Part shown: positions 1-64,000 of the stretch, in pieces
How the letters are laid out: each line of letters opens with the position of its first letter
Numbering within the stretch: position 1 is the first letter of the stretch
Assembly (NCBI RefSeq): GCF_007197775.1
Contig: NZ_CP041638.1
Location: forward strand, 3,100,001-3,164,000
Reading direction: 5' to 3'
Origin: Thalassotalea sp. PS06
GTDB lineage: Bacteria; Pseudomonadota; Gammaproteobacteria; Enterobacterales; Alteromonadaceae
Length of the DNA: 64,000 nucleotides
Made by a program: the position numbers and the translations under genes
The notes under the pieces: model-generated
Database searches by the model: none
Told to the model about the DNA's origin: nothing
Seen by the model: the letters and a program-made list of their open reading frames with translations, nothing else

Positions 1-394
1 TATCGCTGCATTGCATAGCTGCCAGCCCAAACAATGATGGAAAACTGTTAATTTGCACTTAAAACTGACCCACGATTTGCATTCAATAATGATCCGTTCT
101 TATCAAAAACTTGTGTCGTTCATTCATATAGTTAGCATTCATATTCTGGCTCCCTTTTGAACGCAACTTTGTAGTCTTTTCGGATCAATTCTGTATGCAA
201 ATTAACACATGAGCACTCAAAACGGTTTTATGAACAACTCTAGGTTCGCCATCATAAGGTTCATCAATCAGCCCCTCGTTGCCATTAAAAGTTGTTCGAT
301 TCATTGTCTAAATATTTTACTACCGAGGAAAGCCCCTCAATAACAGCATGAATTAATTGACTATTTTACATGGCTTGTTTTTTGCCTAGGTACG

Positions 395-988
395 TTGAGC
401 TTTAACAATAACCTACATAGGAAACAACATGATTACATTAAAAAAATTCTTGGTTGTATAGCTTTAATGGGTATCACTTCTTTTGCTCAAGCCGGTATAA
501 TATGGGACGAAAGTGTTGATGGCGATTTAAGTGATGATTTCATGAATCCGACTCAACTGGTATTACAAGCCGGAGATAATTTATTACTCAGTCAAGTCGG
601 AAATATCACAACTGACTATAGCGATTACTTTAGCCTTTCACTGTCAGCTGACTTAACGCTTTCACAGATAGTAGTTATCGCTTATGCTCCAGGGAATAAC
701 AATTCATCAACAGCATTCGATGCATGCAATGCTGGCGTCGACTGTAGTGCGTTTCCTTTGCAGATTTATGATGTAACATTAGCGACTGTAGGAATGGACC
801 TCTTTCCCGTACTTGGACTACCTGCTTTATTCCGACTCGGCGAATCGGCTGGGCCCGCGTCGTTGGAGATAAATTTCATTGTTGATAGGTTGCAAGAACC
901 CAGAGATGTACCTTTGCCAGGCACGATCCTGCTTATACTAAGCGGCATGGTTGGGTTTATGGCGAAAAGACTAAAAAGCAAAAGTTAA
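395..988 (+). CDS. PEP-CTERM-type secreted protein, apparent frameshift near the 5' end
   Basis: Exported protein of unknown function. The C terminus has a VPLPG motif, one hydrophobic helix and a basic KRLKSKS tail, the tripartite PEP-CTERM-like signal cleaved by exosortases. The open frame begins only at a TTG (395) with no ribosome site. A better start, ATG at 429 behind an AGGAAA Shine-Dalgarno at 419-424, reads MITLKKF and then hits TAG. One extra A in the A7 run at 440-446 would join that start to the open frame and give a normal signal peptide ending SFAQAG. I infer a homopolymer frameshift (mutation, phase variation, transcriptional slippage or sequencing error). The middle is acidic and beta-rich, with no family I recognise. 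Confidence 0.6.
   Translation: MSFNNNLHRKQHDYIKKILGCIALMGITSFAQAGIIWDESVDGDLSDDFMNPTQLVLQAGDNLLLSQVGNITTDYSDYFSLSLSADLTLSQIVVIAYAPGNNNSSTAFDACNAGVDCSAFPLQIYDVTLATVGMDLFPVLGLPALFRLGESAGPASLEINFIVDRLQEPRDVPLPGTILLILSGMVGFMAKRLKSKS
419..431 (+). promoter_or_regulatory. Shine-Dalgarno plus ATG that contradict the open-frame start
   Basis: AGGAAA at 419-424 lies five bases before ATG 429, a normal ribosome-site spacing. The ATG is in a different frame from the downstream coding sequence, which points to a frameshift in the A7 run at 440-446. Confidence 0.55.
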
Positions 989-1403
989 CAATACCCTAAA
1001 TCTCCCCAAACTTAAGAAGTCTCGATTGGCTATGGTCAATTATTCAAACTAAATTGGTCGGAGAATACAAGCTCACGGATGAGCCTTGTTTAGCCCGTCA
1101 CTACACTGCTTAAAAAGCAACATCTTATATGAACACAACGCACCTAGCAAAAGAGCCAAAATCTCTATACCACTACACTGCAACTCAAGAAAGGCTCGAC
1201 TTGAGTTCCTCTGACGAAAATTGGAAAAGGCGACTATCAAAAATTATTTGCCGCGGCCGATTTGTCGACAACAAAACTTACACAGCATTAAACCCACACA
1301 AAGACACGAAATAATAACCAACTGATTTAAAACAATAAATACGGCATGGACTGAAACTTGCTCTATCTGACTGAATTCATTCCATTACAGAGGAGAACTA
1401 TCG

Positions 1404-1994
1404 ATGAGAAAGCTTGTCGCATTGTTGTTCTGTCTGATGCTTTCTAGCGTATCACAGGCAGCCTTGTTGACTATTGAAGGGAATTTTGAGACTAACAATG
1501 ATGTTGCTTATATCGAGCTGAATTTACCCGTTAGTGGTGACTATATATTCTTCACAACCTCGTGGGGACGCGGTAATTTCGATCCAATTCTAACGCTATT
1601 CGATTATGAAGGTGACTTAATTACATATAATGATGACGATTATCTGTACGATTACCCGAGTGAGTATGGTGGAAGCGTTTGGGATTCAGCGATCCATATA
1701 TTTTTGGAAGCCGGAAGGTACCTGATTGCGATAACAGAATTTCCAAACTTCCCGAACGGAAATAGCATTTATGATGACCCGTTTGACAGGGTTTGGGAAA
1801 TTGAACCTCCATCAGGCGGCACTACATTTACATTTCACGTCGAAGGAGCTGTAACTCGCGCAGGTGGATATTGGGAGGTGTTTCGTGATGACATGGACTT
1901 TATAAGAGAGCCAGAGCCAGTGCCAGAGCCAGGTAGTTTACTTTTACTTGTTATTCCTTTATTTGCCCTCCTAAGACTGAGAGCCAAGATATAA
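1404..1994 (+). CDS. DVUA0089-like PEP-CTERM secreted protein
   Basis: Secreted protein with signal peptide MRKLVALLFCLMLSSVSQAA and a C-terminal exosortase signal: PEPVPEPGSLLLL, one hydrophobic helix, then RLRAKI. The body (about residues 22-150) is a beta-sandwich-like segment with GDYIFFTTSWG, DPILTLFDYEGDLI and an acidic YNDDDY run. This resembles the DVUA0089 / pre-peptidase C-terminal-like domains common in PEP-CTERM proteins; the acidic loops could bind calcium. The start is supported by AGAGGAGA about 9 bases upstream. Function unknown; probably a cell-surface or matrix component anchored or released by an exosortase encoded elsewhere. Confidence 0.8.
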   Translation: MRKLVALLFCLMLSSVSQAALLTIEGNFETNNDVAYIELNLPVSGDYIFFTTSWGRGNFDPILTLFDYEGDLITYNDDDYLYDYPSEYGGSVWDSAIHIFLEAGRYLIAITEFPNFPNGNSIYDDPFDRVWEIEPPSGGTTFTFHVEGAVTRAGGYWEVFRDDMDFIREPEPVPEPGSLLLLVIPLFALLRLRAKI

Positions 1995-2037
1995 ACGCAA
2001 AGGTTAATGCCTTTTTGGGCTCCTAAAAATAAGTCGG

Positions 2038-2091
2038 AAGTTACCCACTAGCGTCGTCAGTAGCAACTCCCATACTAGTGGCTAACTTTCT
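2038..2091. repeat. 14-bp inverted repeat in the intergenic region
   Basis: AAGTTACCCACTAG and CTAGTGGCTAACTT form an imperfect (13/14) inverted repeat around a loop of about 25 bases, 45 bases after the PEP-CTERM gene. It may be part of its transcription end or a small mobile-repeat remnant. Confidence 0.4.
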
Positions 2092-2111
2092 TGCTTGCAG
2101 CATACCTGACT

Positions 2112-2136
2112 AGCCTCGGGTTTTTCCCCTGAGGCT
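2112..2136 (+). terminator. Possible terminator hairpin
   Basis: AGCCTCGGG pairs with CCCTGAGGCT around a T-rich loop. The following T tract is short (GTTTCC), so rho-independent activity is uncertain. It lies downstream of the 1404 PEP-CTERM gene. Confidence 0.4.
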
Positions 2137-2289
2137 GTTTCCACAAGAATATGAGAGGGTGAGGGTGTGGAGCTAAGCAAAAGAATTTCAATAGGTTAAC
2201 AAGTTTTACGTGTATCCTTTTGCATGGCGAACTCAAGCCTATTGACCTATGCTTTTTAAACGAGTCACCTCCAAAAGCGAATAAAACTA

Positions 2290-3324
2290 ATGAAATACCA
2301 ATGGAATTGTTGTTTATTGTCTATTACTTTAATCATCATATCCGGTGCTGGGCTTGCTGCAGATACCCCACCAGCGAAAGAGGGAAATAATGGTATCCCT
2401 TTCCTGAAGTATCAAATTCAACAGCTAGAATCTGAGCTGGAAGCCACAAATCAGCAGCTGTCCGAAGCGACAGCCCTACTCAAGAAAAAAGAGTCTGATA
2501 TAGAAAGTTTGAATACTGAATTACTGAAAGTTGAAAATGAAGTAGGTCAGTTAAGTGCATCCCTTGAAAAAGAACAGAATTTATATCGGATCCCCGCTAC
2601 CGGACAAAAGGAATGTTGGTTTAGCGAATCGCTTGACCCAGATGATCCGCACGTAAGTAACAGTTGTTCAGGATCTGGGCAAGACGCGGAATATAAAAGC
2701 GGATTGCCTTTGCCAATGATAAGGTTTATCGATAATCAAGACGGTACCTTTACCGACAACTTTACCAAATTAACCTGGTTAAAAAAGGGAGACTGCTACC
2801 CGGGTATTGATTGGCATGGTGCATTGGAAGCTGCGGAAAATTTAGAAGGCCATGAAATAACTTCTATTTGCGGGTTGGCAGACGGTAGCCAACCAGGAGA
2901 TTGGCGAGTTCCGAATGTGAGGGAGCTACAAAGTTTACTTGACTACCGAACAGCGGATATCGGTGGAAATCGTTCACTACCCACGACGATTCCTCTTACC
3001 GGTGTGGATGTTTATTATTGGAGTTCAACGTCTTTCGCTGTCAATCCAACTTCAATTTTTTCAGACTTAATCTTTGCGTGTTCAACTCGTAATTACGGGG
3101 CTGATAATAGGTTTCGATTCAGCGACGCATACGTCGTTAATTTTCTCTCTGGCGAGACTATTCATACGCCCAAAGAAGCCAGAGAAGACATTGACACAAG
3201 ACACGGAATTTATGATCCAGGTATAGACAATAACCCTTGTGCGACTACTGGATTTCGGAGTGCCTCACCACCAAATGGAATTCCTAATCCAGGCTTTATT
3301 GCCGTTAAAAACGAAAAAGACTAA
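2290..3324 (+). CDS. DUF1566 (Lcl C-terminal-like) secreted protein with coiled coil
   Basis: Exported 344-residue protein. A signal peptide covers residues 1-24 (ends GAGLAAD). Residues about 38-95 form a heptad-rich coiled coil (QIQQLESELEATNQQLSEA). From about 140 to 335 is a DUF1566 / Lcl C-terminal domain, recognised by FIDNQDGTFTDNFTKLTWLK, the GDWRVPNVRELQSLLDY motif and a YYWSSTSF segment. This C-type-lectin-like fold is usually surface-exposed and implicated in adhesion in related proteins; no catalytic residues are evident. Several cysteines could form disulfides. The exact role is unknown. Confidence 0.75.
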   Translation: MKYQWNCCLLSITLIIISGAGLAADTPPAKEGNNGIPFLKYQIQQLESELEATNQQLSEATALLKKKESDIESLNTELLKVENEVGQLSASLEKEQNLYRIPATGQKECWFSESLDPDDPHVSNSCSGSGQDAEYKSGLPLPMIRFIDNQDGTFTDNFTKLTWLKKGDCYPGIDWHGALEAAENLEGHEITSICGLADGSQPGDWRVPNVRELQSLLDYRTADIGGNRSLPTTIPLTGVDVYYWSSTSFAVNPTSIFSDLIFACSTRNYGADNRFRFSDAYVVNFLSGETIHTPKEAREDIDTRHGIYDPGIDNNPCATTGFRSASPPNGIPNPGFIAVKNEKD

Positions 3325-3479
3325 CTGTTCGCTAAATAGCTTCAGTACAAGGGGCCTCTGGAGAAGTGAGAATTTCCAAAAGGACACTTGCGTTAGGTTC
3401 GCCTCTGGCCCCCTACTTAAGGTACCCAACGGCCCCGAAGCGGGACAATCTGGCGAACAGGGTAAAGAGGCAGCTAAGA

Positions 3480-3539
3480 GGGAAATTTCCCCGACCGACA
3501 ACCCCCCGCCCGAATGGTGGGGGTGGGAGGGACTAGGGG
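3480..3539 (+). other. Intergenic palindrome, GC hairpin and G-quadruplex motif
   Basis: This gap (3325-3749) has no convincing gene. It holds GGGAAATTTCCC (3480-3491), a C-run/G-run hairpin (about 3502-3523), and GGGGG-T-GGG-A-GGG-ACTA-GGGG (3519-3539), which meets the classic four-run G-quadruplex pattern with loops of 1, 1 and 4. A pyrimidine-rich strand follows at about 3577-3650. Confidence 0.5.
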
Positions 3540-3749
3540 AAATTAAAATTTTCAGCTATCACTCAGCTTGAGCTATTCCCTTCTTCTAGCCTCTCTAATT
3601 TTCTTTTTCATTTTTGCTCCCCTCCCTACCCCCTGCCCCTTTTTTAGTAATTACTTTTTTTATTTACTAATATTTAAATGAAGCAATAAGTTAATAAGGT
3701 TTTTTGTAAATCCTTTATAGCTTTATTTGCCTTTATAAAAGGAATAATA

Positions 3750-4139
3750 ATGGACATTGAAAGCTTTTCAGAAGACCTAAAAGGACGTTATTTGGCTTGC
3801 AGAAGTCTGGGCAAGCTGAACTATGTACTAGCCTATCTTTTTCTTATTCTGGCGACGGTTAGCAGTGCAGCTGCGGCCTTGTCCATTGCTCTTGGTTATT
3901 TAAGTCCAGCAGGTAATGCCGCTTTAGCCGGTTTGCCTGGGATTTTATACGTTGCCAATCGCCTCTTTCGTTTTGAAGAGAAGTCTAAATGGTGGTACGA
4001 GAAATTCTATGTAATCGAGGGTCTGTACCGTGAGCTTGTTCGGGAAGGTCAAAATGAAAAGACGGTAAGTGAAGAGTTGACGGTTCAATCTCGAGAACTA
4101 GCGAAACGTTGGCCTGGCTTTGGGGAAGCGCCTTATTAA
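3750..4139 (+). CDS. SLATT-like two-helix membrane protein
   Basis: Small 129-residue protein with two adjacent hydrophobic helices (about 24-50 and 55-73). Long amphipathic helices follow, with KSKWWYEKFYVIEGLYREL. Length, two-helix hairpin and helical tail resemble SLATT domains, predicted pore-forming effectors associated with nucleotide-sensing (SMODS/SLOG) defence systems. No sensor gene lies beside it: upstream is the DUF1566 gene and downstream the IS481 element. The start has AAAGGAATAATAATG. Family assignment is by overall appearance only and needs a profile search. Confidence 0.5.
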   Translation: MDIESFSEDLKGRYLACRSLGKLNYVLAYLFLILATVSSAAAALSIALGYLSPAGNAALAGLPGILYVANRLFRFEEKSKWWYEKFYVIEGLYRELVREGQNEKTVSEELTVQSRELAKRWPGFGEAPY

Positions 4140-4210
4140 GCTCTCACCAAGATATATTAAATAGTGCTGTAGCTGTACCAGTTTAAGAAGGATTAAAATG
4201 TAGTAGCTCA

Positions 4211-5391
4211 GACCTGATCTGACAGTTACCCATTTTTAGATAAGGTATCTGTCAGTTTAGATTTGAGCTAAATTCTTTTCCGCCCAAATCTGTTTGCCAT
4301 CCTTAAGCGTTTCCATTGGCGTTCTGCCACAGCACATTTTTCCTTGATGCGTCCGTTCAGTGTTGTAGTAATCCATCCAATCGTCCAGATCTTTCTGTAA
4401 TTCCTCTAAGCTGCTGTAGAGCTTTTTCCGGAATGTAACTTGATAGAATTCGTTCAGAATTGTTTTGTGGAAGCGTTCGCAGATACCGTTCGTCTGGGGT
4501 GACATCGCCTTGGTTTTTGTATGATCGATATCATTAATTGCCAGATATAGCTGGTAATCATGCTTCTCAACTTTACCGCAATACTCCGTCCCGCGGTCAG
4601 TGAGAATACGTAGCATTGGAAGCTCATTATCCTGGAAGAATGGCAACACCTTATCATTGAGAATATCGGCCGCTGTGATGGGCGTTTTGGTGGTATAGAG
4701 CTTGGCAAACGCCGTCTTGCTGAAGGTATCCACGAAGGTCTGCTGATATATCCGGCCAACACCTTTTAGGTTCCCAACATAAAACGTATCTTGAGAGCCA
4801 AGATAGCCTGGATGTGCCGTTTCTATCTCGCCACAAGCTTCGTCGTCATGCTTTTTCTTTTCCAGCGCGGCAACCTGTGCATCAGAAAGGATGATGCCTT
4901 CGTTGGCGACTTTCTCTTCAAGCGCTTTTAAGCGTTTCTTGAAGTTTTCCAGGTTATGCCTAAGCCATACAGAGCGAACTCCGCTGCCTGAGATAAATAC
5001 ACCGTTCTTGCGTAATTCATTGCTGGTTCGATGCTGGCCGTGAGCAGGTTGTTCTATGGCGTAATCAAGGACCGCTTGCTCGGTGCTTTCATCGACACGG
5101 TTCTTGAGGTTAGGTTCGCGGCGGCTTTGGTTGATTAAGGCATCAATACCACCATCTTCAACGAGCTCTTGATAGCGATAAAACGTGTCTCGCGATACAC
5201 CCATCACCTTGCAGGCTTTCGACACATTACCGAGCTCTTCCGCTAAATTTAATAAGCCAGCTTTGTGTTTAATGATTGGGTTGTTAGTATATAACATGAG
5301 AGTTACCTCTTTTGTTTTGATTCAAAGATTCGACACCTTTAATCAAAATGGGTAACTCTCAACTTTTCAAGAAGATATGTCAGATCTAGTC
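4211..5391 (-). mobile_element. IS481-family insertion sequence
   Basis: The element contains one transposase gene. Matching inverted ends are GATCTGACA (4217-4225) against TGTCAGATC (5378-5386), and GTTACCCATTTT (4224-4235) against AAAATGGGTAAC (5345-5356). The right end has about 20 extra bases between the two conserved blocks, so the exact boundary is uncertain, and no clear target duplication was seen. It sits between the SLATT-like gene and the AT-rich sulfotransferase/glycosyltransferase pair. Confidence 0.75.
4257..5297 (-). CDS. IS481-family transposase
   Basis: DDE transposase, 346 residues, full length for the family. The N-terminal helix-turn-helix (about 15-60, KACKVMGVSRDTFYRYQEL) binds the ends. 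An HTH_29/Mu-like second segment and a central region follow. The rve integrase core has the second Asp in LTDRGTEY and the Glu in NGICERFHKT; the first Asp is probably in SQDTFYVG. The reading frame is intact, so the element may still be active. Confidence 0.9.
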   Translation of the reverse strand: MLYTNNPIIKHKAGLLNLAEELGNVSKACKVMGVSRDTFYRYQELVEDGGIDALINQSRREPNLKNRVDESTEQAVLDYAIEQPAHGQHRTSNELRKNGVFISGSGVRSVWLRHNLENFKKRLKALEEKVANEGIILSDAQVAALEKKKHDDEACGEIETAHPGYLGSQDTFYVGNLKGVGRIYQQTFVDTFSKTAFAKLYTTKTPITAADILNDKVLPFFQDNELPMLRILTDRGTEYCGKVEKHDYQLYLAINDIDHTKTKAMSPQTNGICERFHKTILNEFYQVTFRKKLYSSLEELQKDLDDWMDYYNTERTHQGKMCCGRTPMETLKDGKQIWAEKNLAQI

Positions 5392-5465
5392 GGAACTAAT
5401 TCAGATTAAAAAGTTAAGTTACCTATAAACATACTTCTCTATTCTTCGTCACCCCCTGTTCGAAA

Positions 5466-6341
5466 CTAATTCAAATAATTTAGATAAGTCTCTTCTGTTA
5501 TCAAGTTGTGTTCTTTTAGTACATTTAAAGCGGCATAGTCAGAGTATTTATAAAACTCCTTTATATTACAAATCGCTCGCTTTGATAAATATCTATTATT
5601 TACGTGTGCTTGCGCTCTGATCCTTTGCTGTTTGTGCGGACAATTTACATTCAACAAGACACACAACCTCCGCATGTCTTCTTGCATATTTTCTTGAGTA
5701 CCAACGAATAAAATATTTTTATAATGTTGCGCTATAAAATTTCCATTATCTGTATACCATCCCAGCCCCCTACCTATATGCTCTACTTCGGTATTTCTCA
5801 TTAACCATTCCGCTTGCGTTTTCAAAACAGGATTGGTAGACGTTAAAGACTCTGCCAAATCATTTGCAGTTCCAAATAACTTAATTAATTTTTCGTAACG
5901 CTTCCCACTTGGCCACTCAGCAAATGGGTGACCAGTAGCTAATTTACTGTGAATTTTATTCGGCAACTTGTAATAAGGAGTATCGGAGGCATGATAAAGG
6001 CTATTTTCATCATATCCAGAAATATCAAACTCAATAATGCTTAAGGAATGGTTAAAAGCCGAAACAAATCGTTTAATGGGATCTCTCAGCCAAAAAATGT
6101 ACCTTTGGTTAATATCAAATATAGGTTTTTGCATATGAATACTGCGTAAATTAGGCAAATTAGATGTAATATATGAACCACCGCATTTCCCAACATGGAC
6201 ATATGTTAAGTTTTCATAACCCTTTTGTTTACTAAATGCTTTATAAAATCTACTTGCTCTGCCTAGACTCACCTTACTAAATTGCCTAAGAAAAACTCTT
6301 CCTTCAGAAGTAATTCGGTTACCCAAATTTGCAATATCCAT
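5466..6341 (-). CDS. Sulfotransferase-family protein
   Basis: Probable PAPS-dependent sulfotransferase (291 residues) that would add sulfate to a sugar or surface polysaccharide. The PAPS 5'-phosphosulfate loop is visible as HVGKCGGSYI (about residue 47) and the 3'-phosphate segment as WLRDPIKRFVSAFNHS (about 84-99). A GGAG lies about 9 bases before the ATG. The gene is AT-rich compared with the rest of the window and sits 57 bases after a glycosyltransferase in the same direction, next to an insertion sequence. This suggests horizontally acquired surface-glycan genes. Confidence 0.75.
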   Translation of the reverse strand: MDIANLGNRITSEGRVFLRQFSKVSLGRASRFYKAFSKQKGYENLTYVHVGKCGGSYITSNLPNLRSIHMQKPIFDINQRYIFWLRDPIKRFVSAFNHSLSIIEFDISGYDENSLYHASDTPYYKLPNKIHSKLATGHPFAEWPSGKRYEKLIKLFGTANDLAESLTSTNPVLKTQAEWLMRNTEVEHIGRGLGWYTDNGNFIAQHYKNILFVGTQENMQEDMRRLCVLLNVNCPHKQQRIRAQAHVNNRYLSKRAICNIKEFYKYSDYAALNVLKEHNLITEETYLNYLN

Positions 6342-6398
6342 GAATGTTGAACTCCAACATAGTTTGGTCTTATATTTTTAGTTACCTGTATTATCCTA

Positions 6399-7271
6399 CT
6401 ACAAGTGCAATTGAGCGGCATTTCTGTTAGCAATTGAGCTGTCAAAAACTTCAGCATAATCGCTTGACTCTAAATCACTTAATGAATAGCCATTTCGTTT
6501 ATACCAGTAATTAGTCTTCAATTTCGCTCTGTTGTTTTCTTTGGATATGATGCGGTAGTGGTAACAGAGCAACAATCCGTTTTTAATATCGGATTCCCGT
6601 AAACGCGAATGAAATGGATTGAGCTCTTGCTTATTCCCATAAATGGAATCTACTATGTATGGTTCACTGGTAGGAAGCTTGGGATGATGATCCCAAATAT
6701 CCTTAAATACAGAGGTCTTGAACAAACATTTGACTTCGATTTGTTCATAGCGGCACCTAAATTTTTCTATATGGTGAAGGTGCTTTTTATCATGATTCCA
6801 CCGCCAAGTATTAGCCTTTAAAATGCTGACTGGTGATTTATCTCTACCGTTAGAAGACATCATGACCCATGGGATTTTAATACAATCAGCATGCAAAAAT
6901 TTCTCTAGTAAAATTTCTCGAATAGTTTTTTCTGAATTAGTGCGAATAAATTCATCAACATCAATATAAAGCACCCAATCGTATTTTCGACGCAAACATT
7001 TATATAATTTTGATGCGTAATTTTTTTCAATAATATTTTTTTCAAAAATTACACTAGCACTTTCCTTTTTTAGGATATTTTCGTAGATAGATTTATCATT
7101 GCTGTCATCATCAATTATGAAAATATCATCTATTCCTTCCCTTCGATAATAGTCAACAAATTCCCCAACAAAATACTCATCTTTACATCGAGTAATGATT
7201 GCTATTAACTTTTTAGGCCTTAAAGAAAAAAAATTGTGAAATAGTGTTGTGTAAAGCATGAGGTCATCCAT
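6399..7271 (-). CDS. Glycosyltransferase family 2-like protein
   Basis: Cytoplasmic glycosyltransferase-like protein of 290 residues with a GT-A core. It has the AIITRCKDEYFVGEFVDYY start strand, IIDDDSND, and the metal-binding YIDVDEFI (DxD). This pattern fits the Glyco_tranf_2_4 / GT92-like group that modifies surface polysaccharide. It is the first gene of an AT-rich pair with the sulfotransferase, so the pair may build and sulfate a glycan. Acceptor and donor cannot be read from sequence. No further capsule genes are adjacent, so this may be a fragment of a larger locus. Confidence 0.7.
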   Translation of the reverse strand: MDDLMLYTTLFHNFFSLRPKKLIAIITRCKDEYFVGEFVDYYRREGIDDIFIIDDDSNDKSIYENILKKESASVIFEKNIIEKNYASKLYKCLRRKYDWVLYIDVDEFIRTNSEKTIREILLEKFLHADCIKIPWVMMSSNGRDKSPVSILKANTWRWNHDKKHLHHIEKFRCRYEQIEVKCLFKTSVFKDIWDHHPKLPTSEPYIVDSIYGNKQELNPFHSRLRESDIKNGLLLCYHYRIISKENNRAKLKTNYWYKRNGYSLSDLESSDYAEVFDSSIANRNAAQLHL

Positions 7272-7950
7272 GTAAATTATATTGATATAACAGGCTTACT
7301 TAGAAGCTATGCAGTACATCTAAGAATTACACTCTACCGAATACACCCTCGCGAAATTCAATTCATCCCTGCACTTCTCTATACTAGTACAAAGGATAAA
7401 TTATGCTTAAAAATCAATAAAAAACAATTAAACTTAAGCAATAACTGGTTTATATTGAATGGAAATTACTCATGGAAAAATTCAATTCCCTTCTTCGTGC
7501 AAAAATCAGTTATTGAAAAGCTTTTGAAAGGTTTCATGGTTGAGGCCTTTTGGGTTAGTTTGGATGCTCCCTAGTGTATTACTGCCTCCGTATATCTAAA
7601 TACTCAAAAAACCTTAGACAATTAGCGTTCCAACCACCCAACCTCTTGATTTAAATAAAAATTTAAACAGCCATCTTTTGTTGGTGTAAAAAAAGTCAGA
7701 CAGTTACTTCGATTTCCGACGAGTTTAAAAAACCTCTACCACTCCTGCTCCCCACCCACCCCACGGGTTTCAGTTCGGTGAATGCTCGGAGTTCGGAACA
7801 TTTTTCCTATAAAAATCTTGGAGTTACTATAAAGGTCAGCTTCGGGGCGAAATCATAGTTCGGTATAGGGTCGGAACCGGTCAGGAATGCATAAGTGTAG
7901 CCTAAAAACCCATCTTTTTCAGTGGGTTACTGGTTCGATTTTGGCGTTCG
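7272..7950. other. Gene-poor intergenic stretch
   Basis: About 680 bases without a convincing coding sequence. It contains the promoter side of the glycosyltransferase gene, a C-rich tract with three C-runs at about 7748-7764 (one run short of an i-motif/G4 pattern), and leads into a tRNA-like remnant. Confidence 0.4.
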
Positions 7951-8001
7951 CTTGGTCTCATAATCGGTAGGTCCCCTGTTCAAGTCAGGGACGGGCCACC
8001 A
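7951..8001 (+). pseudogene. tRNA 3'-half remnant (tRNA-Ile2/Met CAU-like)
   Basis: Contains an anticodon loop CTCATAA (CAU), a perfect T-stem CCCTG/CAGGG around the canonical T-loop TTCAAGT (7974-7990), the acceptor strand ACGGGCC and an encoded ACCA end (7998-8001). The matching 5' acceptor strand and D-arm are absent upstream, so it is not a functional tRNA. Such 3' halves are typical attachment-site scars left by integrative elements. Confidence 0.6.
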
Positions 8002-8051
8002 TTCTCTCAAGCGCTTGAAGAAAACATCTTAATCGAGATGAGCTAGCCACA

Positions 8052-8327
8052 TCATAAGGAGCAGCAGTCAACAGTAGACCAATGAATTCCATCTTCTGAC
8101 TGCAGAACTTCACCAGTTTCTGAACGAACGGTAAAAATTCCGTCAACCCATTCAACCGATATGAGATCCTGGGTGGTACCGGATTGCTGAGGCTCCCAAT
8201 AAACACCATCAAAAGACGTTATGATTGTTCCGTTATTACCGACCACGACAAACTGAAGATTTGCCCAAACAACCGCATTTAACTGGTCAATGGAGTTAGA
8301 GTTTTGAACAAACCTATTAATTTGCAT
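8052..8327 (-). pseudogene. Fragment of a YCF48/BNR-type beta-propeller protein
   Basis: 91 residues carrying propeller-blade motifs: FVVVGNNGTIITSFDGVYW and a second blade GIFTVRSETGEVLQSEDGIHW. These match YCF48-like/BNR repeats, but full proteins have six or seven blades and a signal peptide; here only about one and a half blades remain. I read it as a decayed gene remnant next to the tRNA-like scar, although a short expressed peptide cannot be excluded. Confidence 0.5.
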
Positions 8328-8625
8328 TCAAGATTGAGCCGAAAAACCAGCGAAATTGCATTCCCAAATGAGCCAGATGGCGGAGTGCTAATCTTCTGAC
8401 GATACAGCAAAATATATTGATGATAATGGCTCTCTTTTCGATGCAATTCGTGGATCAGCTTTAAGTGCAAATTTACATCCCATTAAACAGACAGCAATTC
8501 GGGTAAACAAGTAAGGATAAAATAAGCGAACACCAGCCAAACCGTCTATTATTCAGTAACATAAGTCACCAACACTAACGGTTAAAGGCAGAGCTAATCC
8601 GCCTCAGGCAAAGGAGAATTGAAGA

Positions 8626-9576
8626 ATGAGACAAAACAGAAAACCTCTCCCTCAACTTTCTGGCGAACTTTTCTTAAATGACGCAGTACTTGAGACGGAC
8701 ATCATTTTTAATAAGGGAGTCGATATTCGAGAGTTTGCGGCACATACATTATTAGAAAATAATGAAGGGCGAGAGGTTCTCTCACATTACTTCAAAGATA
8801 TGTTATCACTTGCTAAGAAATCAAAAGCGGGTTTCATTTTGGACTGCCCAACATGGAAAGCCCATATGCACTGGGCTGAGGACCTGGTCGCTAGCGAAAA
8901 TGAAATTAGAAAAGCAAATACTGATTCGGTTTTATTTGCTGCCAGGCTGCGAAATGAGTTCTCAGAAAATGAGCAACCTATTGTCCTTAATGCATTGATT
9001 GGTCCCAAAGGAGATGCATACTCCCCGGAAGAGATGATTTCGGCTGACGATGCCGAGAAATACCATGCTCAGCAAATTGGCTGGCTTGCTGAAACTGATG
9101 TAGACATGGTTACCGCTCTCACTTTCACTCAGGCCGAAGAGGCTATAGGCGCTGTGCGTGCAGCGATGAGCGCCGGTTTGCCAATTGTTGTTTCTTTCAC
9201 CGTCGAAACCAATGGAAAGCTCCCAACAGGTCAGTCACTAGAGAGCGCTATCCGACAAGTGGATACTGCTACAGATAACGGACCAGCTTATTTTATGATT
9301 AATTGTGCTCACCCCGATCATTTCTCAAATGTGATTGATGATGCTCCATGGGCAAGGCGCATACGCGGTCTTCGTTGTAACGCCTCAAGATTAAGCCATT
9401 CTGAGCTTGACGAATGCGACGTCCTTGATGATGGTAACCCTGTTGAATTGGCAGCACAGTATTCCGTACTTAAAAATCGAATGCCCTGGCTGAATGTTTT
9501 CGGTGGTTGTTGTGGAAGCGATCTTCGCCATATTACTGAGATCCCCAAGGTGATGTCAGTAGAACAGAAATTCTGA
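8626..9576 (+). CDS. Homocysteine S-methyltransferase family protein
   Basis: Zinc-dependent methyltransferase (316 residues) of the MmuM/betaine-homocysteine methyltransferase family, transferring a methyl group to homocysteine or a related thiol. The zinc ligands are visible: Cys227 in INCAHP and Cys295-Cys296 in GGCCGSD. The N-terminal barrel strand GELFLNDAVLETDIIF is slightly divergent from the usual DGG start. AAAGGAG lies about 8 bases before the ATG. It stands alone, so substrate (S-methylmethionine or another donor) is unknown. Confidence 0.85.
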   Translation: MRQNRKPLPQLSGELFLNDAVLETDIIFNKGVDIREFAAHTLLENNEGREVLSHYFKDMLSLAKKSKAGFILDCPTWKAHMHWAEDLVASENEIRKANTDSVLFAARLRNEFSENEQPIVLNALIGPKGDAYSPEEMISADDAEKYHAQQIGWLAETDVDMVTALTFTQAEEAIGAVRAAMSAGLPIVVSFTVETNGKLPTGQSLESAIRQVDTATDNGPAYFMINCAHPDHFSNVIDDAPWARRIRGLRCNASRLSHSELDECDVLDDGNPVELAAQYSVLKNRMPWLNVFGGCCGSDLRHITEIPKVMSVEQKF

Positions 9577-9783
9577 ACAATTGGTGCTCAGTAAAAGATT
9601 CGCTATCTTAATTTTTTCGCAAGGTTAACCCCTTTCTGTATGTGGTGGTCAAGTAAAATTGGCTACCACGGTAACTACATAATGCTTTAGGTTAGCAATA
9701 AGAAAGCGACCGTCAATCGGCTAACAAACCAAATTGAAGATCGCTAACTTGATTGCTTTTTGATTTAAAGCAGCAAATCGAAT

Positions 9784-10338
9784 TTAAGGTGTAGCTGACG
9801 TTGCTTTGATAGTGAAAATATTTGAAAAATTGTAATTTCGGCCCCCTTTACTGTCTAATTTAAAGCCTGACCAGCTTTTATAAGCACCTAAACTTGTCCC
9901 CTCAGAATACCTTTTACTGCCATCTTTAGCCGGTTCATCCCACATGATCAGAAAGGAAAAATCATCTGGACCATTTAATTCATAGCTTACAAACGATGCT
10001 CGATAAGTTTCACCAAACTTCTTTTTTTCCTTATCATAACTCTTAACATCGTAATACCCTGAGCTAAAATCAAGAACCCACATCGGCTCACCGCCAGCCT
10101 CATAAAAGGTCAGGCTATAGTCATCATTTTTTTTCGCTACTGCGGGCTTTTCCTCATCATCGCTGATATTCCAGCCACCTTCACCACGAACTCTTATCAC
10201 TAAAGGTTCCCAGGTTCCTGTAGTCCAACCATCAACAATGTGCTTCAACTTCTCTTTATCTACTGCTTCACCTTCACCTGCCATGCTCAACGGCGAGAAC
10301 ATTAAAATTACAACCGATATTAATACTGAAACTCGCAT
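9784..10338 (-). CDS. Secreted protein of unknown function
   Basis: 184 residues with a clear signal peptide (MRVSVLISVVILMFSPLSMAGE). The mature part is charged, with aromatic beta-strand segments such as MWVLDFSSGYYDV and DFSFLIMWDEP. No family recognised. It probably folds as a small beta-rich periplasmic or secreted protein. It is monocistronic: the next gene on this strand is distant. CAAGGAGAC precedes the ATG. Confidence 0.7.
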   Translation of the reverse strand: MRVSVLISVVILMFSPLSMAGEGEAVDKEKLKHIVDGWTTGTWEPLVIRVRGEGGWNISDDEEKPAVAKKNDDYSLTFYEAGGEPMWVLDFSSGYYDVKSYDKEKKKFGETYRASFVSYELNGPDDFSFLIMWDEPAKDGSKRYSEGTSLGAYKSWSGFKLDSKGGRNYNFSNIFTIKATSATP

Positions 10339-10925
10339 AACTGTCTCCTTGTGTTAATTTAGTTTCATCAATATAAAACGCCTACTTAGAGATTGACTCC
10401 GCTCTAATTACGCCTGCGTTTAATTCCTAAACTTAGTAGAAAAGCAACCGAATTCAAGTCGTTAAACGCTTTACTGTTAACGTGAACATTATAAGCTCTA
10501 GACGTTAATGACGCTGAATTGGTAGATCCTCAGCGCAAGTCTAGGAGGGCACCATTCTTTTAATCAATTTCAAATCTAAAAAGAAAGCAACAACCGACTC
10601 GCTCCCAACAAAACATGTAGCCACCTGAATTCACTGAAAAATAGTTGAACCATAGATCACAACGGTACAAAGCTTTGCAAATTGTTACAGATTGGCTCGC
10701 CGAACTAAGAAATACTTTTTTCGAAAAATGCTTACCCCCGTTGCCAGTATATCCGTTGTTTTTGTTTGCTCTGATACTCCCGCTAAGCGTACCTAGACGC
10801 CTCTAAGCGCATCAAGCAAAGCTAAATGGAACTATTTATTCATACTGCTGCACTGCGAGAAACCAGCCTTTTTCTGTTTTTTAAATCGATAAAATAATTT
10901 TGATAATTCCTTTTACAGGTGGTTT
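10339..10925. other. Intergenic region with a tRNA-like remnant
   Basis: 587 bases between divergent genes with no coding sequence I can support. It contains the degenerate tRNA-like segment at 10509-10557 and the upstream region of the pectate lyase gene. Confidence 0.4.
10509..10557 (+). pseudogene. Degenerate tRNA 3'-half-like sequence (second of three)
   Basis: TTGGTAGATCCTCAGCGCAAGTCT followed by GGAGGGCACCATTCT resembles the end of the 7951-8001 remnant, including the bases after CCA (ACCATTCT). The T-arm no longer pairs fully. No tRNA 5' half is present. Confidence 0.4.
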
Positions 10926-12944
10926 ATGCGTAATAAATTTAAACAACCAATAATAATATTGTTTTTAGTTTCATTTCTCACCGCGTGCTCAAATGATGAT
11001 GAAGTTAGCACTGATGAAAACAGTAGCGCTATCGTTCAAAAACCGGACGCATTTTCATTCGCGGCGAAAAACGACCAGCCTAGAAATACTCTCATTTCCT
11101 CCGAGAGCATTACAATATCCGGCATAACATCTAAAGCTGAAGTGAATGTTAATAATGGCGAGTATTCGATTAACCAAGCAGCATTTACCAAGGATAAAGG
11201 ATTCATTGAAAACGGCGATACATTAGCCTTACGAGTATTAAGCTCAAACAACTACGGTGAAACAACCTCAGCAACGGTTAATGTTGGCGGCGTAGAAGCG
11301 AGCTTTGAGGTGACCACTGAAAACGAGTCGCTAGATTCCGTCCCTGAACCTTTTAGCTTTAACAACGCCACTGAACAAACCCCATCTTCACAAACCACTT
11401 CAAATACCATCACAGTTACCGGTATCAATACCGCGACACCAATCCGGATTGTTGGCGGTGAATATAAGGTTAATGGCGGTGCATTTGTATCATCAAAGGG
11501 CACGGTAAATAATGGTGATACAGTAAAAGTGCGAGTACAGAACTCCACAGATTTTAATTCTACGGTTGCAGCCACCCTATTCATTGGCGATGTCAGCGCT
11601 GAATTTAGATCTACAACTGGCGATGAAGAAAAACAAGTTGCCAGCCTTCCATTTCAGGGGTTTGTCGGAAATACTACTGGCGGCGCAGGCGGAAAGGTAA
11701 TTAAAGTTACCAACTTAAATACTAGCGGCCCGGGAAGCTTACAAGATGCAATTGACCAACCTGGTGCGCGTATTGTCGTGTTCGATGTTTCCGGCGTTAT
11801 CGATGGCGACATCACCATTAACCATGGTGATTTAACGATTGCAGGGCAAACGGCGCCAGGCACCGAAGGGGTTACGCTCCATGGTCACCTTTATACGCGC
11901 TATATTCGTGATCCGGATAATAGCTTTGGGAATATTATTGTCCAACATATTAGAGTACGCCCGCCACTTGGGAGAAGGTCTCAAAAAGATCATGATGCCA
12001 TTCAGTTTTCATCGAATAACCACGTTATCCTTGATCACGTGAGTACATCGCACGCGAGTGATGAAAATATTGATTTCTATAGTGGTGCCAAAAACATCAC
12101 GGTGCAGTGGTCGATTATCAGTTTCCCTAGAGAGACACAAACCCACAAAAAAGGCAATGGCTTACTTAATGGTCCGGGTGGCGGTCTAATTGCCGTACAC
12201 CATAACTTATTTGCACACAACAGAAGACGAGCGCCAGCCATTGCTTACGGGCCAGCAGATATCCGTAATAACGTTGTTTACAATAGTAAGGAAGCGACCG
12301 TGCACCACAACCCTGCAGATGGTGAATTCAACATCATTGGTAACTATTACATTGATGGTCCAAGTGAAACCTTATTGCCAATTTGGTTAGACCCTGAAAA
12401 TTCAAACCCGCAGTTAACTTATTATTCCTTTGATAATTATGTTGATGACCCGAACAAGCCCTACACAGGTACGTTCAGCAACCCTTTCCTGGAATTGACG
12501 AATTACAATTTTTATTTAAAAGGCGTAGTAACGGCAGATATGTTTGATAACGAACAGCCTATAGATTTCAGTAAAAAAGCGGGTTATGAGCCAATCACCA
12601 CCGATAGCTCAACCGTAGCCTATCAAAGAGTGTTGAAGTGTGCGGGGGCGTTCCCAAGAGATGCCATAGATACCAAAGCAATAAACGATGTTATGGATAG
12701 AACCGGCAAGTATAACGGTAATAAAGATCCAGACCTGTTTTGGGGATCAACATCTCGCGATATCGATTCCGAAGACAGCGATAACGATGGTATGTTAAAT
12801 ACGTTCGAACAAGAAAATGGGCTAGATCCCAATGACCCTAATGACATTCATACCACCCTTAGTGGTGGTCGTTCAGCCATTGAAACGTTTTTAGAGCAAC
12901 GAGCCATTCAAATAATGGGAAATGCAGAAGAATGCTTTGAATAA
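10926..12944 (+). CDS. Pectate-lyase-like lipoprotein (polysaccharide lyase family 1 type)
   Basis: 672-residue surface lipoprotein predicted to cleave pectate or a related uronate polymer by beta-elimination. The lipobox is LTAC (Cys21). Two similar beta domains (about 40-135 and 137-235), each ending with a VGGVEASFEVTT-like strand, precede the parallel beta-helix from about residue 240 (GKVIKVTNLNTSGPGSLQDA). The helix contains LDHVSTSHASDENIDFY and NRRRAPAIAYG, resembling the PL1 active-site strands. Near the C terminus is DSDNDGMLNTFEQENGLDP, a thrombospondin-3/EF-hand-type calcium loop. It stands alone, without transporters or other pectin genes. Confidence 0.8.
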   Translation: MRNKFKQPIIILFLVSFLTACSNDDEVSTDENSSAIVQKPDAFSFAAKNDQPRNTLISSESITISGITSKAEVNVNNGEYSINQAAFTKDKGFIENGDTLALRVLSSNNYGETTSATVNVGGVEASFEVTTENESLDSVPEPFSFNNATEQTPSSQTTSNTITVTGINTATPIRIVGGEYKVNGGAFVSSKGTVNNGDTVKVRVQNSTDFNSTVAATLFIGDVSAEFRSTTGDEEKQVASLPFQGFVGNTTGGAGGKVIKVTNLNTSGPGSLQDAIDQPGARIVVFDVSGVIDGDITINHGDLTIAGQTAPGTEGVTLHGHLYTRYIRDPDNSFGNIIVQHIRVRPPLGRRSQKDHDAIQFSSNNHVILDHVSTSHASDENIDFYSGAKNITVQWSIISFPRETQTHKKGNGLLNGPGGGLIAVHHNLFAHNRRRAPAIAYGPADIRNNVVYNSKEATVHHNPADGEFNIIGNYYIDGPSETLLPIWLDPENSNPQLTYYSFDNYVDDPNKPYTGTFSNPFLELTNYNFYLKGVVTADMFDNEQPIDFSKKAGYEPITTDSSTVAYQRVLKCAGAFPRDAIDTKAINDVMDRTGKYNGNKDPDLFWGSTSRDIDSEDSDNDGMLNTFEQENGLDPNDPNDIHTTLSGGRSAIETFLEQRAIQIMGNAEECFE

Positions 12945-12956
12945 AGCAAATCCATA

Positions 12957-12983
12957 AGAGCCGAATTATTCGGCTCTTTTTTA
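12957..12983 (+). terminator. Rho-independent terminator
   Basis: AGAGCCGAA and TTCGGCTCT pair around a four-base loop and are followed by six T residues, directly after the pectate lyase stop. Confidence 0.85.
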
Positions 12984-13027
12984 CTCGAGCCTGCACAAGC
13001 ATTTCATAACGGCTGAAGATAATTTAT

Positions 13028-13070
13028 TGGCGCTTGCTTGGTAACATAATCGGTAGATCCCCTGTCCGAA
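13028..13070 (+). pseudogene. Degenerate tRNA-like sequence (third of three)
   Basis: TTGGCGCTTGCTTGGT, CATAATCGGTAGATCC and CCTGTCC closely follow the 7942-7980 remnant, including about 12 bases upstream of the tRNA-like part. The T-loop and acceptor end are lost after CCTGTCCGAA. Confidence 0.45.
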
Positions 13071-13341
13071 TTATGCGTACAAAATACCAAATAAAAAACA
13101 ATTAAATACAGTTCAATCTCGATAACTCGAGCTAATTACCTTGCTCAAATTTTTAAGAGAATCTCTTCGGAACAAATCACATAATTAATCATCAAGAAAC
13201 CTTGCCGTACTGCCCAAGAAATTTACAAAACGGACTAAACTCACTTAACACAAAAACTAAAAACAAGACTTATCAACAAGTTGCAGCAATGGCTTAGTTA
13301 TTGCTGAGTAATTCAGCAATTTTCACGCACGAGGAAATAAA

Positions 13342-13893
13342 ATGAAAACTCCTTTTAAAGTAGTTTTATCCTTAATGCTGTTTTTTGTTTTTAGCCAATC
13401 TAAAGCTGATGTAATCACAGTCGAATTAATCGATAGTGATACTCCAATTGAAGTATCAGGAGATACTAAAGTTGATTTAATTGCCGACTTCGATGGCACA
13501 TTCAATTCGATTAGCTCTCTACTGTTCACCTTTTATTTTGAAGGTGACCTTTTTGATAAGAATGATGAATATATCGTCTTAGGCTTCCCTGATGAAAATG
13601 GACCTGGATTTGGAGCAAGAAACTCTTCTGAAACCTCTTTAGAAGTTAGAATTAGTGGTCTAGTTACAGGTCATCCGGAGCTAGCGTTTTTTCTTGATGG
13701 ATATCAAGAGTTTCAATTTTCAATGTATATGGGTTCATTGAATCTCGCTCGGGCTACACTTACAGCTACAGGCGACTTCAATGCACGTCCAGCGCTCATA
13801 CCAGAACCGCAATCCATAGTTTTGCTAAGCCTAGTATTTTGTGGGCTTTTGATTTCACGTAGAAATGAACCACATAAAAAAAGCCAACATTAG
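13342..13893 (+). CDS. PEP-CTERM secreted protein
   Basis: 183 residues with signal peptide ending FSQSKAD and a C-terminal exosortase signal: ALIPEPQSIVLLSL, hydrophobic helix, then SRRNEPHKK. The body is beta-rich (VITVELIDSDTPIEVSGDTK, IDSDTP), as in many cohesin-like PEP-CTERM proteins, but I cannot assign a named domain. ACGAGGAAATAAA precedes the ATG. Not in an operon; a terminator overlaps its 3' end. Confidence 0.75.
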   Translation: MKTPFKVVLSLMLFFVFSQSKADVITVELIDSDTPIEVSGDTKVDLIADFDGTFNSISSLLFTFYFEGDLFDKNDEYIVLGFPDENGPGFGARNSSETSLEVRISGLVTGHPELAFFLDGYQEFQFSMYMGSLNLARATLTATGDFNARPALIPEPQSIVLLSLVFCGLLISRRNEPHKKSQH

Positions 13894-13906
13894 TTGGCTT
13901 TTTTTA
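13875..13906 (+). terminator. Rho-independent terminator overlapping the gene end
   Basis: AAAAAGCCAAC and GTTGGCTTTTT flank a short ATTA loop and are followed by a T run. The left arm encodes the last residues of the PEP-CTERM gene. Confidence 0.85.
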
Positions 13907-13935
13907 TCTTTTAAATTTTTAAACTTGGCGTAAAT

Positions 13936-14439
13936 CTACTTCAAGATCTTCTCAAAATACTCCACCAGCATCCGCTTGTCGTAACCGATGAGGTCGTCAG
14001 CTTCCATCCCAAACAGTCTGCGGTCCAAATACCCCATATCTTTGATGTCGTCGCTGCCCTCTTTCACCACATTGCCAGAAGCATCTTTGATGGTGTATTC
14101 AAATGCCATACGAGGAATGTATAGGTCTTTGATAACCCGTATTTCCTGGGTATTAAAACGAGTATCGCCCGCTAAATCGATGTCGGTGAATTTTATATCT
14201 ATGGTGGCGTTTTTATCTTCAAATTCATCTGCCAGTGCTTCAGCCAGCTTGTCTGCGACATTCTGCTCAAACCGGGACTGCACCCCCATATTACCCGCTT
14301 CGATATCGGTAAATTCATCAGGATGAATCAAGGTAACCGTTACCATTCTATCCTGGGCAACAATGGTTTCTGGCTTTTCTTCAGTGCTGGAGCACGATGC
14401 CTGCAGCACGATGAATATCAAAACGAATAGCTTTTTCAC
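13936..14439 (-). CDS. DUF3016-type lipoprotein
   Basis: About 167-residue lipoprotein of unknown function. The GTG start at 14439 is chosen because CAGGAG lies 6 bases upstream and it begins a lipoprotein signal (VKKLFVLIFIVLQASC, lipobox Cys). An upstream ATG at 14496 would add an unlikely extension. The mature region (VTVTLIHPDEFTDIEAGN near its start, then paired strands) resembles DUF3016 proteins. Probably an outer-membrane-anchored periplasmic protein. Confidence 0.65.
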   Translation of the reverse strand: MKKLFVLIFIVLQASCSSTEEKPETIVAQDRMVTVTLIHPDEFTDIEAGNMGVQSRFEQNVADKLAEALADEFEDKNATIDIKFTDIDLAGDTRFNTQEIRVIKDLYIPRMAFEYTIKDASGNVVKEGSDDIKDMGYLDRRLFGMEADDLIGYDKRMLVEYFEKILK

Positions 14440-14681
14440 TGTATTCTCCTGTTGGTAACTTAGTTTTAGCTTAGATGCAGTAGCAATCTCCCTCAAACTA
14501 AATTAACCAATAGCAAAAGTCTGAGTCGTCTTCTAAGTTTGCGCTATGCTTGAGAAAATTACTAATTGGCTCAATTAACTCTTCACTCGAACAAGGATAT
14601 GGTTAAACCGAAAATGTCCGAGCAGAAGTACACTCGGATCTAATCCCAATGGCAAACCGGTTCTAATATTCCAAGTTTTTG

Positions 14682-15074
14682 TTAACCCCAAGCCGGGCTG
14701 CAAAGCAGTGCCAAAGAAGCGAAGTAGCCAACAACCCAAACCAGTGAACGCCATTTCGAAATGTCTTTCACATAAAAAATGATATATAGAACTCGGGAAA
14801 TAACATAAGCAATTGCCAGATAGCCGACTGCGCTCGATGTCACATCGGTAACCATCGCCACTAACACACCAGCGGCAAATAACGGAAAGCTTTCGATTTG
14901 ATTGTTGTGAGCAGCATGGGCGCGCTTACCCCATCCAGACAGGGATGCCTGTTGCTCACGAGGATTGTTATTGTCATAACCGCCCTTCATTTTCGCCTGC
15001 GCTTTTACCAATGGCAGTTTTGAAAGGGTGTGCAGCAAGCCTGCGATAAACAGACACCAAAGTTCGATTGTCAT
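14682..15074 (-). CDS. MAPEG family membrane protein
   Basis: 130 residues with four predicted membrane helices and the MAPEG signature region: KRAHAAHNNQIESFPLFAAGVL, with YVISRVLYIIFYV in the next helix. Members include microsomal glutathione S-transferases; bacterial homologues are of uncertain substrate. Full length for the family, single gene. Confidence 0.8.
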   Translation of the reverse strand: MTIELWCLFIAGLLHTLSKLPLVKAQAKMKGGYDNNNPREQQASLSGWGKRAHAAHNNQIESFPLFAAGVLVAMVTDVTSSAVGYLAIAYVISRVLYIIFYVKDISKWRSLVWVVGYFASLALLCSPAWG

Positions 15075-15356
15075 ATTAAACCTCTGAAATTTTGATTTAT
15101 TTTTGTGCCTCTATATTACTCCGATAAGGCCATTGCGCAATGGAGTATGTATCCGAGTGGAAAGACCTTTGCTAACTTTTGAAGATTAAGCCATCACGAC
15201 GACTTTGAGCTATATGCAAAACGAGCTCTTACCTTGTGTCAAAAGTTGATTTAATTTATTGTAAATTGCGCCAAATAATTACTCAGATTGTTGATTTCAA
15301 GAAAAACCAAATTATCGAAATCAACAAGTTAGCATTAGCATAACCTACAGATTTAA

Positions 15357-15893
15357 ATGGAATTAATGTCATCTCTTAGCCGTATAAAAGCCCTAGTTGA
15401 AAATGATAAAAACAAGCTGTTTTCTATCTCTCTACTACTCATTTCCTACTTTATCCTGCGACTGTTTTTCCAGCAGCTACCAGAAGCTAAATCCGTATTC
15501 ATTTTTAGTACCGGTTATTTAGTTGAATGGTTCTATGGCTTCGGTTCCTACGATGGTGAGCAATGGAATTTTTTGATTCATTCCACCAGTTTTGTTGTCA
15601 ATGAATCATGCAGTGGCACAACGTTTTTCTGCTTACTGATGTCATTTCTTATCTACAAAAAACATCTTCAGAATATTTCGATATCTTGGTTACTTCTCGC
15701 CTTCCCTATTGTCATTTTTGCCAACACAATGCGAGTGCTTTCAGCCATTTATCTATTCCAGACATTGTCATTTTTCAACGCCGACAACCTTCAGGAAATA
15801 CTCCATGTTGCTATCGGAAGCATAACGTTTCTCGTCGCATTTTTATTAATTACGCTCAAGCTTGATATGCAGGTAAACAAAAATGAAACCTAA
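15357..15893 (+). CDS. xrtK: Exosortase K-like membrane transpeptidase
   Basis: Small 178-residue polytopic protein of the exosortase/archaeosortase family, predicted to cut a C-terminal sorting signal in the inner membrane. The catalytic triad of the family is visible: Cys85 in VNESCSG, Arg126 in ANTMRVLSA and His150 in EILHVAIGS. It lacks the long N-terminal half of EpsH-type exosortases, matching the short XrtK type. It overlaps by 11 bases the gene of an MSEP-CTERM-like protein, the known partner arrangement. The start is ATG 15357, with a second in-frame ATG at 15366; neither has a strong ribosome site. Confidence 0.75.
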   Translation: MELMSSLSRIKALVENDKNKLFSISLLLISYFILRLFFQQLPEAKSVFIFSTGYLVEWFYGFGSYDGEQWNFLIHSTSFVVNESCSGTTFFCLLMSFLIYKKHLQNISISWLLLAFPIVIFANTMRVLSAIYLFQTLSFFNADNLQEILHVAIGSITFLVAFLLITLKLDMQVNKNET

Positions 15894-18774
15894 AACCATC
15901 TCACATGTATTGTTTCATGTCATTTTGTGGGCAATGGTACTGCCGCAACTCAGCTTGATAGGTCTCAATCTGTACAGCTGGCAGCTTATCGGCGAAGAGG
16001 CAAACATGGAAGAACGTCGTTGGGCGTTAGTAGTCCTTTGTCTGCAAATTGGGTTATTAACCGGCACTCTAGTCGCCATGGCATTGCAACTCATCAATAA
16101 AGTCACGATAGGCTGGAAAATTCAATTGGTATCCCTCGCTGCACATGTGAGCTACATGATTTTCTTTGTAGCGACACTCAGTGACATTATCCCCAATAGC
16201 ATCCAGCCCTGGATTCTTAATGAAGGCAATGTTGGACGATGGACCATTACATTGCTCATGCCCGGCGCGTTTATCTCACTTTATGCGCTTACTCGGGCAA
16301 CATTCTCGAAAATTAAAACTACCGGTGGCGCGGGCTCGCTCATTGTTTTAAGCCTCGCAATGCCCCTATTGTGGTATGCATTCGTAGTGATAACCCAACC
16401 GGCTTGGCTGGGGCAGTTATCCGTTGTTATCACCATAACCTTATCTGTCATCATGGTTACCTTGTTCCTGGGCGCAATCATTCGTCTTTGCGACAAAATC
16501 CTGATAGGTAACGAATCGGGCGTGTTATACAAAAATCATTACGCAGTCGCCACGATTTTTGGGTTAATCATGCCAATACTGGGGCTTGCATTAAACATCC
16601 AGATTCCATTCCCCGCGGATCTCCAAACTCCGATAATTTACGTGTTAGCTATCGGTAACGGAGCAATTCTTTTATTAAAGCCGGGGATGGATAGATTTAC
16701 CCCTCAGGTGTTGTTTTTAAGATTCTTGTGTTTGCCCTTTACTGTCTATTTCTTCTTGGTATTTTTGCCGTTTTTGCCTTTATCCCTGCTTGCCATTATC
16801 GCTATGGGCGCAGGCTTTTTAATGCTGACACCGTTAGCACTCGGGATATTTCAAGCGCGAGTTACTTACAGCGAATTCACTACATGTCGAACAAAAATCG
16901 GAAGTATGAAAACAGCTATCATCGCTGTTTGTGGCTTTTTGATCATCCCTGGATATCTGCTGGTTCAAGCAAACCTGGATAAGAAGGCCTTGCATACCAG
17001 TCTTGATTATTTTTACTCCCATGACATGCAGTCTGATGCATTATCGGCATCAGAAATGGAACGGGCTGCAAACGCTCTTGTGCAGCTTAGAAACCGCAAA
17101 CAAAACGCACAACTTCCCTACATATCAGGTAGCTACAATAAAATCGTATTTGGCGATATGGTTCTGACCGATAAAAAAATAGAATCTATGTATCAGCTTC
17201 TTACCGGGGAGAAAATAGCCGAAGCACCAAACTCAATAACTTCACGTCAAAACTCTTCAAGGCGAACATGGCTGACACCACCGAGCACGGATACCAGCGT
17301 TCAATCTATGGCTGTTATCGACAAAGGAACGACTAAAAAGACATTAAAGCTCACCTTGCGTAACCACAGCGATGATACCCATTCGCTGTATCGTGAATCC
17401 ATCACCATCCCAAAAGGTGTATTTGTAAGTGGCTTGCGATTGAAAATCGGAGATACCTGGGAGGATGGCCAGATCTTCGATAAAAAGACAGCTATTTGGG
17501 TATTTGAAAAAATCACTGAGGTTCGCAGAGACCCAGCCTTAATCTACTATTCATCACCTGAGACATTGGACTTTAGGGTTTACCCATTTCCAAAACAGGG
17601 AATTCGCGAAGTTGAAGTTGATTTTACCTATCACCCGGCCTCTGCGGCTACGATAACACTGGGCGACCAGGAATTAGCGTTAACCTCATCTAATCTTTCC
17701 GGCTCCATTGTCGACACAAACAATAATGCGATTTCTATGGAGCAGGTTTCCCAATTTGCGTTTCTTCGAAAACCTTATCTGCATTTTATTCTGGATTATG
17801 GCGCCAGCAATGCATTTACAGCGTCTGATTTCGCCAAACGTATTTTTGAAATTCAGCAACAATTTGATATCGATTCAGCCAAAATATCTGCCGCCAATAT
17901 CAGTCTTTCCAGCACAGTCGAGATCAGTGAACTAAGCGCTTTGACCACCGAGCAATTAGCGCAAGAAATAAAGTCTATCTCTCTTGCCAGAGCTGGCGGC
18001 TTTTGGCAGCAACAGGCGTTAGCAAAATTGTTTATTGATTTTGATAAAAATCTAAAGCCCGAAAACCTCAATCAAGTACCCGTTTTTATCAGCATTTCCG
18101 ATAAACCCACGAAACTCAAAAACATCGATTTGAGTGCCTGGCAATCGTTAATCCCCGATTTCGATAAGTGGTATGAAGCGACCCCTGACAAGGTTCAGGC
18201 TCACCCACTAAGCCCTATCAATGCCTCGGTGAATCAAGAGCTATCTTTGATCTATCCGCTAACTGGACTCAAAAGGGTATTGATACTAACAACCCAAGAT
18301 GGCTTAAAGGCCGTTGCAACGGATACATCAAGTCTGGTCGGTGACATGTCCCTAACGCCAGAATTTTATTCACCAGCAACAAAGCGCTTTGTTTTTGTTC
18401 AACAAACAAATAAAGAATATCCGGCAACTGATGATTGGCAGAAATATGCGAGCTTATGGTTAGAATGGGAAAGAGCAAGTACCAATCCTTCTCTACTGGA
18501 ATCGAAAAGAACGTATTTTCTAAACGAAAGCAAAAACCATGGCCTTGTGCTTCCTACAACATCGTTAATTGTTGTCGAAAGTGCCTCACAGTGGGAAATG
18601 TTAAAACGCAAAGAAAAGCAGTCGTTAAATAATCATAGTGGTTTGGAATTCGAGAATGAAACTGATGCTTCGGAGCCCGCGGCTTGGATATTGCTATTAC
18701 TATTTGCGATTATTGCAGCATTAAAGCCTGCAAAGATTCAAAGATATATTGGCCAATGGCGAATAAAAAATTGA
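15883..18774 (+). CDS. MSEP-CTERM-type polytopic protein with VIT-like domain
   Basis: 963-residue partner and likely substrate of the upstream exosortase K. Residues 1-370 hold about ten or eleven membrane helices. From about 460 to 585 is a VIT-like domain (LKLTLRNHSDDTHSLYRESI, IFDKKTAIWVFEKI, DPALIYYSS, FRVYPFPKQGIREVEVDF). A soluble region with repeated AISLS-type strands follows. The tail is a variant sorting signal: Ser-Glu-Pro at 930-932 in TDASEPAAW, a hydrophobic helix, then basic KIQRYIGQWRIKN. Length, gene order and tail agree with the MSEP-CTERM/XrtK pair. The physiological role is unknown. Confidence 0.7.
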   Translation: MKPKTISHVLFHVILWAMVLPQLSLIGLNLYSWQLIGEEANMEERRWALVVLCLQIGLLTGTLVAMALQLINKVTIGWKIQLVSLAAHVSYMIFFVATLSDIIPNSIQPWILNEGNVGRWTITLLMPGAFISLYALTRATFSKIKTTGGAGSLIVLSLAMPLLWYAFVVITQPAWLGQLSVVITITLSVIMVTLFLGAIIRLCDKILIGNESGVLYKNHYAVATIFGLIMPILGLALNIQIPFPADLQTPIIYVLAIGNGAILLLKPGMDRFTPQVLFLRFLCLPFTVYFFLVFLPFLPLSLLAIIAMGAGFLMLTPLALGIFQARVTYSEFTTCRTKIGSMKTAIIAVCGFLIIPGYLLVQANLDKKALHTSLDYFYSHDMQSDALSASEMERAANALVQLRNRKQNAQLPYISGSYNKIVFGDMVLTDKKIESMYQLLTGEKIAEAPNSITSRQNSSRRTWLTPPSTDTSVQSMAVIDKGTTKKTLKLTLRNHSDDTHSLYRESITIPKGVFVSGLRLKIGDTWEDGQIFDKKTAIWVFEKITEVRRDPALIYYSSPETLDFRVYPFPKQGIREVEVDFTYHPASAATITLGDQELALTSSNLSGSIVDTNNNAISMEQVSQFAFLRKPYLHFILDYGASNAFTASDFAKRIFEIQQQFDIDSAKISAANISLSSTVEISELSALTTEQLAQEIKSISLARAGGFWQQQALAKLFIDFDKNLKPENLNQVPVFISISDKPTKLKNIDLSAWQSLIPDFDKWYEATPDKVQAHPLSPINASVNQELSLIYPLTGLKRVLILTTQDGLKAVATDTSSLVGDMSLTPEFYSPATKRFVFVQQTNKEYPATDDWQKYASLWLEWERASTNPSLLESKRTYFLNESKNHGLVLPTTSLIVVESASQWEMLKRKEKQSLNNHSGLEFENETDASEPAAWILLLLFAIIAALKPAKIQRYIGQWRIKN

Positions 18775-18793
18775 GTTTCAAATGTATGAAAAA

Positions 18794-19096
18794 TTAATTT
18801 GGAGCACTAATAACGCAAAGAACCCGGCCCAGCACCTGAGATTTACTCACTGGGCCGAATTGTTCAACAGATAGGCTCTGAGTATTCTCACTGCGACTCC
18901 AGATCAGCCCATTCTTATCCACCATGGCAACGGTTTTGACATTAACGCCATGTTCAGGGTGATTAATGACCAATTGCTGCTCAGGTTTAATTGGCAAAAA
19001 ATTAAGCAAACTGGTACACAATAGATAACTCGAATCAGGCAGTAAGGGTTCCATCGCCTCTCCCTGCACCTTTAAGACATTAAAACCAATCATCAT
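18794..19096 (-). CDS. SodX-like S26/S24 peptidase homologue with Ala at the nucleophile position
   Basis: 100 residues with the layout of the nickel-type superoxide dismutase maturation protease family, a small relative of signal peptidases. Visible are VQGEAMEPLLPDSSYLL near the start (usual form GxSMxPTL), a Lys in VNVKTVAMV and the box FGPVSKSQVLGRVL. The nucleophilic Ser before Met is Ala (codon GCG) at about residue 14, so proteolysis is probably lost or the protein acts otherwise. No nickel SOD gene is in the window. Third gene of a three-gene operon 6 bases after its neighbour, behind a Fur box. Confidence 0.6.
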   Translation of the reverse strand: MMIGFNVLKVQGEAMEPLLPDSSYLLCTSLLNFLPIKPEQQLVINHPEHGVNVKTVAMVDKNGLIWSRSENTQSLSVEQFGPVSKSQVLGRVLCVISAPN

Positions 19097-19102
19097 TACG
19101 CC

Positions 19103-19564
19103 CTATTCTGTTAGTGAGATTGGCATAAGAGGGTAAGTCAGATTCCCGTGGCTTTTTAACACGCTGGAATAATCACCAGGATCAGAACGGCTTTTATTAC
19201 CACATGAAAAGCGCGTGCGAAGCTTCTCGATAAGACGATTACTCGCAAATAATTTGTCTTTTTTAAGCATCCTATCTTGGTTAAATTCAAACAGTTCGGC
19301 CTGAGCCATTAAGCCCAATTTGGCTTCTAAATTGGTATTAGAACAAGGGATCAATTCCGCCTCAATATTCACATTGGCCTCACGACCAAATAAATCATCC
19401 GCAGCACGAGCAAAATCTTCTTCAATTCTCGTAAGCCGGTATCGATTGCGAATGGTTTTAAATTTTTTCACTAATCTTTGATAAGCGTCTTTTCCATTCA
19501 TCTCTTTAGCGTTTACTGACGCAAATCCAAATAACTGATCGAGTAACATCATCAATTTAAACAT
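19103..19564 (-). CDS. Unidentified operon protein
   Basis: About 153 residues, soluble, highly charged and mostly helical (DAYQRLVKKFKTIRNRYRL, IEEDFARAADDLFG), with a C-terminal stretch lacking secondary-structure signals. I do not recognise the family. The start ATG at 19564 is chosen because GGAGGAAGGA sits immediately upstream; a longer form from 19588 is open. Middle gene of a Fur-box operon; the intergenic gaps of 27 and 6 bases favour co-transcription. Confidence 0.6.
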   Translation of the reverse strand: MFKLMMLLDQLFGFASVNAKEMNGKDAYQRLVKKFKTIRNRYRLTRIEEDFARAADDLFGREANVNIEAELIPCSNTNLEAKLGLMAQAELFEFNQDRMLKKDKLFASNRLIEKLRTRFSCGNKSRSDPGDYSSVLKSHGNLTYPLMPISLTE

Positions 19565-19591
19565 TCCTTCCTCCGCAAAACTCTCCAAGTA

Positions 19592-20071
19592 TTAGTGAAG
19601 CATCGATTGAGAAGCTGCTTTCGAACCACGATTAACGGGGCTGGTTGTATGCTTCATCGCATTCTGCCCACAGTGTTGAATATTTGGATACTTTTTGGAA
19701 AATTCGACAATCGGCGTCCAGGTTACAGATAAAGCCTGAATGGCTAGCAGGCGCACCTCTTCACAGCTCTCATTTTTTTCCAACAAGGCGCGACAATAAT
19801 CTTGAGGTAATAACAGATAATGAAGTGAGGTTCGCAATTCCCCCTGAGCTTCGAACAGGGTCGAGAGGTTGTGGCAGGTACAAATCCAGGCCATTAGGGT
19901 ATCCGTATCGTTGGGATAGTTTTGGCATTCCTTTGATAAAACCTCATAAGCCTGAAAATAAACAAGCTCGGCATTGAGCCACTGCTCTTTACTGTAGAAA
20001 TCATTCCCTTGTTTTAAAAGCGTGCGCCAAAGCAGTTTTTTCGGTGAATCGGGTTGCTGAACTTGTTGCAT
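19592..20071 (-). CDS. TPR-like helical protein, first gene of a Fur-box operon
   Basis: 159 residues, helical, with tetratricopeptide-like pairs: LLKQGNDFYSKEQWLNAELVYFQAYEVL is a typical TPR helix pair, and a second unit follows (TLMAWICTCHNLSTLFEAQGEL). Likely a protein-interaction adaptor. Several cysteines (CTC, C-Q-N) could bind metal, but this is speculative. A 13-bp Fur-type palindrome lies 38 bases upstream, implying induction under iron starvation. The family is not recognised beyond TPR character. Confidence 0.6.
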   Translation of the reverse strand: MQQVQQPDSPKKLLWRTLLKQGNDFYSKEQWLNAELVYFQAYEVLSKECQNYPNDTDTLMAWICTCHNLSTLFEAQGELRTSLHYLLLPQDYCRALLEKNESCEEVRLLAIQALSVTWTPIVEFSKKYPNIQHCGQNAMKHTTSPVNRGSKAASQSMLH

Positions 20072-20108
20072 ATTGGATAACCTTCAAGAAGCAAAAACAC
20101 CACTAAAC

Positions 20109-20121
20109 GATAATCATTATC
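20109..20121 (-). promoter_or_regulatory. Putative Fur box
   Basis: GATAATCATTATC is the exact 6-1-6 inverted-repeat core of the consensus Fur site. It is placed 38 bases upstream of the start of the three-gene minus-strand operon, in promoter position; the other neighbour (scsB-like, plus strand) begins about 220 bases away. Confidence 0.7.
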
Positions 20122-20342
20122 ATTTAGATTTGCAAGTTTTTAGATAAAAGTTATCTCAAATCGAAACTCTACCTTGATTTTCTGGGTGGTTATCGCAAAT
20201 TAACGATGCGGGAAGGTAATTTCTTGACTCCCCCGGTCCTAACACTTAAAACAATTAAACAAATTCTTAACAAAGTGCGTATAAGTAATCTCGCTCCTAT
20301 CTTTCGAGCGTGTTAACAATACCCAACAAAGATAACCTAAAA

Positions 20343-22412
20343 ATGTATGGCATTATCAATAAATTAAGAAAAAATGATTTTAAGCTGTTTGCTCAAATAG
20401 TTTTGAGCTCACTCCTATTTATTGGAATGAACTTAGCATCAGCTAATACCTCTGCGACAGGGCCGCATATTGAAGTATCCATCCATAGCGAAAATCAAAG
20501 CTGGCAACCCGGCAGTGAACAGTGGATAGGGATCCTGTTAGAACCGGAAGATGAATGGCACACTTATTGGCAAAACCCCGGGGATTCCGGCGAGGCGCCA
20601 ACTATTAACTGGAGCAGTGACGCCGAACTGCAATTTGGTCACATTCAATGGCCAATCCCCAAAGCTATCCCGGTGGCCCATCTGGTAAACTATGGCTATG
20701 AAGGCGCCAACCTGTTAATGGTACCGGTTCAGGTGCCTGAAAACCTTAACCAAGACAACATCACTATAGATGCCTCTTTATCCTGGTTGGTTTGTAAAGA
20801 AGACTGTATCCCTGGATGGGCAGACTTATCCCTGACATTACCGGTGCAACAACAAAGTCAACCGTCCACTTCTAAGCCTTTGTTTGATGATCAGCGCCAG
20901 TCTCTGCCCCAAAGCCAGGCACTTGAAGGTAAGTACGAAATAACCGAAGAACATATTTCCATCGCCTTCACCGCACCTGTTGCTTCAAACTGGACCGTAT
21001 TTCCAATTCGCTCTGATGTTATTCAGCATAACCAGATACAACAAGCTATCGCTGACGGTACCCAATTTACCAGTGTTATTCCGCTGTCCGACTACTTTGT
21101 AAAATCCGACGATGCGTTACAGTTTCTGGTGAGTGATGGCGAAACTGGCTATTACCTGACAACTCAAGCCAATAGCATGGTACCCGCCACAATCGAAACC
21201 TCCGAAACCAGCAGTCTCTGGTTACTGGTAGTGATGGCCTTTGTTGGTGGTTTAATTCTCAATATCATGCCTTGCGTATTGCCTGTGCTGTCTTTTAAAG
21301 CCCTGTCGTTATCCGAGCAAACAATGTCCTTGAGTAAAAAACTCGGCTACCTGATTGGTGTGCTATTTAGCTTTAATGTCTTCGCCGTTCTTATCATTGC
21401 CCTGAAGGAATCGGGCAATGCCGTTGGCTGGGGTTTTCATATGCAGGAACCTGCGGTCATCGTGGCGCTGTGTTTTCTGTTTGTTTATATCACTCTTACC
21501 CTTCTCGACATTGGCCCAACAGGTGCTAAGTTTGCAGGCGTCGGCCAGTCCCTTATCAAGGGCGATAGTTTTATCAGCCAGTTTTTCACCGGCGTACTGG
21601 CGGCGATTGTCGCCTCGCCCTGTACTGCGCCGTTTATGGCAGCAGCACTGGGTGTGGCGCTTTTAAGCGACAATATCTCCGCATTCGTTATTTTTAACGC
21701 TCTGGCCATCGGCTTTGCCTTGCCAATGACCTTATTAATAGTATCGAAAACGTTTCGTAACCGACTTCCCAAGCCTGGCCCCTGGATGAATACCTTTAAA
21801 GTGTTCCTGGCCTTTCCAATGCTGGCAACTGTAGTTTGGCTAGTATGGGTATTCCTTGGACAAAGCAATGGCAGTGCTCAATTTGTACTGATGATGGCGT
21901 TGTTGTTATTCGCACTGCTTCTATGGATAGCGTCGGTAAGCAGAGGCTGGTGGCAAAACGTAATGCAGGTAAGCGCACTTGGCTTTGTGGTATTTGCTAC
22001 CTACATAAGTGCATCTGTGACCCCAAATGATAATGCGACTGACAATACGGCGAGCTTTGAGCAAGCCTATAGTCCTGCAGCGCTTGCTGAGTTAAAACAG
22101 AACAATCAGGTTGTGCTGGTTAACATGACCGCAGATTGGTGTATTACCTGCAAAGTGAATGAACAAGTCGCCTTTGCCGATCAGCAAGTGCAAAGCGTTC
22201 TCCAGTCTTCTACAGTGAACTATATGGTTGGAGACTGGACTAATAAAAACACCGAAATTCTTGAATTTTTACAACAGTACCAACGCTCTGGCGTGCCCTT
22301 GTATGTCATATACGCAGGGGATAGTTATGAGCAGGTATTGCCACAAATACTTACGGCCGACATTGTTATTGAGGCCATTAATCAAGCTAAAAAGGAAATC
22401 AATCATGGTTAA
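20343..22412 (+). CDS. ScsB/DsbD-family thiol:disulfide reductase
   Basis: Inner-membrane protein that passes electrons from cytoplasmic thioredoxin to periplasmic thiols. After a signal anchor (residues 1-35), an N-terminal periplasmic domain has the paired cysteines LVCKEDCIPG. A central set of about eight helices carries the redox cysteines MPCVLPVLSFK and ASPCTAPFMAAALG. The C-terminal thioredoxin domain has ADWCITCK. ATG 20343 is preferred; an in-frame GTG at 20310 adds eleven residues. The stop overlaps the next gene (a redoxin) by 8 bases, so the two are co-transcribed, and that protein is the probable partner. Confidence 0.85.
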   Translation: MYGIINKLRKNDFKLFAQIVLSSLLFIGMNLASANTSATGPHIEVSIHSENQSWQPGSEQWIGILLEPEDEWHTYWQNPGDSGEAPTINWSSDAELQFGHIQWPIPKAIPVAHLVNYGYEGANLLMVPVQVPENLNQDNITIDASLSWLVCKEDCIPGWADLSLTLPVQQQSQPSTSKPLFDDQRQSLPQSQALEGKYEITEEHISIAFTAPVASNWTVFPIRSDVIQHNQIQQAIADGTQFTSVIPLSDYFVKSDDALQFLVSDGETGYYLTTQANSMVPATIETSETSSLWLLVVMAFVGGLILNIMPCVLPVLSFKALSLSEQTMSLSKKLGYLIGVLFSFNVFAVLIIALKESGNAVGWGFHMQEPAVIVALCFLFVYITLTLLDIGPTGAKFAGVGQSLIKGDSFISQFFTGVLAAIVASPCTAPFMAAALGVALLSDNISAFVIFNALAIGFALPMTLLIVSKTFRNRLPKPGPWMNTFKVFLAFPMLATVVWLVWVFLGQSNGSAQFVLMMALLLFALLLWIASVSRGWWQNVMQVSALGFVVFATYISASVTPNDNATDNTASFEQAYSPAALAELKQNNQVVLVNMTADWCITCKVNEQVAFADQQVQSVLQSSTVNYMVGDWTNKNTEILEFLQQYQRSGVPLYVIYAGDSYEQVLPQILTADIVIEAINQAKKEINHG

Positions 22413-23016
22413 ACATAGCGCCATACTAACTTTGTTTTTCTCATTCGCATTATCCCTGTCGGTGCAAGCCGGGGTTAAAGTTGACGAGGCAGCGCCGGAT
22501 TTTGAGTTAGTAAACGAAGCGGGCAAAACCGTTAAACTCAGTGACTACCAAGGTAAATATGTAGTTTTAGAGTGGACCAATCATCTGTGTCCATACGTTA
22601 AAAAGCACTATGAAAGTGGCAATATGCCAAATCTACAAAGCAAGTATACCGACAAAGATGTGGTCTGGTTGCAGGTCATTTCCTCTGCCGAAGGTAAGCA
22701 AGGTTATGTTGAAGCCGAAGAAGCCGTGGCTTTAAACAAAGAGCGTCAAGCAGCTCCTTCACACGTATTGTTCGATCCTGAAGGTGATGTAGGTAAGCTT
22801 TATGGCGCCAAAACTACACCACATATGTACATCATCAATCCGGAAGGCGAGCTTAAATACGCGGGTGCTATCGACAGCATCAAATCGGCAGACCCAGCAG
22901 ATATTGAGAAAGCGACAAATTACGTCGATACCGGCTTGACCTCACTGATGGCTGGTGGCGAAGTGGAAAACAAACTAACACCACCTTACGGCTGTTCTGT
23001 TAAATACAAAAGCTAA
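22405..23016 (+). CDS. Secreted redoxin-family protein
   Basis: 203-residue periplasmic AhpC/TSA-redoxin protein with signal peptide ending LSVQAG. The active-site region is WTNHLCPYVKKHY, a single Cys followed by Pro-Tyr, rather than a CxxC, typical of one subgroup of peroxiredoxin-like proteins. TTPHMYIINPEGEL is the cis-Pro loop. It overlaps the ScsB-like gene, which probably keeps it reduced. The start at 22405 is fixed by the signal peptide and the preceding AAGGAAA; longer upstream reading is not plausible. Confidence 0.85.
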   Translation: MVKHSAILTLFFSFALSLSVQAGVKVDEAAPDFELVNEAGKTVKLSDYQGKYVVLEWTNHLCPYVKKHYESGNMPNLQSKYTDKDVVWLQVISSAEGKQGYVEAEEAVALNKERQAAPSHVLFDPEGDVGKLYGAKTTPHMYIINPEGELKYAGAIDSIKSADPADIEKATNYVDTGLTSLMAGGEVENKLTPPYGCSVKYKS

Positions 23017-23034
23017 TCGTTAGCGTATTTCTGT

Positions 23035-23057
23035 GGGAGAAGCTTATCGCTTCTCCC
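23035..23057 (+). terminator. Terminator hairpin after the redoxin gene
   Basis: GGGAGAAGC and GCTTCTCCC form a nine-base-pair stem with a five-base loop 18 bases after the stop. The T tract is weak (CTTTAC). Confidence 0.6.
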
Positions 23058-23172
23058 CTTTACAATCTCTCTCCCATTCCTGTTTTTCTGTAAAAAAATC
23101 CGACATAAATTTGTCTTATTGAGGTCACGTGCTAGATTAAAAGTAACAACAATAACGTTTGGTGTAGTGTTA

Positions 23173-23826
23173 ATGATTAACAGGAAAATCATAGGGATAT
23201 GTCGCAAAGTAACCGTGGTTGCTTTGTTGTTGTGTCCGTTCGCCTCCAATGCTGAAATCCCCCGCTCGCCCATCCCTTTTTACGCCGGTGTTGGCCTGGG
23301 TTCCAGCAGTTACGATTACCCCAACAATGACCTTGAATCCAGAAGCGTCGACAAATCTGGTTTTTATTATCAATTATTTGCCGGCTACAGTTTCAACGAA
23401 TATTTCGCCATTGAGGCGGGTTATGCCGTTTTAAGTGAACTTGAAGAAACCATCGAGCAGGAATTTGCGGGCACTACAGATCGCAATGTCGAACTGTATC
23501 GCGACTCAACCATAAGTGTTGACGGCTTTCGCCTTAACCTGAAAGGGTCTCTGCCAATAAATCGCCATTTTAGTCTTTACGCTAAGGCTGGATTGTTTCG
23601 TTGGAATTCCGATCATGACACGGTTTTGACGGTTAATTATTTTGATCCTGAAATAGAAGATATTGACCGCAGAGAATCTGTTTCCGATAGCGGAACCGAT
23701 GGCCATTACGCTATTGGCGTTGAAGGAAGAAGAGATCGCCTGAGTGTTTTTATCGAGCACGAATTATACGAAACCGAAACTGAAAACATTTATGGTGTGA
23801 ATGTTGGCATTCACTATGTTTTTTAG
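23173..23826 (+). CDS. OmpA-like outer-membrane beta-barrel protein
   Basis: About 217-residue outer-membrane protein. The signal peptide ends PFASNAE; eight alternating amphipathic strands follow (FYAGVGLGSSSYDY, FYYQLFAGYSFNEYFAIEAGYAVL, HFSLYAKAGLFRW, YGVNVGIHYVF) and the protein ends in aromatic Phe, the Omp assembly signal. This is the compact 8-strand surface-antigen type (OMP_b-brl). ATG 23173 is chosen because it begins the signal peptide; upstream in-frame codons have none. Function unknown. Confidence 0.75.
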   Translation: MINRKIIGICRKVTVVALLLCPFASNAEIPRSPIPFYAGVGLGSSSYDYPNNDLESRSVDKSGFYYQLFAGYSFNEYFAIEAGYAVLSELEETIEQEFAGTTDRNVELYRDSTISVDGFRLNLKGSLPINRHFSLYAKAGLFRWNSDHDTVLTVNYFDPEIEDIDRRESVSDSGTDGHYAIGVEGRRDRLSVFIEHELYETETENIYGVNVGIHYVF

Positions 23827-24033
23827 AGCTACTCCCACCGTTACCTCTAAAACCGCTGGTAAATCGTAGAAAATTTCAGCAATCAATGTGACATCGCTGG
23901 CAAAACCTTGCCAGCGCTACCCGACTTATCTAAGATGCTCCCATTGACGGTATCTACCGTTCAGCCCCCCTTATAAATACTGGCGTCACTGCCAGAACTC
24001 AAAGATTCGTTTTCAAAAACTCGGAATATTCCT

Positions 24034-24450
24034 ATGAAGAAGTTCTCAATGAGCCTGGTAGCGGCTTTATCTCTGTGCTTACCTCTAACGGCTAACGCCA
24101 ATGTTCAACTTGGTTTAGGTATCGATAAGGGGCTTGGCATTAGTGCTCAAATCGATAATGTACAACTTTTTGCCGGCAATGACGGTGTAAGCCTGGATTA
24201 CAAATTTGAGCAAGGGACATTCAAGCAAAATGCGCCGTTTTCCTGGTACATTGCCGCTGGCGCCTATGCCGGAGAGCATGACTATGGTCTGCGGGTTCCT
24301 TTCGGTATTAAATTGCATTTCGCCAAAGGCTGGCATCTCTATGGTCAACTGGCACCGCAGTTAGAAATGCACGATGATGACCATCGCAACGATGACGATG
24401 AATTACAGTTCGGTCTTAGCACTGCCATTGGCGTTCGCTATAGCTTCTAG
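24034..24450 (+). CDS. Small outer-membrane or periplasmic beta-rich protein
   Basis: 138 residues: signal peptide to about residue 22 (PLTANAN), then regular amphipathic strands ending in GVRYSF with a terminal Phe. Probably a small beta-barrel-like outer-membrane protein. It contains an acidic/His-rich loop, HDDDHRNDDDE, that could bind metal, which is inference only. Followed at once by a terminator. Confidence 0.65.
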   Translation: MKKFSMSLVAALSLCLPLTANANVQLGLGIDKGLGISAQIDNVQLFAGNDGVSLDYKFEQGTFKQNAPFSWYIAAGAYAGEHDYGLRVPFGIKLHFAKGWHLYGQLAPQLEMHDDDHRNDDDELQFGLSTAIGVRYSF

Positions 24451-24473
24451 TTCCAGCCATCGCTAAAGATAAT

Positions 24474-24510
24474 AAAAAAGGGCAACTCAAGTTATGAGGC
24501 GCCCTTTTTT
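24474..24510. terminator. Bidirectional rho-independent terminator
   Basis: AAAAAAGGGC and GCCCTTTTTT frame an inner CTCA/TGAG stem; A and T runs on both sides suit termination of the converging genes at 24450 and 24539. Confidence 0.75.
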
Positions 24511-24538
24511 AAAACTTTTTTAATGATGCTAACAATAA

Positions 24539-25084
24539 CTAAAATCGAAAACCAATAGACAATGCCGAAGCAATTGCGCTGGTATCGATTTCTGCAAAAT
24601 CTTCATAATCTCCGGTTGAGCGCAGCGCCAGAGTTAAATCGATTGTAACCGCAGGCCAGTGATAACCGATACCACCATTTAACTGGAAACCCGAAAAAGA
24701 TTCGTCAAAGTCAGTGCCACTGACTTCCCAGGTTTCCCGATACACACCGCCGCCAATATAGGCTTTAAAACCTTCGCTTAATAAACCGGTGCCGTAATAA
24801 CCAAGGATATCGAATCCGTCATTTTCCAGATCAGACCAATCATCGTGTTCTAGCGTGTAATAGTTGAAACGAGCTCCGACATTATCGTTAAACGCATAAG
24901 TCGCGTTAAGTAGTAACCCTGAAAAATCGTCATCCTCGTAACCTGAGTCATCGGCACTTATGGTTAGAGCGTAACTACCAATACCCAGGGAATAGGGTTT
25001 GTCATCGGTCATCGCCTGTAGCTTGAGACTGAAAAATAATGAGAAGACTAACAGCGTAGCGCTTCCTGCTTTTAAGTATGTCAT
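24539..25084 (-). CDS. Outer-membrane beta-barrel protein
   Basis: 181 residues with signal peptide (ends SLKLQAM), repeated amphipathic beta strands (YSLGIGSYALTISA, VGARFNYYTLEH, FKAYIGGGVYRETW, FQLNGGIGYHW) and a C-terminal SIGFRF ending in Phe. Small OmpW/OmpA-like barrel of unknown function. Single gene, convergent with the 24034 gene. Confidence 0.7.
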   Translation of the reverse strand: MTYLKAGSATLLVFSLFFSLKLQAMTDDKPYSLGIGSYALTISADDSGYEDDDFSGLLLNATYAFNDNVGARFNYYTLEHDDWSDLENDGFDILGYYGTGLLSEGFKAYIGGGVYRETWEVSGTDFDESFSGFQLNGGIGYHWPAVTIDLTLALRSTGDYEDFAEIDTSAIASALSIGFRF

Positions 25085-25256
25085 CCTTAATTCCTTGTAA
25101 AACTTAATTCTATGGAAAGCTCATTAAAAATCAGATAATTGCACAAGTAAACAATTATTTTCAGGATTAATATCGGCGATAAAAGCAACAGCAAATACTA
25201 GGTTTTAAAATAGATCACTGATAGGATAAGTCGTTTATATACAAAAAGGAGAAGTT

Positions 25257-25763
25257 ATGACAACTGAAGTCACACAAGCAAATGAAGAAAACGTATTTGA
25301 AGCACCGCAGGCAGATTTGGGTGTTCATTCTGGTAACAAGCCCATTTTGGAATTTAAGAGATTCTCTGCGTGGGGAGTATTCCTACTAGGTATTGTTACG
25401 TTAGGCTTATACTACATCTACTGGGTATACAATCGCTCACAAAAAACTAACGCCCTGAGCCAAAACAAGAAAGCGAGTCTTATCTCGATTTACATCGTAA
25501 TCGCGTGTTTGATAGGCCTTATCTCACTTCCATTTGTGTTTGTCGACCAACAAACAATTGCAAATGCAGAAGGCATAATAAACCTTGTATATTTTATCGC
25601 TTGGATTGTCGCAATCTTTTCACTGAGAAGTGCGATTGCAGAAATTATCAATATGAGCGGTGAAGATGCAGAGCCCGTTTACCTAAACGGTATCCTGACA
25701 TTCTTCTTCAGCGCGATTTATATTCAATACAAAATCAATGAAGCGATAGACAACCAGTCTTAA
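25257..25763 (+). CDS. DUF4234 membrane protein
   Basis: 168 residues with about four membrane helices. The conserved RFSAWGVFLLGIVTLGLYYIYWVYNRSQKTN block defines DUF4234 proteins. Function unknown in the family. AAAAGGAGAAGTT precedes the ATG. A GC hairpin follows at 25775. Confidence 0.8.
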   Translation: MTTEVTQANEENVFEAPQADLGVHSGNKPILEFKRFSAWGVFLLGIVTLGLYYIYWVYNRSQKTNALSQNKKASLISIYIVIACLIGLISLPFVFVDQQTIANAEGIINLVYFIAWIVAIFSLRSAIAEIINMSGEDAEPVYLNGILTFFFSAIYIQYKINEAIDNQS

Positions 25764-25774
25764 TCCACTTTTGA

Positions 25775-25812
25775 AGAGGGGCGATTTAGGCCTTAAACCC
25801 CTGGTCCCCTCT
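25775..25812 (+). terminator. Possible terminator hairpin
   Basis: AGAGGGG pairs with CCCCTCT across a 24-base loop after the DUF4234 gene; no T run follows, so strength is uncertain. Confidence 0.4.
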
Positions 25813-25964
25813 CTATTAATTTGTCTTCGTGATTCACATCTGCAACATCCAAAAGATCAAGAAAAGTGTTGCCAGGGCAATACTGACTTTTCTATTGGGC
25901 TTGTATCTTTGCAGTAGAAAATAAATAACGCCCATGAGGCGATTGATTTTCAAATCTAAACAGC

Positions 25965-25990
25965 AAAAGAGCTCCATCGGAGCTCTTTTT
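25965..25990 (-). terminator. Rho-independent terminator of the MoxR/DUF58 operon
   Basis: AAAAGAGCTC and GAGCTCTTTT form a 10-base-pair stem immediately after the DUF58 stop on the minus strand. Confidence 0.75.
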
Positions 25991-27320
25991 ATAGCATACC
26001 GCTGTGTTTGACGCTCAGATAGGTATTTATCACGTAAGGCAATAACCGCTCTGGAGAGCACTCCACACAGATAATCCCCTCTTTCGTCATACGCTTAATA
26101 TGAGCCTGGTAGCGATTTTTAATTTCAATCGCCGAACAATAACTGTCAGCATCAGAGATATGACGAATCTCACTGTCTAGGGCTTCCCGTAACGCCTGGT
26201 TTTCTATATTCACCAATGCCACAAGATGGTGGCGCTGCAAACGCTTCAAAGCCGGCAATAAATCCTTAGCATTTTGATCATCAATGGTGGTCACCATAAG
26301 CACTAACGAACGCTTAGTATTTTTCTTTAGTAGCTGATTAACCGCCTGCTGGTAATCGCCATAGCTCTGGTCTGGATACAAATCATAAAAATGATTCATT
26401 ACCCGGGAAACATTTTGCTCGCCTTTTACCGCTTCCAACCAGCGTTCCTGCTGGTTAAAGCTTTGCATACTGAACCAGTCGCCCTGTTTGAGGACGGTAT
26501 GGCCCAGCATAAGCAAGGCATTTAACGCGGCATCGAAATGACTGCCGGTACTGGTTTCAACACTCATTTGCTGGCCCGCGTCCAGCATCACAATAATGTG
26601 TTGGTTTTGCTCTTCCTGATACTCTCTGGCAATTAACTTTTGCAGCTTACTCGACGACTTCCAGTCAATCTGACGAATGGAATCGCCCTGACGATATTCG
26701 CGAAGGTGATTAAACTCAGTACCCTGCCCACGTTTACGCATGATCTTCAGGCCATCGATTGGCAGGTTGCTTACACCTTTTAAGCTATGCTGTTGATTGA
26801 CGCGACGAAAATCAGGATAAACTTTTACCGTTTCAACCGTATCCTGAAGCCATAAACACTGCCATAAACCAAATACCGAACGAACACACAACTCAGTGCC
26901 GCCAACATTATGATCGCCGCGTTCATTTGGCTTAATCCTATATTTCAATTTAGTACGTTGATTACCTTTTAAATAAAAGCTGTCGTTCTTGTGCTCACCA
27001 CTGATACTGGGATCTAAATGATCCCTGACCTGCAAGGTTAATCCGCTTGCCGAGTTATTAGCGACACTAAGCTCGATATCGTACCAACGTTGAAAGCTCA
27101 GATTATTCGGTAACGTCCTGGCAATGGTCAGATCCGGCGCCCGGTAACTCACCCAAAAATCAAAACCAACGAGGATAGCCAATACCAGTGCCGCACCCAC
27201 ATAGTATGCTCCGAGAACTTCAGGCTCTGGCAACAGGATTAAAGCCGCAACCAAAACTGCGCTGATTAAGGCAAAGAACTTAATCAGCTTAGGTTCTGGG
27301 CGTACACCGGTTAATTTCAT
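25989..27320 (-). CDS. DUF58 (VWA-like) protein of a MoxR operon
   Basis: 443-residue membrane-anchored protein. Two N-terminal membrane helices (about 15-60) precede a beta-rich region, then the DUF58 core with the family signature REYRQGDSIRQIDWKSSSKL and an IVMLDAGQQMSVE VWA-like start. Such proteins act with MoxR AAA ATPases in envelope processes or metalloprotein maturation. Last gene of a six-gene operon; its start overlaps the MoxR stop by 4 bases. Confidence 0.85.
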   Translation of the reverse strand: MKLTGVRPEPKLIKFFALISAVLVAALILLPEPEVLGAYYVGAALVLAILVGFDFWVSYRAPDLTIARTLPNNLSFQRWYDIELSVANNSASGLTLQVRDHLDPSISGEHKNDSFYLKGNQRTKLKYRIKPNERGDHNVGGTELCVRSVFGLWQCLWLQDTVETVKVYPDFRRVNQQHSLKGVSNLPIDGLKIMRKRGQGTEFNHLREYRQGDSIRQIDWKSSSKLQKLIAREYQEEQNQHIIVMLDAGQQMSVETSTGSHFDAALNALLMLGHTVLKQGDWFSMQSFNQQERWLEAVKGEQNVSRVMNHFYDLYPDQSYGDYQQAVNQLLKKNTKRSLVLMVTTIDDQNAKDLLPALKRLQRHHLVALVNIENQALREALDSEIRHISDADSYCSAIEIKNRYQAHIKRMTKEGIICVECSPERLLPYVINTYLSVKHSGML

Positions 27321-28297
27321 ACCCGAGGCGCTTCCACGCTTGCCAGGATCTCTTCAATGACCTGATTCTTATCAACGCCCTCGAGTTCCAATTCGGCTGA
27401 CAGGATCAGTCGATGACGTAATACGTTCGGTGCTACAACCTTGATATCATGAGGAACCACATAATCGCGATTATTCATCAAGGCATTAACTTTCGCAGCT
27501 TTCACAAGGTTGATGCTTCCGCGCAAACCAGCGCCATGCAAGACACCATGCCAGCTTCGGGATTTACGAACAATTTCTACTGCATAATCATATAGCTGCT
27601 CATCAACCAGAACATTACTGACCATGGTCTTTATCTGCTCAATCTGTGCAGGTGTTATAACCCGCTCCAAAGATGTGACTTTTTGCTCATTACTCTTTAC
27701 TAAGGTATTAAGTTTCAGCAAAGCCACTTCATCTTCAAGGGCAGGAAAGTCGACTTCGATTTTCATCATAAAACGGTCTAATTCTGCTTCTGGCAGCGGA
27801 TAAGTTCCCTCTTGGTCGAGCGGGTTCTGAGTGGCTAGGACAATAAATGGTGAGTCGATTTTCAGACTTTCACCATCTAAGGTAATTTGTTGTTCCTGCA
27901 TCACCTCAAGCAGTGCAGATTGGGTTTTTGCCGGAGCACGGTTGATTTCATCGGCTAACAATACGTTGGTAAAGGCAGGCCCTTTTTTGGTGGTGAACTC
28001 ACCTTGTTTCATATCATACAAGGCATGTCCAAGCACATCAGAAGGCATTAAATCCGGAGTAAACTGTACCCTGGCAAAGTCAACATCAAGACATTGAGCG
28101 ATGGCGCGCACTAGTAAGGTTTTTCCAAGTCCCGGAACACCTTCTAATAAAATATGACCACCAGCGAACAATGCGGTTAACACATTTTCAATTACCAGAT
28201 CCTGACCAATCAGAACTTTGGAAATTTGTTGTTTCACCGCCACAATTGACTGGTGAGCTTGTTCTACACTTAGCTCTTCGCTGATAACTTCACTCAT
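27317..28297 (-). CDS. MoxR-family AAA ATPase
   Basis: 326-residue cytoplasmic AAA+ chaperone. Walker A is GVPGLGKTLLV (about residue 57), Walker B VLLADEINRAPAKTQ, and sensor 1 VLATQNPLDQEGTYPLPEAELDRF is the MoxR signature. MoxR ATPases remodel VWA-domain partners, here the neighbouring DUF58 protein. Operon partner genes upstream and downstream overlap by 4 bases each. Confidence 0.95.
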   Translation of the reverse strand: MSEVISEELSVEQAHQSIVAVKQQISKVLIGQDLVIENVLTALFAGGHILLEGVPGLGKTLLVRAIAQCLDVDFARVQFTPDLMPSDVLGHALYDMKQGEFTTKKGPAFTNVLLADEINRAPAKTQSALLEVMQEQQITLDGESLKIDSPFIVLATQNPLDQEGTYPLPEAELDRFMMKIEVDFPALEDEVALLKLNTLVKSNEQKVTSLERVITPAQIEQIKTMVSNVLVDEQLYDYAVEIVRKSRSWHGVLHGAGLRGSINLVKAAKVNALMNNRDYVVPHDIKVVAPNVLRHRLILSAELELEGVDKNQVIEEILASVEAPRV

Positions 28298-29448
28298 AGT
28301 TTTTCCTTCAATGCTTTAAATTCCTGGGTATAACGTAACCGGGAAATATCGTCTTCCGGTACGGTTTGGGTAATCAATTGCTCTATTTGCTCGGCATTGA
28401 TCCCCGTGATTTCCTGTAAAATCCTTGTTTTTTCTGTAATTTCAAGCTGGCTAAAACCGGGCATTCTCGGCTCCATTATCGAATCGATATCGGCAACCAG
28501 GGCCTGATGTAAAATTTCCGCTTGTTGGTGTTTGATTAAAAATCGGCTCATCGCCTGCAGGTGTTTGTTAAACAACGAATCCTGTCCTTTGCCACTGATT
28601 TCAATCGAGCCAAACCTCACCAGTCCTCGCCATACAATAAATATCAGGGTCAATAACATCACGATCACGGTTAACCAGGACAACTTCCAGAGACGCTCAA
28701 ACCAACCTGGTGAATACAGACTCGGTAAGTAGAAAATACGCTCGTTACTCGCCGTCAGCCAATCCAAAAACAACCCGTGGTCCAAGTGCAATAACCCATG
28801 GTTTTTAATCATATCCAGGTTAGTGACATAAGTGATGTAGCCATCGCCCCAGGGTAAATCACAAAGCACCACACCTTCTTTTTCATCACGGGAAAATGCA
28901 TCGCCGCCACAATCGGTGATTTCAAAACTGGAATATAATGCTAATGACATTGGATAGTTCTCCAATGACATCGTCATATTGGCTTCGGGTTCGTTATAGA
29001 TGTTTAAGCGATTGGTAAAATCCGGGTCTTCGGAATGGCTAATGCCTACTTCCGGCTCCCACAATAACGCATTGTATTGTAGCTGCTCACTGTCTCGGCT
29101 GGGCGACACTTCATAGACCAGATGCCCACCTTCCCGCACCCAGACCAGTAAATACTTATCTACCGACGGGTACTCCAATATACTGTTTTCATTAATGATT
29201 AAGGTTGAATCTGGAACCAGCATAATGCCGCGATCATCAATAAATTTGTCTTTCGCATCAAGCTTGGTTAACGATTTACCTTTGCTTTCTAAAAACAATC
29301 GGGCTGCCAGCATCGGGTCTTTTTGCGCTTCGCTATTGAAGCCGACAATCACTTCCTGTTCTTTCCAGTCTAAGGAGTAAATATACAGGCCAACAAGAAC
29401 CGACAGGACGACCAATAAGCCGATAATAAAATTAGTTTTCATAAGCAC
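28294..29448 (-). CDS. DUF4350 membrane protein
   Basis: 384 residues with an N-terminal membrane helix (FIIGLLVVLSVLVGLYIYSL), a periplasmic Rossmann-like region typical of DUF4350, and a second helix near residue 265 (WLTVIVMLLTLIFIVWRGLV) followed by a cytoplasmic tail. Belongs to the MoxR operon, overlapping genes on both sides. Role unknown; co-occurrence with MoxR/DUF58/DUF4129 is conserved in bacteria. Confidence 0.8.
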   Translation of the reverse strand: MLMKTNFIIGLLVVLSVLVGLYIYSLDWKEQEVIVGFNSEAQKDPMLAARLFLESKGKSLTKLDAKDKFIDDRGIMLVPDSTLIINENSILEYPSVDKYLLVWVREGGHLVYEVSPSRDSEQLQYNALLWEPEVGISHSEDPDFTNRLNIYNEPEANMTMSLENYPMSLALYSSFEITDCGGDAFSRDEKEGVVLCDLPWGDGYITYVTNLDMIKNHGLLHLDHGLFLDWLTASNERIFYLPSLYSPGWFERLWKLSWLTVIVMLLTLIFIVWRGLVRFGSIEISGKGQDSLFNKHLQAMSRFLIKHQQAEILHQALVADIDSIMEPRMPGFSQLEITEKTRILQEITGINAEQIEQLITQTVPEDDISRLRYTQEFKALKEKL

Positions 29449-30979
29449 CCTCCAGCTCTGGCAATTGCTCGAGAGATTGAATTAATTGCAGCAGTTGCGA
29501 TGGTTCAATTTCCCGGTGCGCCCAGGCCTTAGCCATCCACAAAGAAAACAGATTTTGCATCGGCAGCCAGATTTCTTTCGGAAAATGCCCCTTAATAGCC
29601 GACTGACACTCTGGTTCGGTCATCGATTGCGACAACAACTCAGGGGCGAAGTGACTGACATAATTCAACGCGTGCTTAAGCAGATAAATTAACGACTGAC
29701 GCTGCCTACCTTGCTCTGCTTCCAGCTTGGCGGCCGCAAGTAAATCCTCGGGCCAGTGCTTGGTTTCGATATCCTCAAAAAAATCCGGAACTACCACTTC
29801 GGGCTTTTTAGGTTTCACAGCCTTATACGGTGTAACCCGTGCATTATCCTGTTTCTGATACATCTGATATAAGCGATACACGACCCAAAGAATGAGCCAA
29901 AGAACTAACCCATATAACAACCACTGCACCGCGGGAGCGAATATTTCCAGCCATGAAAACATCGACAAAAATGCTATCAGCCAATCTGGAGGGCCGGAGT
30001 CGTCAGATTTTTCTTCTTCATCAAGTACATAAGTTGTCTCGCGCTGAATCAGTTCATTATCTTCATAAATCTTCAGAACTAAGGCTCGGGTTTCTGTGGC
30101 CTTGGCGCTATCCTCACTGCTGCTATCGGTATTTTCTGCAGCAACGGTCGATGCTTCAACCTCGGTTGATTGCGTCTCAGCAGCCATTACAGTCGTTGGC
30201 GTAGGCACCCACATCAGGCTTGCCACGAAAATGGTCACAATAACTTGTGATAACCGATGAACTAACTGTTTAAAGCCAAGTTCGATATCCCAGGCTTCCA
30301 GTTTAATTCGGCTATTGAGATACATCATAAATCCGCCACAGACAAACCAGGGAGCGATTACCGATACCGAAAAAACATACATCCAATAATAAATCTGCTC
30401 ATAGATAATATTGCTCTCAGTACCTGAACCAAACATATCTGCAAATGGGTCACTGGATGGCACAAAATAAAACACTAAGGTGAATAACGCGAACAGCAGG
30501 ATCATTTCCAGATGCACCGCGAATAGGATCCAGGCTACCTGATTATTCTCTGTCCGAGCCAACAACAAGGTTTTACGTTTTTGTCGGGTGTCACCGGTTA
30601 ATAACTCCAACTGTTCGACACTTGCAAGGTAGGCGCGATTTGGACTCAGGCGCAACCAGGTAAGCATACCAATAATATCGATGAAACGAAGACGCCTTAA
30701 GACGCCTAAATTCTCTTTGGTTGACGTCGGCTGAGAAAATGCCCGCTTACTTAAAGAATCCAGAAGCGGACGCTCCATCAGCGGCTTTAGCCACCAAAAG
30801 ATAAGGCTTGCCCAGGTCGGATCAAATACCAGAAATAAGATCAGCGCTAGCGGCACAGCCTGGCATAAATATATTTTCCACAGGGGCCAGAAGTTGCCAC
30901 GATAAAACTGCAATGACAGGTCGAAAACCTGCCAGGGATTTCGTAATCGGGGAACAAATGCGAGGCGATTAATCTGCAT
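29432..30979 (-). CDS. DUF4129-containing membrane protein
   Basis: About 515 residues. ATG 30979 (MQINRLAFVPRL) is chosen because it overlaps the preceding stop by 11 bases and the longer reading has no ribosome site. It has several N-terminal helices, an acidic periplasmic segment rich in Thr, Glu and Ser (about 265-325), a helix at about 355, and a C-terminal DUF4129 segment of repeated helices (QRQSLIYLLKHALNYVSHF). DUF4129 proteins often accompany MoxR and transglutaminase genes; here in a MoxR operon. Confidence 0.75.
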   Translation of the reverse strand: MQINRLAFVPRLRNPWQVFDLSLQFYRGNFWPLWKIYLCQAVPLALILFLVFDPTWASLIFWWLKPLMERPLLDSLSKRAFSQPTSTKENLGVLRRLRFIDIIGMLTWLRLSPNRAYLASVEQLELLTGDTRQKRKTLLLARTENNQVAWILFAVHLEMILLFALFTLVFYFVPSSDPFADMFGSGTESNIIYEQIYYWMYVFSVSVIAPWFVCGGFMMYLNSRIKLEAWDIELGFKQLVHRLSQVIVTIFVASLMWVPTPTTVMAAETQSTEVEASTVAAENTDSSSEDSAKATETRALVLKIYEDNELIQRETTYVLDEEEKSDDSGPPDWLIAFLSMFSWLEIFAPAVQWLLYGLVLWLILWVVYRLYQMYQKQDNARVTPYKAVKPKKPEVVVPDFFEDIETKHWPEDLLAAAKLEAEQGRQRQSLIYLLKHALNYVSHFAPELLSQSMTEPECQSAIKGHFPKEIWLPMQNLFSLWMAKAWAHREIEPSQLLQLIQSLEQLPELEGAYEN

Positions 30980-31913
30980 AACGACACCCCCGATACAATC
31001 GATATAACACCCAGAACCAGCCAATGGTGCCGACGATAAATTTCACTTCTACAGGGAGTTCGCTGCTTGACCAGAACGCCTCGACAAATGCAGCAATCAA
31101 TAGCATTACAAAGGCGCCACAGATCAGTGGCAATACCGAGGCTCCGGCGATTTTGATCGCCTCTTTTCGTGCCAGTGCACCGGGATTCAGGATCGAGAAA
31201 CCTATTTTACATCCAGCCGCCCCAGCGATAACAATCGCCATCAGCTCAAACGAGCCATGACCTATAACGAATGAGAAAAACGGTTCGGTATAGCCGACAT
31301 TAACGATATGGGCGCTAATAGCGCCAAAGAAAAAACTGTTGAAAAGCAAAGGAACAATGGCGCCAATGCCAAGCAGCGCTCCGCCACCGAACATTTGAAA
31401 AGCGATACCGATATTGTTGTATACATAGAATCCGAACATCATCACATCGGTTCCGGCGCCGCGTTCACCGGTTTGCACATCCCCTGACGGGTCATACATG
31501 GCTTCAAGTTCGTTGACCTGCATAGGATCAACAAACCAATAAATATGATCCGGAGCCAGTAACACCCAAAAGAAGGCGATTAACCCTAATCCCCAGAAAG
31601 CCAGCGTGCTGCCAAGAATGAACAGGCGGTTATCATATAAAGATCTCGGGAAGTCCTGAGTAAAAATCCGCAGAATTTGTTTAAGACTAAAGCCGTTACT
31701 CTGATAGAGATGCTGCTGACCTTGTTGTACCAGGTGATTTAAACGTTCAATCAGCGCTGGAGAATATTGTCGGCTTCTCGCTAGCGCCAAATCGGCACAA
31801 ATTTGGCGAAACTGCTCGGGGTAATCTTTAACCTGATTGGCGTTTTCAATATTAAACTCGGAAAATTGCTGCCAGCGCGCTTCATTTATTCGCACAAAGT
31901 GATTTTGCTTCAT
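30969..31913 (-). CDS. SpoIIM (stage II sporulation protein M)-like membrane protein
   Basis: 314 residues. A charged N-terminal region (about 1-100, helical) precedes about six membrane helices with GAISAHIVNVGYTEPFFSFV and GHGSFELMAIVIAGAAGCKIG, motifs of the SpoIIM/DUF95 family. In non-sporulating bacteria the family clusters with RDD and MoxR genes, as here. Starts 4 bases inside the RDD gene. Confidence 0.85.
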   Translation of the reverse strand: MKQNHFVRINEARWQQFSEFNIENANQVKDYPEQFRQICADLALARSRQYSPALIERLNHLVQQGQQHLYQSNGFSLKQILRIFTQDFPRSLYDNRLFILGSTLAFWGLGLIAFFWVLLAPDHIYWFVDPMQVNELEAMYDPSGDVQTGERGAGTDVMMFGFYVYNNIGIAFQMFGGGALLGIGAIVPLLFNSFFFGAISAHIVNVGYTEPFFSFVIGHGSFELMAIVIAGAAGCKIGFSILNPGALARKEAIKIAGASVLPLICGAFVMLLIAAFVEAFWSSSELPVEVKFIVGTIGWFWVLYRLYRGCRYAD

Positions 31914-32602
31914 GCTTCCTGCCCCATAAAATATTGCGCATAACCTTTCAACATATCGACTGCCTGCTGATCACTACAGCCAAGAATTGGTGCCAATACA
32001 TTTGCCAGCTCCTGCTGACGCGCCGCGGAAAGGTCTTCGCAGCGCTCGGCGAAACTGATGATAAGCTTTTGTTCTTCGGTACTGAGCGCTTTAGTTGGTG
32101 CCAGAGGCTCAATTTTTTCACTGAACAGCCCTAATTTGTTCTGCTCTGAAAATATCACCATAGTGCCGGATGCCCAGTCTCCAATGCGTTTAAATTCTTT
32201 GCCAAAGACCATCACTAACATGCCAAGAGCATAGGCAAAAGGAAAAGCGTCGGCGGGTCTGAGAAGGTTCCTGAGGATGATTTGTTCGATTCTAGGCGGC
32301 AGGCCATTGTCCTGAACGACTTGTAATTTATAGCGTTTTTTACCTGGCGTCTGACCATTTTTGGCTTCGAAATAGATATAGTAGCCCCAGCTGACCACAA
32401 AAAAGGCGATCAACAACAGACCTTGCCCGGCATCACCGAGGAAAGCGAATATCATTCCTAAAACAAAAAGTATGATGGCGCGGAACATAAAGTCCCACAT
32501 ATAGGCATATGCTCTGACAGCAAGACCTGCCGGCTCTAAGTTGATACTTACGCCTTCGGGTAGCCTTTGGTAGATTAGATTATCAATTCCTTGATACTGC
32601 AT
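31910..32602 (-). CDS. RDD family membrane protein
   Basis: 230 residues, first gene of the MoxR operon. The RDD domain (LAVRAYAYMWDFMFRAIILF start, then GQTPGKKRYKLQVV) spans about residues 25-160 with three membrane helices; RDD proteins are often transport-related. A helical cytoplasmic tail follows. The region upstream contains a hairpin array. Confidence 0.85.
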   Translation of the reverse strand: MQYQGIDNLIYQRLPEGVSINLEPAGLAVRAYAYMWDFMFRAIILFVLGMIFAFLGDAGQGLLLIAFFVVSWGYYIYFEAKNGQTPGKKRYKLQVVQDNGLPPRIEQIILRNLLRPADAFPFAYALGMLVMVFGKEFKRIGDWASGTMVIFSEQNKLGLFSEKIEPLAPTKALSTEEQKLIISFAERCEDLSAARQQELANVLAPILGCSDQQAVDMLKGYAQYFMGQEA

Positions 32603-32801
32603 TTTACATCGTTATTATTTTCCTGAGCCGAAAATAATGCGCTAAAAAACACACAGATGCAAGACACAGCCGTGGACTACATAAAATGCAAATGCCGCTC
32701 CGAATTCGAAGCGTTTTGGTCACTCTATGCTTCTGGAAACTAGCCAGAGAAATCGCTTCTGGCGCTTTTTACCGGGTTGGTTTCGCTTATTTACGTCCCA
32801 G

Positions 32802-33586
32802 ATTCCCTGTAGTATCAGGGAATGACTTGAGGTTTTTTGCTGTTTCTTCCACCAGTGCAGCTTACCTCATTAGGAGCGACGTTTTTTTGTCGCGTGTTAA
32901 GGGAGTTTCAACTCCCACTTGTCGCACTTTAGAGACATTCGGCTCTCGCCAGGATTCCCTGTAGTATCAGGGAATGACTTGAGGGTTTTTGCTTTTTGCT
33001 AGGAACAGCGTGTACTCGGAGCTGATGACATCAGCGTACTCGAAGTGGCGTTTTCTGCCACGTGCTAGGAACAATCTTTGATTGTGTACTCGGAGTATCG
33101 CTTGCGATACCTACTAAGGGAGTTTCAACTCCCGTTCTACACCTTTGAGACACTCGTCTCTATCCAGAGATACCGTGCAGTATCACGGCATGACTGGAGT
33201 CTAGATGCTTTTGTTTTTGCTTTTTGCTTTTTGCTAGGAACAGCGTGTACTCGGAGCTGATGACATCAGCGTACTCGAAGTGGCGTTTTCTGCCACGTAC
33301 TCGGAGTATCGCTTGCGATACCTACTAAGGGAGTTTCAACTCCCGTTCTACACCTTTGAGACACTCGTCTCTATCCCGAGATACCGTGCAGTATCACGGC
33401 ATGACTGGAGTCTAGATGCTTTTGTTTTTGCTTTTTGCTTTTTGCTTTTTGCTAGGAACAGCGTGTACTCGGAGCTGATGACATCAGCGTACTCGAAGTG
33501 GCGTTTTCTGCCACGTACTCGGAACAATCTTTGATTGTGTACTCGGAGTATCGCTTGCGATACGTACTACGGGAGTTTCAACTCCC
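32802..33586. repeat. Modular hairpin array 1 with GTACTCGGA-type linkers
   Basis: A chain of distinct short palindromes, each 14-22 bases: ATTCCCTG/CAGGGAAT (32802-32823, again at 32954), GCGAC/GTCGC (32876-32893), GGGAGTT/AACTCCC (32901 and further copies), GCTGATG/CATCAGC (33021-33035), GTGGC/GCCAC (33045-33061), ACAATC/GATTGT (33071-33085), GTATCGC/GCGATAC (33095-33110), GAGAC/GTCTC and CCGTG/CACGG. Most are separated by GTACTCGGA, GTACTCGAA or GTGCTAGGA. The block from about 33001 recurs at about 33235 and 33454, each copy preceded by two, three or four TTTTTGC heptamers. Confidence 0.8.
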
Positions 33587-33589
33587 GTC

Positions 33590-33850
33590 TCATTTCAACA
33601 ACGGATGATCCGCAGGCAATTGATGGCTTATCCATTTAACCAAGCGCTTTTTCATATGAACGCCATTTTCCTGTTCGGCAGGTAAGGGGATCACCAGTTT
33701 ATCGTTTACCAGCAAGCGATAAATGCACTCGACTTTTTGATCAAAAGAGTCGGTCGGCCCAAAGCTTTTATAGCCTCGATTATTGGCATAGGCCTGGCCA
33801 ACAACCAAAGCTTTTTTCAGTAGTTCTTTTTCGTTCTTTAATTTTTTCAT
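33590..33850 (-). CDS. DUF5062 family protein
   Basis: About 86 residues, cytoplasmic, charged: MKKLKNEKELLKKAL start, then GQAYANNRGYKSFGPTDSF and KKRLVKWISHQLP, characteristic of DUF5062. ATG 33850 is used because it overlaps the stop of the potassium-channel gene (TGATG arrangement). No function known. Its stop is 4 bases from the nearest hairpin of array 1, which may terminate it. Confidence 0.75.
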   Translation of the reverse strand: MKKLKNEKELLKKALVVGQAYANNRGYKSFGPTDSFDQKVECIYRLLVNDKLVIPLPAEQENGVHMKKRLVKWISHQLPADHPLLK

Positions 33851-34629
33851 CACGTTGACTCATTGTCATCGAGTAATCGTTTCTGGTGAAGGCGATTAAC
33901 AATTAATCCAAAACCAATAGCAATTATCGCTACCCCTAATAAACTTTGTATTGAAGCCGCCAGCTTCACAAACCAAAAATTCGGTGTAATGTCACCATAC
34001 CCTAGGGTAGTAACGGTTACCACACTAAAGTAAAAGCATTCAAGAAAATACAATCTTCGTTTTTGAGTCAGATAGCGGGGAAAAAACACACTCTCTGTCG
34101 TTTGCACAGCCTGCCATTTAAGGGCAGGAGTCACCGGCTTTCCATAGCTCACCGCGACATCCTCGACTAACCCATCGATGCTTTCAAAAATGGAGTGTTT
34201 GGTACCATTAAAACCGCGGGTATCATTCGGGTAGGCGATGTTTTTATATTGCTCTGGCAGGTTTTGATAATGATGATATTCATTCATGTAGTGGCGATAG
34301 TCCGCCAGTGAGCTTATCAGGTAATAGCCAGCACTAAAGACAATAATGGTTGAAAGGTACGTCGCTGCCAAGTCACCTAATACCCGGTTTTTAACATTTT
34401 GCTGAAACAGGTAAACGAAGATATATATCAGCCTGACAATCCAAATCAGCAACACCCCGTAAAATAAACCAGAGACAATATAGCTAATCCATTTCGGTAG
34501 GCGCTCTTCTTCCTGAGAATATATCACCATGATCTCCAGGCAAAGAATAAATACCGCAGCCAGCAACAATCCTGAGGACAATATTTTTGCCCAGTTGGGA
34601 ATAAGATTGCGAATGTCGCTGATCGGCAA
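33850..34629 (-). CDS. Potassium channel family protein (Kch/ion_trans_2)
   Basis: 259 residues with four membrane helices and the K+ selectivity filter VTTLGYGDITPNF in the P-loop near residue 213. The N-terminal pair of helices, a soluble extracellular-like segment (YHHYQNLPEQYKNIAYPNDTRG) and a second pore helix give a 4-helix arrangement with extra loop; there is no RCK domain. Probably an inward or two-pore-like K+ channel. Overlaps DUF5062 by one base. Confidence 0.8.
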   Translation of the reverse strand: MPISDIRNLIPNWAKILSSGLLLAAVFILCLEIMVIYSQEEERLPKWISYIVSGLFYGVLLIWIVRLIYIFVYLFQQNVKNRVLGDLAATYLSTIIVFSAGYYLISSLADYRHYMNEYHHYQNLPEQYKNIAYPNDTRGFNGTKHSIFESIDGLVEDVAVSYGKPVTPALKWQAVQTTESVFFPRYLTQKRRLYFLECFYFSVVTVTTLGYGDITPNFWFVKLAASIQSLLGVAIIAIGFGLIVNRLHQKRLLDDNEST

Positions 34630-34758
34630 AGCGTGCCCCTTGAACGCAAAAACTATTTTAAATGTTAGTTGTCAATGCTATATCGAGCCATTGATTTTCT
34701 TGAGTTTTTCAAAATTCTCTCCAACACTGAAATAGTGTTAATTCAAAGGCCATTAAAG

Positions 34759-35577
34759 ATGCATCAACCCTCCCCTATTATTTTGAACGAGCCGACCCCA
34801 AAACTTAGCGATGTCGACTTCAGCAAAGGTATTATTGAAAGTAAAAAAGAATATCAACACGAATTAAGTCACTGGCAAAAACGCTTACTGGCCGTGCAAC
34901 AAGCGTATTTTCATCAAGGCCGACGGGTGATAATTGTCCTTGAAGGTTGGGATGCCAGCGGTAAGGGAGGATTGATTCGTCGCATTACCGAACGCCTCGA
35001 TCCTCGAGGCTTTAGAGTCTACCCGATTGCCGCACCGAGCAAAGAAGAACAGGGACGGCATTATTTGTATCGCTTTCAAAAAGCCCTGCCACCGCCTGGC
35101 CGCATCGCCATTTTCGACCGCTCTTATTTTGGTCGGGTTTTGGTTGAGCGGGTTGAAGGTTTTGCTTCAGTGCAAGAATGGCAGCGTGCTTATCAGGAAA
35201 TCAATGAATTTGAGCGGATGTTAATTGATGATGGTGTTCGTATTATCAAGGCCTTTATCCACATTAGCCCGGAAGAGCAATTGCAGCGGTTTAAAGAGCG
35301 ATTACAAAATCCGGTGAAACGCTGGAAACTCACCGAAGAAGATATTCGTAACCGCGAAAAATGGCCGATTTATGAACAAGCGATCAATGAGATGTTCGCT
35401 CGAACTTCCACCGAACACGCACCTTGGCATTTGGTCAACGGTAACCACAAGTGGTATGCCCGGGTTTCTGCCCTGAAAGGGCTGGTGTTGTTACTGGAAA
35501 GAGGCGTGGATACTTCCCCGCCTCCCATTGATCCTGACATGGTGCAATGGGCCAAATCTCAGTTAGGTATGGACTAA
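34759..35577 (+). CDS. Polyphosphate kinase 2 (PPK2) family protein
   Basis: About 272 residues. It uses polyphosphate to phosphorylate nucleotides (class I PPK2: NDP to NTP, or the reverse). Walker A is EGWDASGKGG (residues 62-71), the Walker-B region IAIFDRSYFGRVLVERVEG, the lid RFKERLQNPVKRWKLTEED. The start ATG (MHQPSP) at 34759 is chosen over an upstream reading without homology. A MITE-like element begins two bases after its stop. Confidence 0.9.
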   Translation: MHQPSPIILNEPTPKLSDVDFSKGIIESKKEYQHELSHWQKRLLAVQQAYFHQGRRVIIVLEGWDASGKGGLIRRITERLDPRGFRVYPIAAPSKEEQGRHYLYRFQKALPPPGRIAIFDRSYFGRVLVERVEGFASVQEWQRAYQEINEFERMLIDDGVRIIKAFIHISPEEQLQRFKERLQNPVKRWKLTEEDIRNREKWPIYEQAINEMFARTSTEHAPWHLVNGNHKWYARVSALKGLVLLLERGVDTSPPPIDPDMVQWAKSQLGMD

Positions 35578-35578
35578 A

Positions 35579-35822
35579 TAGAGCGTGTTGACCTTTGCAG
35601 GCCGAACTTTGTTCAATAAAAGTCATCTATAGTAAAATTCTAGAACCCAAAACCACAATTATTTTAAGAAATGTAGAATTGAATTCTTCGAACAGCGTTT
35701 GTTTTGAACCTGACCTGCGTTTTTTCTAGTTACCGTACAATAAGTACGCTAATTAGAAAAAGCCTTGCCCATATCCCAAACAATTCGCTGCAAAATTGAC
35801 CTCGAAAGATAAACACGCTCTA
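35579..35822. mobile_element. MITE-like element with TA duplication
   Basis: About 240 bases bounded by inverted ends GAGCGTGTT (35581-35589) and AACACGCTC (35812-35820), flanked by TA on both sides, the target duplication of IS630/Tc1-mariner transposons. Inside is a long imperfect hairpin centred near 35740 (TTTTTCTA ... TAGAAAAA). No transposase; a nonautonomous repeat. Confidence 0.65.
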
Positions 35823-35832
35823 GTGATTCAAT

Positions 35833-36036
35833 CTAGCGCCAGCAATTTTCGTCCATAACTTTGCCGCGCCATGGGTACCACCACATCTGGATAACGCTGA
35901 CAAACCACATATAGGCAGATGCCAGGGTATAACCGATACCACCGATAATGGTGAGCCAGGCAAACAGTGGATTAATTTTGGTGAGCCACCAAGACAACAC
36001 ATCCAGCATCAAAAAGGCAAAAGGTGTGACTACCAC
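35833..36036 (-). CDS. Possible small membrane protein
   Basis: 67 residues from a GTG start, with two hydrophobic helices (ending WWLTKINPLFAWLTIIGGIG, then ASAYMWFVSVIQMWWYPW) and a Trp-rich tail. The ribosome site is weak and there is no family match I know. It sits just beside a MITE and divergent from the 36151 gene. Could be a spurious reading. Confidence 0.35.
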   Translation of the reverse strand: MVVTPFAFLMLDVLSWWLTKINPLFAWLTIIGGIGYTLASAYMWFVSVIQMWWYPWRGKVMDENCWR

Positions 36037-36150
36037 CAGAGTTTTTAGTCAGGTGGGAATGCCCGCAGCCAAAGAGAAAATCTTAATGAGAATGAATTCA
36101 CTTGCGATTATATTCCCCTTCAGTGACACTGGAGAAAAAGGAGGATGACT

Positions 36151-36351
36151 ATGACATTAGGTTACTGGATTGATTTTATTATTTTTTTGTTAATCGGATT
36201 AGCCTTGATATCAATATCCAGAGGTAAGTTAATCGATTTGACCTCGATGGGCCTGGAGACTGGTAGCGGTCCGATGCGCTGGTTCAAATATATTGGCATA
36301 GCATTAATCATGTTTCAGATGTTTGAACTCATCATGCTCATCAGCAGTTAA
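36151..36351 (+). CDS. Small two-helix membrane protein
   Basis: About 66 residues: two membrane helices (YWIDFIIFLLIGLALISI and WFKYIGIALIMFQMFELIML) joined by a loop with DLTSMGLETGSG. AAGGAGG at 36138-36144 sits 6 bases before ATG 36151, so this start is preferred to ATG 36145. Family unknown. Confidence 0.55.
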   Translation: MTLGYWIDFIIFLLIGLALISISRGKLIDLTSMGLETGSGPMRWFKYIGIALIMFQMFELIMLISS

Positions 36352-36460
36352 TAAAAAATCCCGTAATAAATAGCCCCCACCTCTCTCAACCCTATCGGTT
36401 TGGCTAGCATTTGTGTCAAACTAAATACTTAGTAAAGATAAACACATCGGAAACATTGTT

Positions 36461-36616
36461 ATGTCCCTGGAGAACGCCCCTCAACATGTTCAATTGGCGG
36501 TGGATTTAATTCAGTTGCTGGAAGAAAATCAGGTTTCACCACAAACCGTGTTAGACGCGTTGGAGTTAGTCAAAGCGGATTATCAACATAAACTGGATTC
36601 ACAATCCGATCACTAA
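36461..36616 (+). CDS. ybaM: YbaM-like DUF2496 protein
   Basis: 51-residue cytoplasmic protein. [20 protein letters not shown] and [20 protein letters not shown] match the conserved YbaM/DUF2496 pattern almost position by position, including the fixed length of about 50. Function unknown in the family. Too short for many gene finders. It lies between the small membrane gene and a palindromic repeat. Confidence 0.85.
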
Positions 36617-36620
36617 TGCC

Positions 36621-36647
36621 ATACCAATTCAGCCAATAATTGGGTAT
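36621..36647. repeat. Short palindromic repeat
   Basis: ATACCAATT and AATTGGGTAT form an imperfect inverted repeat right after the YbaM-like gene. The ATACCAAT motif recurs at 58299 and at the ends of the 60164 element, suggesting a repeat family. Confidence 0.5.
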
Positions 36648-36683
36648 GTTATAACAAGTTAACAATAATAATCTGGCGGACTC

Positions 36684-37295
36684 ATGAAGACCTGGCTTAA
36701 TGGACTAAGACTATTCCTTATCTTTATCCCAGCTATCTGTTTTGCCAATTCCGGCAATATTTACAAATATACGTCGAAAGATGGCGTGGTTACTTATTCC
36801 GACAAAGAGCCGCCGAGCGGCCCTTACACCTTGTATCGCTCTGAGTGCTACGCCTGCAGTACTCAATCTCAAGTTAACTGGTATAGCACCCGTTTAAACA
36901 CCAAAGATTACAGCCAGGAAATCATCTCGGCCAGTGCCAAGTACCGTGTTGACACAGCCCTGATCAGAGCCGTAATTCATGCGGAATCTCATTTTGATCA
37001 CAAAGCCATTTCCAAACAAGGTGCTCAAGGCTTAATGCAATTAATGCCGGCAACGGCTGAATCACTTGGCGTTAACAACGCGTTTATTGCTAAGCAAAAT
37101 ATTGATGGTGGGGTTCAGCATCTGGCACGGTTACTGAAGAAATACCGCGGCGATATTAAACTGGCAACGGCTGCCTACAATGCTGGTGAAGGCAACGTTA
37201 AAAAGTACGGCGGTATTCCACCGTTTACCGAAACGAAAAACTACGTTGAACGGGTGCAAATCCTGCATCAGCGCTATCGAAAAGCACGGGCGTAA
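36684..37295 (+). CDS. Lytic transglycosylase with DUF4124-like N-terminus
   Basis: 203-residue periplasmic enzyme that cleaves peptidoglycan glycan strands by the lytic route. Signal peptide MKTWLNGLRLFLIFIPAICFAN; then a DUF4124-like segment (YKYTSKDGVVTYSDKEPPSG); then the SLT domain from about residue 85: AESHFDHKAISKQGAQGLMQ (Glu at the AES catalytic position), LMPATAESLG, AAYNAGEGNVKKYGG. Single gene, 12 bases before a GNAT gene. Confidence 0.9.
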   Translation: MKTWLNGLRLFLIFIPAICFANSGNIYKYTSKDGVVTYSDKEPPSGPYTLYRSECYACSTQSQVNWYSTRLNTKDYSQEIISASAKYRVDTALIRAVIHAESHFDHKAISKQGAQGLMQLMPATAESLGVNNAFIAKQNIDGGVQHLARLLKKYRGDIKLATAAYNAGEGNVKKYGGIPPFTETKNYVERVQILHQRYRKARA

Positions 37296-37306
37296 TAGCA
37301 ACTTTC

Positions 37307-37891
37307 ATGCTGACACAATCGCAAATTCAAACCCAATTGAACCAATGTCACTGGCAAACAGAGCGATTGGTTATTCGTAATTTCATTGGCTCGGATCTCG
37401 CTACAGAGCTGGCGCATAATAAAGATCCGCGAATTATGCAGTATATCGCCGATATTGAAGACGATGCTGCGCTTGAGCAAAAAGTAAAAGATTTTCTTAA
37501 CCCCTGGCAATGTGAAGATGGTAACTGGCTTGGCTTAGCGGTTTGTGTTGAAGATCAGGCTGAGTTCATTGGCATGGTATGTCTGAGGTTCGAGTCACTG
37601 GAGTTTGGCCGCGTGGAAATCGGTTATCGGTTCCATCCCGATCATCATGGCAAAGGCTTTGCGATTGAAGCGGTTAAAGGCTTAGTCGATTGGATATTTA
37701 ATCAGTGCCGGGCGCAAAAAGTTCTCGCCTACTGCGTAAAAGACAATATTGCTTCTTATCGTTTGATGGAAAAATTGGGGATGCAACAGGAAGGTTGTTT
37801 ACGCCAGCACTCCACCTTAGGCGGAGTGTGGCATGATGAACTGGTTTACGGATTGTTAGCTAAGGAATGGCCTGCTCACTCGGGCGATTAA
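37307..37891 (+). CDS. GNAT-family N-acetyltransferase (RimJ/RimL-like)
   Basis: 194 residues, acetyl-CoA-dependent. RLVIRNFIGSDLATELAHNK is the opening of RimJ-like GNATs; the acetyl-CoA loop is visible as GYRFHPDHHGKGFAIEAVKG, and VKDNIASYRLMEKLGMQQEG is the final motif. Substrate unknown (ribosomal protein, antibiotic or amine). Its 3' end overlaps the convergent DUF1501 gene by 36 bases. Confidence 0.85.
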   Translation: MLTQSQIQTQLNQCHWQTERLVIRNFIGSDLATELAHNKDPRIMQYIADIEDDAALEQKVKDFLNPWQCEDGNWLGLAVCVEDQAEFIGMVCLRFESLEFGRVEIGYRFHPDHHGKGFAIEAVKGLVDWIFNQCRAQKVLAYCVKDNIASYRLMEKLGMQQEGCLRQHSTLGGVWHDELVYGLLAKEWPAHSGD

Positions 37892-39031
37892 CGATCCTTT
37901 GTACGGGCTAGCCTGAGGAAAGACATCAGCAAGTTGCTGACCGTCTAATTGCCAATGTTGGGCCAGCATAGAAGCTATCCAGGAAAAGGTGTTAGACGTA
38001 GGCGCTAGATCCCGGCCCTGAAACTGCTGCTGTTTCGCGAGTCCCGGCCATTTACCCAGCACCTTGCCACCATCTACTGCACCACCCGCCATAAACATAC
38101 AGCTCGCGGTGCCATGGTCTGTACCTAAAGTGCCGTTTTCTCTGACGGTGCGACCAAATTCCGTCGCCATTATCACCACAGTATTTTCCCAGTAATCACC
38201 CAGGCTTTGTTGTAATGCAGCTATGCCTTCATTTAACTCAACCAGGTGCTTATGCTGACGGCGAATTTCATAGTTGTGGGTATCCCAACCGCCGACTTCG
38301 AGCATCGCGCAATCGGTTCCCTGATCATTGGCAAGAATGCGGCCACATGACTTAGCTAAATCCACAAATCTGCCACGGTTATAACCACTACTTCCTTCAT
38401 TGGTTAACTGCCTCAATTCCATACCTTGCGCCAGACGTTTACTGAGCAGCTTATCTGACTGATATAAATCCTGAAGCGCATCAAACACACTGGCATCAGC
38501 GCTATGAAACCGAGATGGATACCAGGTAGTGACCTTCTCATAACCGCGAAGACTGATAGGCACCGAATTGGCAACGGCAATAGCTTTATTGACTCTTGAG
38601 GCCGCAGCGCGACCGAGCCAACCGGTATCGGCATCAATGTGAGCCAGACCACTTTCTAAGAAATCCTGACCATCAAAATGCGAACGCTCTCCAAACCCGG
38701 ATGAAACCGCATTAATGACCAAGAGTTGCTTTTGTTTATACAGTTGATGCATGTATTGCATGGCAGGATGAAACCCAAAGCCATCATCAATTGCCAGCAG
38801 TTCATCTTTCACCGCCGGATAAAGGTTCGGCCGCATCTTAGCTAATTCAGGCTCAAAAGTGGGCACCACAGTATGCAATGAATCCAGAGCGCCACGCATA
38901 ATCACCCAAACCAGTTTCGCCGGTTTGTTACTGGAATTAGAATTCAGTGCCAGATTATTCGCCGCCAGTAACGGCGTATGTATGGTTGCCAGAGATGCAG
39001 TTAACGCTTTGATAAATTGTCTACGGCGCAT
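37856..39031 (-). CDS. DUF1501 Tat-exported protein
   Basis: 391 residues with a twin-arginine signal (RRRQFIKALTASLATIHTP). DUF1501 is a sulfatase/alkaline-phosphatase-like fold; visible are WVIMRGALDSLHTVVPTFEP, SFDGQ-type positions and TEFGRTVRENGTLGTDHGT. Usually paired with DUF1800, as here (3-base gap). Function unknown; predicted periplasmic. Confidence 0.85.
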   Translation of the reverse strand: MRRRQFIKALTASLATIHTPLLAANNLALNSNSSNKPAKLVWVIMRGALDSLHTVVPTFEPELAKMRPNLYPAVKDELLAIDDGFGFHPAMQYMHQLYKQKQLLVINAVSSGFGERSHFDGQDFLESGLAHIDADTGWLGRAAASRVNKAIAVANSVPISLRGYEKVTTWYPSRFHSADASVFDALQDLYQSDKLLSKRLAQGMELRQLTNEGSSGYNRGRFVDLAKSCGRILANDQGTDCAMLEVGGWDTHNYEIRRQHKHLVELNEGIAALQQSLGDYWENTVVIMATEFGRTVRENGTLGTDHGTASCMFMAGGAVDGGKVLGKWPGLAKQQQFQGRDLAPTSNTFSWIASMLAQHWQLDGQQLADVFPQASPYKGSLIARVSRPFLS

Positions 39032-39033
39032 CG

Positions 39034-40473
39034 TTATCTCCTTTGAAATTCCGGGCTCATGAGCAGCAGCGTCATTGCTACATCACGACTTTCAGCGCGA
39101 CTGACATGGGCGTAGGTATCATGGCTTATGGTACTCCCTAACGTGGTAGCCATTAGTGACACCGGGTCGATATCTTTCGCCCGACGCGCCATCTCACTGG
39201 ACCATTCAATTCTTGCCATCAACGCACTGGCGCCATCCCAGGTCTGTTGGACATCGCCAAATCCCGCGGGAGAGCCCGCTTTAAAAGGTGCCTGCCCGAG
39301 TGATCGCATGGTCGAGAAATACTGCCCCTGCTTAACCGATTCCACCCCAAGCCCACGTAACGATGAATACACAAAATCTCTGGGGCTTTTGAATTTTACG
39401 CTTTTATGCTGCCAACTCTCTGGATGATGAATCAGTGCATCCATAACCTGGGCAATATTGCCGCTCGATTCCATCCAACGTTTTTCCAGTGCTTGCAGCA
39501 ATTCAGTGGATGGTTCATCACTTACGAAGTGAACCGCTAATTTGCGGGTAATGAATTTAGCCGTGTTTGGGTGGGCTGCTAAATCTTTGAGCATCGCCTC
39601 GCCTTGTTCAATGCCTTTTTGTGAATAGGTTTTCCCTAATAAGGTACGAGCGCCCGGCTCATGCCCATAACTTCGATATTTAAATCCGGTGGTATCTTTA
39701 TCGAGCGGCTTTTTCACACTCCAGCCGGTGATACCTTTAGCCAGTTCAATAACATCCGCCTGGGTGTAGCCACCGTCAACGCCAAGGGTATGCAGTTCAA
39801 GGATTTCCCGGGCGAGATTTTCATTAAGTCCTAGGCGACCGTGTTGAACAAAAATGGAATTCGGACCAAAAGACTTTTCATTATTCAGATATATCAACAT
39901 CGCCGGATGCTGGCATACAGCGATCAGCATGTCGGTAAAAGAACCGAGTAAATATGGGGCAATGGCTTCTCTTTCCAGTGTTGCCGCAAGTGCTGTCATG
40001 CCCTGGGAGCTCGCTGATACGCTGAAATGATTGGAAAAGAAATCAAGAAGGCGCCAGCTTACACCATGATCGGTGGCTAAGGCCTGATTAAAGCTATCAG
40101 TAGCAATTTGCCGATAGGTGGCTTGGAAATAGTTACCAGCAGGATCCATTAAATCATCAGGAATTTCGCCATCCTCTTGCCGTTTTCCTGCATCGAGCAA
40201 TGCTTGTCGCTTTTTCCGCAACTGGCGGATGTTAGCGAGTTCTATAAGGATTTCAGAAGAGTTGGGTGAGCAACTCGCCTCAAAGCTTATCGGTTTAAGA
40301 TTATTCATCACCCACCCTTGCGGGTTGGCTGAAGCGGCTTCCAACTCTCCGGATTTGGCACCGATGCCAAAGCGATTTGCTGCGATAGCCGCGCCGTGAC
40401 TGGGGTTTGCATTATCGACTGGTTGCATAGCTTGTTTCGTATCATCTTGCCTTGTTAACTGGATTGTCTGCAC
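39034..40473 (-). CDS. DUF1800 family protein
   Basis: 479 residues, first gene of the DUF1800-DUF1501 pair. The family motifs NRFGIGAKSGELEAA, WRLLDFFSNHFSVS, NENLAREILELHTLGVDGGYTQ and RTLLGKTYSQKG are visible. No recognisable signal peptide at the start used here. Biochemical function unknown. Confidence 0.85.
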   Translation of the reverse strand: MQTIQLTRQDDTKQAMQPVDNANPSHGAAIAANRFGIGAKSGELEAASANPQGWVMNNLKPISFEASCSPNSSEILIELANIRQLRKKRQALLDAGKRQEDGEIPDDLMDPAGNYFQATYRQIATDSFNQALATDHGVSWRLLDFFSNHFSVSASSQGMTALAATLEREAIAPYLLGSFTDMLIAVCQHPAMLIYLNNEKSFGPNSIFVQHGRLGLNENLAREILELHTLGVDGGYTQADVIELAKGITGWSVKKPLDKDTTGFKYRSYGHEPGARTLLGKTYSQKGIEQGEAMLKDLAAHPNTAKFITRKLAVHFVSDEPSTELLQALEKRWMESSGNIAQVMDALIHHPESWQHKSVKFKSPRDFVYSSLRGLGVESVKQGQYFSTMRSLGQAPFKAGSPAGFGDVQQTWDGASALMARIEWSSEMARRAKDIDPVSLMATTLGSTISHDTYAHVSRAESRDVAMTLLLMSPEFQRR

Positions 40474-40644
40474 AAGTACTTTACATCTCTACTCGCGCAT
40501 AGCTGGGCCGGAATTAATTTTCCTGCCACTACTATTAACTTAGTAGTGATCATAGTCTTTGCCAAATCTCGCCATTCTGTGCAGACTATACTTATTATTA
40601 TGTGTTGTACTTGCTCACAAGCAGTTCGATAAAAAGGTAAGCAT

Positions 40645-41142
40645 ATGAGACATTTACCATTAATCAGCAAAAGTTTTCTAAGTGCTCTGGCAATTCTATT
40701 CACCTTGTCAGGGTGTAGCACCAGTAGTAATGAAAGTGCCGAAGAAAAGCCGGTCGATCCTCGCCAGGGTAAAGAAGTGTCTCAGGTTTGCTATGCCAGC
40801 TCGTTAGATCGCTGGAGTACCTTGGACAGTGAACGCAAGGCGCTGCTGATATATCCGCGATCAAACAAAGCCTATAAGCTCACATTATCAGGCACTTGCG
40901 ACCCTCAGTGGGCTTTCACACGCATCGCTACGGTGCAACGTATGGGCTCCAGTTGTTTATCCCGAGGCGATAAAGTGGTTACCGATATCAATGGTGGTAT
41001 GGTAGATAGCTGCATCATCACCCGCATCCATGAATGGCATCCAGAAAAAAGTAAAGACAATTCCGATGTTCAAGACGGTGAAACTGAGACCGAGGATAAC
41101 GAGGAAGCAGCTGAGGAAACCTCAGAAGATACTCAGCAATAA
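40645..41142 (+). CDS. DUF6491-like lipoprotein
   Basis: 165 residues with lipoprotein signal (LSALAILFTLSGC, Cys24), a Cys-containing DUF6491-like region (VCYASSLDRWSTLDS, LTLSGTCDPQWAFTRIAT, CLSRGDKV, DSCIITRI) and an acidic, low-complexity C-terminal tail. AAAAAGGTAAGCAT precedes the ATG. A strong REP-like terminator hairpin follows. Function unknown. Confidence 0.7.
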   Translation: MRHLPLISKSFLSALAILFTLSGCSTSSNESAEEKPVDPRQGKEVSQVCYASSLDRWSTLDSERKALLIYPRSNKAYKLTLSGTCDPQWAFTRIATVQRMGSSCLSRGDKVVTDINGGMVDSCIITRIHEWHPEKSKDNSDVQDGETETEDNEEAAEETSEDTQQ

Positions 41143-41152
41143 GCTCCTTAAT

Positions 41153-41194
41153 AAAATGGGGTCAGAGTCATTGAAATGACTCTGACCCCATTTT
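41153..41194. terminator. REP-like perfect hairpin, likely bidirectional terminator
   Basis: A 20-base-pair perfect stem (41153-41172 with 41175-41194) with a two-base loop; the arms read AAAATGGGGTCAGAGTC and its complement, with A and T runs at both ends. It separates converging genes. The TGGGGTCAGAGT core resembles repeats spread by RAYT transposases in marine bacteria, as I recall them. Confidence 0.7.
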
Positions 41195-41204
41195 ACATTG
41201 GCGA

Positions 41205-41663
41205 CTAATCGAATAACGGAATCGTATCTCGAGAGAAGGTTTGTTTGAGTACAACCGTAGATTCAATGCTATCGATGGCGGATATTCTGCCCAGCGATGT
41301 CTTTAAGAAGTGCTCATAGTGGGCAAGATCTTTGGCAAGGATTTTTAGCAAATAATCATAGCTTCCGGTGACTACCGAGCACTCTAAAATCTGCGGCAAA
41401 GAGTGCATTGCCTGCTCAAATTCCTGAGCGCGGTCGAACGAGTTTTCGGTTAATCGCACCTGCGCATAGATCAACACCGTATAACCCAACGACTGCGGAT
41501 CCAGCGTTGCTCGATACCCTTGGATAATCCCACTGGTCTCCATTTTCTTTACCCGCCGTAAACACGGGGTATCTGACAGGCTAACCTGTTCCGCAAGCTC
41601 AGAAATTGCCATGCGGCCATCCTGTTGCAATGCGGCTAAAATCTGTCGATCTTTAATATCCAA
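41205..41663 (-). CDS. Lrp/AsnC-family regulator, probably of kynurenine genes
   Basis: 152-residue transcription factor: N-terminal winged helix (DGRMAISELAEQVSLSDTPC, CLRRVKKMETSGIIQGYRA) and RAM ligand-binding domain (VLIYAQVRLTENS, ECSVVTGSYDYLLKILA). It is divergent from a PrnB-family gene and kynureninase. In other bacteria an Lrp-type KynR controls kynurenine catabolism, so this is its probable counterpart. A perfect palindrome at 41691-41709 is the likely operator. Confidence 0.8.
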   Translation of the reverse strand: MDIKDRQILAALQQDGRMAISELAEQVSLSDTPCLRRVKKMETSGIIQGYRATLDPQSLGYTVLIYAQVRLTENSFDRAQEFEQAMHSLPQILECSVVTGSYDYLLKILAKDLAHYEHFLKTSLGRISAIDSIESTVVLKQTFSRDTIPLFD

Positions 41664-41690
41664 CGCTCATCACCTTACAAAAAATACAAC

Positions 41691-41709
41691 TGTAGTGAAT
41701 TTCACTACA
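41691..41709. promoter_or_regulatory. Palindromic operator candidate for the Lrp-type regulator
   Basis: TGTAGTGAA-T-TTCACTACA is a perfect 9-1-9 inverted repeat 28 bases upstream of the regulator start and in front of the divergent PrnB-like gene. A second TTTCACT half-site lies at about 41774. Confidence 0.65.
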
Positions 41710-41831
41710 ACTAAATAGATTTATAACTATATTTATCACAAAAGACGCATACATCAATCTAATTTTGTTGCATTTCACTGGCAAAGCTTTGTTAGCATGC
41801 CTGTAATTACAACATTTAAGGATCTCCCACT

Positions 41832-43007
41832 GTGACTGCGAATACCCGCGCCTTCGATCGTTGGATACGAAATGAATTTTGCCAACTCAATTCCGACCTG
41901 GAAACGCTTTACTGGCAACAGGATGACAGAGCCAATGTCGAAAACATTGGCGAAGAATTAAAACACAGTTTGAAAAATCAGGGTCAGGAACTGATTGCCA
42001 CCCTATTAGCGGAAGGTAATACCGATGAAGGCTTTGATAACGCCTTTAACCTGCTCGGCAATGTCGGGCTTTACATGGCCGCCTGTCGTCGTCATGAAAT
42101 TACCGAACCGTCACGGGAAACCGTATCGCCGCTTACCGAAGCATCGGCGCTGGCGATGCACATTGGTGCGTCTATCGGGGTAACACCAAGATTCGCCACT
42201 GCTCACCTGACAACCCACAACAGTGCCGTCGATGGCACTTATAAGCGATTTACCGATTTACACGATGAAGCGTTGTTTCTCGATTACAACACCAAAGGTA
42301 TTTTGGCTTATAAACGCGCTGCCGATGCGTTGTTGAAAATTCAGCCTTTAGGAATCAGTCATCCAATTACCGCCGATTTGTTAAAAGTGGCGAAACAGGC
42401 GTTACAGGATGTGCTCGACTCCAACCAGATATTATTCGAACAACTCGATACCGATCGCTTTTTCTATTGTGTTCGTCCTTACTACAAACCTTATCGAGTC
42501 GGTAAAGAAGTATACCGCGGCGCCAATGCTGGCGATTTTGCCGGTATCAATGTTATCGATATGCAACTTGGGCTTTGTTTTGCCAATGAGCCTTCTTATT
42601 CGCAAATGCTTGTCGACAAGTTTCTATATATGATGCCGGAAGATCAGATAATTCTGCGTGACTGTATGCGACGTCCAAGTTTGATGGACGATTTTCTTGA
42701 GGCAAAAAACAGTCACCAGCAGTCCTGGTATCAGGAAAACCTTGCGCTGTTCCTTGACGTTTGTAAATTGCACGGCGAAACGGCAATTGCCCATCACAAT
42801 CAATTGGTGGAAAAATACATTCGCATTCCTTCGCAATCTATGGTGCAGCAACATATGGAGAAAGTTACCGCATCGGGACCACCATTGCCGGTATTGTTAG
42901 ATGGTTTGGAAAAGCTTCGCGACAAACGATGTGCAGCAAAACGCAGTGATATTCGTACCCGCTTTCAGGATATCGAATTCCTGAAATCAACTCTGGATAA
43001 CAGCTAA
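41832..43007 (+). CDS. PrnB/DUF1864-family protein (tryptophan dioxygenase superfamily)
   Basis: 391 residues of the DUF1864/PrnB family, heme proteins of the indoleamine/tryptophan 2,3-dioxygenase superfamily. PrnB itself acts in pyrrolnitrin synthesis, but here the neighbours are kynureninase and an Lrp regulator, so conversion of tryptophan to formylkynurenine is the best inference. Visible segments include NLLGNVGLYMAACRRHEI, LTTHNSAVDGTYKRFTDL and GANAGDFAGINVIDMQLGL. The GTG start has AAGGA 9 bases upstream. No other pyrrolnitrin genes are adjacent. Confidence 0.75.
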   Translation: MTANTRAFDRWIRNEFCQLNSDLETLYWQQDDRANVENIGEELKHSLKNQGQELIATLLAEGNTDEGFDNAFNLLGNVGLYMAACRRHEITEPSRETVSPLTEASALAMHIGASIGVTPRFATAHLTTHNSAVDGTYKRFTDLHDEALFLDYNTKGILAYKRAADALLKIQPLGISHPITADLLKVAKQALQDVLDSNQILFEQLDTDRFFYCVRPYYKPYRVGKEVYRGANAGDFAGINVIDMQLGLCFANEPSYSQMLVDKFLYMMPEDQIILRDCMRRPSLMDDFLEAKNSHQQSWYQENLALFLDVCKLHGETAIAHHNQLVEKYIRIPSQSMVQQHMEKVTASGPPLPVLLDGLEKLRDKRCAAKRSDIRTRFQDIEFLKSTLDNS

Positions 43008-43018
43008 AGGGATAGCCG

Positions 43019-44128
43019 ATGAGCAAACAGGACTTTCATTTACCGCAAGGTACCTATCTGCTAAATCATAGCGTTGGCAGACCGTTAAAAAGTTTACAAC
43101 AGGGCTTTGCCCAGAGTTTTCTCGCGCCCTGGCAACAGGGTAATACTGAGCCCTGGGGCCAATGGTTAGGCATCATCGACGATTTTGTTAATCAACTAGC
43201 GGATTTATTTAACTCCAACGCCAGTCAGTTTTGTCCGCAGGTAAATCTATCGTCGGCGCTGACCAAGCTTTTGCAATCCTTACCGCAGTTAAACAAACAG
43301 GGCGTGGTAATACTCATGGCGGAACAGGATTTCCCAAGTATGGGGTTCGCCGTACAAAAAAGTCTGCCGAGCGCAGATATTCGTTTTATCCCAAAAGATC
43401 ATGACATCACTGATGCGAATGTCTGGGCGCAGTACTTAACTGCTGATATTGATTTAGTGTTTGTCTCCCACGCCTACTCTAATACTGGCCAACTAGCACC
43501 AATTTCCGACGTCATTACCCTGGCTACAAAAGTGAATGCTCTTTCGATATTGGATATTGCTCAATCCGCTGGAGTTATCCCGCTGGATCTGCAAACCCTG
43601 CAACCGGACTTTATGATTGGTTCGAGCGTGAAGTGGTTATGTTCAGGATCCGGGGCTGCCTATTTATGGATTAACCAAGAACACATCGAACAATGCGACC
43701 CCATAGATGTCGGCTGGTTCTCCCACGAAAACCCGTTTGAATTTGATATTCATCACTTTAAATATCACCCAACGGCTAGGCGCTTTTGGGGCGGCACACC
43801 ATCAATCGCACCCTATGCTATCGCCGCCCATACTTTAACGTATTTCAATCAGTTGACCTCAGACAAGTTGCGCGAGCATAATCAGAACATGCTAAACCAT
43901 CTCTGGCAGCATCTCGCCGATTTTATTGTCTCTCCTGAACATTCGGCCTTGCGCTCAGGCACTGCAATATTGCAGTTTGCACAAAAGCAGCAAGCTGTTT
44001 TAGACAAACTTGCGGCTCAGCAAATCGCTGTCGACAGCCGCGCTTTGGGAATTCGCGTATCGCCTCATATATTCAATGACAAGGCGGATATTGAGCACTT
44101 CATTGATACCGTAAAGTCGGTAATTTAG
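43019..44128 (+). CDS. Kynureninase-like PLP enzyme
   Basis: 369-residue class-V PLP-dependent enzyme predicted to cleave kynurenine or hydroxykynurenine to anthranilate and alanine. The PLP lysine is Lys205 in GSSVKWLCSGSGAAYLW; LDIAQSAGVIPLDL carries the Asp that binds the ring nitrogen; the substrate loop VGWFSHENPFEFD is kynureninase-like. It is somewhat shorter than typical kynureninases, so an aminotransferase or desulfurase-like role is possible. 11 bases after the PrnB-like gene, thus co-transcribed. Confidence 0.8.
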   Translation: MSKQDFHLPQGTYLLNHSVGRPLKSLQQGFAQSFLAPWQQGNTEPWGQWLGIIDDFVNQLADLFNSNASQFCPQVNLSSALTKLLQSLPQLNKQGVVILMAEQDFPSMGFAVQKSLPSADIRFIPKDHDITDANVWAQYLTADIDLVFVSHAYSNTGQLAPISDVITLATKVNALSILDIAQSAGVIPLDLQTLQPDFMIGSSVKWLCSGSGAAYLWINQEHIEQCDPIDVGWFSHENPFEFDIHHFKYHPTARRFWGGTPSIAPYAIAAHTLTYFNQLTSDKLREHNQNMLNHLWQHLADFIVSPEHSALRSGTAILQFAQKQQAVLDKLAAQQIAVDSRALGIRVSPHIFNDKADIEHFIDTVKSVI

Positions 44129-44277
44129 TTAAAGACTTACCCCTGAATAAAGCGGCATGCACCCTTTGGATGTCGCTTGCGTTCAATCTAGAATAATCTT
44201 TCTATCGTAAGCAGGCGCACACTAAACCGTTTGTCCGTTCATTTCGTATATTCGTAAACACTCGACGAGACCACGTG

Positions 44278-44805
44278 ATGAATATGAACACCAGCCACGC
44301 TAATGATGCCAATATTGAGCGCACTCAGCCGCCCTCATTGCTTTTGCATGGTATCGTTTTCAACATTATTTGGTTTCTGATCGTCATCATGCAGTGGGGC
44401 GCAGCCGCGGCTCTCGTAGCCTTAATCTGGTTTGCCTGCACCCCGCCTCGCTCAAACACTCTTAAATTGATCGTTAGCCTGGCCAGCATTGGAATCATTG
44501 CCGACTTCACCTTTATCAACGCAAATCTAATGGTGTTCAACGACACTACCATCAACCCACTTTGGCTTGGCGTTCTTTGGGTTTCATTTGCTCGCTTTGC
44601 ATTTGTTTTCTTGCAGCACTGGCCCCTCCCTTACTGGCAGCTGTCGCTGATTTCAGCAATTTCAGGCCCTTTCAGTTATTTCGTTGGTCACCTTAATCAG
44701 GCGGTCATTATCCAATTGCAGTTATTACCTCAGGCAATTTTATTCGTTCTGTTTTGGGCATGCGTACTGCCCCTTGCTCTCTACAGCTGGAGGAAATTCT
44801 CATGA
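44278..44805 (+). CDS. DUF2878 membrane protein
   Basis: About 175 residues, nearly all membrane helices (five or six). Motifs: LHGIVFNIIWFLIVI, LGVLWVSFARFAFVFL, ISGPFSYFVGHLNQAV, typical of DUF2878. Overlaps the next gene by 4 bases. In many Vibrio and Shewanella-type genomes this family neighbours cyclopropane-fatty-acid synthase and photolyase genes; only the last part of that cluster is present here. Confidence 0.8.
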   Translation: MNMNTSHANDANIERTQPPSLLLHGIVFNIIWFLIVIMQWGAAAALVALIWFACTPPRSNTLKLIVSLASIGIIADFTFINANLMVFNDTTINPLWLGVLWVSFARFAFVFLQHWPLPYWQLSLISAISGPFSYFVGHLNQAVIIQLQLLPQAILFVLFWACVLPLALYSWRKFS

Positions 44806-45428
44806 TCACTTCCCTACGTTCTTCGCATCTGGTTGCATTCGCAACCGCTGTATCTCTGTTTACAGCATTGCCAGCTAGCGGCAATCAAATCGACAAGCAG
44901 AGCCGCAATGACATTCCCGATGCAGCAAGCGCCAACAACGCTGAAATTATGACGGTCACCAGCACAGGCTCTAGCACTAACGGGCAATGGCAGAAAGTCG
45001 GCGAGGCACAGCTGAAAGTATTGTTCTGGGACGTTTACCTGGCAAAACTGTTTACCCCGGATGGCGATTTTGAAAGTGCATCGGCAGGTATTGAGCATCC
45101 TTTACGTCTACACTTAACCTACTTCCTTGATATTGAGGGAGAAAAGCTGGCCGAAGAAACTGAGAAACAATGGCGGAAAATGGATTTTGAACATCCAGAG
45201 AATGCTGACTTCATCGAGAAATTGTCCGCAGTTTTTCCCGACCTAGAGGAACAGGATTCGCTTGCCATTGAAACCAGCTCGAAAGGGGAAGCGAGACTTT
45301 TTCACAACCAGGAGTTGATTTACGAATTTGCGCCTAGCGTTCAGGTGGACCAATTTTTGGCAATCTGGCTGTCGGATAGGTCGACTCGGCCGAAACTTAT
45401 GAAACAGCTTACAGGACAAGCTCAATGA
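44802..45428 (+). CDS. Chalcone isomerase-like secreted protein
   Basis: About 208 residues. ATG 44802 is chosen: CTGGAGGAAATTCTC is directly upstream and it starts a signal peptide (MITSLRSSHLVAFATAVSLF). The body resembles the chalcone isomerase-like (Chalcone_3) fold: VGEAQLKVLFWDVYLAKLFT and DIEGEKLAEETEKQW. Bacterial members are not known to be flavonoid enzymes; fatty-acid binding is more likely. Middle gene of three. Confidence 0.8.
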   Translation: MITSLRSSHLVAFATAVSLFTALPASGNQIDKQSRNDIPDAASANNAEIMTVTSTGSSTNGQWQKVGEAQLKVLFWDVYLAKLFTPDGDFESASAGIEHPLRLHLTYFLDIEGEKLAEETEKQWRKMDFEHPENADFIEKLSAVFPDLEEQDSLAIETSSKGEARLFHNQELIYEFAPSVQVDQFLAIWLSDRSTRPKLMKQLTGQAQ

Positions 45429-45982
45429 TATTTAAGCTACCCCGCATCAACCAATGGAAAATTTCCGTCTTTGCACTTGCGTTTGTGACTTTGCTTTCAA
45501 GTTGCTCGCAATCTGTTCAGGAATATAAAGCGACTTCGCCTGCATTCACTTTAGAAGAATTTTTCGATGGCAACGTTAAAGCCTGGGGACTGGTTTCTAA
45601 TTTCAATGACGATTTCGTGCGCCGATTCACCGTCGATATCGATGCCAGTTGGGAAGGTAACAAAGGCGTTTTGGATGAATACTTCGTCTACGATGATGGC
45701 GAAAAGCAATTTCGCCGTTGGGAAATCGAGCGCATTAACGATAGTACCTATCAAGGCAAGGCTGATGACATCATTGGTACGGCAACGGGTGAAAGATCAG
45801 GAGCTTACATTCGCTGGAAGTACAAAATGAATCTGAAAGTCGACGATAGCGAATACGAGGTTACCTTTGACGATCAAATGATGCTAATCGACGAAGACCA
45901 CATGATGAACATCGCCAAAATTAAAAAATTTGGCATTACGGTTGCGACAGTAACCCTGTTTTTCGAGAAAGAACGCGGCTAG
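45425..45982 (+). CDS. DUF3833 lipoprotein
   Basis: 185 residues with lipobox VTLLSSCSQS. The mature region FTLEEFFDGNVKAWGLVSNF and FDDQMMLIDEDHMMNIAKI matches DUF3833. Start ATG overlaps the previous stop (ATGA). Likely an outer-membrane-linked lipocalin-like protein acting with its two operon neighbours; function unknown. Confidence 0.8.
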   Translation: MIFKLPRINQWKISVFALAFVTLLSSCSQSVQEYKATSPAFTLEEFFDGNVKAWGLVSNFNDDFVRRFTVDIDASWEGNKGVLDEYFVYDDGEKQFRRWEIERINDSTYQGKADDIIGTATGERSGAYIRWKYKMNLKVDDSEYEVTFDDQMMLIDEDHMMNIAKIKKFGITVATVTLFFEKERG

Positions 45983-46357
45983 TTCGCGCTCTTTTCCCGC
46001 ATAATTATTCAATTTCCCACATTTTATGGTGGTGTACGGTAGCGTGCTTCTTCCGTTCACTATCTACTCAACGACAATCACCCTCATCAACAGCTAATTA
46101 ACACAAAAAACCACAACAAAACCGTATACATAGTTAGGCATTTAAAAATATCGATAAATATCAAAAGGATGGAAAACGAGCGATTTTCACCCAATTTTTG
46201 CACTCTGCAAATGCTACAAAATGCTACAAAGCAATGGTTGATGGTGGATATCTATGCAATTTAATGTTGGTTAGTCAGAAAGGAATTTCTGACCCTTGAA
46301 GGAATAAATCTAAAGGTTTATCCAAGGGCAAATTAAAATAACAATAGAAGTCGATTT
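45983..46357. other. Intergenic region upstream of the protease gene
   Basis: 375 bases without a coding sequence. A direct AATGCTACAA repeat at about 46209-46230 and several A-rich stretches are visible; it presumably holds the promoter of the large protease. Confidence 0.4.
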
Positions 46358-49300
46358 ATGAATAATAAGCAGCTATTTAAACAAAGTTTAATAGCAACTC
46401 TTACTGCCATGTATGTCGGTGCGTCCGGTGTAGCAGTGGCGGAACCAGGGGTTAAAAAGGTCCCGGGTACGAGTTTCTATGAACCCACTTTTACTGCGGA
46501 AGATATTGCCGCAATCCAGGAACAACGACAACATTATCTGCAAGGTGACATGTTCATCGGTGGTCGAGGCAAAGTAAACCGCGTATTCCAAAAACCTACC
46601 CCTGAAGATATTTTTCAGCCTGAACCAAATGTCAGTGGTAAGCGCAAATACATTGTGCAATTAACTGACGAACCTTTAGCAACGTATCACGGGGATGTTT
46701 CTGGCCTTAGGGCAACGGCAGCACCTAAAAATCGCTCGTTAATGGCCAAAGGCAGAGTAAACGTAAATTCATCCGCTGCGGTAAGTTACAAGAACTACCT
46801 GCATGAACAACAAGATCAATTCATCAGCCGGGTGAAAGGTAAAGGCGCTAACGTAAAAGTAGAACAGCGCTACACTCTTGCCAATAACGCCATGTTGGTG
46901 GAAATGACCCAGCAGGATGCGATATTAATGGCCCAGCAATCTGGGGTAAAACGCATTACACCAAATCGTATCTTCGAACTTCAGACCGATCGTGGGCCTG
47001 AGTTCATTGGTGCCGAGCCTATCTGGACGGGAACCGCAACCGAAGATGGTATCGGTGCGAAAGGTGAAGGAATGGTGGTTGGTATCATTGATACCGGTAT
47101 CAATACCGACCACATTGCTTTCGCCAGTGACGAACAATTTAGCGATGCTAACCCGTTAGGCGCCGGCGAATTCATTGGCGACTGTGTCGATGAGCCAAGC
47201 TTATGTAACGACAAGCTAATTGGTGTTCGCTCATACCCGGAGATTACTGAAGTTTATTCTGCTCCGGAGTTTCAGGAACGTCCTTGGCACACCAATATGA
47301 TCCGTCCGGATAATGGTGAAGACTACAATGGTCACGGTTCTCACGTTGCTAGCACTACGGCCGGTAACATGGTTGAAAACGTGCCGCTTCAGTCATTTGA
47401 TGGTACCGACACCAGTGATGGTATCGATTTACCATTTAACTTTGCAAAGACCTCAGGTGTTGCGCCGCGTGCCCACGTAATCTCTTATCAGGTTTGTTGG
47501 CCAGGTGGCCCTGGCGATTACTACGCAGGCTGTCCGGAATCAGCAATTTTATCGGCATTTGAAGATGCTATTGCCGATGGCGTCGACACAATCAACTTCT
47601 CTATTGGTGGTGCGGAATCTTTCCCTTGGGAAGATCCAATGGAACTTGCTTTCCTTTCTGCCCGTGAAGCGGGTATTTCCGTTGCCGCAGCGGCTGGTAA
47701 CTCTGGTCCTTACTACTGGTCGGCCGATCACGCCTCTCCTTGGGTAACTACCGTAGGTGCAACCAGCCATGATCGTGTTCTTGAAGCTGGTAAAACATCC
47801 ATTTCCGGCTTTGAAGGTGATGCACCTAGCTGGCGTATCCCAAGGTCACCAATCGAAGGTAAAGGTTTTACTGACGAATTGAGCGGTGAATTTGTTCTGG
47901 CGAAGAATTATCCGGATCCAGACGATAGCGATGCATATTCCCCTTATTCCTGTAACGTGCCATTCCCGGCAGATACCTTTACCGCCGATCAAATCGTCGT
48001 TTGTGAGCGTGGTGATATTGCCCGGGTTGATAAAGCCAAAAACGTTGCCGCTGGTGGCGCCGGTGGTCTGGTACTGGTAAATACCAGTTACAGCCAACCT
48101 ACCGTAGCCGACAAGTTTGTGATTCCAGGCATTAACGTAGCTTCAAATACCAAGTACAAGCTAGAGGGCTGGATCAACAACTCAACTCCAGGCACTGCTC
48201 GTGCAACCATCAATCTTGCTACTAATGAGTACTATTTTGACGATGCGCTGGCAAACAACCTTGCAAGCTTCAGTTCAATGGGACCAAGTAAAACCAACAA
48301 TACTCTGGTACCTGACCTGGTAGCACCAGGCGTGCAAATCTATGCGGCCAATGCCGATGATCAACCATTCACTATGTACCCAGCCGCTTCTGACTGGACA
48401 TTCATGAGTGGTACATCAATGGCAACACCACATGTTACCGGTGCAATGACCTTGTTAACTCAGTTACACCCTGACTGGACACCAGCAGAAATACAGTCTG
48501 CATTAATGTTAACTGCCGGCGATGTCTGGTTGAATAACGGTTACCAGTCTGTAGAACCTTACTTTAACTTTATGGCCGGTGCAGGTTCTATCAACGTAGA
48601 ACGTGCAAACAATACCGGTCTGGTTATGGATGAAACTATCGACAACTACCTGGATGCAAATCCACGCAATGGTGGTTTCGACAACTGGTTAAACATCCCA
48701 TCCATGGTTGAAATGGAATGTGAAAGCACCTGTACCTGGATGCGTACCGTAAAAGCGACTAAAGATGGTAGCTGGACGGTAGCGGGTATTGGCAAAGAAG
48801 ACGGCGTTGAAATCAGTGTTTCACCAAGTAGCTTTGATCTAAAAGCCGGTGAAACCCAGGCAATTATCATTAAAGCGTCTTTGCCAAGTGTGATTGAAAC
48901 TAAGGTTAACCCGAGCGAACCGGGTGCGCCATGGGATGCACAAATCAATAACTTCACCTTCTTTAACGGTAAAGTTGTTTTGAGCGAAGTAAATGGCATG
49001 TCTCCGGACGTACATATGCCAATTGTAGCTGCCAACGTCGTTGACCAGTTACCACTTTCCCATGACATCGAAATTACCCGTGATCAAGGTTCTGATACGC
49101 TGATTGTAAATACCGACAACTATTCAGAACTGACCCCTCGCTTTTATGGTTTGGTTAAACCTGAGGTATATCCGGCAGAGTTACTGACGGTAAGCCCTTA
49201 CTTAACTAACAATAACATTGAAAAAGGCTGGGACATTCGCGCGATTGAAGTACCAGAAGGCACGAAACGCCTGATGGTAGAAATTCAGTCAGCAAGCGTA

Positions 49301-51358
49301 GATAACGACTTTATCGATATGAACCCTCGTTTAGTAACGGTTAAGCCAATGGTAGCTGTAGGTTTCGATGCTAATGGCAACGCCAGCTTTATTCCTACTG
49401 AAGAGCAGGCAGCAGAAGGCTCAGATTTTCGCGAAGAATATCATTCTGAAATTCTTTGTTTGTCCAGCTCGGAAGTGGAAACTAACTTCTGTAGTCTGAG
49501 CAACCCGCAGCCAGGCACATACTGGATTGCAACTATTGCCACGGGTGGTGCTACAGGCACAGAAATGCAGGTTGAAACTGGTATTGCTATGATTGGCGAA
49601 GACAGTGACAACGGTAATCTGTCTATCACTGGTCCAGAGTCTCACGATGGCAATGGCGACTACCCTCTAACCATTAGCTGGGATATCGCAGATTCAATGC
49701 CAGGTGATAAATACTATGGCGGTTTTGATTTGGGTAATCTTGAAGGTGCTGAAGGCACACTAGGTTTTACTGCACTGAACATTACTCGCGCCGGCGATGC
49801 CGTTAGCTGGGAAGTCAGCCAGGACAAAGCTAAATCGATGGATGTGCTTGATATTACCATGAAGGTAAAACCAAACCTTGAATCCAATGATCGTGATTAT
49901 AATTTTGCGATTACATTGCCTGAAGGGTTGCGTCTTGCGCCAGATACGCTAACTGCTAATCGCCCAGATATCATGGAAGCGATTGAAGCGACGGAAAATG
50001 GATTAGTGCTATCCGGAACCCAGGCTTCAACACGCGATATCATGCGTGATTATGTAATGACCACAAACTTGACTGATGCAATGTGTCATACGCCGTTAAT
50101 CGATGAATTCTCTGAAGGTGGATATATCGACCTGCAAGGTGAGTTCGGTATGCAGCCAAATGCTGAATGGATGGTTGGTGATAATCGCAGTTACTTTGAT
50201 GTACCAATTGACTGGTTATTCTGGAATCAGGATGCCAACTTCAAAGTGTACAACCAGGAAAATGGCGGTTACATGCGTATGCATGCTGTTGGTGCGATGC
50301 AGTTTAACCAAACCTACTGGATTATGAGCCAGCATCGTGGTCCTGGATTCCTTTATGAGTCTCTGGCGCCTTTCTGGCGTGGTAGTTTCACCATGGATTA
50401 CCTGCGTCATTGGGAAAACCCTCGCGGTCTGACTATCGCTAGTCAATATGCAGATGAGCGTCCGGATTTAGGCGACCTGTTATTCCTTGAATTCGATAAC
50501 GTAACCGATAAATACACGGGCGATGAGTTTGATTTCCAGATGATTCTTCGCAGCGGTATCGATGAAAGAGAAGGTAAGCACGAAATTATTTACGCTTATG
50601 ACAACTTAGGCGCTGATGTTGCCAAAGGCGTGGTAATGATTGAAGGCTTTGATTCACCATTCTCTCGTAATGCAGGTCCTAAGAATGGCTACCTGTATGA
50701 AGTACTGGGTTTTGATAACCTTGACGAAGTTCTGGTAGATGACCTGGTAGTTTGTTTCGATTACGTAGGCCCCGAGCAAAGTGCCATTGAGCTATCATTC
50801 AAAGTTGCGGTTCAGCCTCAGTCAACCGGTCAGGATTTAACGATTAACTTCGATTATGATCTTGAAGGCCAGGACACTATTGCCCTTACTCACGACCTAA
50901 GCGTTAGCAGCAATCTGAAGATTGCTGAGTTTACCGACATGACGGTTGACGAGAATGGTCGCATTGATGGTATCGAAGTCTACTATGTGGATGGCAACAA
51001 GGTACCTAACACTATCGAAGTAACCGGTGAAGGCATAAGTGCAGAAGTTGATGGCGATATGTTCAACCTTATCCCGAATGCTGACTTCCATGGCGAAACC
51101 ATGGTTACAGTAACGGTTCGTGATAACGAGCATGCGTCTGATGCTGCATCTACATCCTTTATGCTTACGGTAATTTCCGATGGTATTGAAAAAGGTTGTA
51201 CAGACAGCAACGCTACAAACTTCGACAGCAATGCTAACGAAGATGATGGTAGCTGTGAATATCCTGAACCTCCGGGACAAGAGAAGAAAAAATCTGGTGG
51301 TGCAATGTATTGGTTATTACTAATTCTTGCTGGTGCAATGGTTCGCCGCCGCGCCTAA
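46358..51358 (+). CDS. Subtilisin-like S8 protease with GlyGly-CTERM
   Basis: 1666-residue secreted protease. Signal peptide to about residue 28; I9-type inhibitor prodomain (about 95-205). The S8 catalytic triad is Asp245 (GIIDTGINTD), His326 (NGHGSHVAS) and Ser687 (SGTSMATPHV). A PA insert (CERGDIARVDKAKNVAAGG) lies between His and Ser. Long C-terminal beta domains follow, then GCTDSNATNFDSNANEDDGS, and a GlyGly-CTERM tail: KKSGGAMYWLLLILAG then RRRA, which rhombosortase would cleave after type II secretion. Likely an extracellular protein degrader. No RBS problem; single gene with a terminator. Confidence 0.9.
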   Translation: MNNKQLFKQSLIATLTAMYVGASGVAVAEPGVKKVPGTSFYEPTFTAEDIAAIQEQRQHYLQGDMFIGGRGKVNRVFQKPTPEDIFQPEPNVSGKRKYIVQLTDEPLATYHGDVSGLRATAAPKNRSLMAKGRVNVNSSAAVSYKNYLHEQQDQFISRVKGKGANVKVEQRYTLANNAMLVEMTQQDAILMAQQSGVKRITPNRIFELQTDRGPEFIGAEPIWTGTATEDGIGAKGEGMVVGIIDTGINTDHIAFASDEQFSDANPLGAGEFIGDCVDEPSLCNDKLIGVRSYPEITEVYSAPEFQERPWHTNMIRPDNGEDYNGHGSHVASTTAGNMVENVPLQSFDGTDTSDGIDLPFNFAKTSGVAPRAHVISYQVCWPGGPGDYYAGCPESAILSAFEDAIADGVDTINFSIGGAESFPWEDPMELAFLSAREAGISVAAAAGNSGPYYWSADHASPWVTTVGATSHDRVLEAGKTSISGFEGDAPSWRIPRSPIEGKGFTDELSGEFVLAKNYPDPDDSDAYSPYSCNVPFPADTFTADQIVVCERGDIARVDKAKNVAAGGAGGLVLVNTSYSQPTVADKFVIPGINVASNTKYKLEGWINNSTPGTARATINLATNEYYFDDALANNLASFSSMGPSKTNNTLVPDLVAPGVQIYAANADDQPFTMYPAASDWTFMSGTSMATPHVTGAMTLLTQLHPDWTPAEIQSALMLTAGDVWLNNGYQSVEPYFNFMAGAGSINVERANNTGLVMDETIDNYLDANPRNGGFDNWLNIPSMVEMECESTCTWMRTVKATKDGSWTVAGIGKEDGVEISVSPSSFDLKAGETQAIIIKASLPSVIETKVNPSEPGAPWDAQINNFTFFNGKVVLSEVNGMSPDVHMPIVAANVVDQLPLSHDIEITRDQGSDTLIVNTDNYSELTPRFYGLVKPEVYPAELLTVSPYLTNNNIEKGWDIRAIEVPEGTKRLMVEIQSASVDNDFIDMNPRLVTVKPMVAVGFDANGNASFIPTEEQAAEGSDFREEYHSEILCLSSSEVETNFCSLSNPQPGTYWIATIATGGATGTEMQVETGIAMIGEDSDNGNLSITGPESHDGNGDYPLTISWDIADSMPGDKYYGGFDLGNLEGAEGTLGFTALNITRAGDAVSWEVSQDKAKSMDVLDITMKVKPNLESNDRDYNFAITLPEGLRLAPDTLTANRPDIMEAIEATENGLVLSGTQASTRDIMRDYVMTTNLTDAMCHTPLIDEFSEGGYIDLQGEFGMQPNAEWMVGDNRSYFDVPIDWLFWNQDANFKVYNQENGGYMRMHAVGAMQFNQTYWIMSQHRGPGFLYESLAPFWRGSFTMDYLRHWENPRGLTIASQYADERPDLGDLLFLEFDNVTDKYTGDEFDFQMILRSGIDEREGKHEIIYAYDNLGADVAKGVVMIEGFDSPFSRNAGPKNGYLYEVLGFDNLDEVLVDDLVVCFDYVGPEQSAIELSFKVAVQPQSTGQDLTINFDYDLEGQDTIALTHDLSVSSNLKIAEFTDMTVDENGRIDGIEVYYVDGNKVPNTIEVTGEGISAEVDGDMFNLIPNADFHGETMVTVTVRDNEHASDAASTSFMLTVISDGIEKGCTDSNATNFDSNANEDDGSCEYPEPPGQEKKKSGGAMYWLLLILAGAMVRRRA

Positions 51359-51393
51359 TCATTCTATGATTTACTGAGGTGATAACCTCATTC

Positions 51394-51423
51394 AAAAGCC
51401 AGCGTTTATCGCTGGCTTTTTTA
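51394..51423 (+). terminator. Rho-independent terminator of the protease gene
   Basis: AAAGCCAGC and GCTGGCTTT pair around GTTTATC and are followed by a T run. Confidence 0.85.
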
Positions 51424-51541
51424 TTATCCGTTATTTTCATGGGTTTTAAGAAGTTCTTTAATTCTCATCATGACATCTTGCCTAATCCTTGTTAGCATCG
51501 GGCATTAGCTAAAAATATAATAATTATCTTCGGGACTTTAT

Positions 51542-52963
51542 ATGAGTGTTTCTCGTGAGCATTTCAGCTCTAAGCTGGGCTTTATACTGGCCGCTGCAGG
51601 CTCTGCGGTAGGTATTGGAAATATTGTTGGCTTTCCAGTTAACGCCGCCAAAAATGGTGGCGGTGCGTTTCTGGTTATGTACGCCATATTTGTATTTATG
51701 ATTTGCCTGCCGGTAATGATGGCGGAAATGGCAGTGGGTCGCAAAACCGCGAAAAACCCTGTCGGTGCGTATCATTCGTTAGGTGGCAAATCTGGCCCAT
51801 GGCACTTTGCCGGCCTGCTTGGTATTATCACCCCATTTATGATTGCGGTTTTCTATACGGTACTCACCATCTGGATATTTATCTATCTGGTGATGACGGT
51901 GACCGGAAACCTCGATTATCTTGCCAGCGCCGATGGCTTTGGCACCATCATTAACAGCCCGTATTTGTTCCTTTCGATGATTGCCGTTGGTGGTTTAGTC
52001 GGTTCAATCCTGTCACTGGGTGTTAAAGACGGTATCGAAAAAGCGGCGAAAGTAATGATGCCAGCGTTATTTATCATGCTGATCTGTCTGGTTATTTTCG
52101 TATTAACCTTAGATAACGCCATGGCCGGTATCGAGTTTTACCTGATCCCGGATTTTTCAAAAATCACTCCACAGGTGATTAATGGTGCCATGTCCCAGGC
52201 ATTCTTCTCGCTTTCCTTGGGTATGGGTATCCTGATTACTTACGGTTCTTACATCTCGAGAAAAACCGATATCTCAGGCTCTGCAAAACTCGTTGCAATC
52301 ACAGATACCTCAGTGGCATTCATTGCTGGTTTGATGGTACTTCCTGCAATTTTTTCGTTTAACCCAGATGTGAATACCGACAAGCTAAGCGACAGTTCGG
52401 TATCAATGATTTTCGTATTCTTACCGAAAATTTTCTTAGCATTACAGGCAACCGTTGGTTACTTCTTCGCGAGTGTTATCGCCTCGATTTTCTTCCTGTT
52501 GGTATTCTTTGCGGCCTTGACCTCTTTGGTTTCCATCATCGAAGTACCGGTTTCTTACCTGATTGATGAGCGCAAGCAACCTCGTAAAACGGCATTAAGA
52601 AACATCTTTATTTTCGGTGGTATTCTGGCAGCGCTAGCAACTTTATCCTTTGGCATGGTGGATTTCCTTACCAGCCTTACCAGCTACGGCGGTAAATCAA
52701 AATCTCTGTTTGATGTGATTTATGACATCTTCTACGACACTATCTTACCGTTAAATGGTCTGCTTATTTGTTTGTTCGTAAGCTACCGCTGGAAGAAGCA
52801 CAACCTTAACGCCGAGTTAAGTGAAGGTAACCCGGGCTTTGGCCAGTCATTGATGGCCAAATATGTAGACTTCTCGCTAGGTACTTTTATCCCGTTTATC
52901 CTGGCAGTAATCTTTATCAATACCGTGGCGAAGATATTCTTCGGCGTCGATTTGATTGGCTAG
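51542..52963 (+). CDS. Sodium-dependent transporter, NSS (SNF) family
   Basis: 473 residues, about twelve membrane helices, LeuT fold; Na+-coupled uptake of an amino acid or amine. The first helix reads GSAVGIGNIVGFPVNAAKNG, followed by GGGAFLVMYAIFVFMICLPV and EMAVGR. The usual Arg of the GNxxRFP motif (extracellular gate) is Gly here. SGSAKLVAITDTSVAFIAGL is visible in the middle. Substrate unknown. Followed by a terminator; not in an operon. Confidence 0.85.
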   Translation: MSVSREHFSSKLGFILAAAGSAVGIGNIVGFPVNAAKNGGGAFLVMYAIFVFMICLPVMMAEMAVGRKTAKNPVGAYHSLGGKSGPWHFAGLLGIITPFMIAVFYTVLTIWIFIYLVMTVTGNLDYLASADGFGTIINSPYLFLSMIAVGGLVGSILSLGVKDGIEKAAKVMMPALFIMLICLVIFVLTLDNAMAGIEFYLIPDFSKITPQVINGAMSQAFFSLSLGMGILITYGSYISRKTDISGSAKLVAITDTSVAFIAGLMVLPAIFSFNPDVNTDKLSDSSVSMIFVFLPKIFLALQATVGYFFASVIASIFFLLVFFAALTSLVSIIEVPVSYLIDERKQPRKTALRNIFIFGGILAALATLSFGMVDFLTSLTSYGGKSKSLFDVIYDIFYDTILPLNGLLICLFVSYRWKKHNLNAELSEGNPGFGQSLMAKYVDFSLGTFIPFILAVIFINTVAKIFFGVDLIG

Positions 52964-52986
52964 CCAAGCAAAGAATTAAACTGGAA

Positions 52987-53012
52987 AGCGGGGCAATATG
53001 CCCCGTTTTTTT
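52987..53012 (+). terminator. Rho-independent terminator of the transporter gene
   Basis: CGGGGC and GCCCCG with an AATAT loop followed by seven T residues. Confidence 0.85.
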
Positions 53013-53135
53013 ACTTCCTTATCAAGGTTTGATTCGTTGATTATCAATAACTCTGGCCCCTTGTATATTGGCGTCCCACCGGCTTTTTCGCTACACTAGC
53101 GCCCCAATCCCAGCAAAGCAACTAACGCCAACGTG

Positions 53136-54053
53136 ATGCAAGAAATCCTGTCTCTTATTCGACTACCCGGCAATAACGAAGATATCCCAGCTACCGACGC
53201 CCAGCGCCTGTTTCACGGCCGTGGTCATCAATACCCAGGGTTTGAGCATATCTGTATCGACTGGATACCACCGGTGGCGGTTATTTCTTTATTTAAAGAG
53301 GATGACGAGCAGGCACTCGGCGAACTCGCGAAATACCTACAAAGCAATATTGATGGCTGTGCCTCGGTACAGCTCCAGGAAAGATTTTTCCCTCTGGCAC
53401 CATATCGATTATTAGTTGGCGAACCAATAGAAACCTTGGAAGTGGCAGAATCAGGTCTTAAATACGGCTTAAGCTTAGGTAAGTCGCAAAACCATGGCTT
53501 GTTCTTTGACATGCGAAATGGCCGCAACTGGGTAAAAGAACACGCTCAAAATAAAAATGTATTGAACCTGTTTGCCTATACCTGTGCGTTTTCGATTGCC
53601 GCTATCGAAGGTGGCGCCCGACAAGTGGTAAATATTGATATTGCCAAGGCACCGTTGGCCAGAGGCAGAGACAATCATCGCTTGAACCAGCATCAGCTTG
53701 AAAAGGTAAAGTTTGAAGGCGTTGATATCTTTAAATCCTACGCACGTTTGCGTAAATATGGTCCCTATGACTTGTTGATTTGCGATCCACCCTCTTTTCA
53801 AAAAGGCAGCGTAAATATTCAGCGTGATTACGGCAAAATTATTCGCCGCTTACCACAGTTAATGGCAGACAATGGCTTGGTGATGTTATGCCTGAATTCT
53901 CCGGATTTAGACCAGAAATTTCTTAAAGACACAGTGGAAAAAGAATGCCCAGAATGTGAGTTTGTGGAAGAGCTACTGCCACCAGAGGTATTTATCGACG
54001 CGGTTCCCGGCAAAGGGTTGAAAATCTTGATATATCGCTATCGGAGCAAATAA
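53136..54053 (+). CDS. RlmI/RlmK-like SAM-dependent methyltransferase
   Basis: 305 residues. The Rossmann core has VLNLFAYTCAFSIAAIEGGA (SAM loop), VVNIDIAKAPLARGRDN, and DLLICDPPSFQKGSVNIQRD, the DPPSF motif of 23S rRNA m5C/m2G-type methyltransferases; this is a short form lacking a full PUA domain. ATG 53136 is preferred to GTG 53133. Target RNA unknown. Confidence 0.8.
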   Translation: MQEILSLIRLPGNNEDIPATDAQRLFHGRGHQYPGFEHICIDWIPPVAVISLFKEDDEQALGELAKYLQSNIDGCASVQLQERFFPLAPYRLLVGEPIETLEVAESGLKYGLSLGKSQNHGLFFDMRNGRNWVKEHAQNKNVLNLFAYTCAFSIAAIEGGARQVVNIDIAKAPLARGRDNHRLNQHQLEKVKFEGVDIFKSYARLRKYGPYDLLICDPPSFQKGSVNIQRDYGKIIRRLPQLMADNGLVMLCLNSPDLDQKFLKDTVEKECPECEFVEELLPPEVFIDAVPGKGLKILIYRYRSK

Positions 54054-54060
54054 AAAACCG

Positions 54061-54603
54061 CTAGGTCGCTAGCAGGATTTTAAGACCGATGAGGATCAGG
54101 ATCACACCGCCAAAGATTTCCGCTTTACCCTCAAGCCAGGTGCCACTGCGATGACCAACGTAAACGCCGATGGCGCTAAATGCTGCAGTGATTAATGCGA
54201 TAATGGCACAGGCTAATAGTGGCTGCACAGATAGCAATGTCAAACTAAACCCAGCAGCCATGGCATCGATACTGGTAGCCAGGGAAAGTATCAACATTAC
54301 CTTGAAGGTGACCTGTGAGATATCATCTTCAATGCCCTCGACAAAGCCTTCATAAATCATTTTTAAGCCAACCAGAACCAGCAACATAAAGGCCAGCCAG
54401 GGCGCATAGGTGTCCACCCAATCGAGCATGCCTTTACCACCAAGATAACCCAATAACGGCATTACTCCCTGAAACAAGCCAAACATTGATGCCGATAATA
54501 ACGCCAACTTCTTTTTTGAGGGCACGGTTTTAGAGCCTAAGCCGATAGAAACGGCAAAGGCATCCATACTCAGAGCAATGGCTAGAAATATGACTTCTGG
54601 CAT
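54061..54603 (-). CDS. mntP: Manganese efflux pump MntP
   Basis: 180 residues with six membrane helices and the conserved acidic motifs of Mnt[15 protein letters not shown] and [17 protein letters not shown]. Exports Mn2+ when it is in excess. The 58-base gap to the upstream LysE-type gene (same strand) has no room for a full yybP-ykoY riboswitch and shows none, so Mn control is not evident here. Confidence 0.9.
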
Positions 54604-54661
54604 AATCGATAAATTTAAAACACGTGGGTTAAGCTTAGGTTATCTTTCAACAGGACTCGGA

Positions 54662-55273
54662 TTAAATCACCACTCGCACCGCAAGAGCGATCAATACCAC
54701 GCCAGTGATTTTATCGACGATAGCGCTATTTTTCTTCAAACGATTTAATACCGGCCCTCGTGACAAGCCGTAAGCAACCAGGCAATACCAAAGGGTATCG
54801 ATAGCACCTACCGTGGCAATCATGATTAACTGCTGTTCCAATGTCGCATTTGCATCGACAAACTGACTAAATAACGCCAGAAAGAATAAAGCGAGCTTGG
54901 GGTTTAAAAAGGCGATAAGAAAACCATCACGCCAGCCGTGGACCTTTTGAACCGCGCCTGCATTTTCATGTTCGAACTCAATATTACTGCCTTTGCTTCT
55001 TAAAGCATTAATCGCCAGGTATACCAGAAAGGCGGCACCTGCATATTGAATCACACTATAGATGGTTGGCGATTGAACAATCACAAGACCGATACCCGTT
55101 ACTGCGATGGCGGCATAAAGAGCAACACCAAAACCGTGGCTAATCGCTGTTGCCAGACCCGCACTTTGCCCACCTAACATGGTATTTCTGACAACCAGCG
55201 CCAGGCTTGGGCCAGGTGACAAGGCGCCAAGAATACATACCACGAGTAACGATAACCAAAGTTCAATTGCCAT
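54662..55273 (-). CDS. LysE-family amino-acid exporter
   Basis: 203 residues, six helices. The N-terminal LSPGPSLALVVRNTMLGGQS and the FLIAFLNPKLALFFLALFSQF motif are diagnostic of the RhtB/LysE group. Substrate is an amino acid such as homoserine, threonine or lysine, not defined. Probably co-transcribed with MntP. Confidence 0.9.
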   Translation of the reverse strand: MAIELWLSLLVVCILGALSPGPSLALVVRNTMLGGQSAGLATAISHGFGVALYAAIAVTGIGLVIVQSPTIYSVIQYAGAAFLVYLAINALRSKGSNIEFEHENAGAVQKVHGWRDGFLIAFLNPKLALFFLALFSQFVDANATLEQQLIMIATVGAIDTLWYCLVAYGLSRGPVLNRLKKNSAIVDKITGVVLIALAVRVVI

Positions 55274-55386
55274 TTTTCTTATCCACTAAAAACAAAGCAC
55301 TCATCATACCAAGAGGGCAACATAAACTACACTTAAAACTCATTCGCCAGGGATTAGTGGCTTAACCGTTTTGTGGAGATATTTTT

Positions 55387-55719
55387 ATGAATCGCAAACT
55401 AATCCCAGCTCTATACTCGCTGCTAATTCCTGGCCTGTTGTTTATTTCAAGTCAACAGGCATCCGCAAATCAAGACTGTCAAATCGCCTCGAAAGAACTG
55501 CGCCAGTTGGAAAATGATATCCGCCAAGCCAATAACCGCTACAACAATAATCAAAGGCAACGTCACGACCAGCGCAATATGCCGCAAAGTGAAGCAGAGC
55601 GTCAGCAACATGAGATGGCGCGCCAGCGTCATCAAATTCAACAGCAGGAATATCAACAGCGCCGCAACGACTTAAATCGAATCGTCAACGCTTGTCGAAG
55701 GGTTCAAAACCACAGTTAG
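55387..55719 (+). CDS. Small secreted Gln/Arg-rich helical protein
   Basis: 110 residues with a signal peptide (to QQASAN). The mature part is one long helix/coiled coil very rich in Gln, Arg, Asn and His (ASKELRQLENDIRQANNRYN, RQRHQIQQQEYQQRRNDL), with two Cys at its ends. GTGGAGAT precedes the ATG. Family not recognised; possibly periplasmic. Confidence 0.6.
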   Translation: MNRKLIPALYSLLIPGLLFISSQQASANQDCQIASKELRQLENDIRQANNRYNNNQRQRHDQRNMPQSEAERQQHEMARQRHQIQQQEYQQRRNDLNRIVNACRRVQNHS

Positions 55720-55876
55720 CTAGATACGCTAAATATTAGGGTTATTCACAAATTTTCATTTGTAGCGATTCGCCATTAATTGCCATAGCCCAGTAAATTC
55801 AACAGCTTAAGAATTTGGTTCAATTATTGCTTTGTTTTTTATTACAGTGTTAAACACGTTTTAAAAGAGCAGAAAA

Positions 55877-56131
55877 ATGTTACCAACAAGGATTAAAACA
55901 CATTTACTTATGGTATTTGGCTGGGTAATGCTGGCCATCGGCGTGCTATTTATTTTATTACCCGGTCCGGCAATTCTGTTTATTCCCGTAGGCCTTGGAA
56001 TATTAAGTCTGGAATATGCATTTGCAAAACGCTGGTTACGTAAGTATCAACGATATTCTTCAGATGCCGCTCGTAGAATGGATGACTGGTTTACGAGAGA
56101 ACGTTTTAAGCGAATTTTCAGACGCGGCTAG
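55877..56131 (+). CDS. PGPGW-type small membrane protein
   Basis: 84 residues, two membrane helices joined by the PGP loop (FILLPGPAILFIPVGLGILS LE), the hallmark of putative transmembrane PGPGW proteins, followed by a basic cytoplasmic tail (KRWLRKYQRY, RFKRIFRRG). Function unknown. AAAAGAGCAGAAAA precedes the ATG. A hairpin array begins 30 bases downstream. Confidence 0.7.
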   Translation: MLPTRIKTHLLMVFGWVMLAIGVLFILLPGPAILFIPVGLGILSLEYAFAKRWLRKYQRYSSDAARRMDDWFTRERFKRIFRRG

Positions 56132-56160
56132 TAACAACAAGCCACGGGTTAAAATTCGCT

Positions 56161-56760
56161 TAGGTGACAAGTGGCGAGGAATTGAGTATTGAGAACAATT
56201 CCTCTGGGGTGACAAAGGGCGCGTAATTTACGTCGCATACAATGACGCTAAGGTGTCAGACTTCGCAGAAAACGCGAAGTCTGGTGTCATCACAAAATCA
56301 GAAAACAATTTTGTGACGGTGACAAGTGGCGCGCAATTAATTTGGAATGCAATTACGCTAAGGTGTCAGACTTCGCAGAAAACGCGAAGTCTGGTGTCGT
56401 CACAAAATCAGAAAACAATTTTGTGACGGTGACAAGTGGCGCGCAATTAATTTGGAATGCAATTACGCTAAGGTGACAGCCTTCGCAAACAACGCGAAGT
56501 CTGGTGTCGTCACAAACTCAAAAAACAATGTTGTGACGGTGACAAGTGGCGCGCAATTAATTTGGAATGCAATTACGCTAAGGTGACAGCCTTCGCAAAC
56601 AACGCGAAGTCTGGTGTCGTCACAAACTCAAAAAACAATGTTGTGACGGTGACAAGTGGCGCGCAATTAATTTGGAATGCAATTACGCTAAGGTGACAGC
56701 CTTCGCAAACAACGCGAAGTCTGGTGTCGTCACAAACTCAAAAAACAATTTTGTGACGGT
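56161..56760. repeat. Modular hairpin array 2, left arm (110-bp units)
   Basis: About five tandem copies of a 110-bp unit (motif AATTACGCTAAGGTG at 56351, 56461, 56571, 56681 and a variant at 56241). Each unit holds hairpins: GCGcAATT/AATTaCGC, CAGACTTCGC/GCGAAGTCTG (56257-56283), and TCACAAAAT/ATTTTGTGA (56290-56316), with the linker GGTGTC or GGTGACA between them. A first hairpin GAGGAATTG/CAATTCCTC is at 56176-56204. Later copies have mutated stems (CAGCCTTCGC; CACAAACTC). Confidence 0.8.
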
Positions 56761-56769
56761 GACGACTTG

Positions 56770-57005
56770 AATAAAGGCGCTTCGTTGACACCGCTGACAC
56801 CCTAACGAGAAATCTATTTCTCGTTTGACACCGCTTGAAAGCCGTCCATTTCAAGCTGTCACCTCGCCTTAGCGAAGACAAATCGAGCAAAGGCGCTTCG
56901 TTGACACCGCTGACACCCTAACGAGAAATAGATTTCTCGTTTGACACCGCTTGAAAGTTGTCCATTTCAAGCTGACACCTTTGATTTTCCTTAGTAGAAA
57001 ATCAA
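56770..57005. repeat. Modular hairpin array 2, right arm with inverted linkers
   Basis: Two copies (period 116 bases, from 56773 and 56889) of a block with hairpins AACGAGAAAT/ATTTCTCGTT (56804-56825), GCTTGAAA/TTTCAAGC (56833-56856) and CGCCTT/AAGGCG, then TTGATTTTC/GAAAATCAA (56981-57005). Each hairpin is preceded by TGACACC, the reverse complement of the left-arm linker GGTGTCA. Confidence 0.75.
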
Positions 57006-57012
57006 CGCTCAT

Positions 57013-57048
57013 AAAAAAGCGCAGTAGGAAATGCGCTGCCTACTGCGC
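57013..57048 (-). terminator. Rho-independent terminator of the DUF3581 gene
   Basis: GCGCAGTAGG and CCTACTGCGC form a ten-base-pair stem; on the minus strand it is followed by a run of T. It lies about 50 bases downstream of the DUF3581 stop. Confidence 0.85.
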
Positions 57049-57100
57049 TCTTTGCTCCCTAAACATCTGGTTCAGAGATTCTGAATTTTTTAGTTGTGGT

Positions 57101-57832
57101 TTAGCCGTTTACAACCTGCTGCTGACGATAATCTTCTTTCATCGCCATGTATTCAGCATTAACCGCATCCATCACATCATGGTCGTATTCGCGAAGCCCA
57201 CTCAACACCATGTGTTTTTCTCCATAACCTATGGTTTCGCCATTTGAGATGAAGTCGAACACCAAACGAGCTTTACCGCGTTTGCCGTCAACGGTTAATT
57301 CGGTTTGCTGTTTGTTAAACTTCAATGATACCTCTTTGACGTTTACCGTATTTAAATGGATCTTCATGCTCTCGTACATCACCATTGGGCGGGACGGATT
57401 GATCATTACTGAATTTTCGCGCATTAAATCGCCAAGAATATACGGAAAAGTATCACCGGAAAAGGCAACGTATGAACGTACCAAAGATTCGGTCAGGGTT
57501 TCACAACGGCTGTTTTCACCGCTAACTTCTACCGACAGATAGGTTTTGTCATTGTCATCGGTAACCGCAGCTGCAGCGTCTATGGTTGCCGGAAAGTTAA
57601 GTTCATTGGCGTCGGTAACCATGCCAGAAAAGGTAAATGCCATTTCCTGATTCAGACCGGACTTATCTAAAATTACTGAAAACAGTAAATCACCGGGTAC
57701 ACAAAAACGCTTAGCATCAATGTCGTGCAAAGGATTAAAATCGTCGGCGATATTTTTGGCAAAATCGCTTGCCTGCTGACGGCTGAAACTTACTTTGTCA
57801 TTTTTGTTTTGATAATACTGGCGAATAAACAT
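57101..57832 (-). CDS. DUF3581 family protein, hotdog-like
   Basis: About 243 residues, cytoplasmic. ATG 57832 (MFIRQYYQNKNDK) is preferred over an upstream start because it begins the conserved core. The segment DFAKNIADDFNPLHDID resembles the DxNPxHxD catalytic helix of MaoC-type hotdog dehydratases, with a second strand-rich half (AFTFSGMVTDANELNF). A (de)hydratase or thioesterase-like role is inferred, not shown. Single gene with its own terminator. Confidence 0.7.
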   Translation of the reverse strand: MFIRQYYQNKNDKVSFSRQQASDFAKNIADDFNPLHDIDAKRFCVPGDLLFSVILDKSGLNQEMAFTFSGMVTDANELNFPATIDAAAAVTDDNDKTYLSVEVSGENSRCETLTESLVRSYVAFSGDTFPYILGDLMRENSVMINPSRPMVMYESMKIHLNTVNVKEVSLKFNKQQTELTVDGKRGKARLVFDFISNGETIGYGEKHMVLSGLREYDHDVMDAVNAEYMAMKEDYRQQQVVNG

Positions 57833-57974
57833 GCTCTGCCTAATCAAATCTAACGTTAAATTGGCGGCTAGTTTACCGAGCAAAAAACAGCAAGTCGATG
57901 GAATTTATACTAATCAGACCTCTGTACACCTGTACACTGAACTATTTTAAAAAGGCGGAAAGGTAAGTAAGTAC

Positions 57975-58247
57975 TTATACGCACACACCCGTTTCAGACT
58001 CAATCAGGCAGATTTTTTGCTTACGAGACAACTTCTTTATTTCAATTTCACGTTTTGTTGCACCGCTTCTATCAGACAGGGTTTCCTGATACACAAGTTC
58101 TACCGGACGACGCGCCCGGGTGTATTTCGCGCCTTTTGCGTTATCACTGTTGTGTTCTTGCAATCGCTTTTCCACATCAATGGTGATGCCTGTATACAGA
58201 CTTTTATCAGCGCAGCGAAGAATATAAACGTACCAGGAAGACGACAT
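57975..58247 (-). CDS. GIY-YIG nuclease family protein
   Basis: 90 residues, a bare GIY-YIG domain of the YhbQ/UPF0213 type: WYVYILRCADKSLYTGIT (the tyrosine/glycine pair), RRPVELVYQE, and KREIEIKKLSRKQK. Presumed DNA/RNA nuclease of unknown target. Single gene. Confidence 0.85.
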   Translation of the reverse strand: MSSSWYVYILRCADKSLYTGITIDVEKRLQEHNSDNAKGAKYTRARRPVELVYQETLSDRSGATKREIEIKKLSRKQKICLIESETGVCV

Positions 58248-58298
58248 AAGCGTGTTTTAACATTGAACCGAAATTAAGAATCCATCATTATATAGGTA

Positions 58299-58325
58299 AT
58301 ACCAATCACATTAAATGGTTGGTAT
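58299..58325. repeat. Short inverted repeat, ATACCAATCACA family
   Basis: ATACCAATCACATTAAATGG followed by TTGGTAT. The same motif bounds the 260-base element at 60164-60428, so this looks like a solo end or the remains of such an element. Confidence 0.5.
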
Positions 58326-58346
58326 AAGTGCATAAAAGGCAACAAG

Positions 58347-58769
58347 ATGATCCCTGTCAGTAAAAACCACCCCGACTTCGTTATCGATGAAAACGATCTG
58401 CAATTTACTGCGATTCGTTCACAAGGAGCCGGCGGCCAGAACGTCAATAAAGTAGCGACCGCTATTCACCTGCGTTATGACATAAAAACGGCAAACCTAC
58501 CCGACAAATATCGTGAGAAACTACTTGCTCTTACCGATCATCGCATCACTAAAGAAGGTGTAGTGGTAATCAAATCCCAGGAACATCGCACCCAGGAAAT
58601 GAATAAAGCGACAGCTATTGAGCGCTTAATCGAAGTCCTATTGCCCGCCACCAAAGTGGTTAAAAAACGCAGACCAACAAAGCCAAGTAAAGCGGCACGG
58701 GCGAAACGCATGGACAAAAAGAGCCAGCGCGGTAACCTTAAAGCCAATCGAGCAAAAATCCGAATGTAG
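58347..58769 (+). CDS. arfB: Alternative ribosome-rescue factor ArfB (peptide release factor-like)
   Basis: 140 residues. The GGQ motif (SQGAGGQNVNK, residues 29-31) that drives peptidyl-tRNA hydrolysis, plus a basic C-terminal tail (KKRRPTKPSKAARAKRMDKK) that inserts in the empty mRNA channel, identify ArfB/YaeJ rather than a release factor. Full length. A DUF2797 gene follows closely. Confidence 0.9.
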   Translation: MIPVSKNHPDFVIDENDLQFTAIRSQGAGGQNVNKVATAIHLRYDIKTANLPDKYREKLLALTDHRITKEGVVVIKSQEHRTQEMNKATAIERLIEVLLPATKVVKKRRPTKPSKAARAKRMDKKSQRGNLKANRAKIRM

Positions 58770-58781
58770 AGTATTAACAGG

Positions 58782-59615
58782 ATGACAGAAACCAATTTCA
58801 CCGGCCATTTATCCAAGATGGCGACCGAACTTATCGACGGCGTGGCCCATTACACCTTAAAAGCTGGTGATCATCGCCTGCCACTTAATGATCTTATTGG
58901 CCGTCAATTAACGCTTACTCATACCGGGCAAATCAATTGTCAAAGCTGCGGTAAAAAAACTAAAAAGAGTTACTCTCAGGGGTTTTGCTATCCATGCATG
59001 ATGAAGCTGGCCCAATGCGACATGTGTATTTTAAAACCGGAAAAATGTCACTTTGAACAGGGTACCTGTCGTGAACCGGAGTGGGGAGAAGCCAATTGTT
59101 TTGTGCCTCACTATGTGTATCTTGCCAATACCACAGCCATTAAAGTGGGCATTACCCGCCACACGCAAATTCCAACCCGTTGGATCGATCAGGGCGCAAA
59201 TCAGGCGCTGCCGATTTTCAAAGTCGATTCACGCTTACAATCTGGATTAGTAGAAACGGCATTAGCAGAATTGATCAGCGATAAAACCAACTGGCGCAAT
59301 ATGCTAAAAGGCAAAGCCGATGCCATTGATTTAAAATTACGAGCGCAGGAGCTTATCCCTGAGATCAATCAACGCCTGGATGAATTAAGACTTCGTTTTG
59401 GTAGCGACGCCATCGCACAACTTGATGAAGACGTTATCGAAATCGACTATCCGGTAGATTTATACCCAACCAAGATCAGCTCGTTCAACTTCGATAAAAC
59501 CCCGGAAGTATCCGGCATGTTACACGGTATCAAAGGCCAGTATTTAATTTTCGATACCGGGGTTATCAACCTGCGTAAATTCACTTCTTATGAAGTCACC
59601 GTAACCACGAGCTAG
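58782..59615 (+). CDS. DUF2797 family protein
   Basis: 277 residues, cytoplasmic. Zinc-type cysteine pairs (CQSCGKKTKKSYSQGFCYPC, CDMCILKPEKC, FEQGTC) and VKVGITRHTQIPTRWIDQGA, with the DUF2797 signature GKADAIDL region. Function unknown in the family; possibly RNA-related. Twelve bases after arfB, so probably co-transcribed. Confidence 0.8.
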   Translation: MTETNFTGHLSKMATELIDGVAHYTLKAGDHRLPLNDLIGRQLTLTHTGQINCQSCGKKTKKSYSQGFCYPCMMKLAQCDMCILKPEKCHFEQGTCREPEWGEANCFVPHYVYLANTTAIKVGITRHTQIPTRWIDQGANQALPIFKVDSRLQSGLVETALAELISDKTNWRNMLKGKADAIDLKLRAQELIPEINQRLDELRLRFGSDAIAQLDEDVIEIDYPVDLYPTKISSFNFDKTPEVSGMLHGIKGQYLIFDTGVINLRKFTSYEVTVTTS

Positions 59616-59618
59616 GTG

Positions 59619-60179
59619 ATGAAAATCAGGGACGAAATGAAAGATACCGAATTAAGCAAACCTGGGATAGGGATTTTGGCCCTGGTGATTCTGTTAATTT
59701 TTATCCCATTTTGGGAGAGTTGGTATGGCACTAGCTTATGGGGGCTAAACCTATACTCTCCCGCACATATGGATGCAATTTCTGATCAATTGCGGGTGTT
59801 CAAAATCGTGCTGGTTTGCGCCGGTGTGTTCCTGTTGTTGCGAAAATCAAATGCCATTAAAACGGTTATAAAGTCGAGCGCTGCCCGCAATCTGGTTTTA
59901 GCCTGCTGTTAAGTGGTCGCCACCCTACAAATTATCATGCTTACCTTAGGTATTTTGTTCCTTACTGCGTCTGATTCCGATTTACGTTACATCCATCAGG
60001 AACAAAGCGTTGACGAACACACCATCTATATTCACACCGCCGATCCCGGTGCGATGGCGAAAGCGTATCACTATGTGTATTTAAAGTGCCCATTGCCATT
60101 CAATCGCTATGCACTTCACACTATCGGTCGCTTAAACTGGATGCGGGAATTTAGCCTGGATTTATACCAATCACACTAA
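59619..60179 (+). pseudogene. Membrane-protein gene split by an in-frame stop and ending in a MITE
   Basis: A single reading frame is interrupted only by TAA at 59910-59912, between VLACC and VVATLQIIMLTLG, i.e. inside one hydrophobic helix. Restored, it would be a protein of about 186 residues with three or four helices. The last residues (DLYQSH) and stop are encoded by the end of an ATACCAATCACA element, so the C terminus may also be replaced. Unknown family; follows DUF2797 immediately. Either decay or readthrough; decay is more likely. Confidence 0.55.
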
Positions 60180-60428
60180 GTTTGTGCACAACTCAGAGTT
60201 AGGGCAGAGGTTCAGTCACAACATAGATTTTATTGATATAGTCATTCTATATTAATGAAATATAGGGCAGTAAATGGGCCTCTCACTAACTCCCTCCGGG
60301 TGAGTTTTAAAGGCGTTTATCCTGCGTTAAAGATTTTGACAATGGAACGACCATTCTCTGCAATCAAAGCCTTGTCTAAAAGCCTTTAAATTCTCACTGA
60401 GTGAGCAATAATTTAATGTGATTGGTAT
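60164..60428. mobile_element. MITE-like element with ATACCAATCACA ends
   Basis: About 265 bases bounded by ATACCAATCACACTAA (60164) and TTAATGTGATTGGTAT (ending 60428), an inverted repeat with two mismatches. No coding potential; internal GAGGTTCAGTCACAACATAG and a TATAGT/ATTCTATA section. Its left end is part of the preceding gene. Confidence 0.6.
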
Positions 60429-60866
60429 TAAACAACAATACGCTGGTATTTACCCCACTCAATGCATTAGCATCAGAAAGTGTAGACCCTCAAACACTGG
60501 AAATGACTCCCCTATCTTGCGAGCATAATACCCCTTCGGTACTTTAGCTTAAGGCAATAAATCATTAGGTTATTCGCAACGTCCGCTATGATTCGGCAAA
60601 CGTTTAGCTCTTACGAAAGTGAAGAATTCCACTCACTTTATCGGAGATTTGGGTGGATACAAACGTGGAGGAATAAACTAACAGCTTATCCGCCCTGCTT
60701 TGATCTCCAGGTGCCCTTTGCTACCTTTAAATAACCAAAGACGAACAAATTCATTTAGTTAAATGACTCTACTGGCTAAAACCTTTGCACAGCAATCTGT
60801 ATTTATGTTTGCATCAGCGAGTGCAAAATCAAGGCTAAATATGCCAAAATCTTCGCGCGAAAATGG
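60429..60866. other. Gene-poor region upstream of the UbiA gene
   Basis: 438 bases without a supported gene. It ends with a palindrome ATGGTTG/CAACCAT (60863-60880) overlapping the start codon of the next gene. Confidence 0.4.
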
Positions 60867-60878
60867 TTGGTATCAACC

Positions 60879-61766
60879 ATGATTTCCACATTACTTAAAA
60901 CTATGCGATTGCCGTTTTTGCTCCTTACACCTGTATGTATTTTTCTTGCCGCCAGCCTTGTCAGCTATGAACAAATCAATGTTGATTTTATGGTGCTATT
61001 TCTCGCCTTAGTGGCTGCCCTTTTTGCCCATATCAGTGTCAATGCATTTAATGAGTACCTGGATTTCACCAGCGGCCTGGACGCAATGACCAAACGCACC
61101 CCGTTTAGTGGCGGCAGTGGCGCCTTGATTGAAACCCCACAAATGAAAAACTGGGTGTTATTTACCTCGCTATTAACCTTACTAGTCACCATTACCATCG
61201 GCCTATTTTTCTCATATTTTCGCGGCCCGATGATTTTCGTTTATGGTTTTCTTGGTGTGTTTCTGGTGCTCGCTTATACCCGATGGCTTAATCGATTTCC
61301 TCTTGCCTGTCTGATAGCTCCGGGGTTAGGTTTTGGTACCGTGATGGTCACTGGTGGTCATTTCGCTTTATCTGGCACCCACACCATTGCCTCGATTTGC
61401 CTGGGTCTAATGGTGTTTTTTCTGGTCAACAATTTATTGCTGTTAAATCAGTTTCCCGATATCGAAGCCGATAAAAAGGTGGGCAGAAACCACCTTGCAA
61501 TTCGCTATGGTGTGGAAACCGCAAGCAATATTTACGGCTTTTTCGCCATCTTTAGCATAATAAGCTTATTGTTCCCGGTATTAACTGGTGCCCTTCCCCA
61601 GTCAGTGTTGCTATCGTTACTGCCAATATCGGCTTCGATTTACTGCTTACTCGGCGCCAAAAAATATGGCAAAGCGTTAGGTCAACACACTAACTACCTT
61701 GCGGCAAACACGGCAATTACGATTTCCAGTCCGGCGCTAATTAGTATCTTGTTAGCCTTAAGCTGA
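60879..61766 (+). CDS. UbiA-family prenyltransferase (MenA-like)
   Basis: About 295 residues, eight or nine membrane helices. Two Asp-rich motifs bind prenyl diphosphate through Mg2+: NEYLDFTSGLD and LLLNQFPDIEADKKVGRNHL. Could act in menaquinone or a related quinone pathway (MenA-like); no other pathway genes are nearby. ATG 60879 is used; a TTG at 60867 would add four residues. A hairpin overlaps this start. Confidence 0.85.
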   Translation: MISTLLKTMRLPFLLLTPVCIFLAASLVSYEQINVDFMVLFLALVAALFAHISVNAFNEYLDFTSGLDAMTKRTPFSGGSGALIETPQMKNWVLFTSLLTLLVTITIGLFFSYFRGPMIFVYGFLGVFLVLAYTRWLNRFPLACLIAPGLGFGTVMVTGGHFALSGTHTIASICLGLMVFFLVNNLLLLNQFPDIEADKKVGRNHLAIRYGVETASNIYGFFAIFSIISLLFPVLTGALPQSVLLSLLPISASIYCLLGAKKYGKALGQHTNYLAANTAITISSPALISILLALS

Positions 61767-61894
61767 AATAATTATTTACAAGTGAAAACTTGGAAAGCTA
61801 ATCACCCCCTAACAAATTTTATTGATTGCGTTACAATGCCGGTATCTCATTGATATTAAAGCCAGCAAACTCTGGTTTACTGAAAAGATAAATT

Positions 61895-63715
61895 ATGATG
61901 AACAAAACACTATTAGCATTGGCGATGAGCGCCGCACTCGTTGGTTGTAATCAACCAGCCAAGGAAACACAGGCTCCGGAGCAACCGCAAACTCAGGTTG
62001 CCGAAACAGCGAATCCACAGCAACAGGCACAGGAACTGTTTCAATCTTACTTTGATGAATCGATGGCGATGTCACCGCTTTATGCCACCTTTGTCGGTAT
62101 GAGCGAATACAACGACCAGTTCAATGCACCAATTAGTGAAGAGAGTCTGGCGCAAAGCCTGGCACTTGAGCAAAAGTACCTGGATAAAATCAATGCTATC
62201 GACGAGTCGAGCTTATCTGGTCAGGACTTACTCAGTTATCAAATCTTTAAACGCGATCGTGAAATGGCCATTAAAGGCTTCGATTTCCCATCATACTTAA
62301 TGCCTTTGAACCAGATGTATGGTGTTCACAACATCTACGCCACTTTAGGCTCTGGCCAAAGTGCGCAGCCTTTTAATACCTACCTGGATTATCAAAACTT
62401 TATCGCCCGTACTAATGGCTTTGCTACCTATATGGACAGCGTCGTTGTAGCAATGCGCGAAGGTATGGAAAAAGGTGTGGTATTGCCTGAACCAATCGTT
62501 GAGAAAATCCTGCCGCAGCTTTCTGTACATGTGGTAAAAGACGCCAAAGACAGCGTATTTTACGGCCCGGTAACCATGCTTGAAGGCAACAGCGAATTAA
62601 CTGATGAGCAAAAGCAGCAAGTAACGGAACAATACCAAGCGATGATCATGGATGTGCTGGTTCCAACTTACGATAAGTTCTATCAGTTTATTGAAACCGA
62701 GTATCTGCCAAAGGCACGCCAAAGCGTTGGCCTGTCAGATTTACCTAATGGTAAAGCCTGGTATGAGTATCAAATCGAAACCAACACCACCTTGCCGTTA
62801 ACCGCAGAGGAATTACATGAATTTGGTCAGCAGGAAGTGGCGCGTATTCTTGCGGAAATGAACAAGGTTAAAGCACAAGTCGAATTTGATGGCGACTTAA
62901 AAGCTTTCTTCAAATTCCTTCAGGAAGATGAGCAGTTTTACTGGAACAGCGAAGAAGAAGTTGTCGCCGCTTACACCGATATCAAAGAAGATATCAACAA
63001 GCGCCTGCCTAAGCTTTTTGAAGTGTTTCCAAAAGCCGATTACGAAGTACGTGCGGTTGAAGCGTTCCGGGCAGCGTCCAGCGCTGGTGCAAGCTACCAG
63101 TCTCCAGCTCCAGACGGTTCGCGTCCAGGTATCTTCTATATCAACACTCACAACCTAAAAGCTCAGCCTAAGTTTATTTTGGAAACTTTGAGTATTCACG
63201 AAGCATCACCAGGTCATCACTTCCAGATCACCATTCAGCAGGAAGTAAAAGACTTACCTATGTTCCGTAAGTTCGGCGGTTACACGGTTTTTTCCGAAGG
63301 TTGGGCACTTTATGCGGAAAGTTTAGGTAAAGAGCTAGGACTATTTACCGACCCTTACCAATGGTACGGTCGTCTGTCCGATGAGCAGTTACGTGCGATG
63401 CGTTTGGTTGTCGACACTGGCTTGCACGCCTTTGGCTGGACTCGTGAGCAGGCTATTGACTTTATGGCGCAAAACTCCTCTCTGGCTATGTCAGATATTG
63501 AAGCGGAAGTTGAGCGTTATATCTCGATTCCGGGTCAGGCGTTATCCTATAAAACCGGACAACGCGCGATTCGCGATCTTCGCAATCAAGCCAGCGCCGA
63601 ACTTGGTGAGAACTTTGATGTTCGTAAGTTCCACACACAAGTATTGATTGATGGCGCCCTGCCAATGCCAATTCTTGAAAAGAAAATTATGGCTTGGGTT
63701 GAAACGCAAAAATAA
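61895..63715 (+). CDS. DUF885 peptidase-like lipoprotein
   Basis: 606 residues. Lipobox LVGC (Cys18), then a DUF885 domain. The zinc-peptidase-like motif is HEASPGHH (His435, Glu436, His441), followed by FSEGWALYAE with the downstream Glu. Such proteins resemble M32/M3-type metallopeptidases and are anchored on the outer membrane. A substrate is not known. Terminator follows. Confidence 0.9.
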   Translation: MMNKTLLALAMSAALVGCNQPAKETQAPEQPQTQVAETANPQQQAQELFQSYFDESMAMSPLYATFVGMSEYNDQFNAPISEESLAQSLALEQKYLDKINAIDESSLSGQDLLSYQIFKRDREMAIKGFDFPSYLMPLNQMYGVHNIYATLGSGQSAQPFNTYLDYQNFIARTNGFATYMDSVVVAMREGMEKGVVLPEPIVEKILPQLSVHVVKDAKDSVFYGPVTMLEGNSELTDEQKQQVTEQYQAMIMDVLVPTYDKFYQFIETEYLPKARQSVGLSDLPNGKAWYEYQIETNTTLPLTAEELHEFGQQEVARILAEMNKVKAQVEFDGDLKAFFKFLQEDEQFYWNSEEEVVAAYTDIKEDINKRLPKLFEVFPKADYEVRAVEAFRAASSAGASYQSPAPDGSRPGIFYINTHNLKAQPKFILETLSIHEASPGHHFQITIQQEVKDLPMFRKFGGYTVFSEGWALYAESLGKELGLFTDPYQWYGRLSDEQLRAMRLVVDTGLHAFGWTREQAIDFMAQNSSLAMSDIEAEVERYISIPGQALSYKTGQRAIRDLRNQASAELGENFDVRKFHTQVLIDGALPMPILEKKIMAWVETQK

Positions 63716-63732
63716 GCGTTTATCACAGCTAC

Positions 63733-63760
63733 AAAAAAGCAGGCTTTTAGCCTGCTTTGT
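63733..63760 (+). terminator. Rho-independent terminator
   Basis: AAAGCAGGC and GCCTGCTTT pair around TTTTA, after the DUF885 gene; also suits the convergent gene at the right edge. Confidence 0.8.
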
Positions 63761-63786
63761 TATTTTCTGAATGTAAGCAATAGCGA

Positions 63787-64000
63787 TTACTTCACATCAA
63801 AAAATGTAAAGGCGGTTTCAAATGCACCCTGTTGGAATTGCTTTAAACCGGTATCGCGATAATCAATCTCAATCTGGGTTTTCTTCAACTTTTCTTTGAT
63901 ATCCGCAGGTCGAGCCATTTCTACCGTTAACCCTTCGATTAGCTGTATTGCCGCTTCCATTTTAAAGCCCTGTGAACCGCCGGCGAATTTGCCCTTGGTC
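63787..64000 (-). CDS. 3' end of a gene running off the window (partial)
   Basis: The last 70 or so codons of a minus-strand gene, ending TAA at 63787-63789. Readable residues include FKMEAAIQLIEGLTVEMARP and the end FQQGAFETAFTFFDVK. Family cannot be assigned from this part; only the C terminus is in view. Confidence 0.6.
   Translation of the reverse strand, partial: TKGKFAGGSQGFKMEAAIQLIEGLTVEMARPADIKEKLKKTQIEIDYRDTGLKQFQQGAFETAFTFFDVK

Follow-up and report, generated by a model that had tools for sequence, protein, structure and literature searches.

The alternation of constant and variable parts is familiar from CRISPR, and in the attC arrays of integrons, including CALIN, variable palindromes stand between constant boxes. 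Another kind of arrangement is that of the REPs, in which the palindrome itself is constant and carries a GTAG or CGTC tag. In the portions of the literature drawn on here, REPs are described as short palindromes of many copies that lie between genes and in clusters, mostly at convergent and co-directional gene ends, with G-T pairs in their stems (PMC3733652). In Neisseria, according to the parts of the NIME account used here, intergenic arrays of 200-2700 bp are made up of the element dRS3, ATTCCC(N8)GGGAAT, together with RS units (PMC3898611).

The DNA analysed here, referred to as the window, is a stretch of 64,000 nucleotides from Thalassotalea sp. PS06, a genus of the Colwelliaceae, and corresponds to positions 3,100,001-3,164,000 of a single contig of 3,795,229 bp. 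An earlier note had described in it, at 32802-33586, an array of different hairpins, most of them introduced by a constant linker (array 1). These bounds are exact, as one hairpin starts at 32802 and the final one ends at 33586. With a perfect hairpin defined by a stem of at least 6 and a loop of 2-8, array 1 holds 14, whereas no more than 5 arose in any of 300 dinucleotide shuffles (mean 0.94). At least nine distinct palindromes had been claimed; the perfect ones amount to five distinct sequences, and about nine is reached only when imperfect hairpins read by eye (GCGACG.., GTGGCG.., ATACCGTG.. and GAGACatt..) are included. Seven of the 14 perfect hairpins come right after GTACTCGGA and one after GTGCTAGGA, whereas the other six, the ATTCCCTG and GGGAGTT hairpins, do not. 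With at most one mismatch, GTACTCGGA occurs 15 times in the window, where shuffles yield 6.6 on average; 10 of the 15 lie within array 1.

The view that array 1 is not an ordinary tandem repeat has to be corrected. It is made of head-to-tail copies of a composite unit with a period of 211-235 bp and is thus also a tandem repeat. Tandem Repeats Finder gives a 211-bp period, with 2 copies and 96% matches; the unit copies are spaced 235 and 218 bp, the middle one agrees at 65% without gaps, and a degenerate unit, matched by the unit model at 32813-32916 (30.1 bits), precedes them. The unit begins with a hairpin ATTCCCTG..CAGGGAAT or ATACCGTG..CACGGCAT and continues with a T-rich tract and the GCTGAT, GTGGCG, ACAATC, GTATCGC and GGGAGTT hairpins, in this order; the ACAATC hairpin is absent from one copy. 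Within units, the joiners are GTACTCGGA, GTACTCGAA, GTGCTAGGA or a GTACTA-like stretch (Table 1). The hairpins, called variable in the earlier note, do differ from one another, but they are recurring words tied to positions in the unit.

Table 1. Features of the two hairpin arrays of the window and of the genes next to array 1.
Feature	Position in the window	Strand	Basis
RDD-family gene, starts 200 bp left of array 1, directed away	31910..32602	-	
Hairpin H1, copy 1, ATTCCCTG-tagtat-CAGGGAAT, dRS3-like ends	32802..32823	+	hairpin scan
Imperfect hairpin H2, GCGACG...GTCGC, in the degenerate first unit	32876..32893	+	by eye
Hairpin H6, GGGAGTT-tc-AACTCCC, end of the first unit	32901..32916	+	hairpin scan
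Hairpin H1, copy 2	32954..32975	+	hairpin scan
Linker GTACTCGGA	33012..33020	+	
Hairpin GCTGAT-gac-ATCAGC	33021..33035, again 33256-33270, 33474-33488	+	hairpin scan
Further GTACTCGRA linkers	33036, 33086, 33247, 33271, 33297, 33465, 33489, 33515, 33539	+	
Unit core copy 1: linker-GTGGCG hairpin-GTGCTAGGA-ACAATC hairpin-linker-GTATCGC hairpin-CTACTAA-GGGAGTT hairpin	33036..33133	+	model R1, 77.5 bits
H1 variant ATACCGTG-cagtat-CACGGCAT, one mismatch	33170..33191, again 33381-33402	+	by eye, aligned to H1
Unit core copy 2: GCTGAT first, without ACAATC hairpin	33247..33344	+	model R1, 103.3 bits
Unit core copy 3: linker-GTGGCG-linker-ACAATC-linker-GTATCGC-GTACTAC-GGGAGTT hairpin	33489..33586	+	model R1, 81.1 bits
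87-aa ORF, stop towards the 3' end of array 1	33590..33853	-	
Array 2, linker GGTGWCA (left) / TGWCACC (right)	56140..56980	+	

A nucleotide search of the genome with array 1 gave at least 100 matches, and the genome stretches examined contain 34 arrays, each with two or more linkers outside called genes; this count leaves out L055, L058 and L066, which are overlapped by L109, L106 and L104, and two clusters inside genes. The pattern GTACYCGRA-N10..30-GTACYCGRA selects by the linkers alone and demands no pairing. It has 72 matches in the genome, and the reversed pattern has none. Among the 71 of these 72 segments examined, 67 are palindromic with at least five outermost Watson-Crick pairs (shuffle mean 0.16, maximum 3), and all 71 have at least four of the six outermost pairs. 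With one linker mismatch allowed, 133 of 145 segments in the genome stretches examined are palindromic, against 0.2 in shuffles; a null that joins halves of different hairpins yields 10 palindromes on average and 20 at most. A chance origin of the hairpins is ruled out by the shuffles, in array 1 as well as genome-wide, and the grammar of constant linker and changing hairpin holds outside the window under both the strict and the loose choice of linker. A module consists of the 9-nt linker GTACYCGRA and a short hairpin, mostly of 15-19 nt. The linker is common to all modules, while the arms vary from one to the next, drawing on a limited set of words, and the two arms of a hairpin change together. 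Protein coding was rejected, since linker and hairpin together mostly measure 24, 26, 27 or 28 nt and so break the frame. Elsewhere in the genome, seven unit matches stand about 204 bp apart (L031, 2636-3959), five of them nearly identical, which indicates recent tandem growth. Further intergenic modules (GAAAATTGCTCCTGCATTTTCGGCATATA.., runs of CTTCCACC, and ATCCCGGC..GCCGGGAT) occur among or beside the arrays of five loci (L047, L049, L053, L054 and L062), around which the repeat mosaic is richer than the linker-hairpin arrays described here.

The earlier note knew of no described element with this grammar, which is too strong, as REP/BIME clusters and, in the parts of the account at hand, the Neisseria NIME arrays (PMC3898611) are near neighbours. 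For the composite type represented by array 1, NIME is the closest known kind, as far as that partial account goes. Here, a hairpin with dRS3-like ends (ATTCCCTGtagtatCAGGGAAT), of the form ATTCCC(N10)GGGAAT, alternates with a composite of about 190 bp, much as dRS3 does with RS; however, its interior is 10 nt instead of N8, and the part corresponding to RS is a row of hairpins, whereas RS units are not described as linker-joined hairpin rows in the portions of that account used here (PMC3898611). This genome also has arrays built about a centre axis and arrays without the dRS3-like hairpin. With REP/BIME, the arrays share short, many-copy, clustered intergenic palindromes, G-T pairs in stems (both as given in the portions of the REP account used, PMC3733652) and few divergent gene contexts. 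In REPs, however, the palindrome is the constant part, and here it is the linker: even with compensated subfamilies allowed, the 133 palindromes between linkers have 28 distinct 6-nt arms, and the ACAATC, GTGACG and GCTGAT hairpins are most often flanked on both sides by forms of GTACYCGRA and not by a REP tag. Rfam has no match in the window at the gathering threshold and none at E<=1 in 32600-33900, and in six further array loci it finds only tRNAs, in L093. Thus, neither an Rfam entry nor the GTAG/CGTC REP type accounts for array 1. Among the papers listed in literature searches of a collection with few subscription journals, none dealt with this grammar, and absence from print is not claimed.

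The anatomy of the array alone speaks against CRISPR and an integron attC array. Unlike in CALIN, the same box flanks each hairpin in the same orientation and is not an inverted pair inside the hairpin, and the hairpins are consecutive, with no room for cassette genes. The likeness to CRISPR ends with the alternation, as the variable part here is a palindrome from a limited vocabulary common to many loci and not a unique spacer. DNA uptake words were set aside by reasoning only.

The change of arms in step can be followed in 20 distinct gap-free units of 98 nt, compared over 26 pairs (520 cells). In these, 99.6% of the cells are paired and six of the 26 pairs are altered on both sides. None of 500 shuffles came as high on four of five covariation measures; on the fifth, which considers further pair types, 170 of the 500 did. 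Six slid structures left 22-54% of cells paired and no pair altered on both sides, the one slid by -3 having a covariation score of 0.094 against 0.109 for the true register. One of the four helices, ACAATC, is invariant across the 20 units and thus carries no covariation information. Between species, a hairpin at a shared site reads GAGGCC..GGCCTC in T. litorea and GAGGCG..CGCCTC in this genome.

A search of related genomes for the linker followed by palindromes, as the earlier note had proposed, revealed that Thalassotalea litorea and T. mangrovi carry the array family; in the two species together, with one linker mismatch allowed, 64 of 78 linker-bounded segments are palindromic. With 150 candidates scored in each genome, the unit covariance model has 77 matches in this genome and 0 in 14 others of the genus. 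In the same 14, the GTACYCGRA linker-pair pattern has a single match, a perfect palindrome in G005; a search of 295 family genomes adds two that show no pairing by eye. A 131-bp piece from G005 is matched 34 times in that genome, 39 times in G003 and 4 times in G010, and in none of the other 12. The sister family of these three genomes follows the same grammar with GTAYYCGRA linkers (for example GTATTCGAA and GTATCCGAA) and with hairpins GTAGC..GCTAC, GGTAC..GTACC, GTCAC..GTGAC and GGCGC..GCGCC. Of G003, G005 and G010, only G003 was among 196 family genomes drawn for a further search; there, the linker-pair pattern matched 25 times in G003 and 2 times in the control. Among the 20 listed of these 25, there are 15 perfect palindromes, one segment with a G-T pair and four that are not palindromic. 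Nine other genomes gave one to three matches each, not palindromic by eye. The loops of the sister genomes are not pyrimidine-rich, and the rule therefore does not extend to the loop.

The comparison of module gain and loss, likewise proposed, covered three loci. Eight T. litorea and six T. mangrovi loci had been drawn by one exact pattern, and two of the 14 were followed further. The T. mangrovi locus L094 aligns to this genome in five blocks over most of 8 kb, and its three arrays are absent from the matching place here; so is the T. litorea array of L097, which brings the arrays of relatives lacking here to four. At the third locus (L090 in T. litorea, L106 here), both species have arrays and the order and number of modules differ. 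Duplication affects single modules as well as whole units of about 210 bp, and both differ between species. At the array-free site L239, the flanks are by eye too diverged for a target duplication to be called. A phage or plasmid origin was rejected, as the third unit (window 33420-33600) has no match in plasmid and phage collections and a loose linker pattern gave 0 palindromic among the 185 matches listed in viral contigs (120 stretches).

The window contains a second array of this kind. Array 2 obeys the grammar of array 1; the linker is GGTGWCA in its left part and the complementary sequence in its right part, and its hairpins include AGACTTCGC..GCGAAGTCT. Genome-wide, GGTGWCA-N12..40-GGTGWCA has 93 matches against 14 in the control. 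After the removal of bare linker tandems (at 741 and 877 kb), longer strings containing a shorter match and inner-segment repeats, 63 distinct strings were examined: 30 have a stem of at least 6 pairs anchored near both linkers (shuffle mean 0.3, maximum 3), 33 have none, and in 28 of the 30 a purine comes first. In the 14 other genomes of the genus, the same pattern has 38 matches, non-palindromic by eye except one in G004. One genome therefore holds one design with two unrelated linkers. As read from the letters, all three linkers contain a self-complementary stretch, namely GTAC, TTCGAA and TGWCA. At one and the same intergenic site, T. litorea has its GTACYCGRA array (L097 7306-7531) and this genome has GGTGWCA arrays (L240 4992-5459). 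Bare tandem runs of GGTGTCA without hairpins were also observed, at 741176-741222 and 877585-877690 of this genome (G000).

The arrays come in two layouts. Those of the array 1 type, the composite arrays, contain the ATTCCC..GGGAAT hairpin and run in a single direction. In the centre arrays (such as L106, L057 and L107, and L090 in T. litorea), reverse linkers stand on the left and forward ones on the right of a palindromic centre, for example TTCGAGTTAAGAGC-c-GCTCTTAACTCGAA, and the H1-type hairpin is absent from most of them. Adjacent linkers not more than 30 nt apart have the same orientation in 145 cases and the opposite one in a single case in this genome (L054, away from its array); in the relatives the counts are 78 and 7, six of the seven lying in L094, where the hairpin arms themselves resemble a linker with one mismatch, and one in L102. 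Wider switches of orientation number 13 from reverse to forward and five from forward to reverse. Eleven of these 18 are centres of 32-65 nt (L057, L104, L106, L107, L108), four lie between repeated copies (L107, L108) and three (L038, L039, L051) look like chance words.

This divergent layout allows linkers on opposite sides to pair with each other and form a spine, from which the hairpins project as ribs. In the predicted RNA folds of three centre arrays, 12 of 20, 10 of 14 and 8 of 10 linkers are paired with opposite ones, counts that come with no shuffled baseline. The predicted fold of array 1 has 0 of 10 so paired; array L257 of G003 has 0 of 7, but the pattern used to find its linkers, GTACYCGRA, was unsuited, so this result cannot be compared fairly with the others. 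Predicted folds of short units also allow adjacent linkers to pair by their GUAC ends around the hairpin. The fold z of the window unit is -2.5 on the linker strand and -3.5 on the other, and that of the L035 unit -3.2 and -2.5, so both strands of these units are predicted to fold about equally well.

With regard to position, the arrays reside mostly past gene 3' ends, which fits what the consulted portions of the REP account report (PMC3733652). Pooled over this genome and the relatives, there are 33 one-way composite arrays, and in 27 of them the gene upstream is directed into the array. Where both neighbours were called (n=30), 14 contexts are convergent, 10 and 4 co-directional and 2 divergent; the divergent share over all array types is 5 of 49. 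The genes were called with a home-made ORF heuristic, and many arrays lie more than 500 bp from the upstream gene. The preference for linker sense in the co-directional contexts, 10 vs 4, is suggestive only. Array 1 is an exception to the usual placement, as no gene reads in from its left side. Around it, promoter-like sites (2 vs 2.2 expected) and terminator-like sites are at chance level. Terminator-like sites precede arrays in 10 of 41 gaps (9 more were too short) and follow 16 of 104 other gene ends, with slightly different gap limits; in the lack of a clear difference, the idea that the arrays are terminators or lie behind them was dropped.

The best explanation, with a probability of about 0.5, is that of a palindrome mosaic acting as structured RNA at gene 3' ends. 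Array 1 would be a single member of a non-autonomous family of palindrome mosaics that lie between genes throughout the genome, akin to REP/BIME and NIME with the roles of palindrome and spacer reversed. That the arrays are transcribed and function as RNA is inferred, as is their means of spread. Their working form would most likely be RNA, with the array transcribed as the tail end of the message of the upstream gene. There, it may fold into a row of stem-loops or, when it is of the centre type, into the spine-and-rib form described above. The folded array could shield or shape the 3' end of the mRNA, as proposed for REP/BIME.

Mismatches within the stems bear on this explanation. In a collection of 388 hairpins from this genome and the relatives, for which at least four of six Watson-Crick pairs were required, in-stem mismatches read in linker orientation comprise 40 G-T, 9 A-C and 9 others; among distinct hairpins the numbers are 29, 9 and 9 (G-T vs A-C, p 0.0017), counts in which related array copies are not independent. 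A strand-blind DNA process would give equal numbers of G-T and A-C, and the excess of G-T thus points to an RNA strand, though it could partly be strand-biased mutation. With loop-closing pairs counted and segments with more than two non-Watson-Crick pairs dropped, the ratio becomes 63 to 6; this was not relied on, because such pairs reflect T-rich loops. The explanation also draws on the grammar, the covariation of the arms, the placement at gene ends and the gain and loss of arrays between species. Against it speak the chance-level promoter-like sites around array 1, the terminator-like sites that do not set arrays apart, the similar predicted folding of both strands and the lack of a gene directed into array 1 from the left.

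A real, if lesser, chance is left to selfish or neutral DNA palindromes with no RNA function. These would arise at the replication fork by slippage, template switching and palindrome correction, would be spread by recombination or an unknown transposase, and would be tolerated past gene ends. The unit duplication at L031 and the presence or absence of arrays between species are in line with it; so are the centre arrays, which are large inverted repeats, and the single grammar with two unrelated linkers in one genome, which fits a generic DNA process. However, the G-T asymmetry is tied to linker orientation, and one linker with different arms in three species is not predicted by a purely mechanical process.

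It is also proposed, tentatively and as less likely than not, that the linker-rib array is a new class of bacterial element. In it, a short, partly self-complementary linker would have multiplied, in many cases to the left and right of a centre, and the stretches between its copies would be kept palindromic, purine first, by a dedicated or generic process; the whole would fold as a spine of paired linkers with ribs, as a DNA cruciform or as RNA. GTACYCGRA, GTAYYCGRA and GGTGWCA would be interchangeable, as the occupation of one site by different linkers in T. litorea and in this genome suggests.

That the arrays are read through their linker by a DNA-bending protein or an RNA-binding regulator, with hairpins that only space or expose the sites, appears improbable. 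The linker is indeed the common part, and purine-pyrimidine steps flank it, as 386 of the 388 hairpins open with a purine and 358 have a pyrimidine in second place. However, the spacing varies from 11 to 23 nt, although mostly 15-19, so there is no helical phasing. Further, the linker ends in CGGA or CGAA, and a reader of GGA such as CsrA would not take both alike.

A search of the whole genome for Y1_Tnp (PF01797) gave one match, at 22.1 bits against a curated cut-off of 23; in this weakly Y1-like protein of 202 aa (L112 1420-2028), the histidine motif expected of Y1 transposases is not visible, and no linker-like word lies within 3.3 kb. Clustered short intergenic palindromes near gene 3' ends are what the consulted portions of the REP account would lead one to expect of REP-type elements mobilised by a Y1 (RAYT) transposase (PMC3733652), but with this locus as the only match, no constant palindrome and no GTAG/CGTC as a common flank, such mobilisation is very hard to credit.

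If the grammar is general, there would be palindrome repeats in bacterial genomes that are split into unrelated fragments by sequence-based repeat finders, because it is the pairing and the spacer that are kept and not the palindrome. With compensated stems that occur naturally in several species, and on two linkers within a single genome, the arrays offer material for asking directly whether an RNA function or a process of DNA repair or replication stands behind repeats of this kind.
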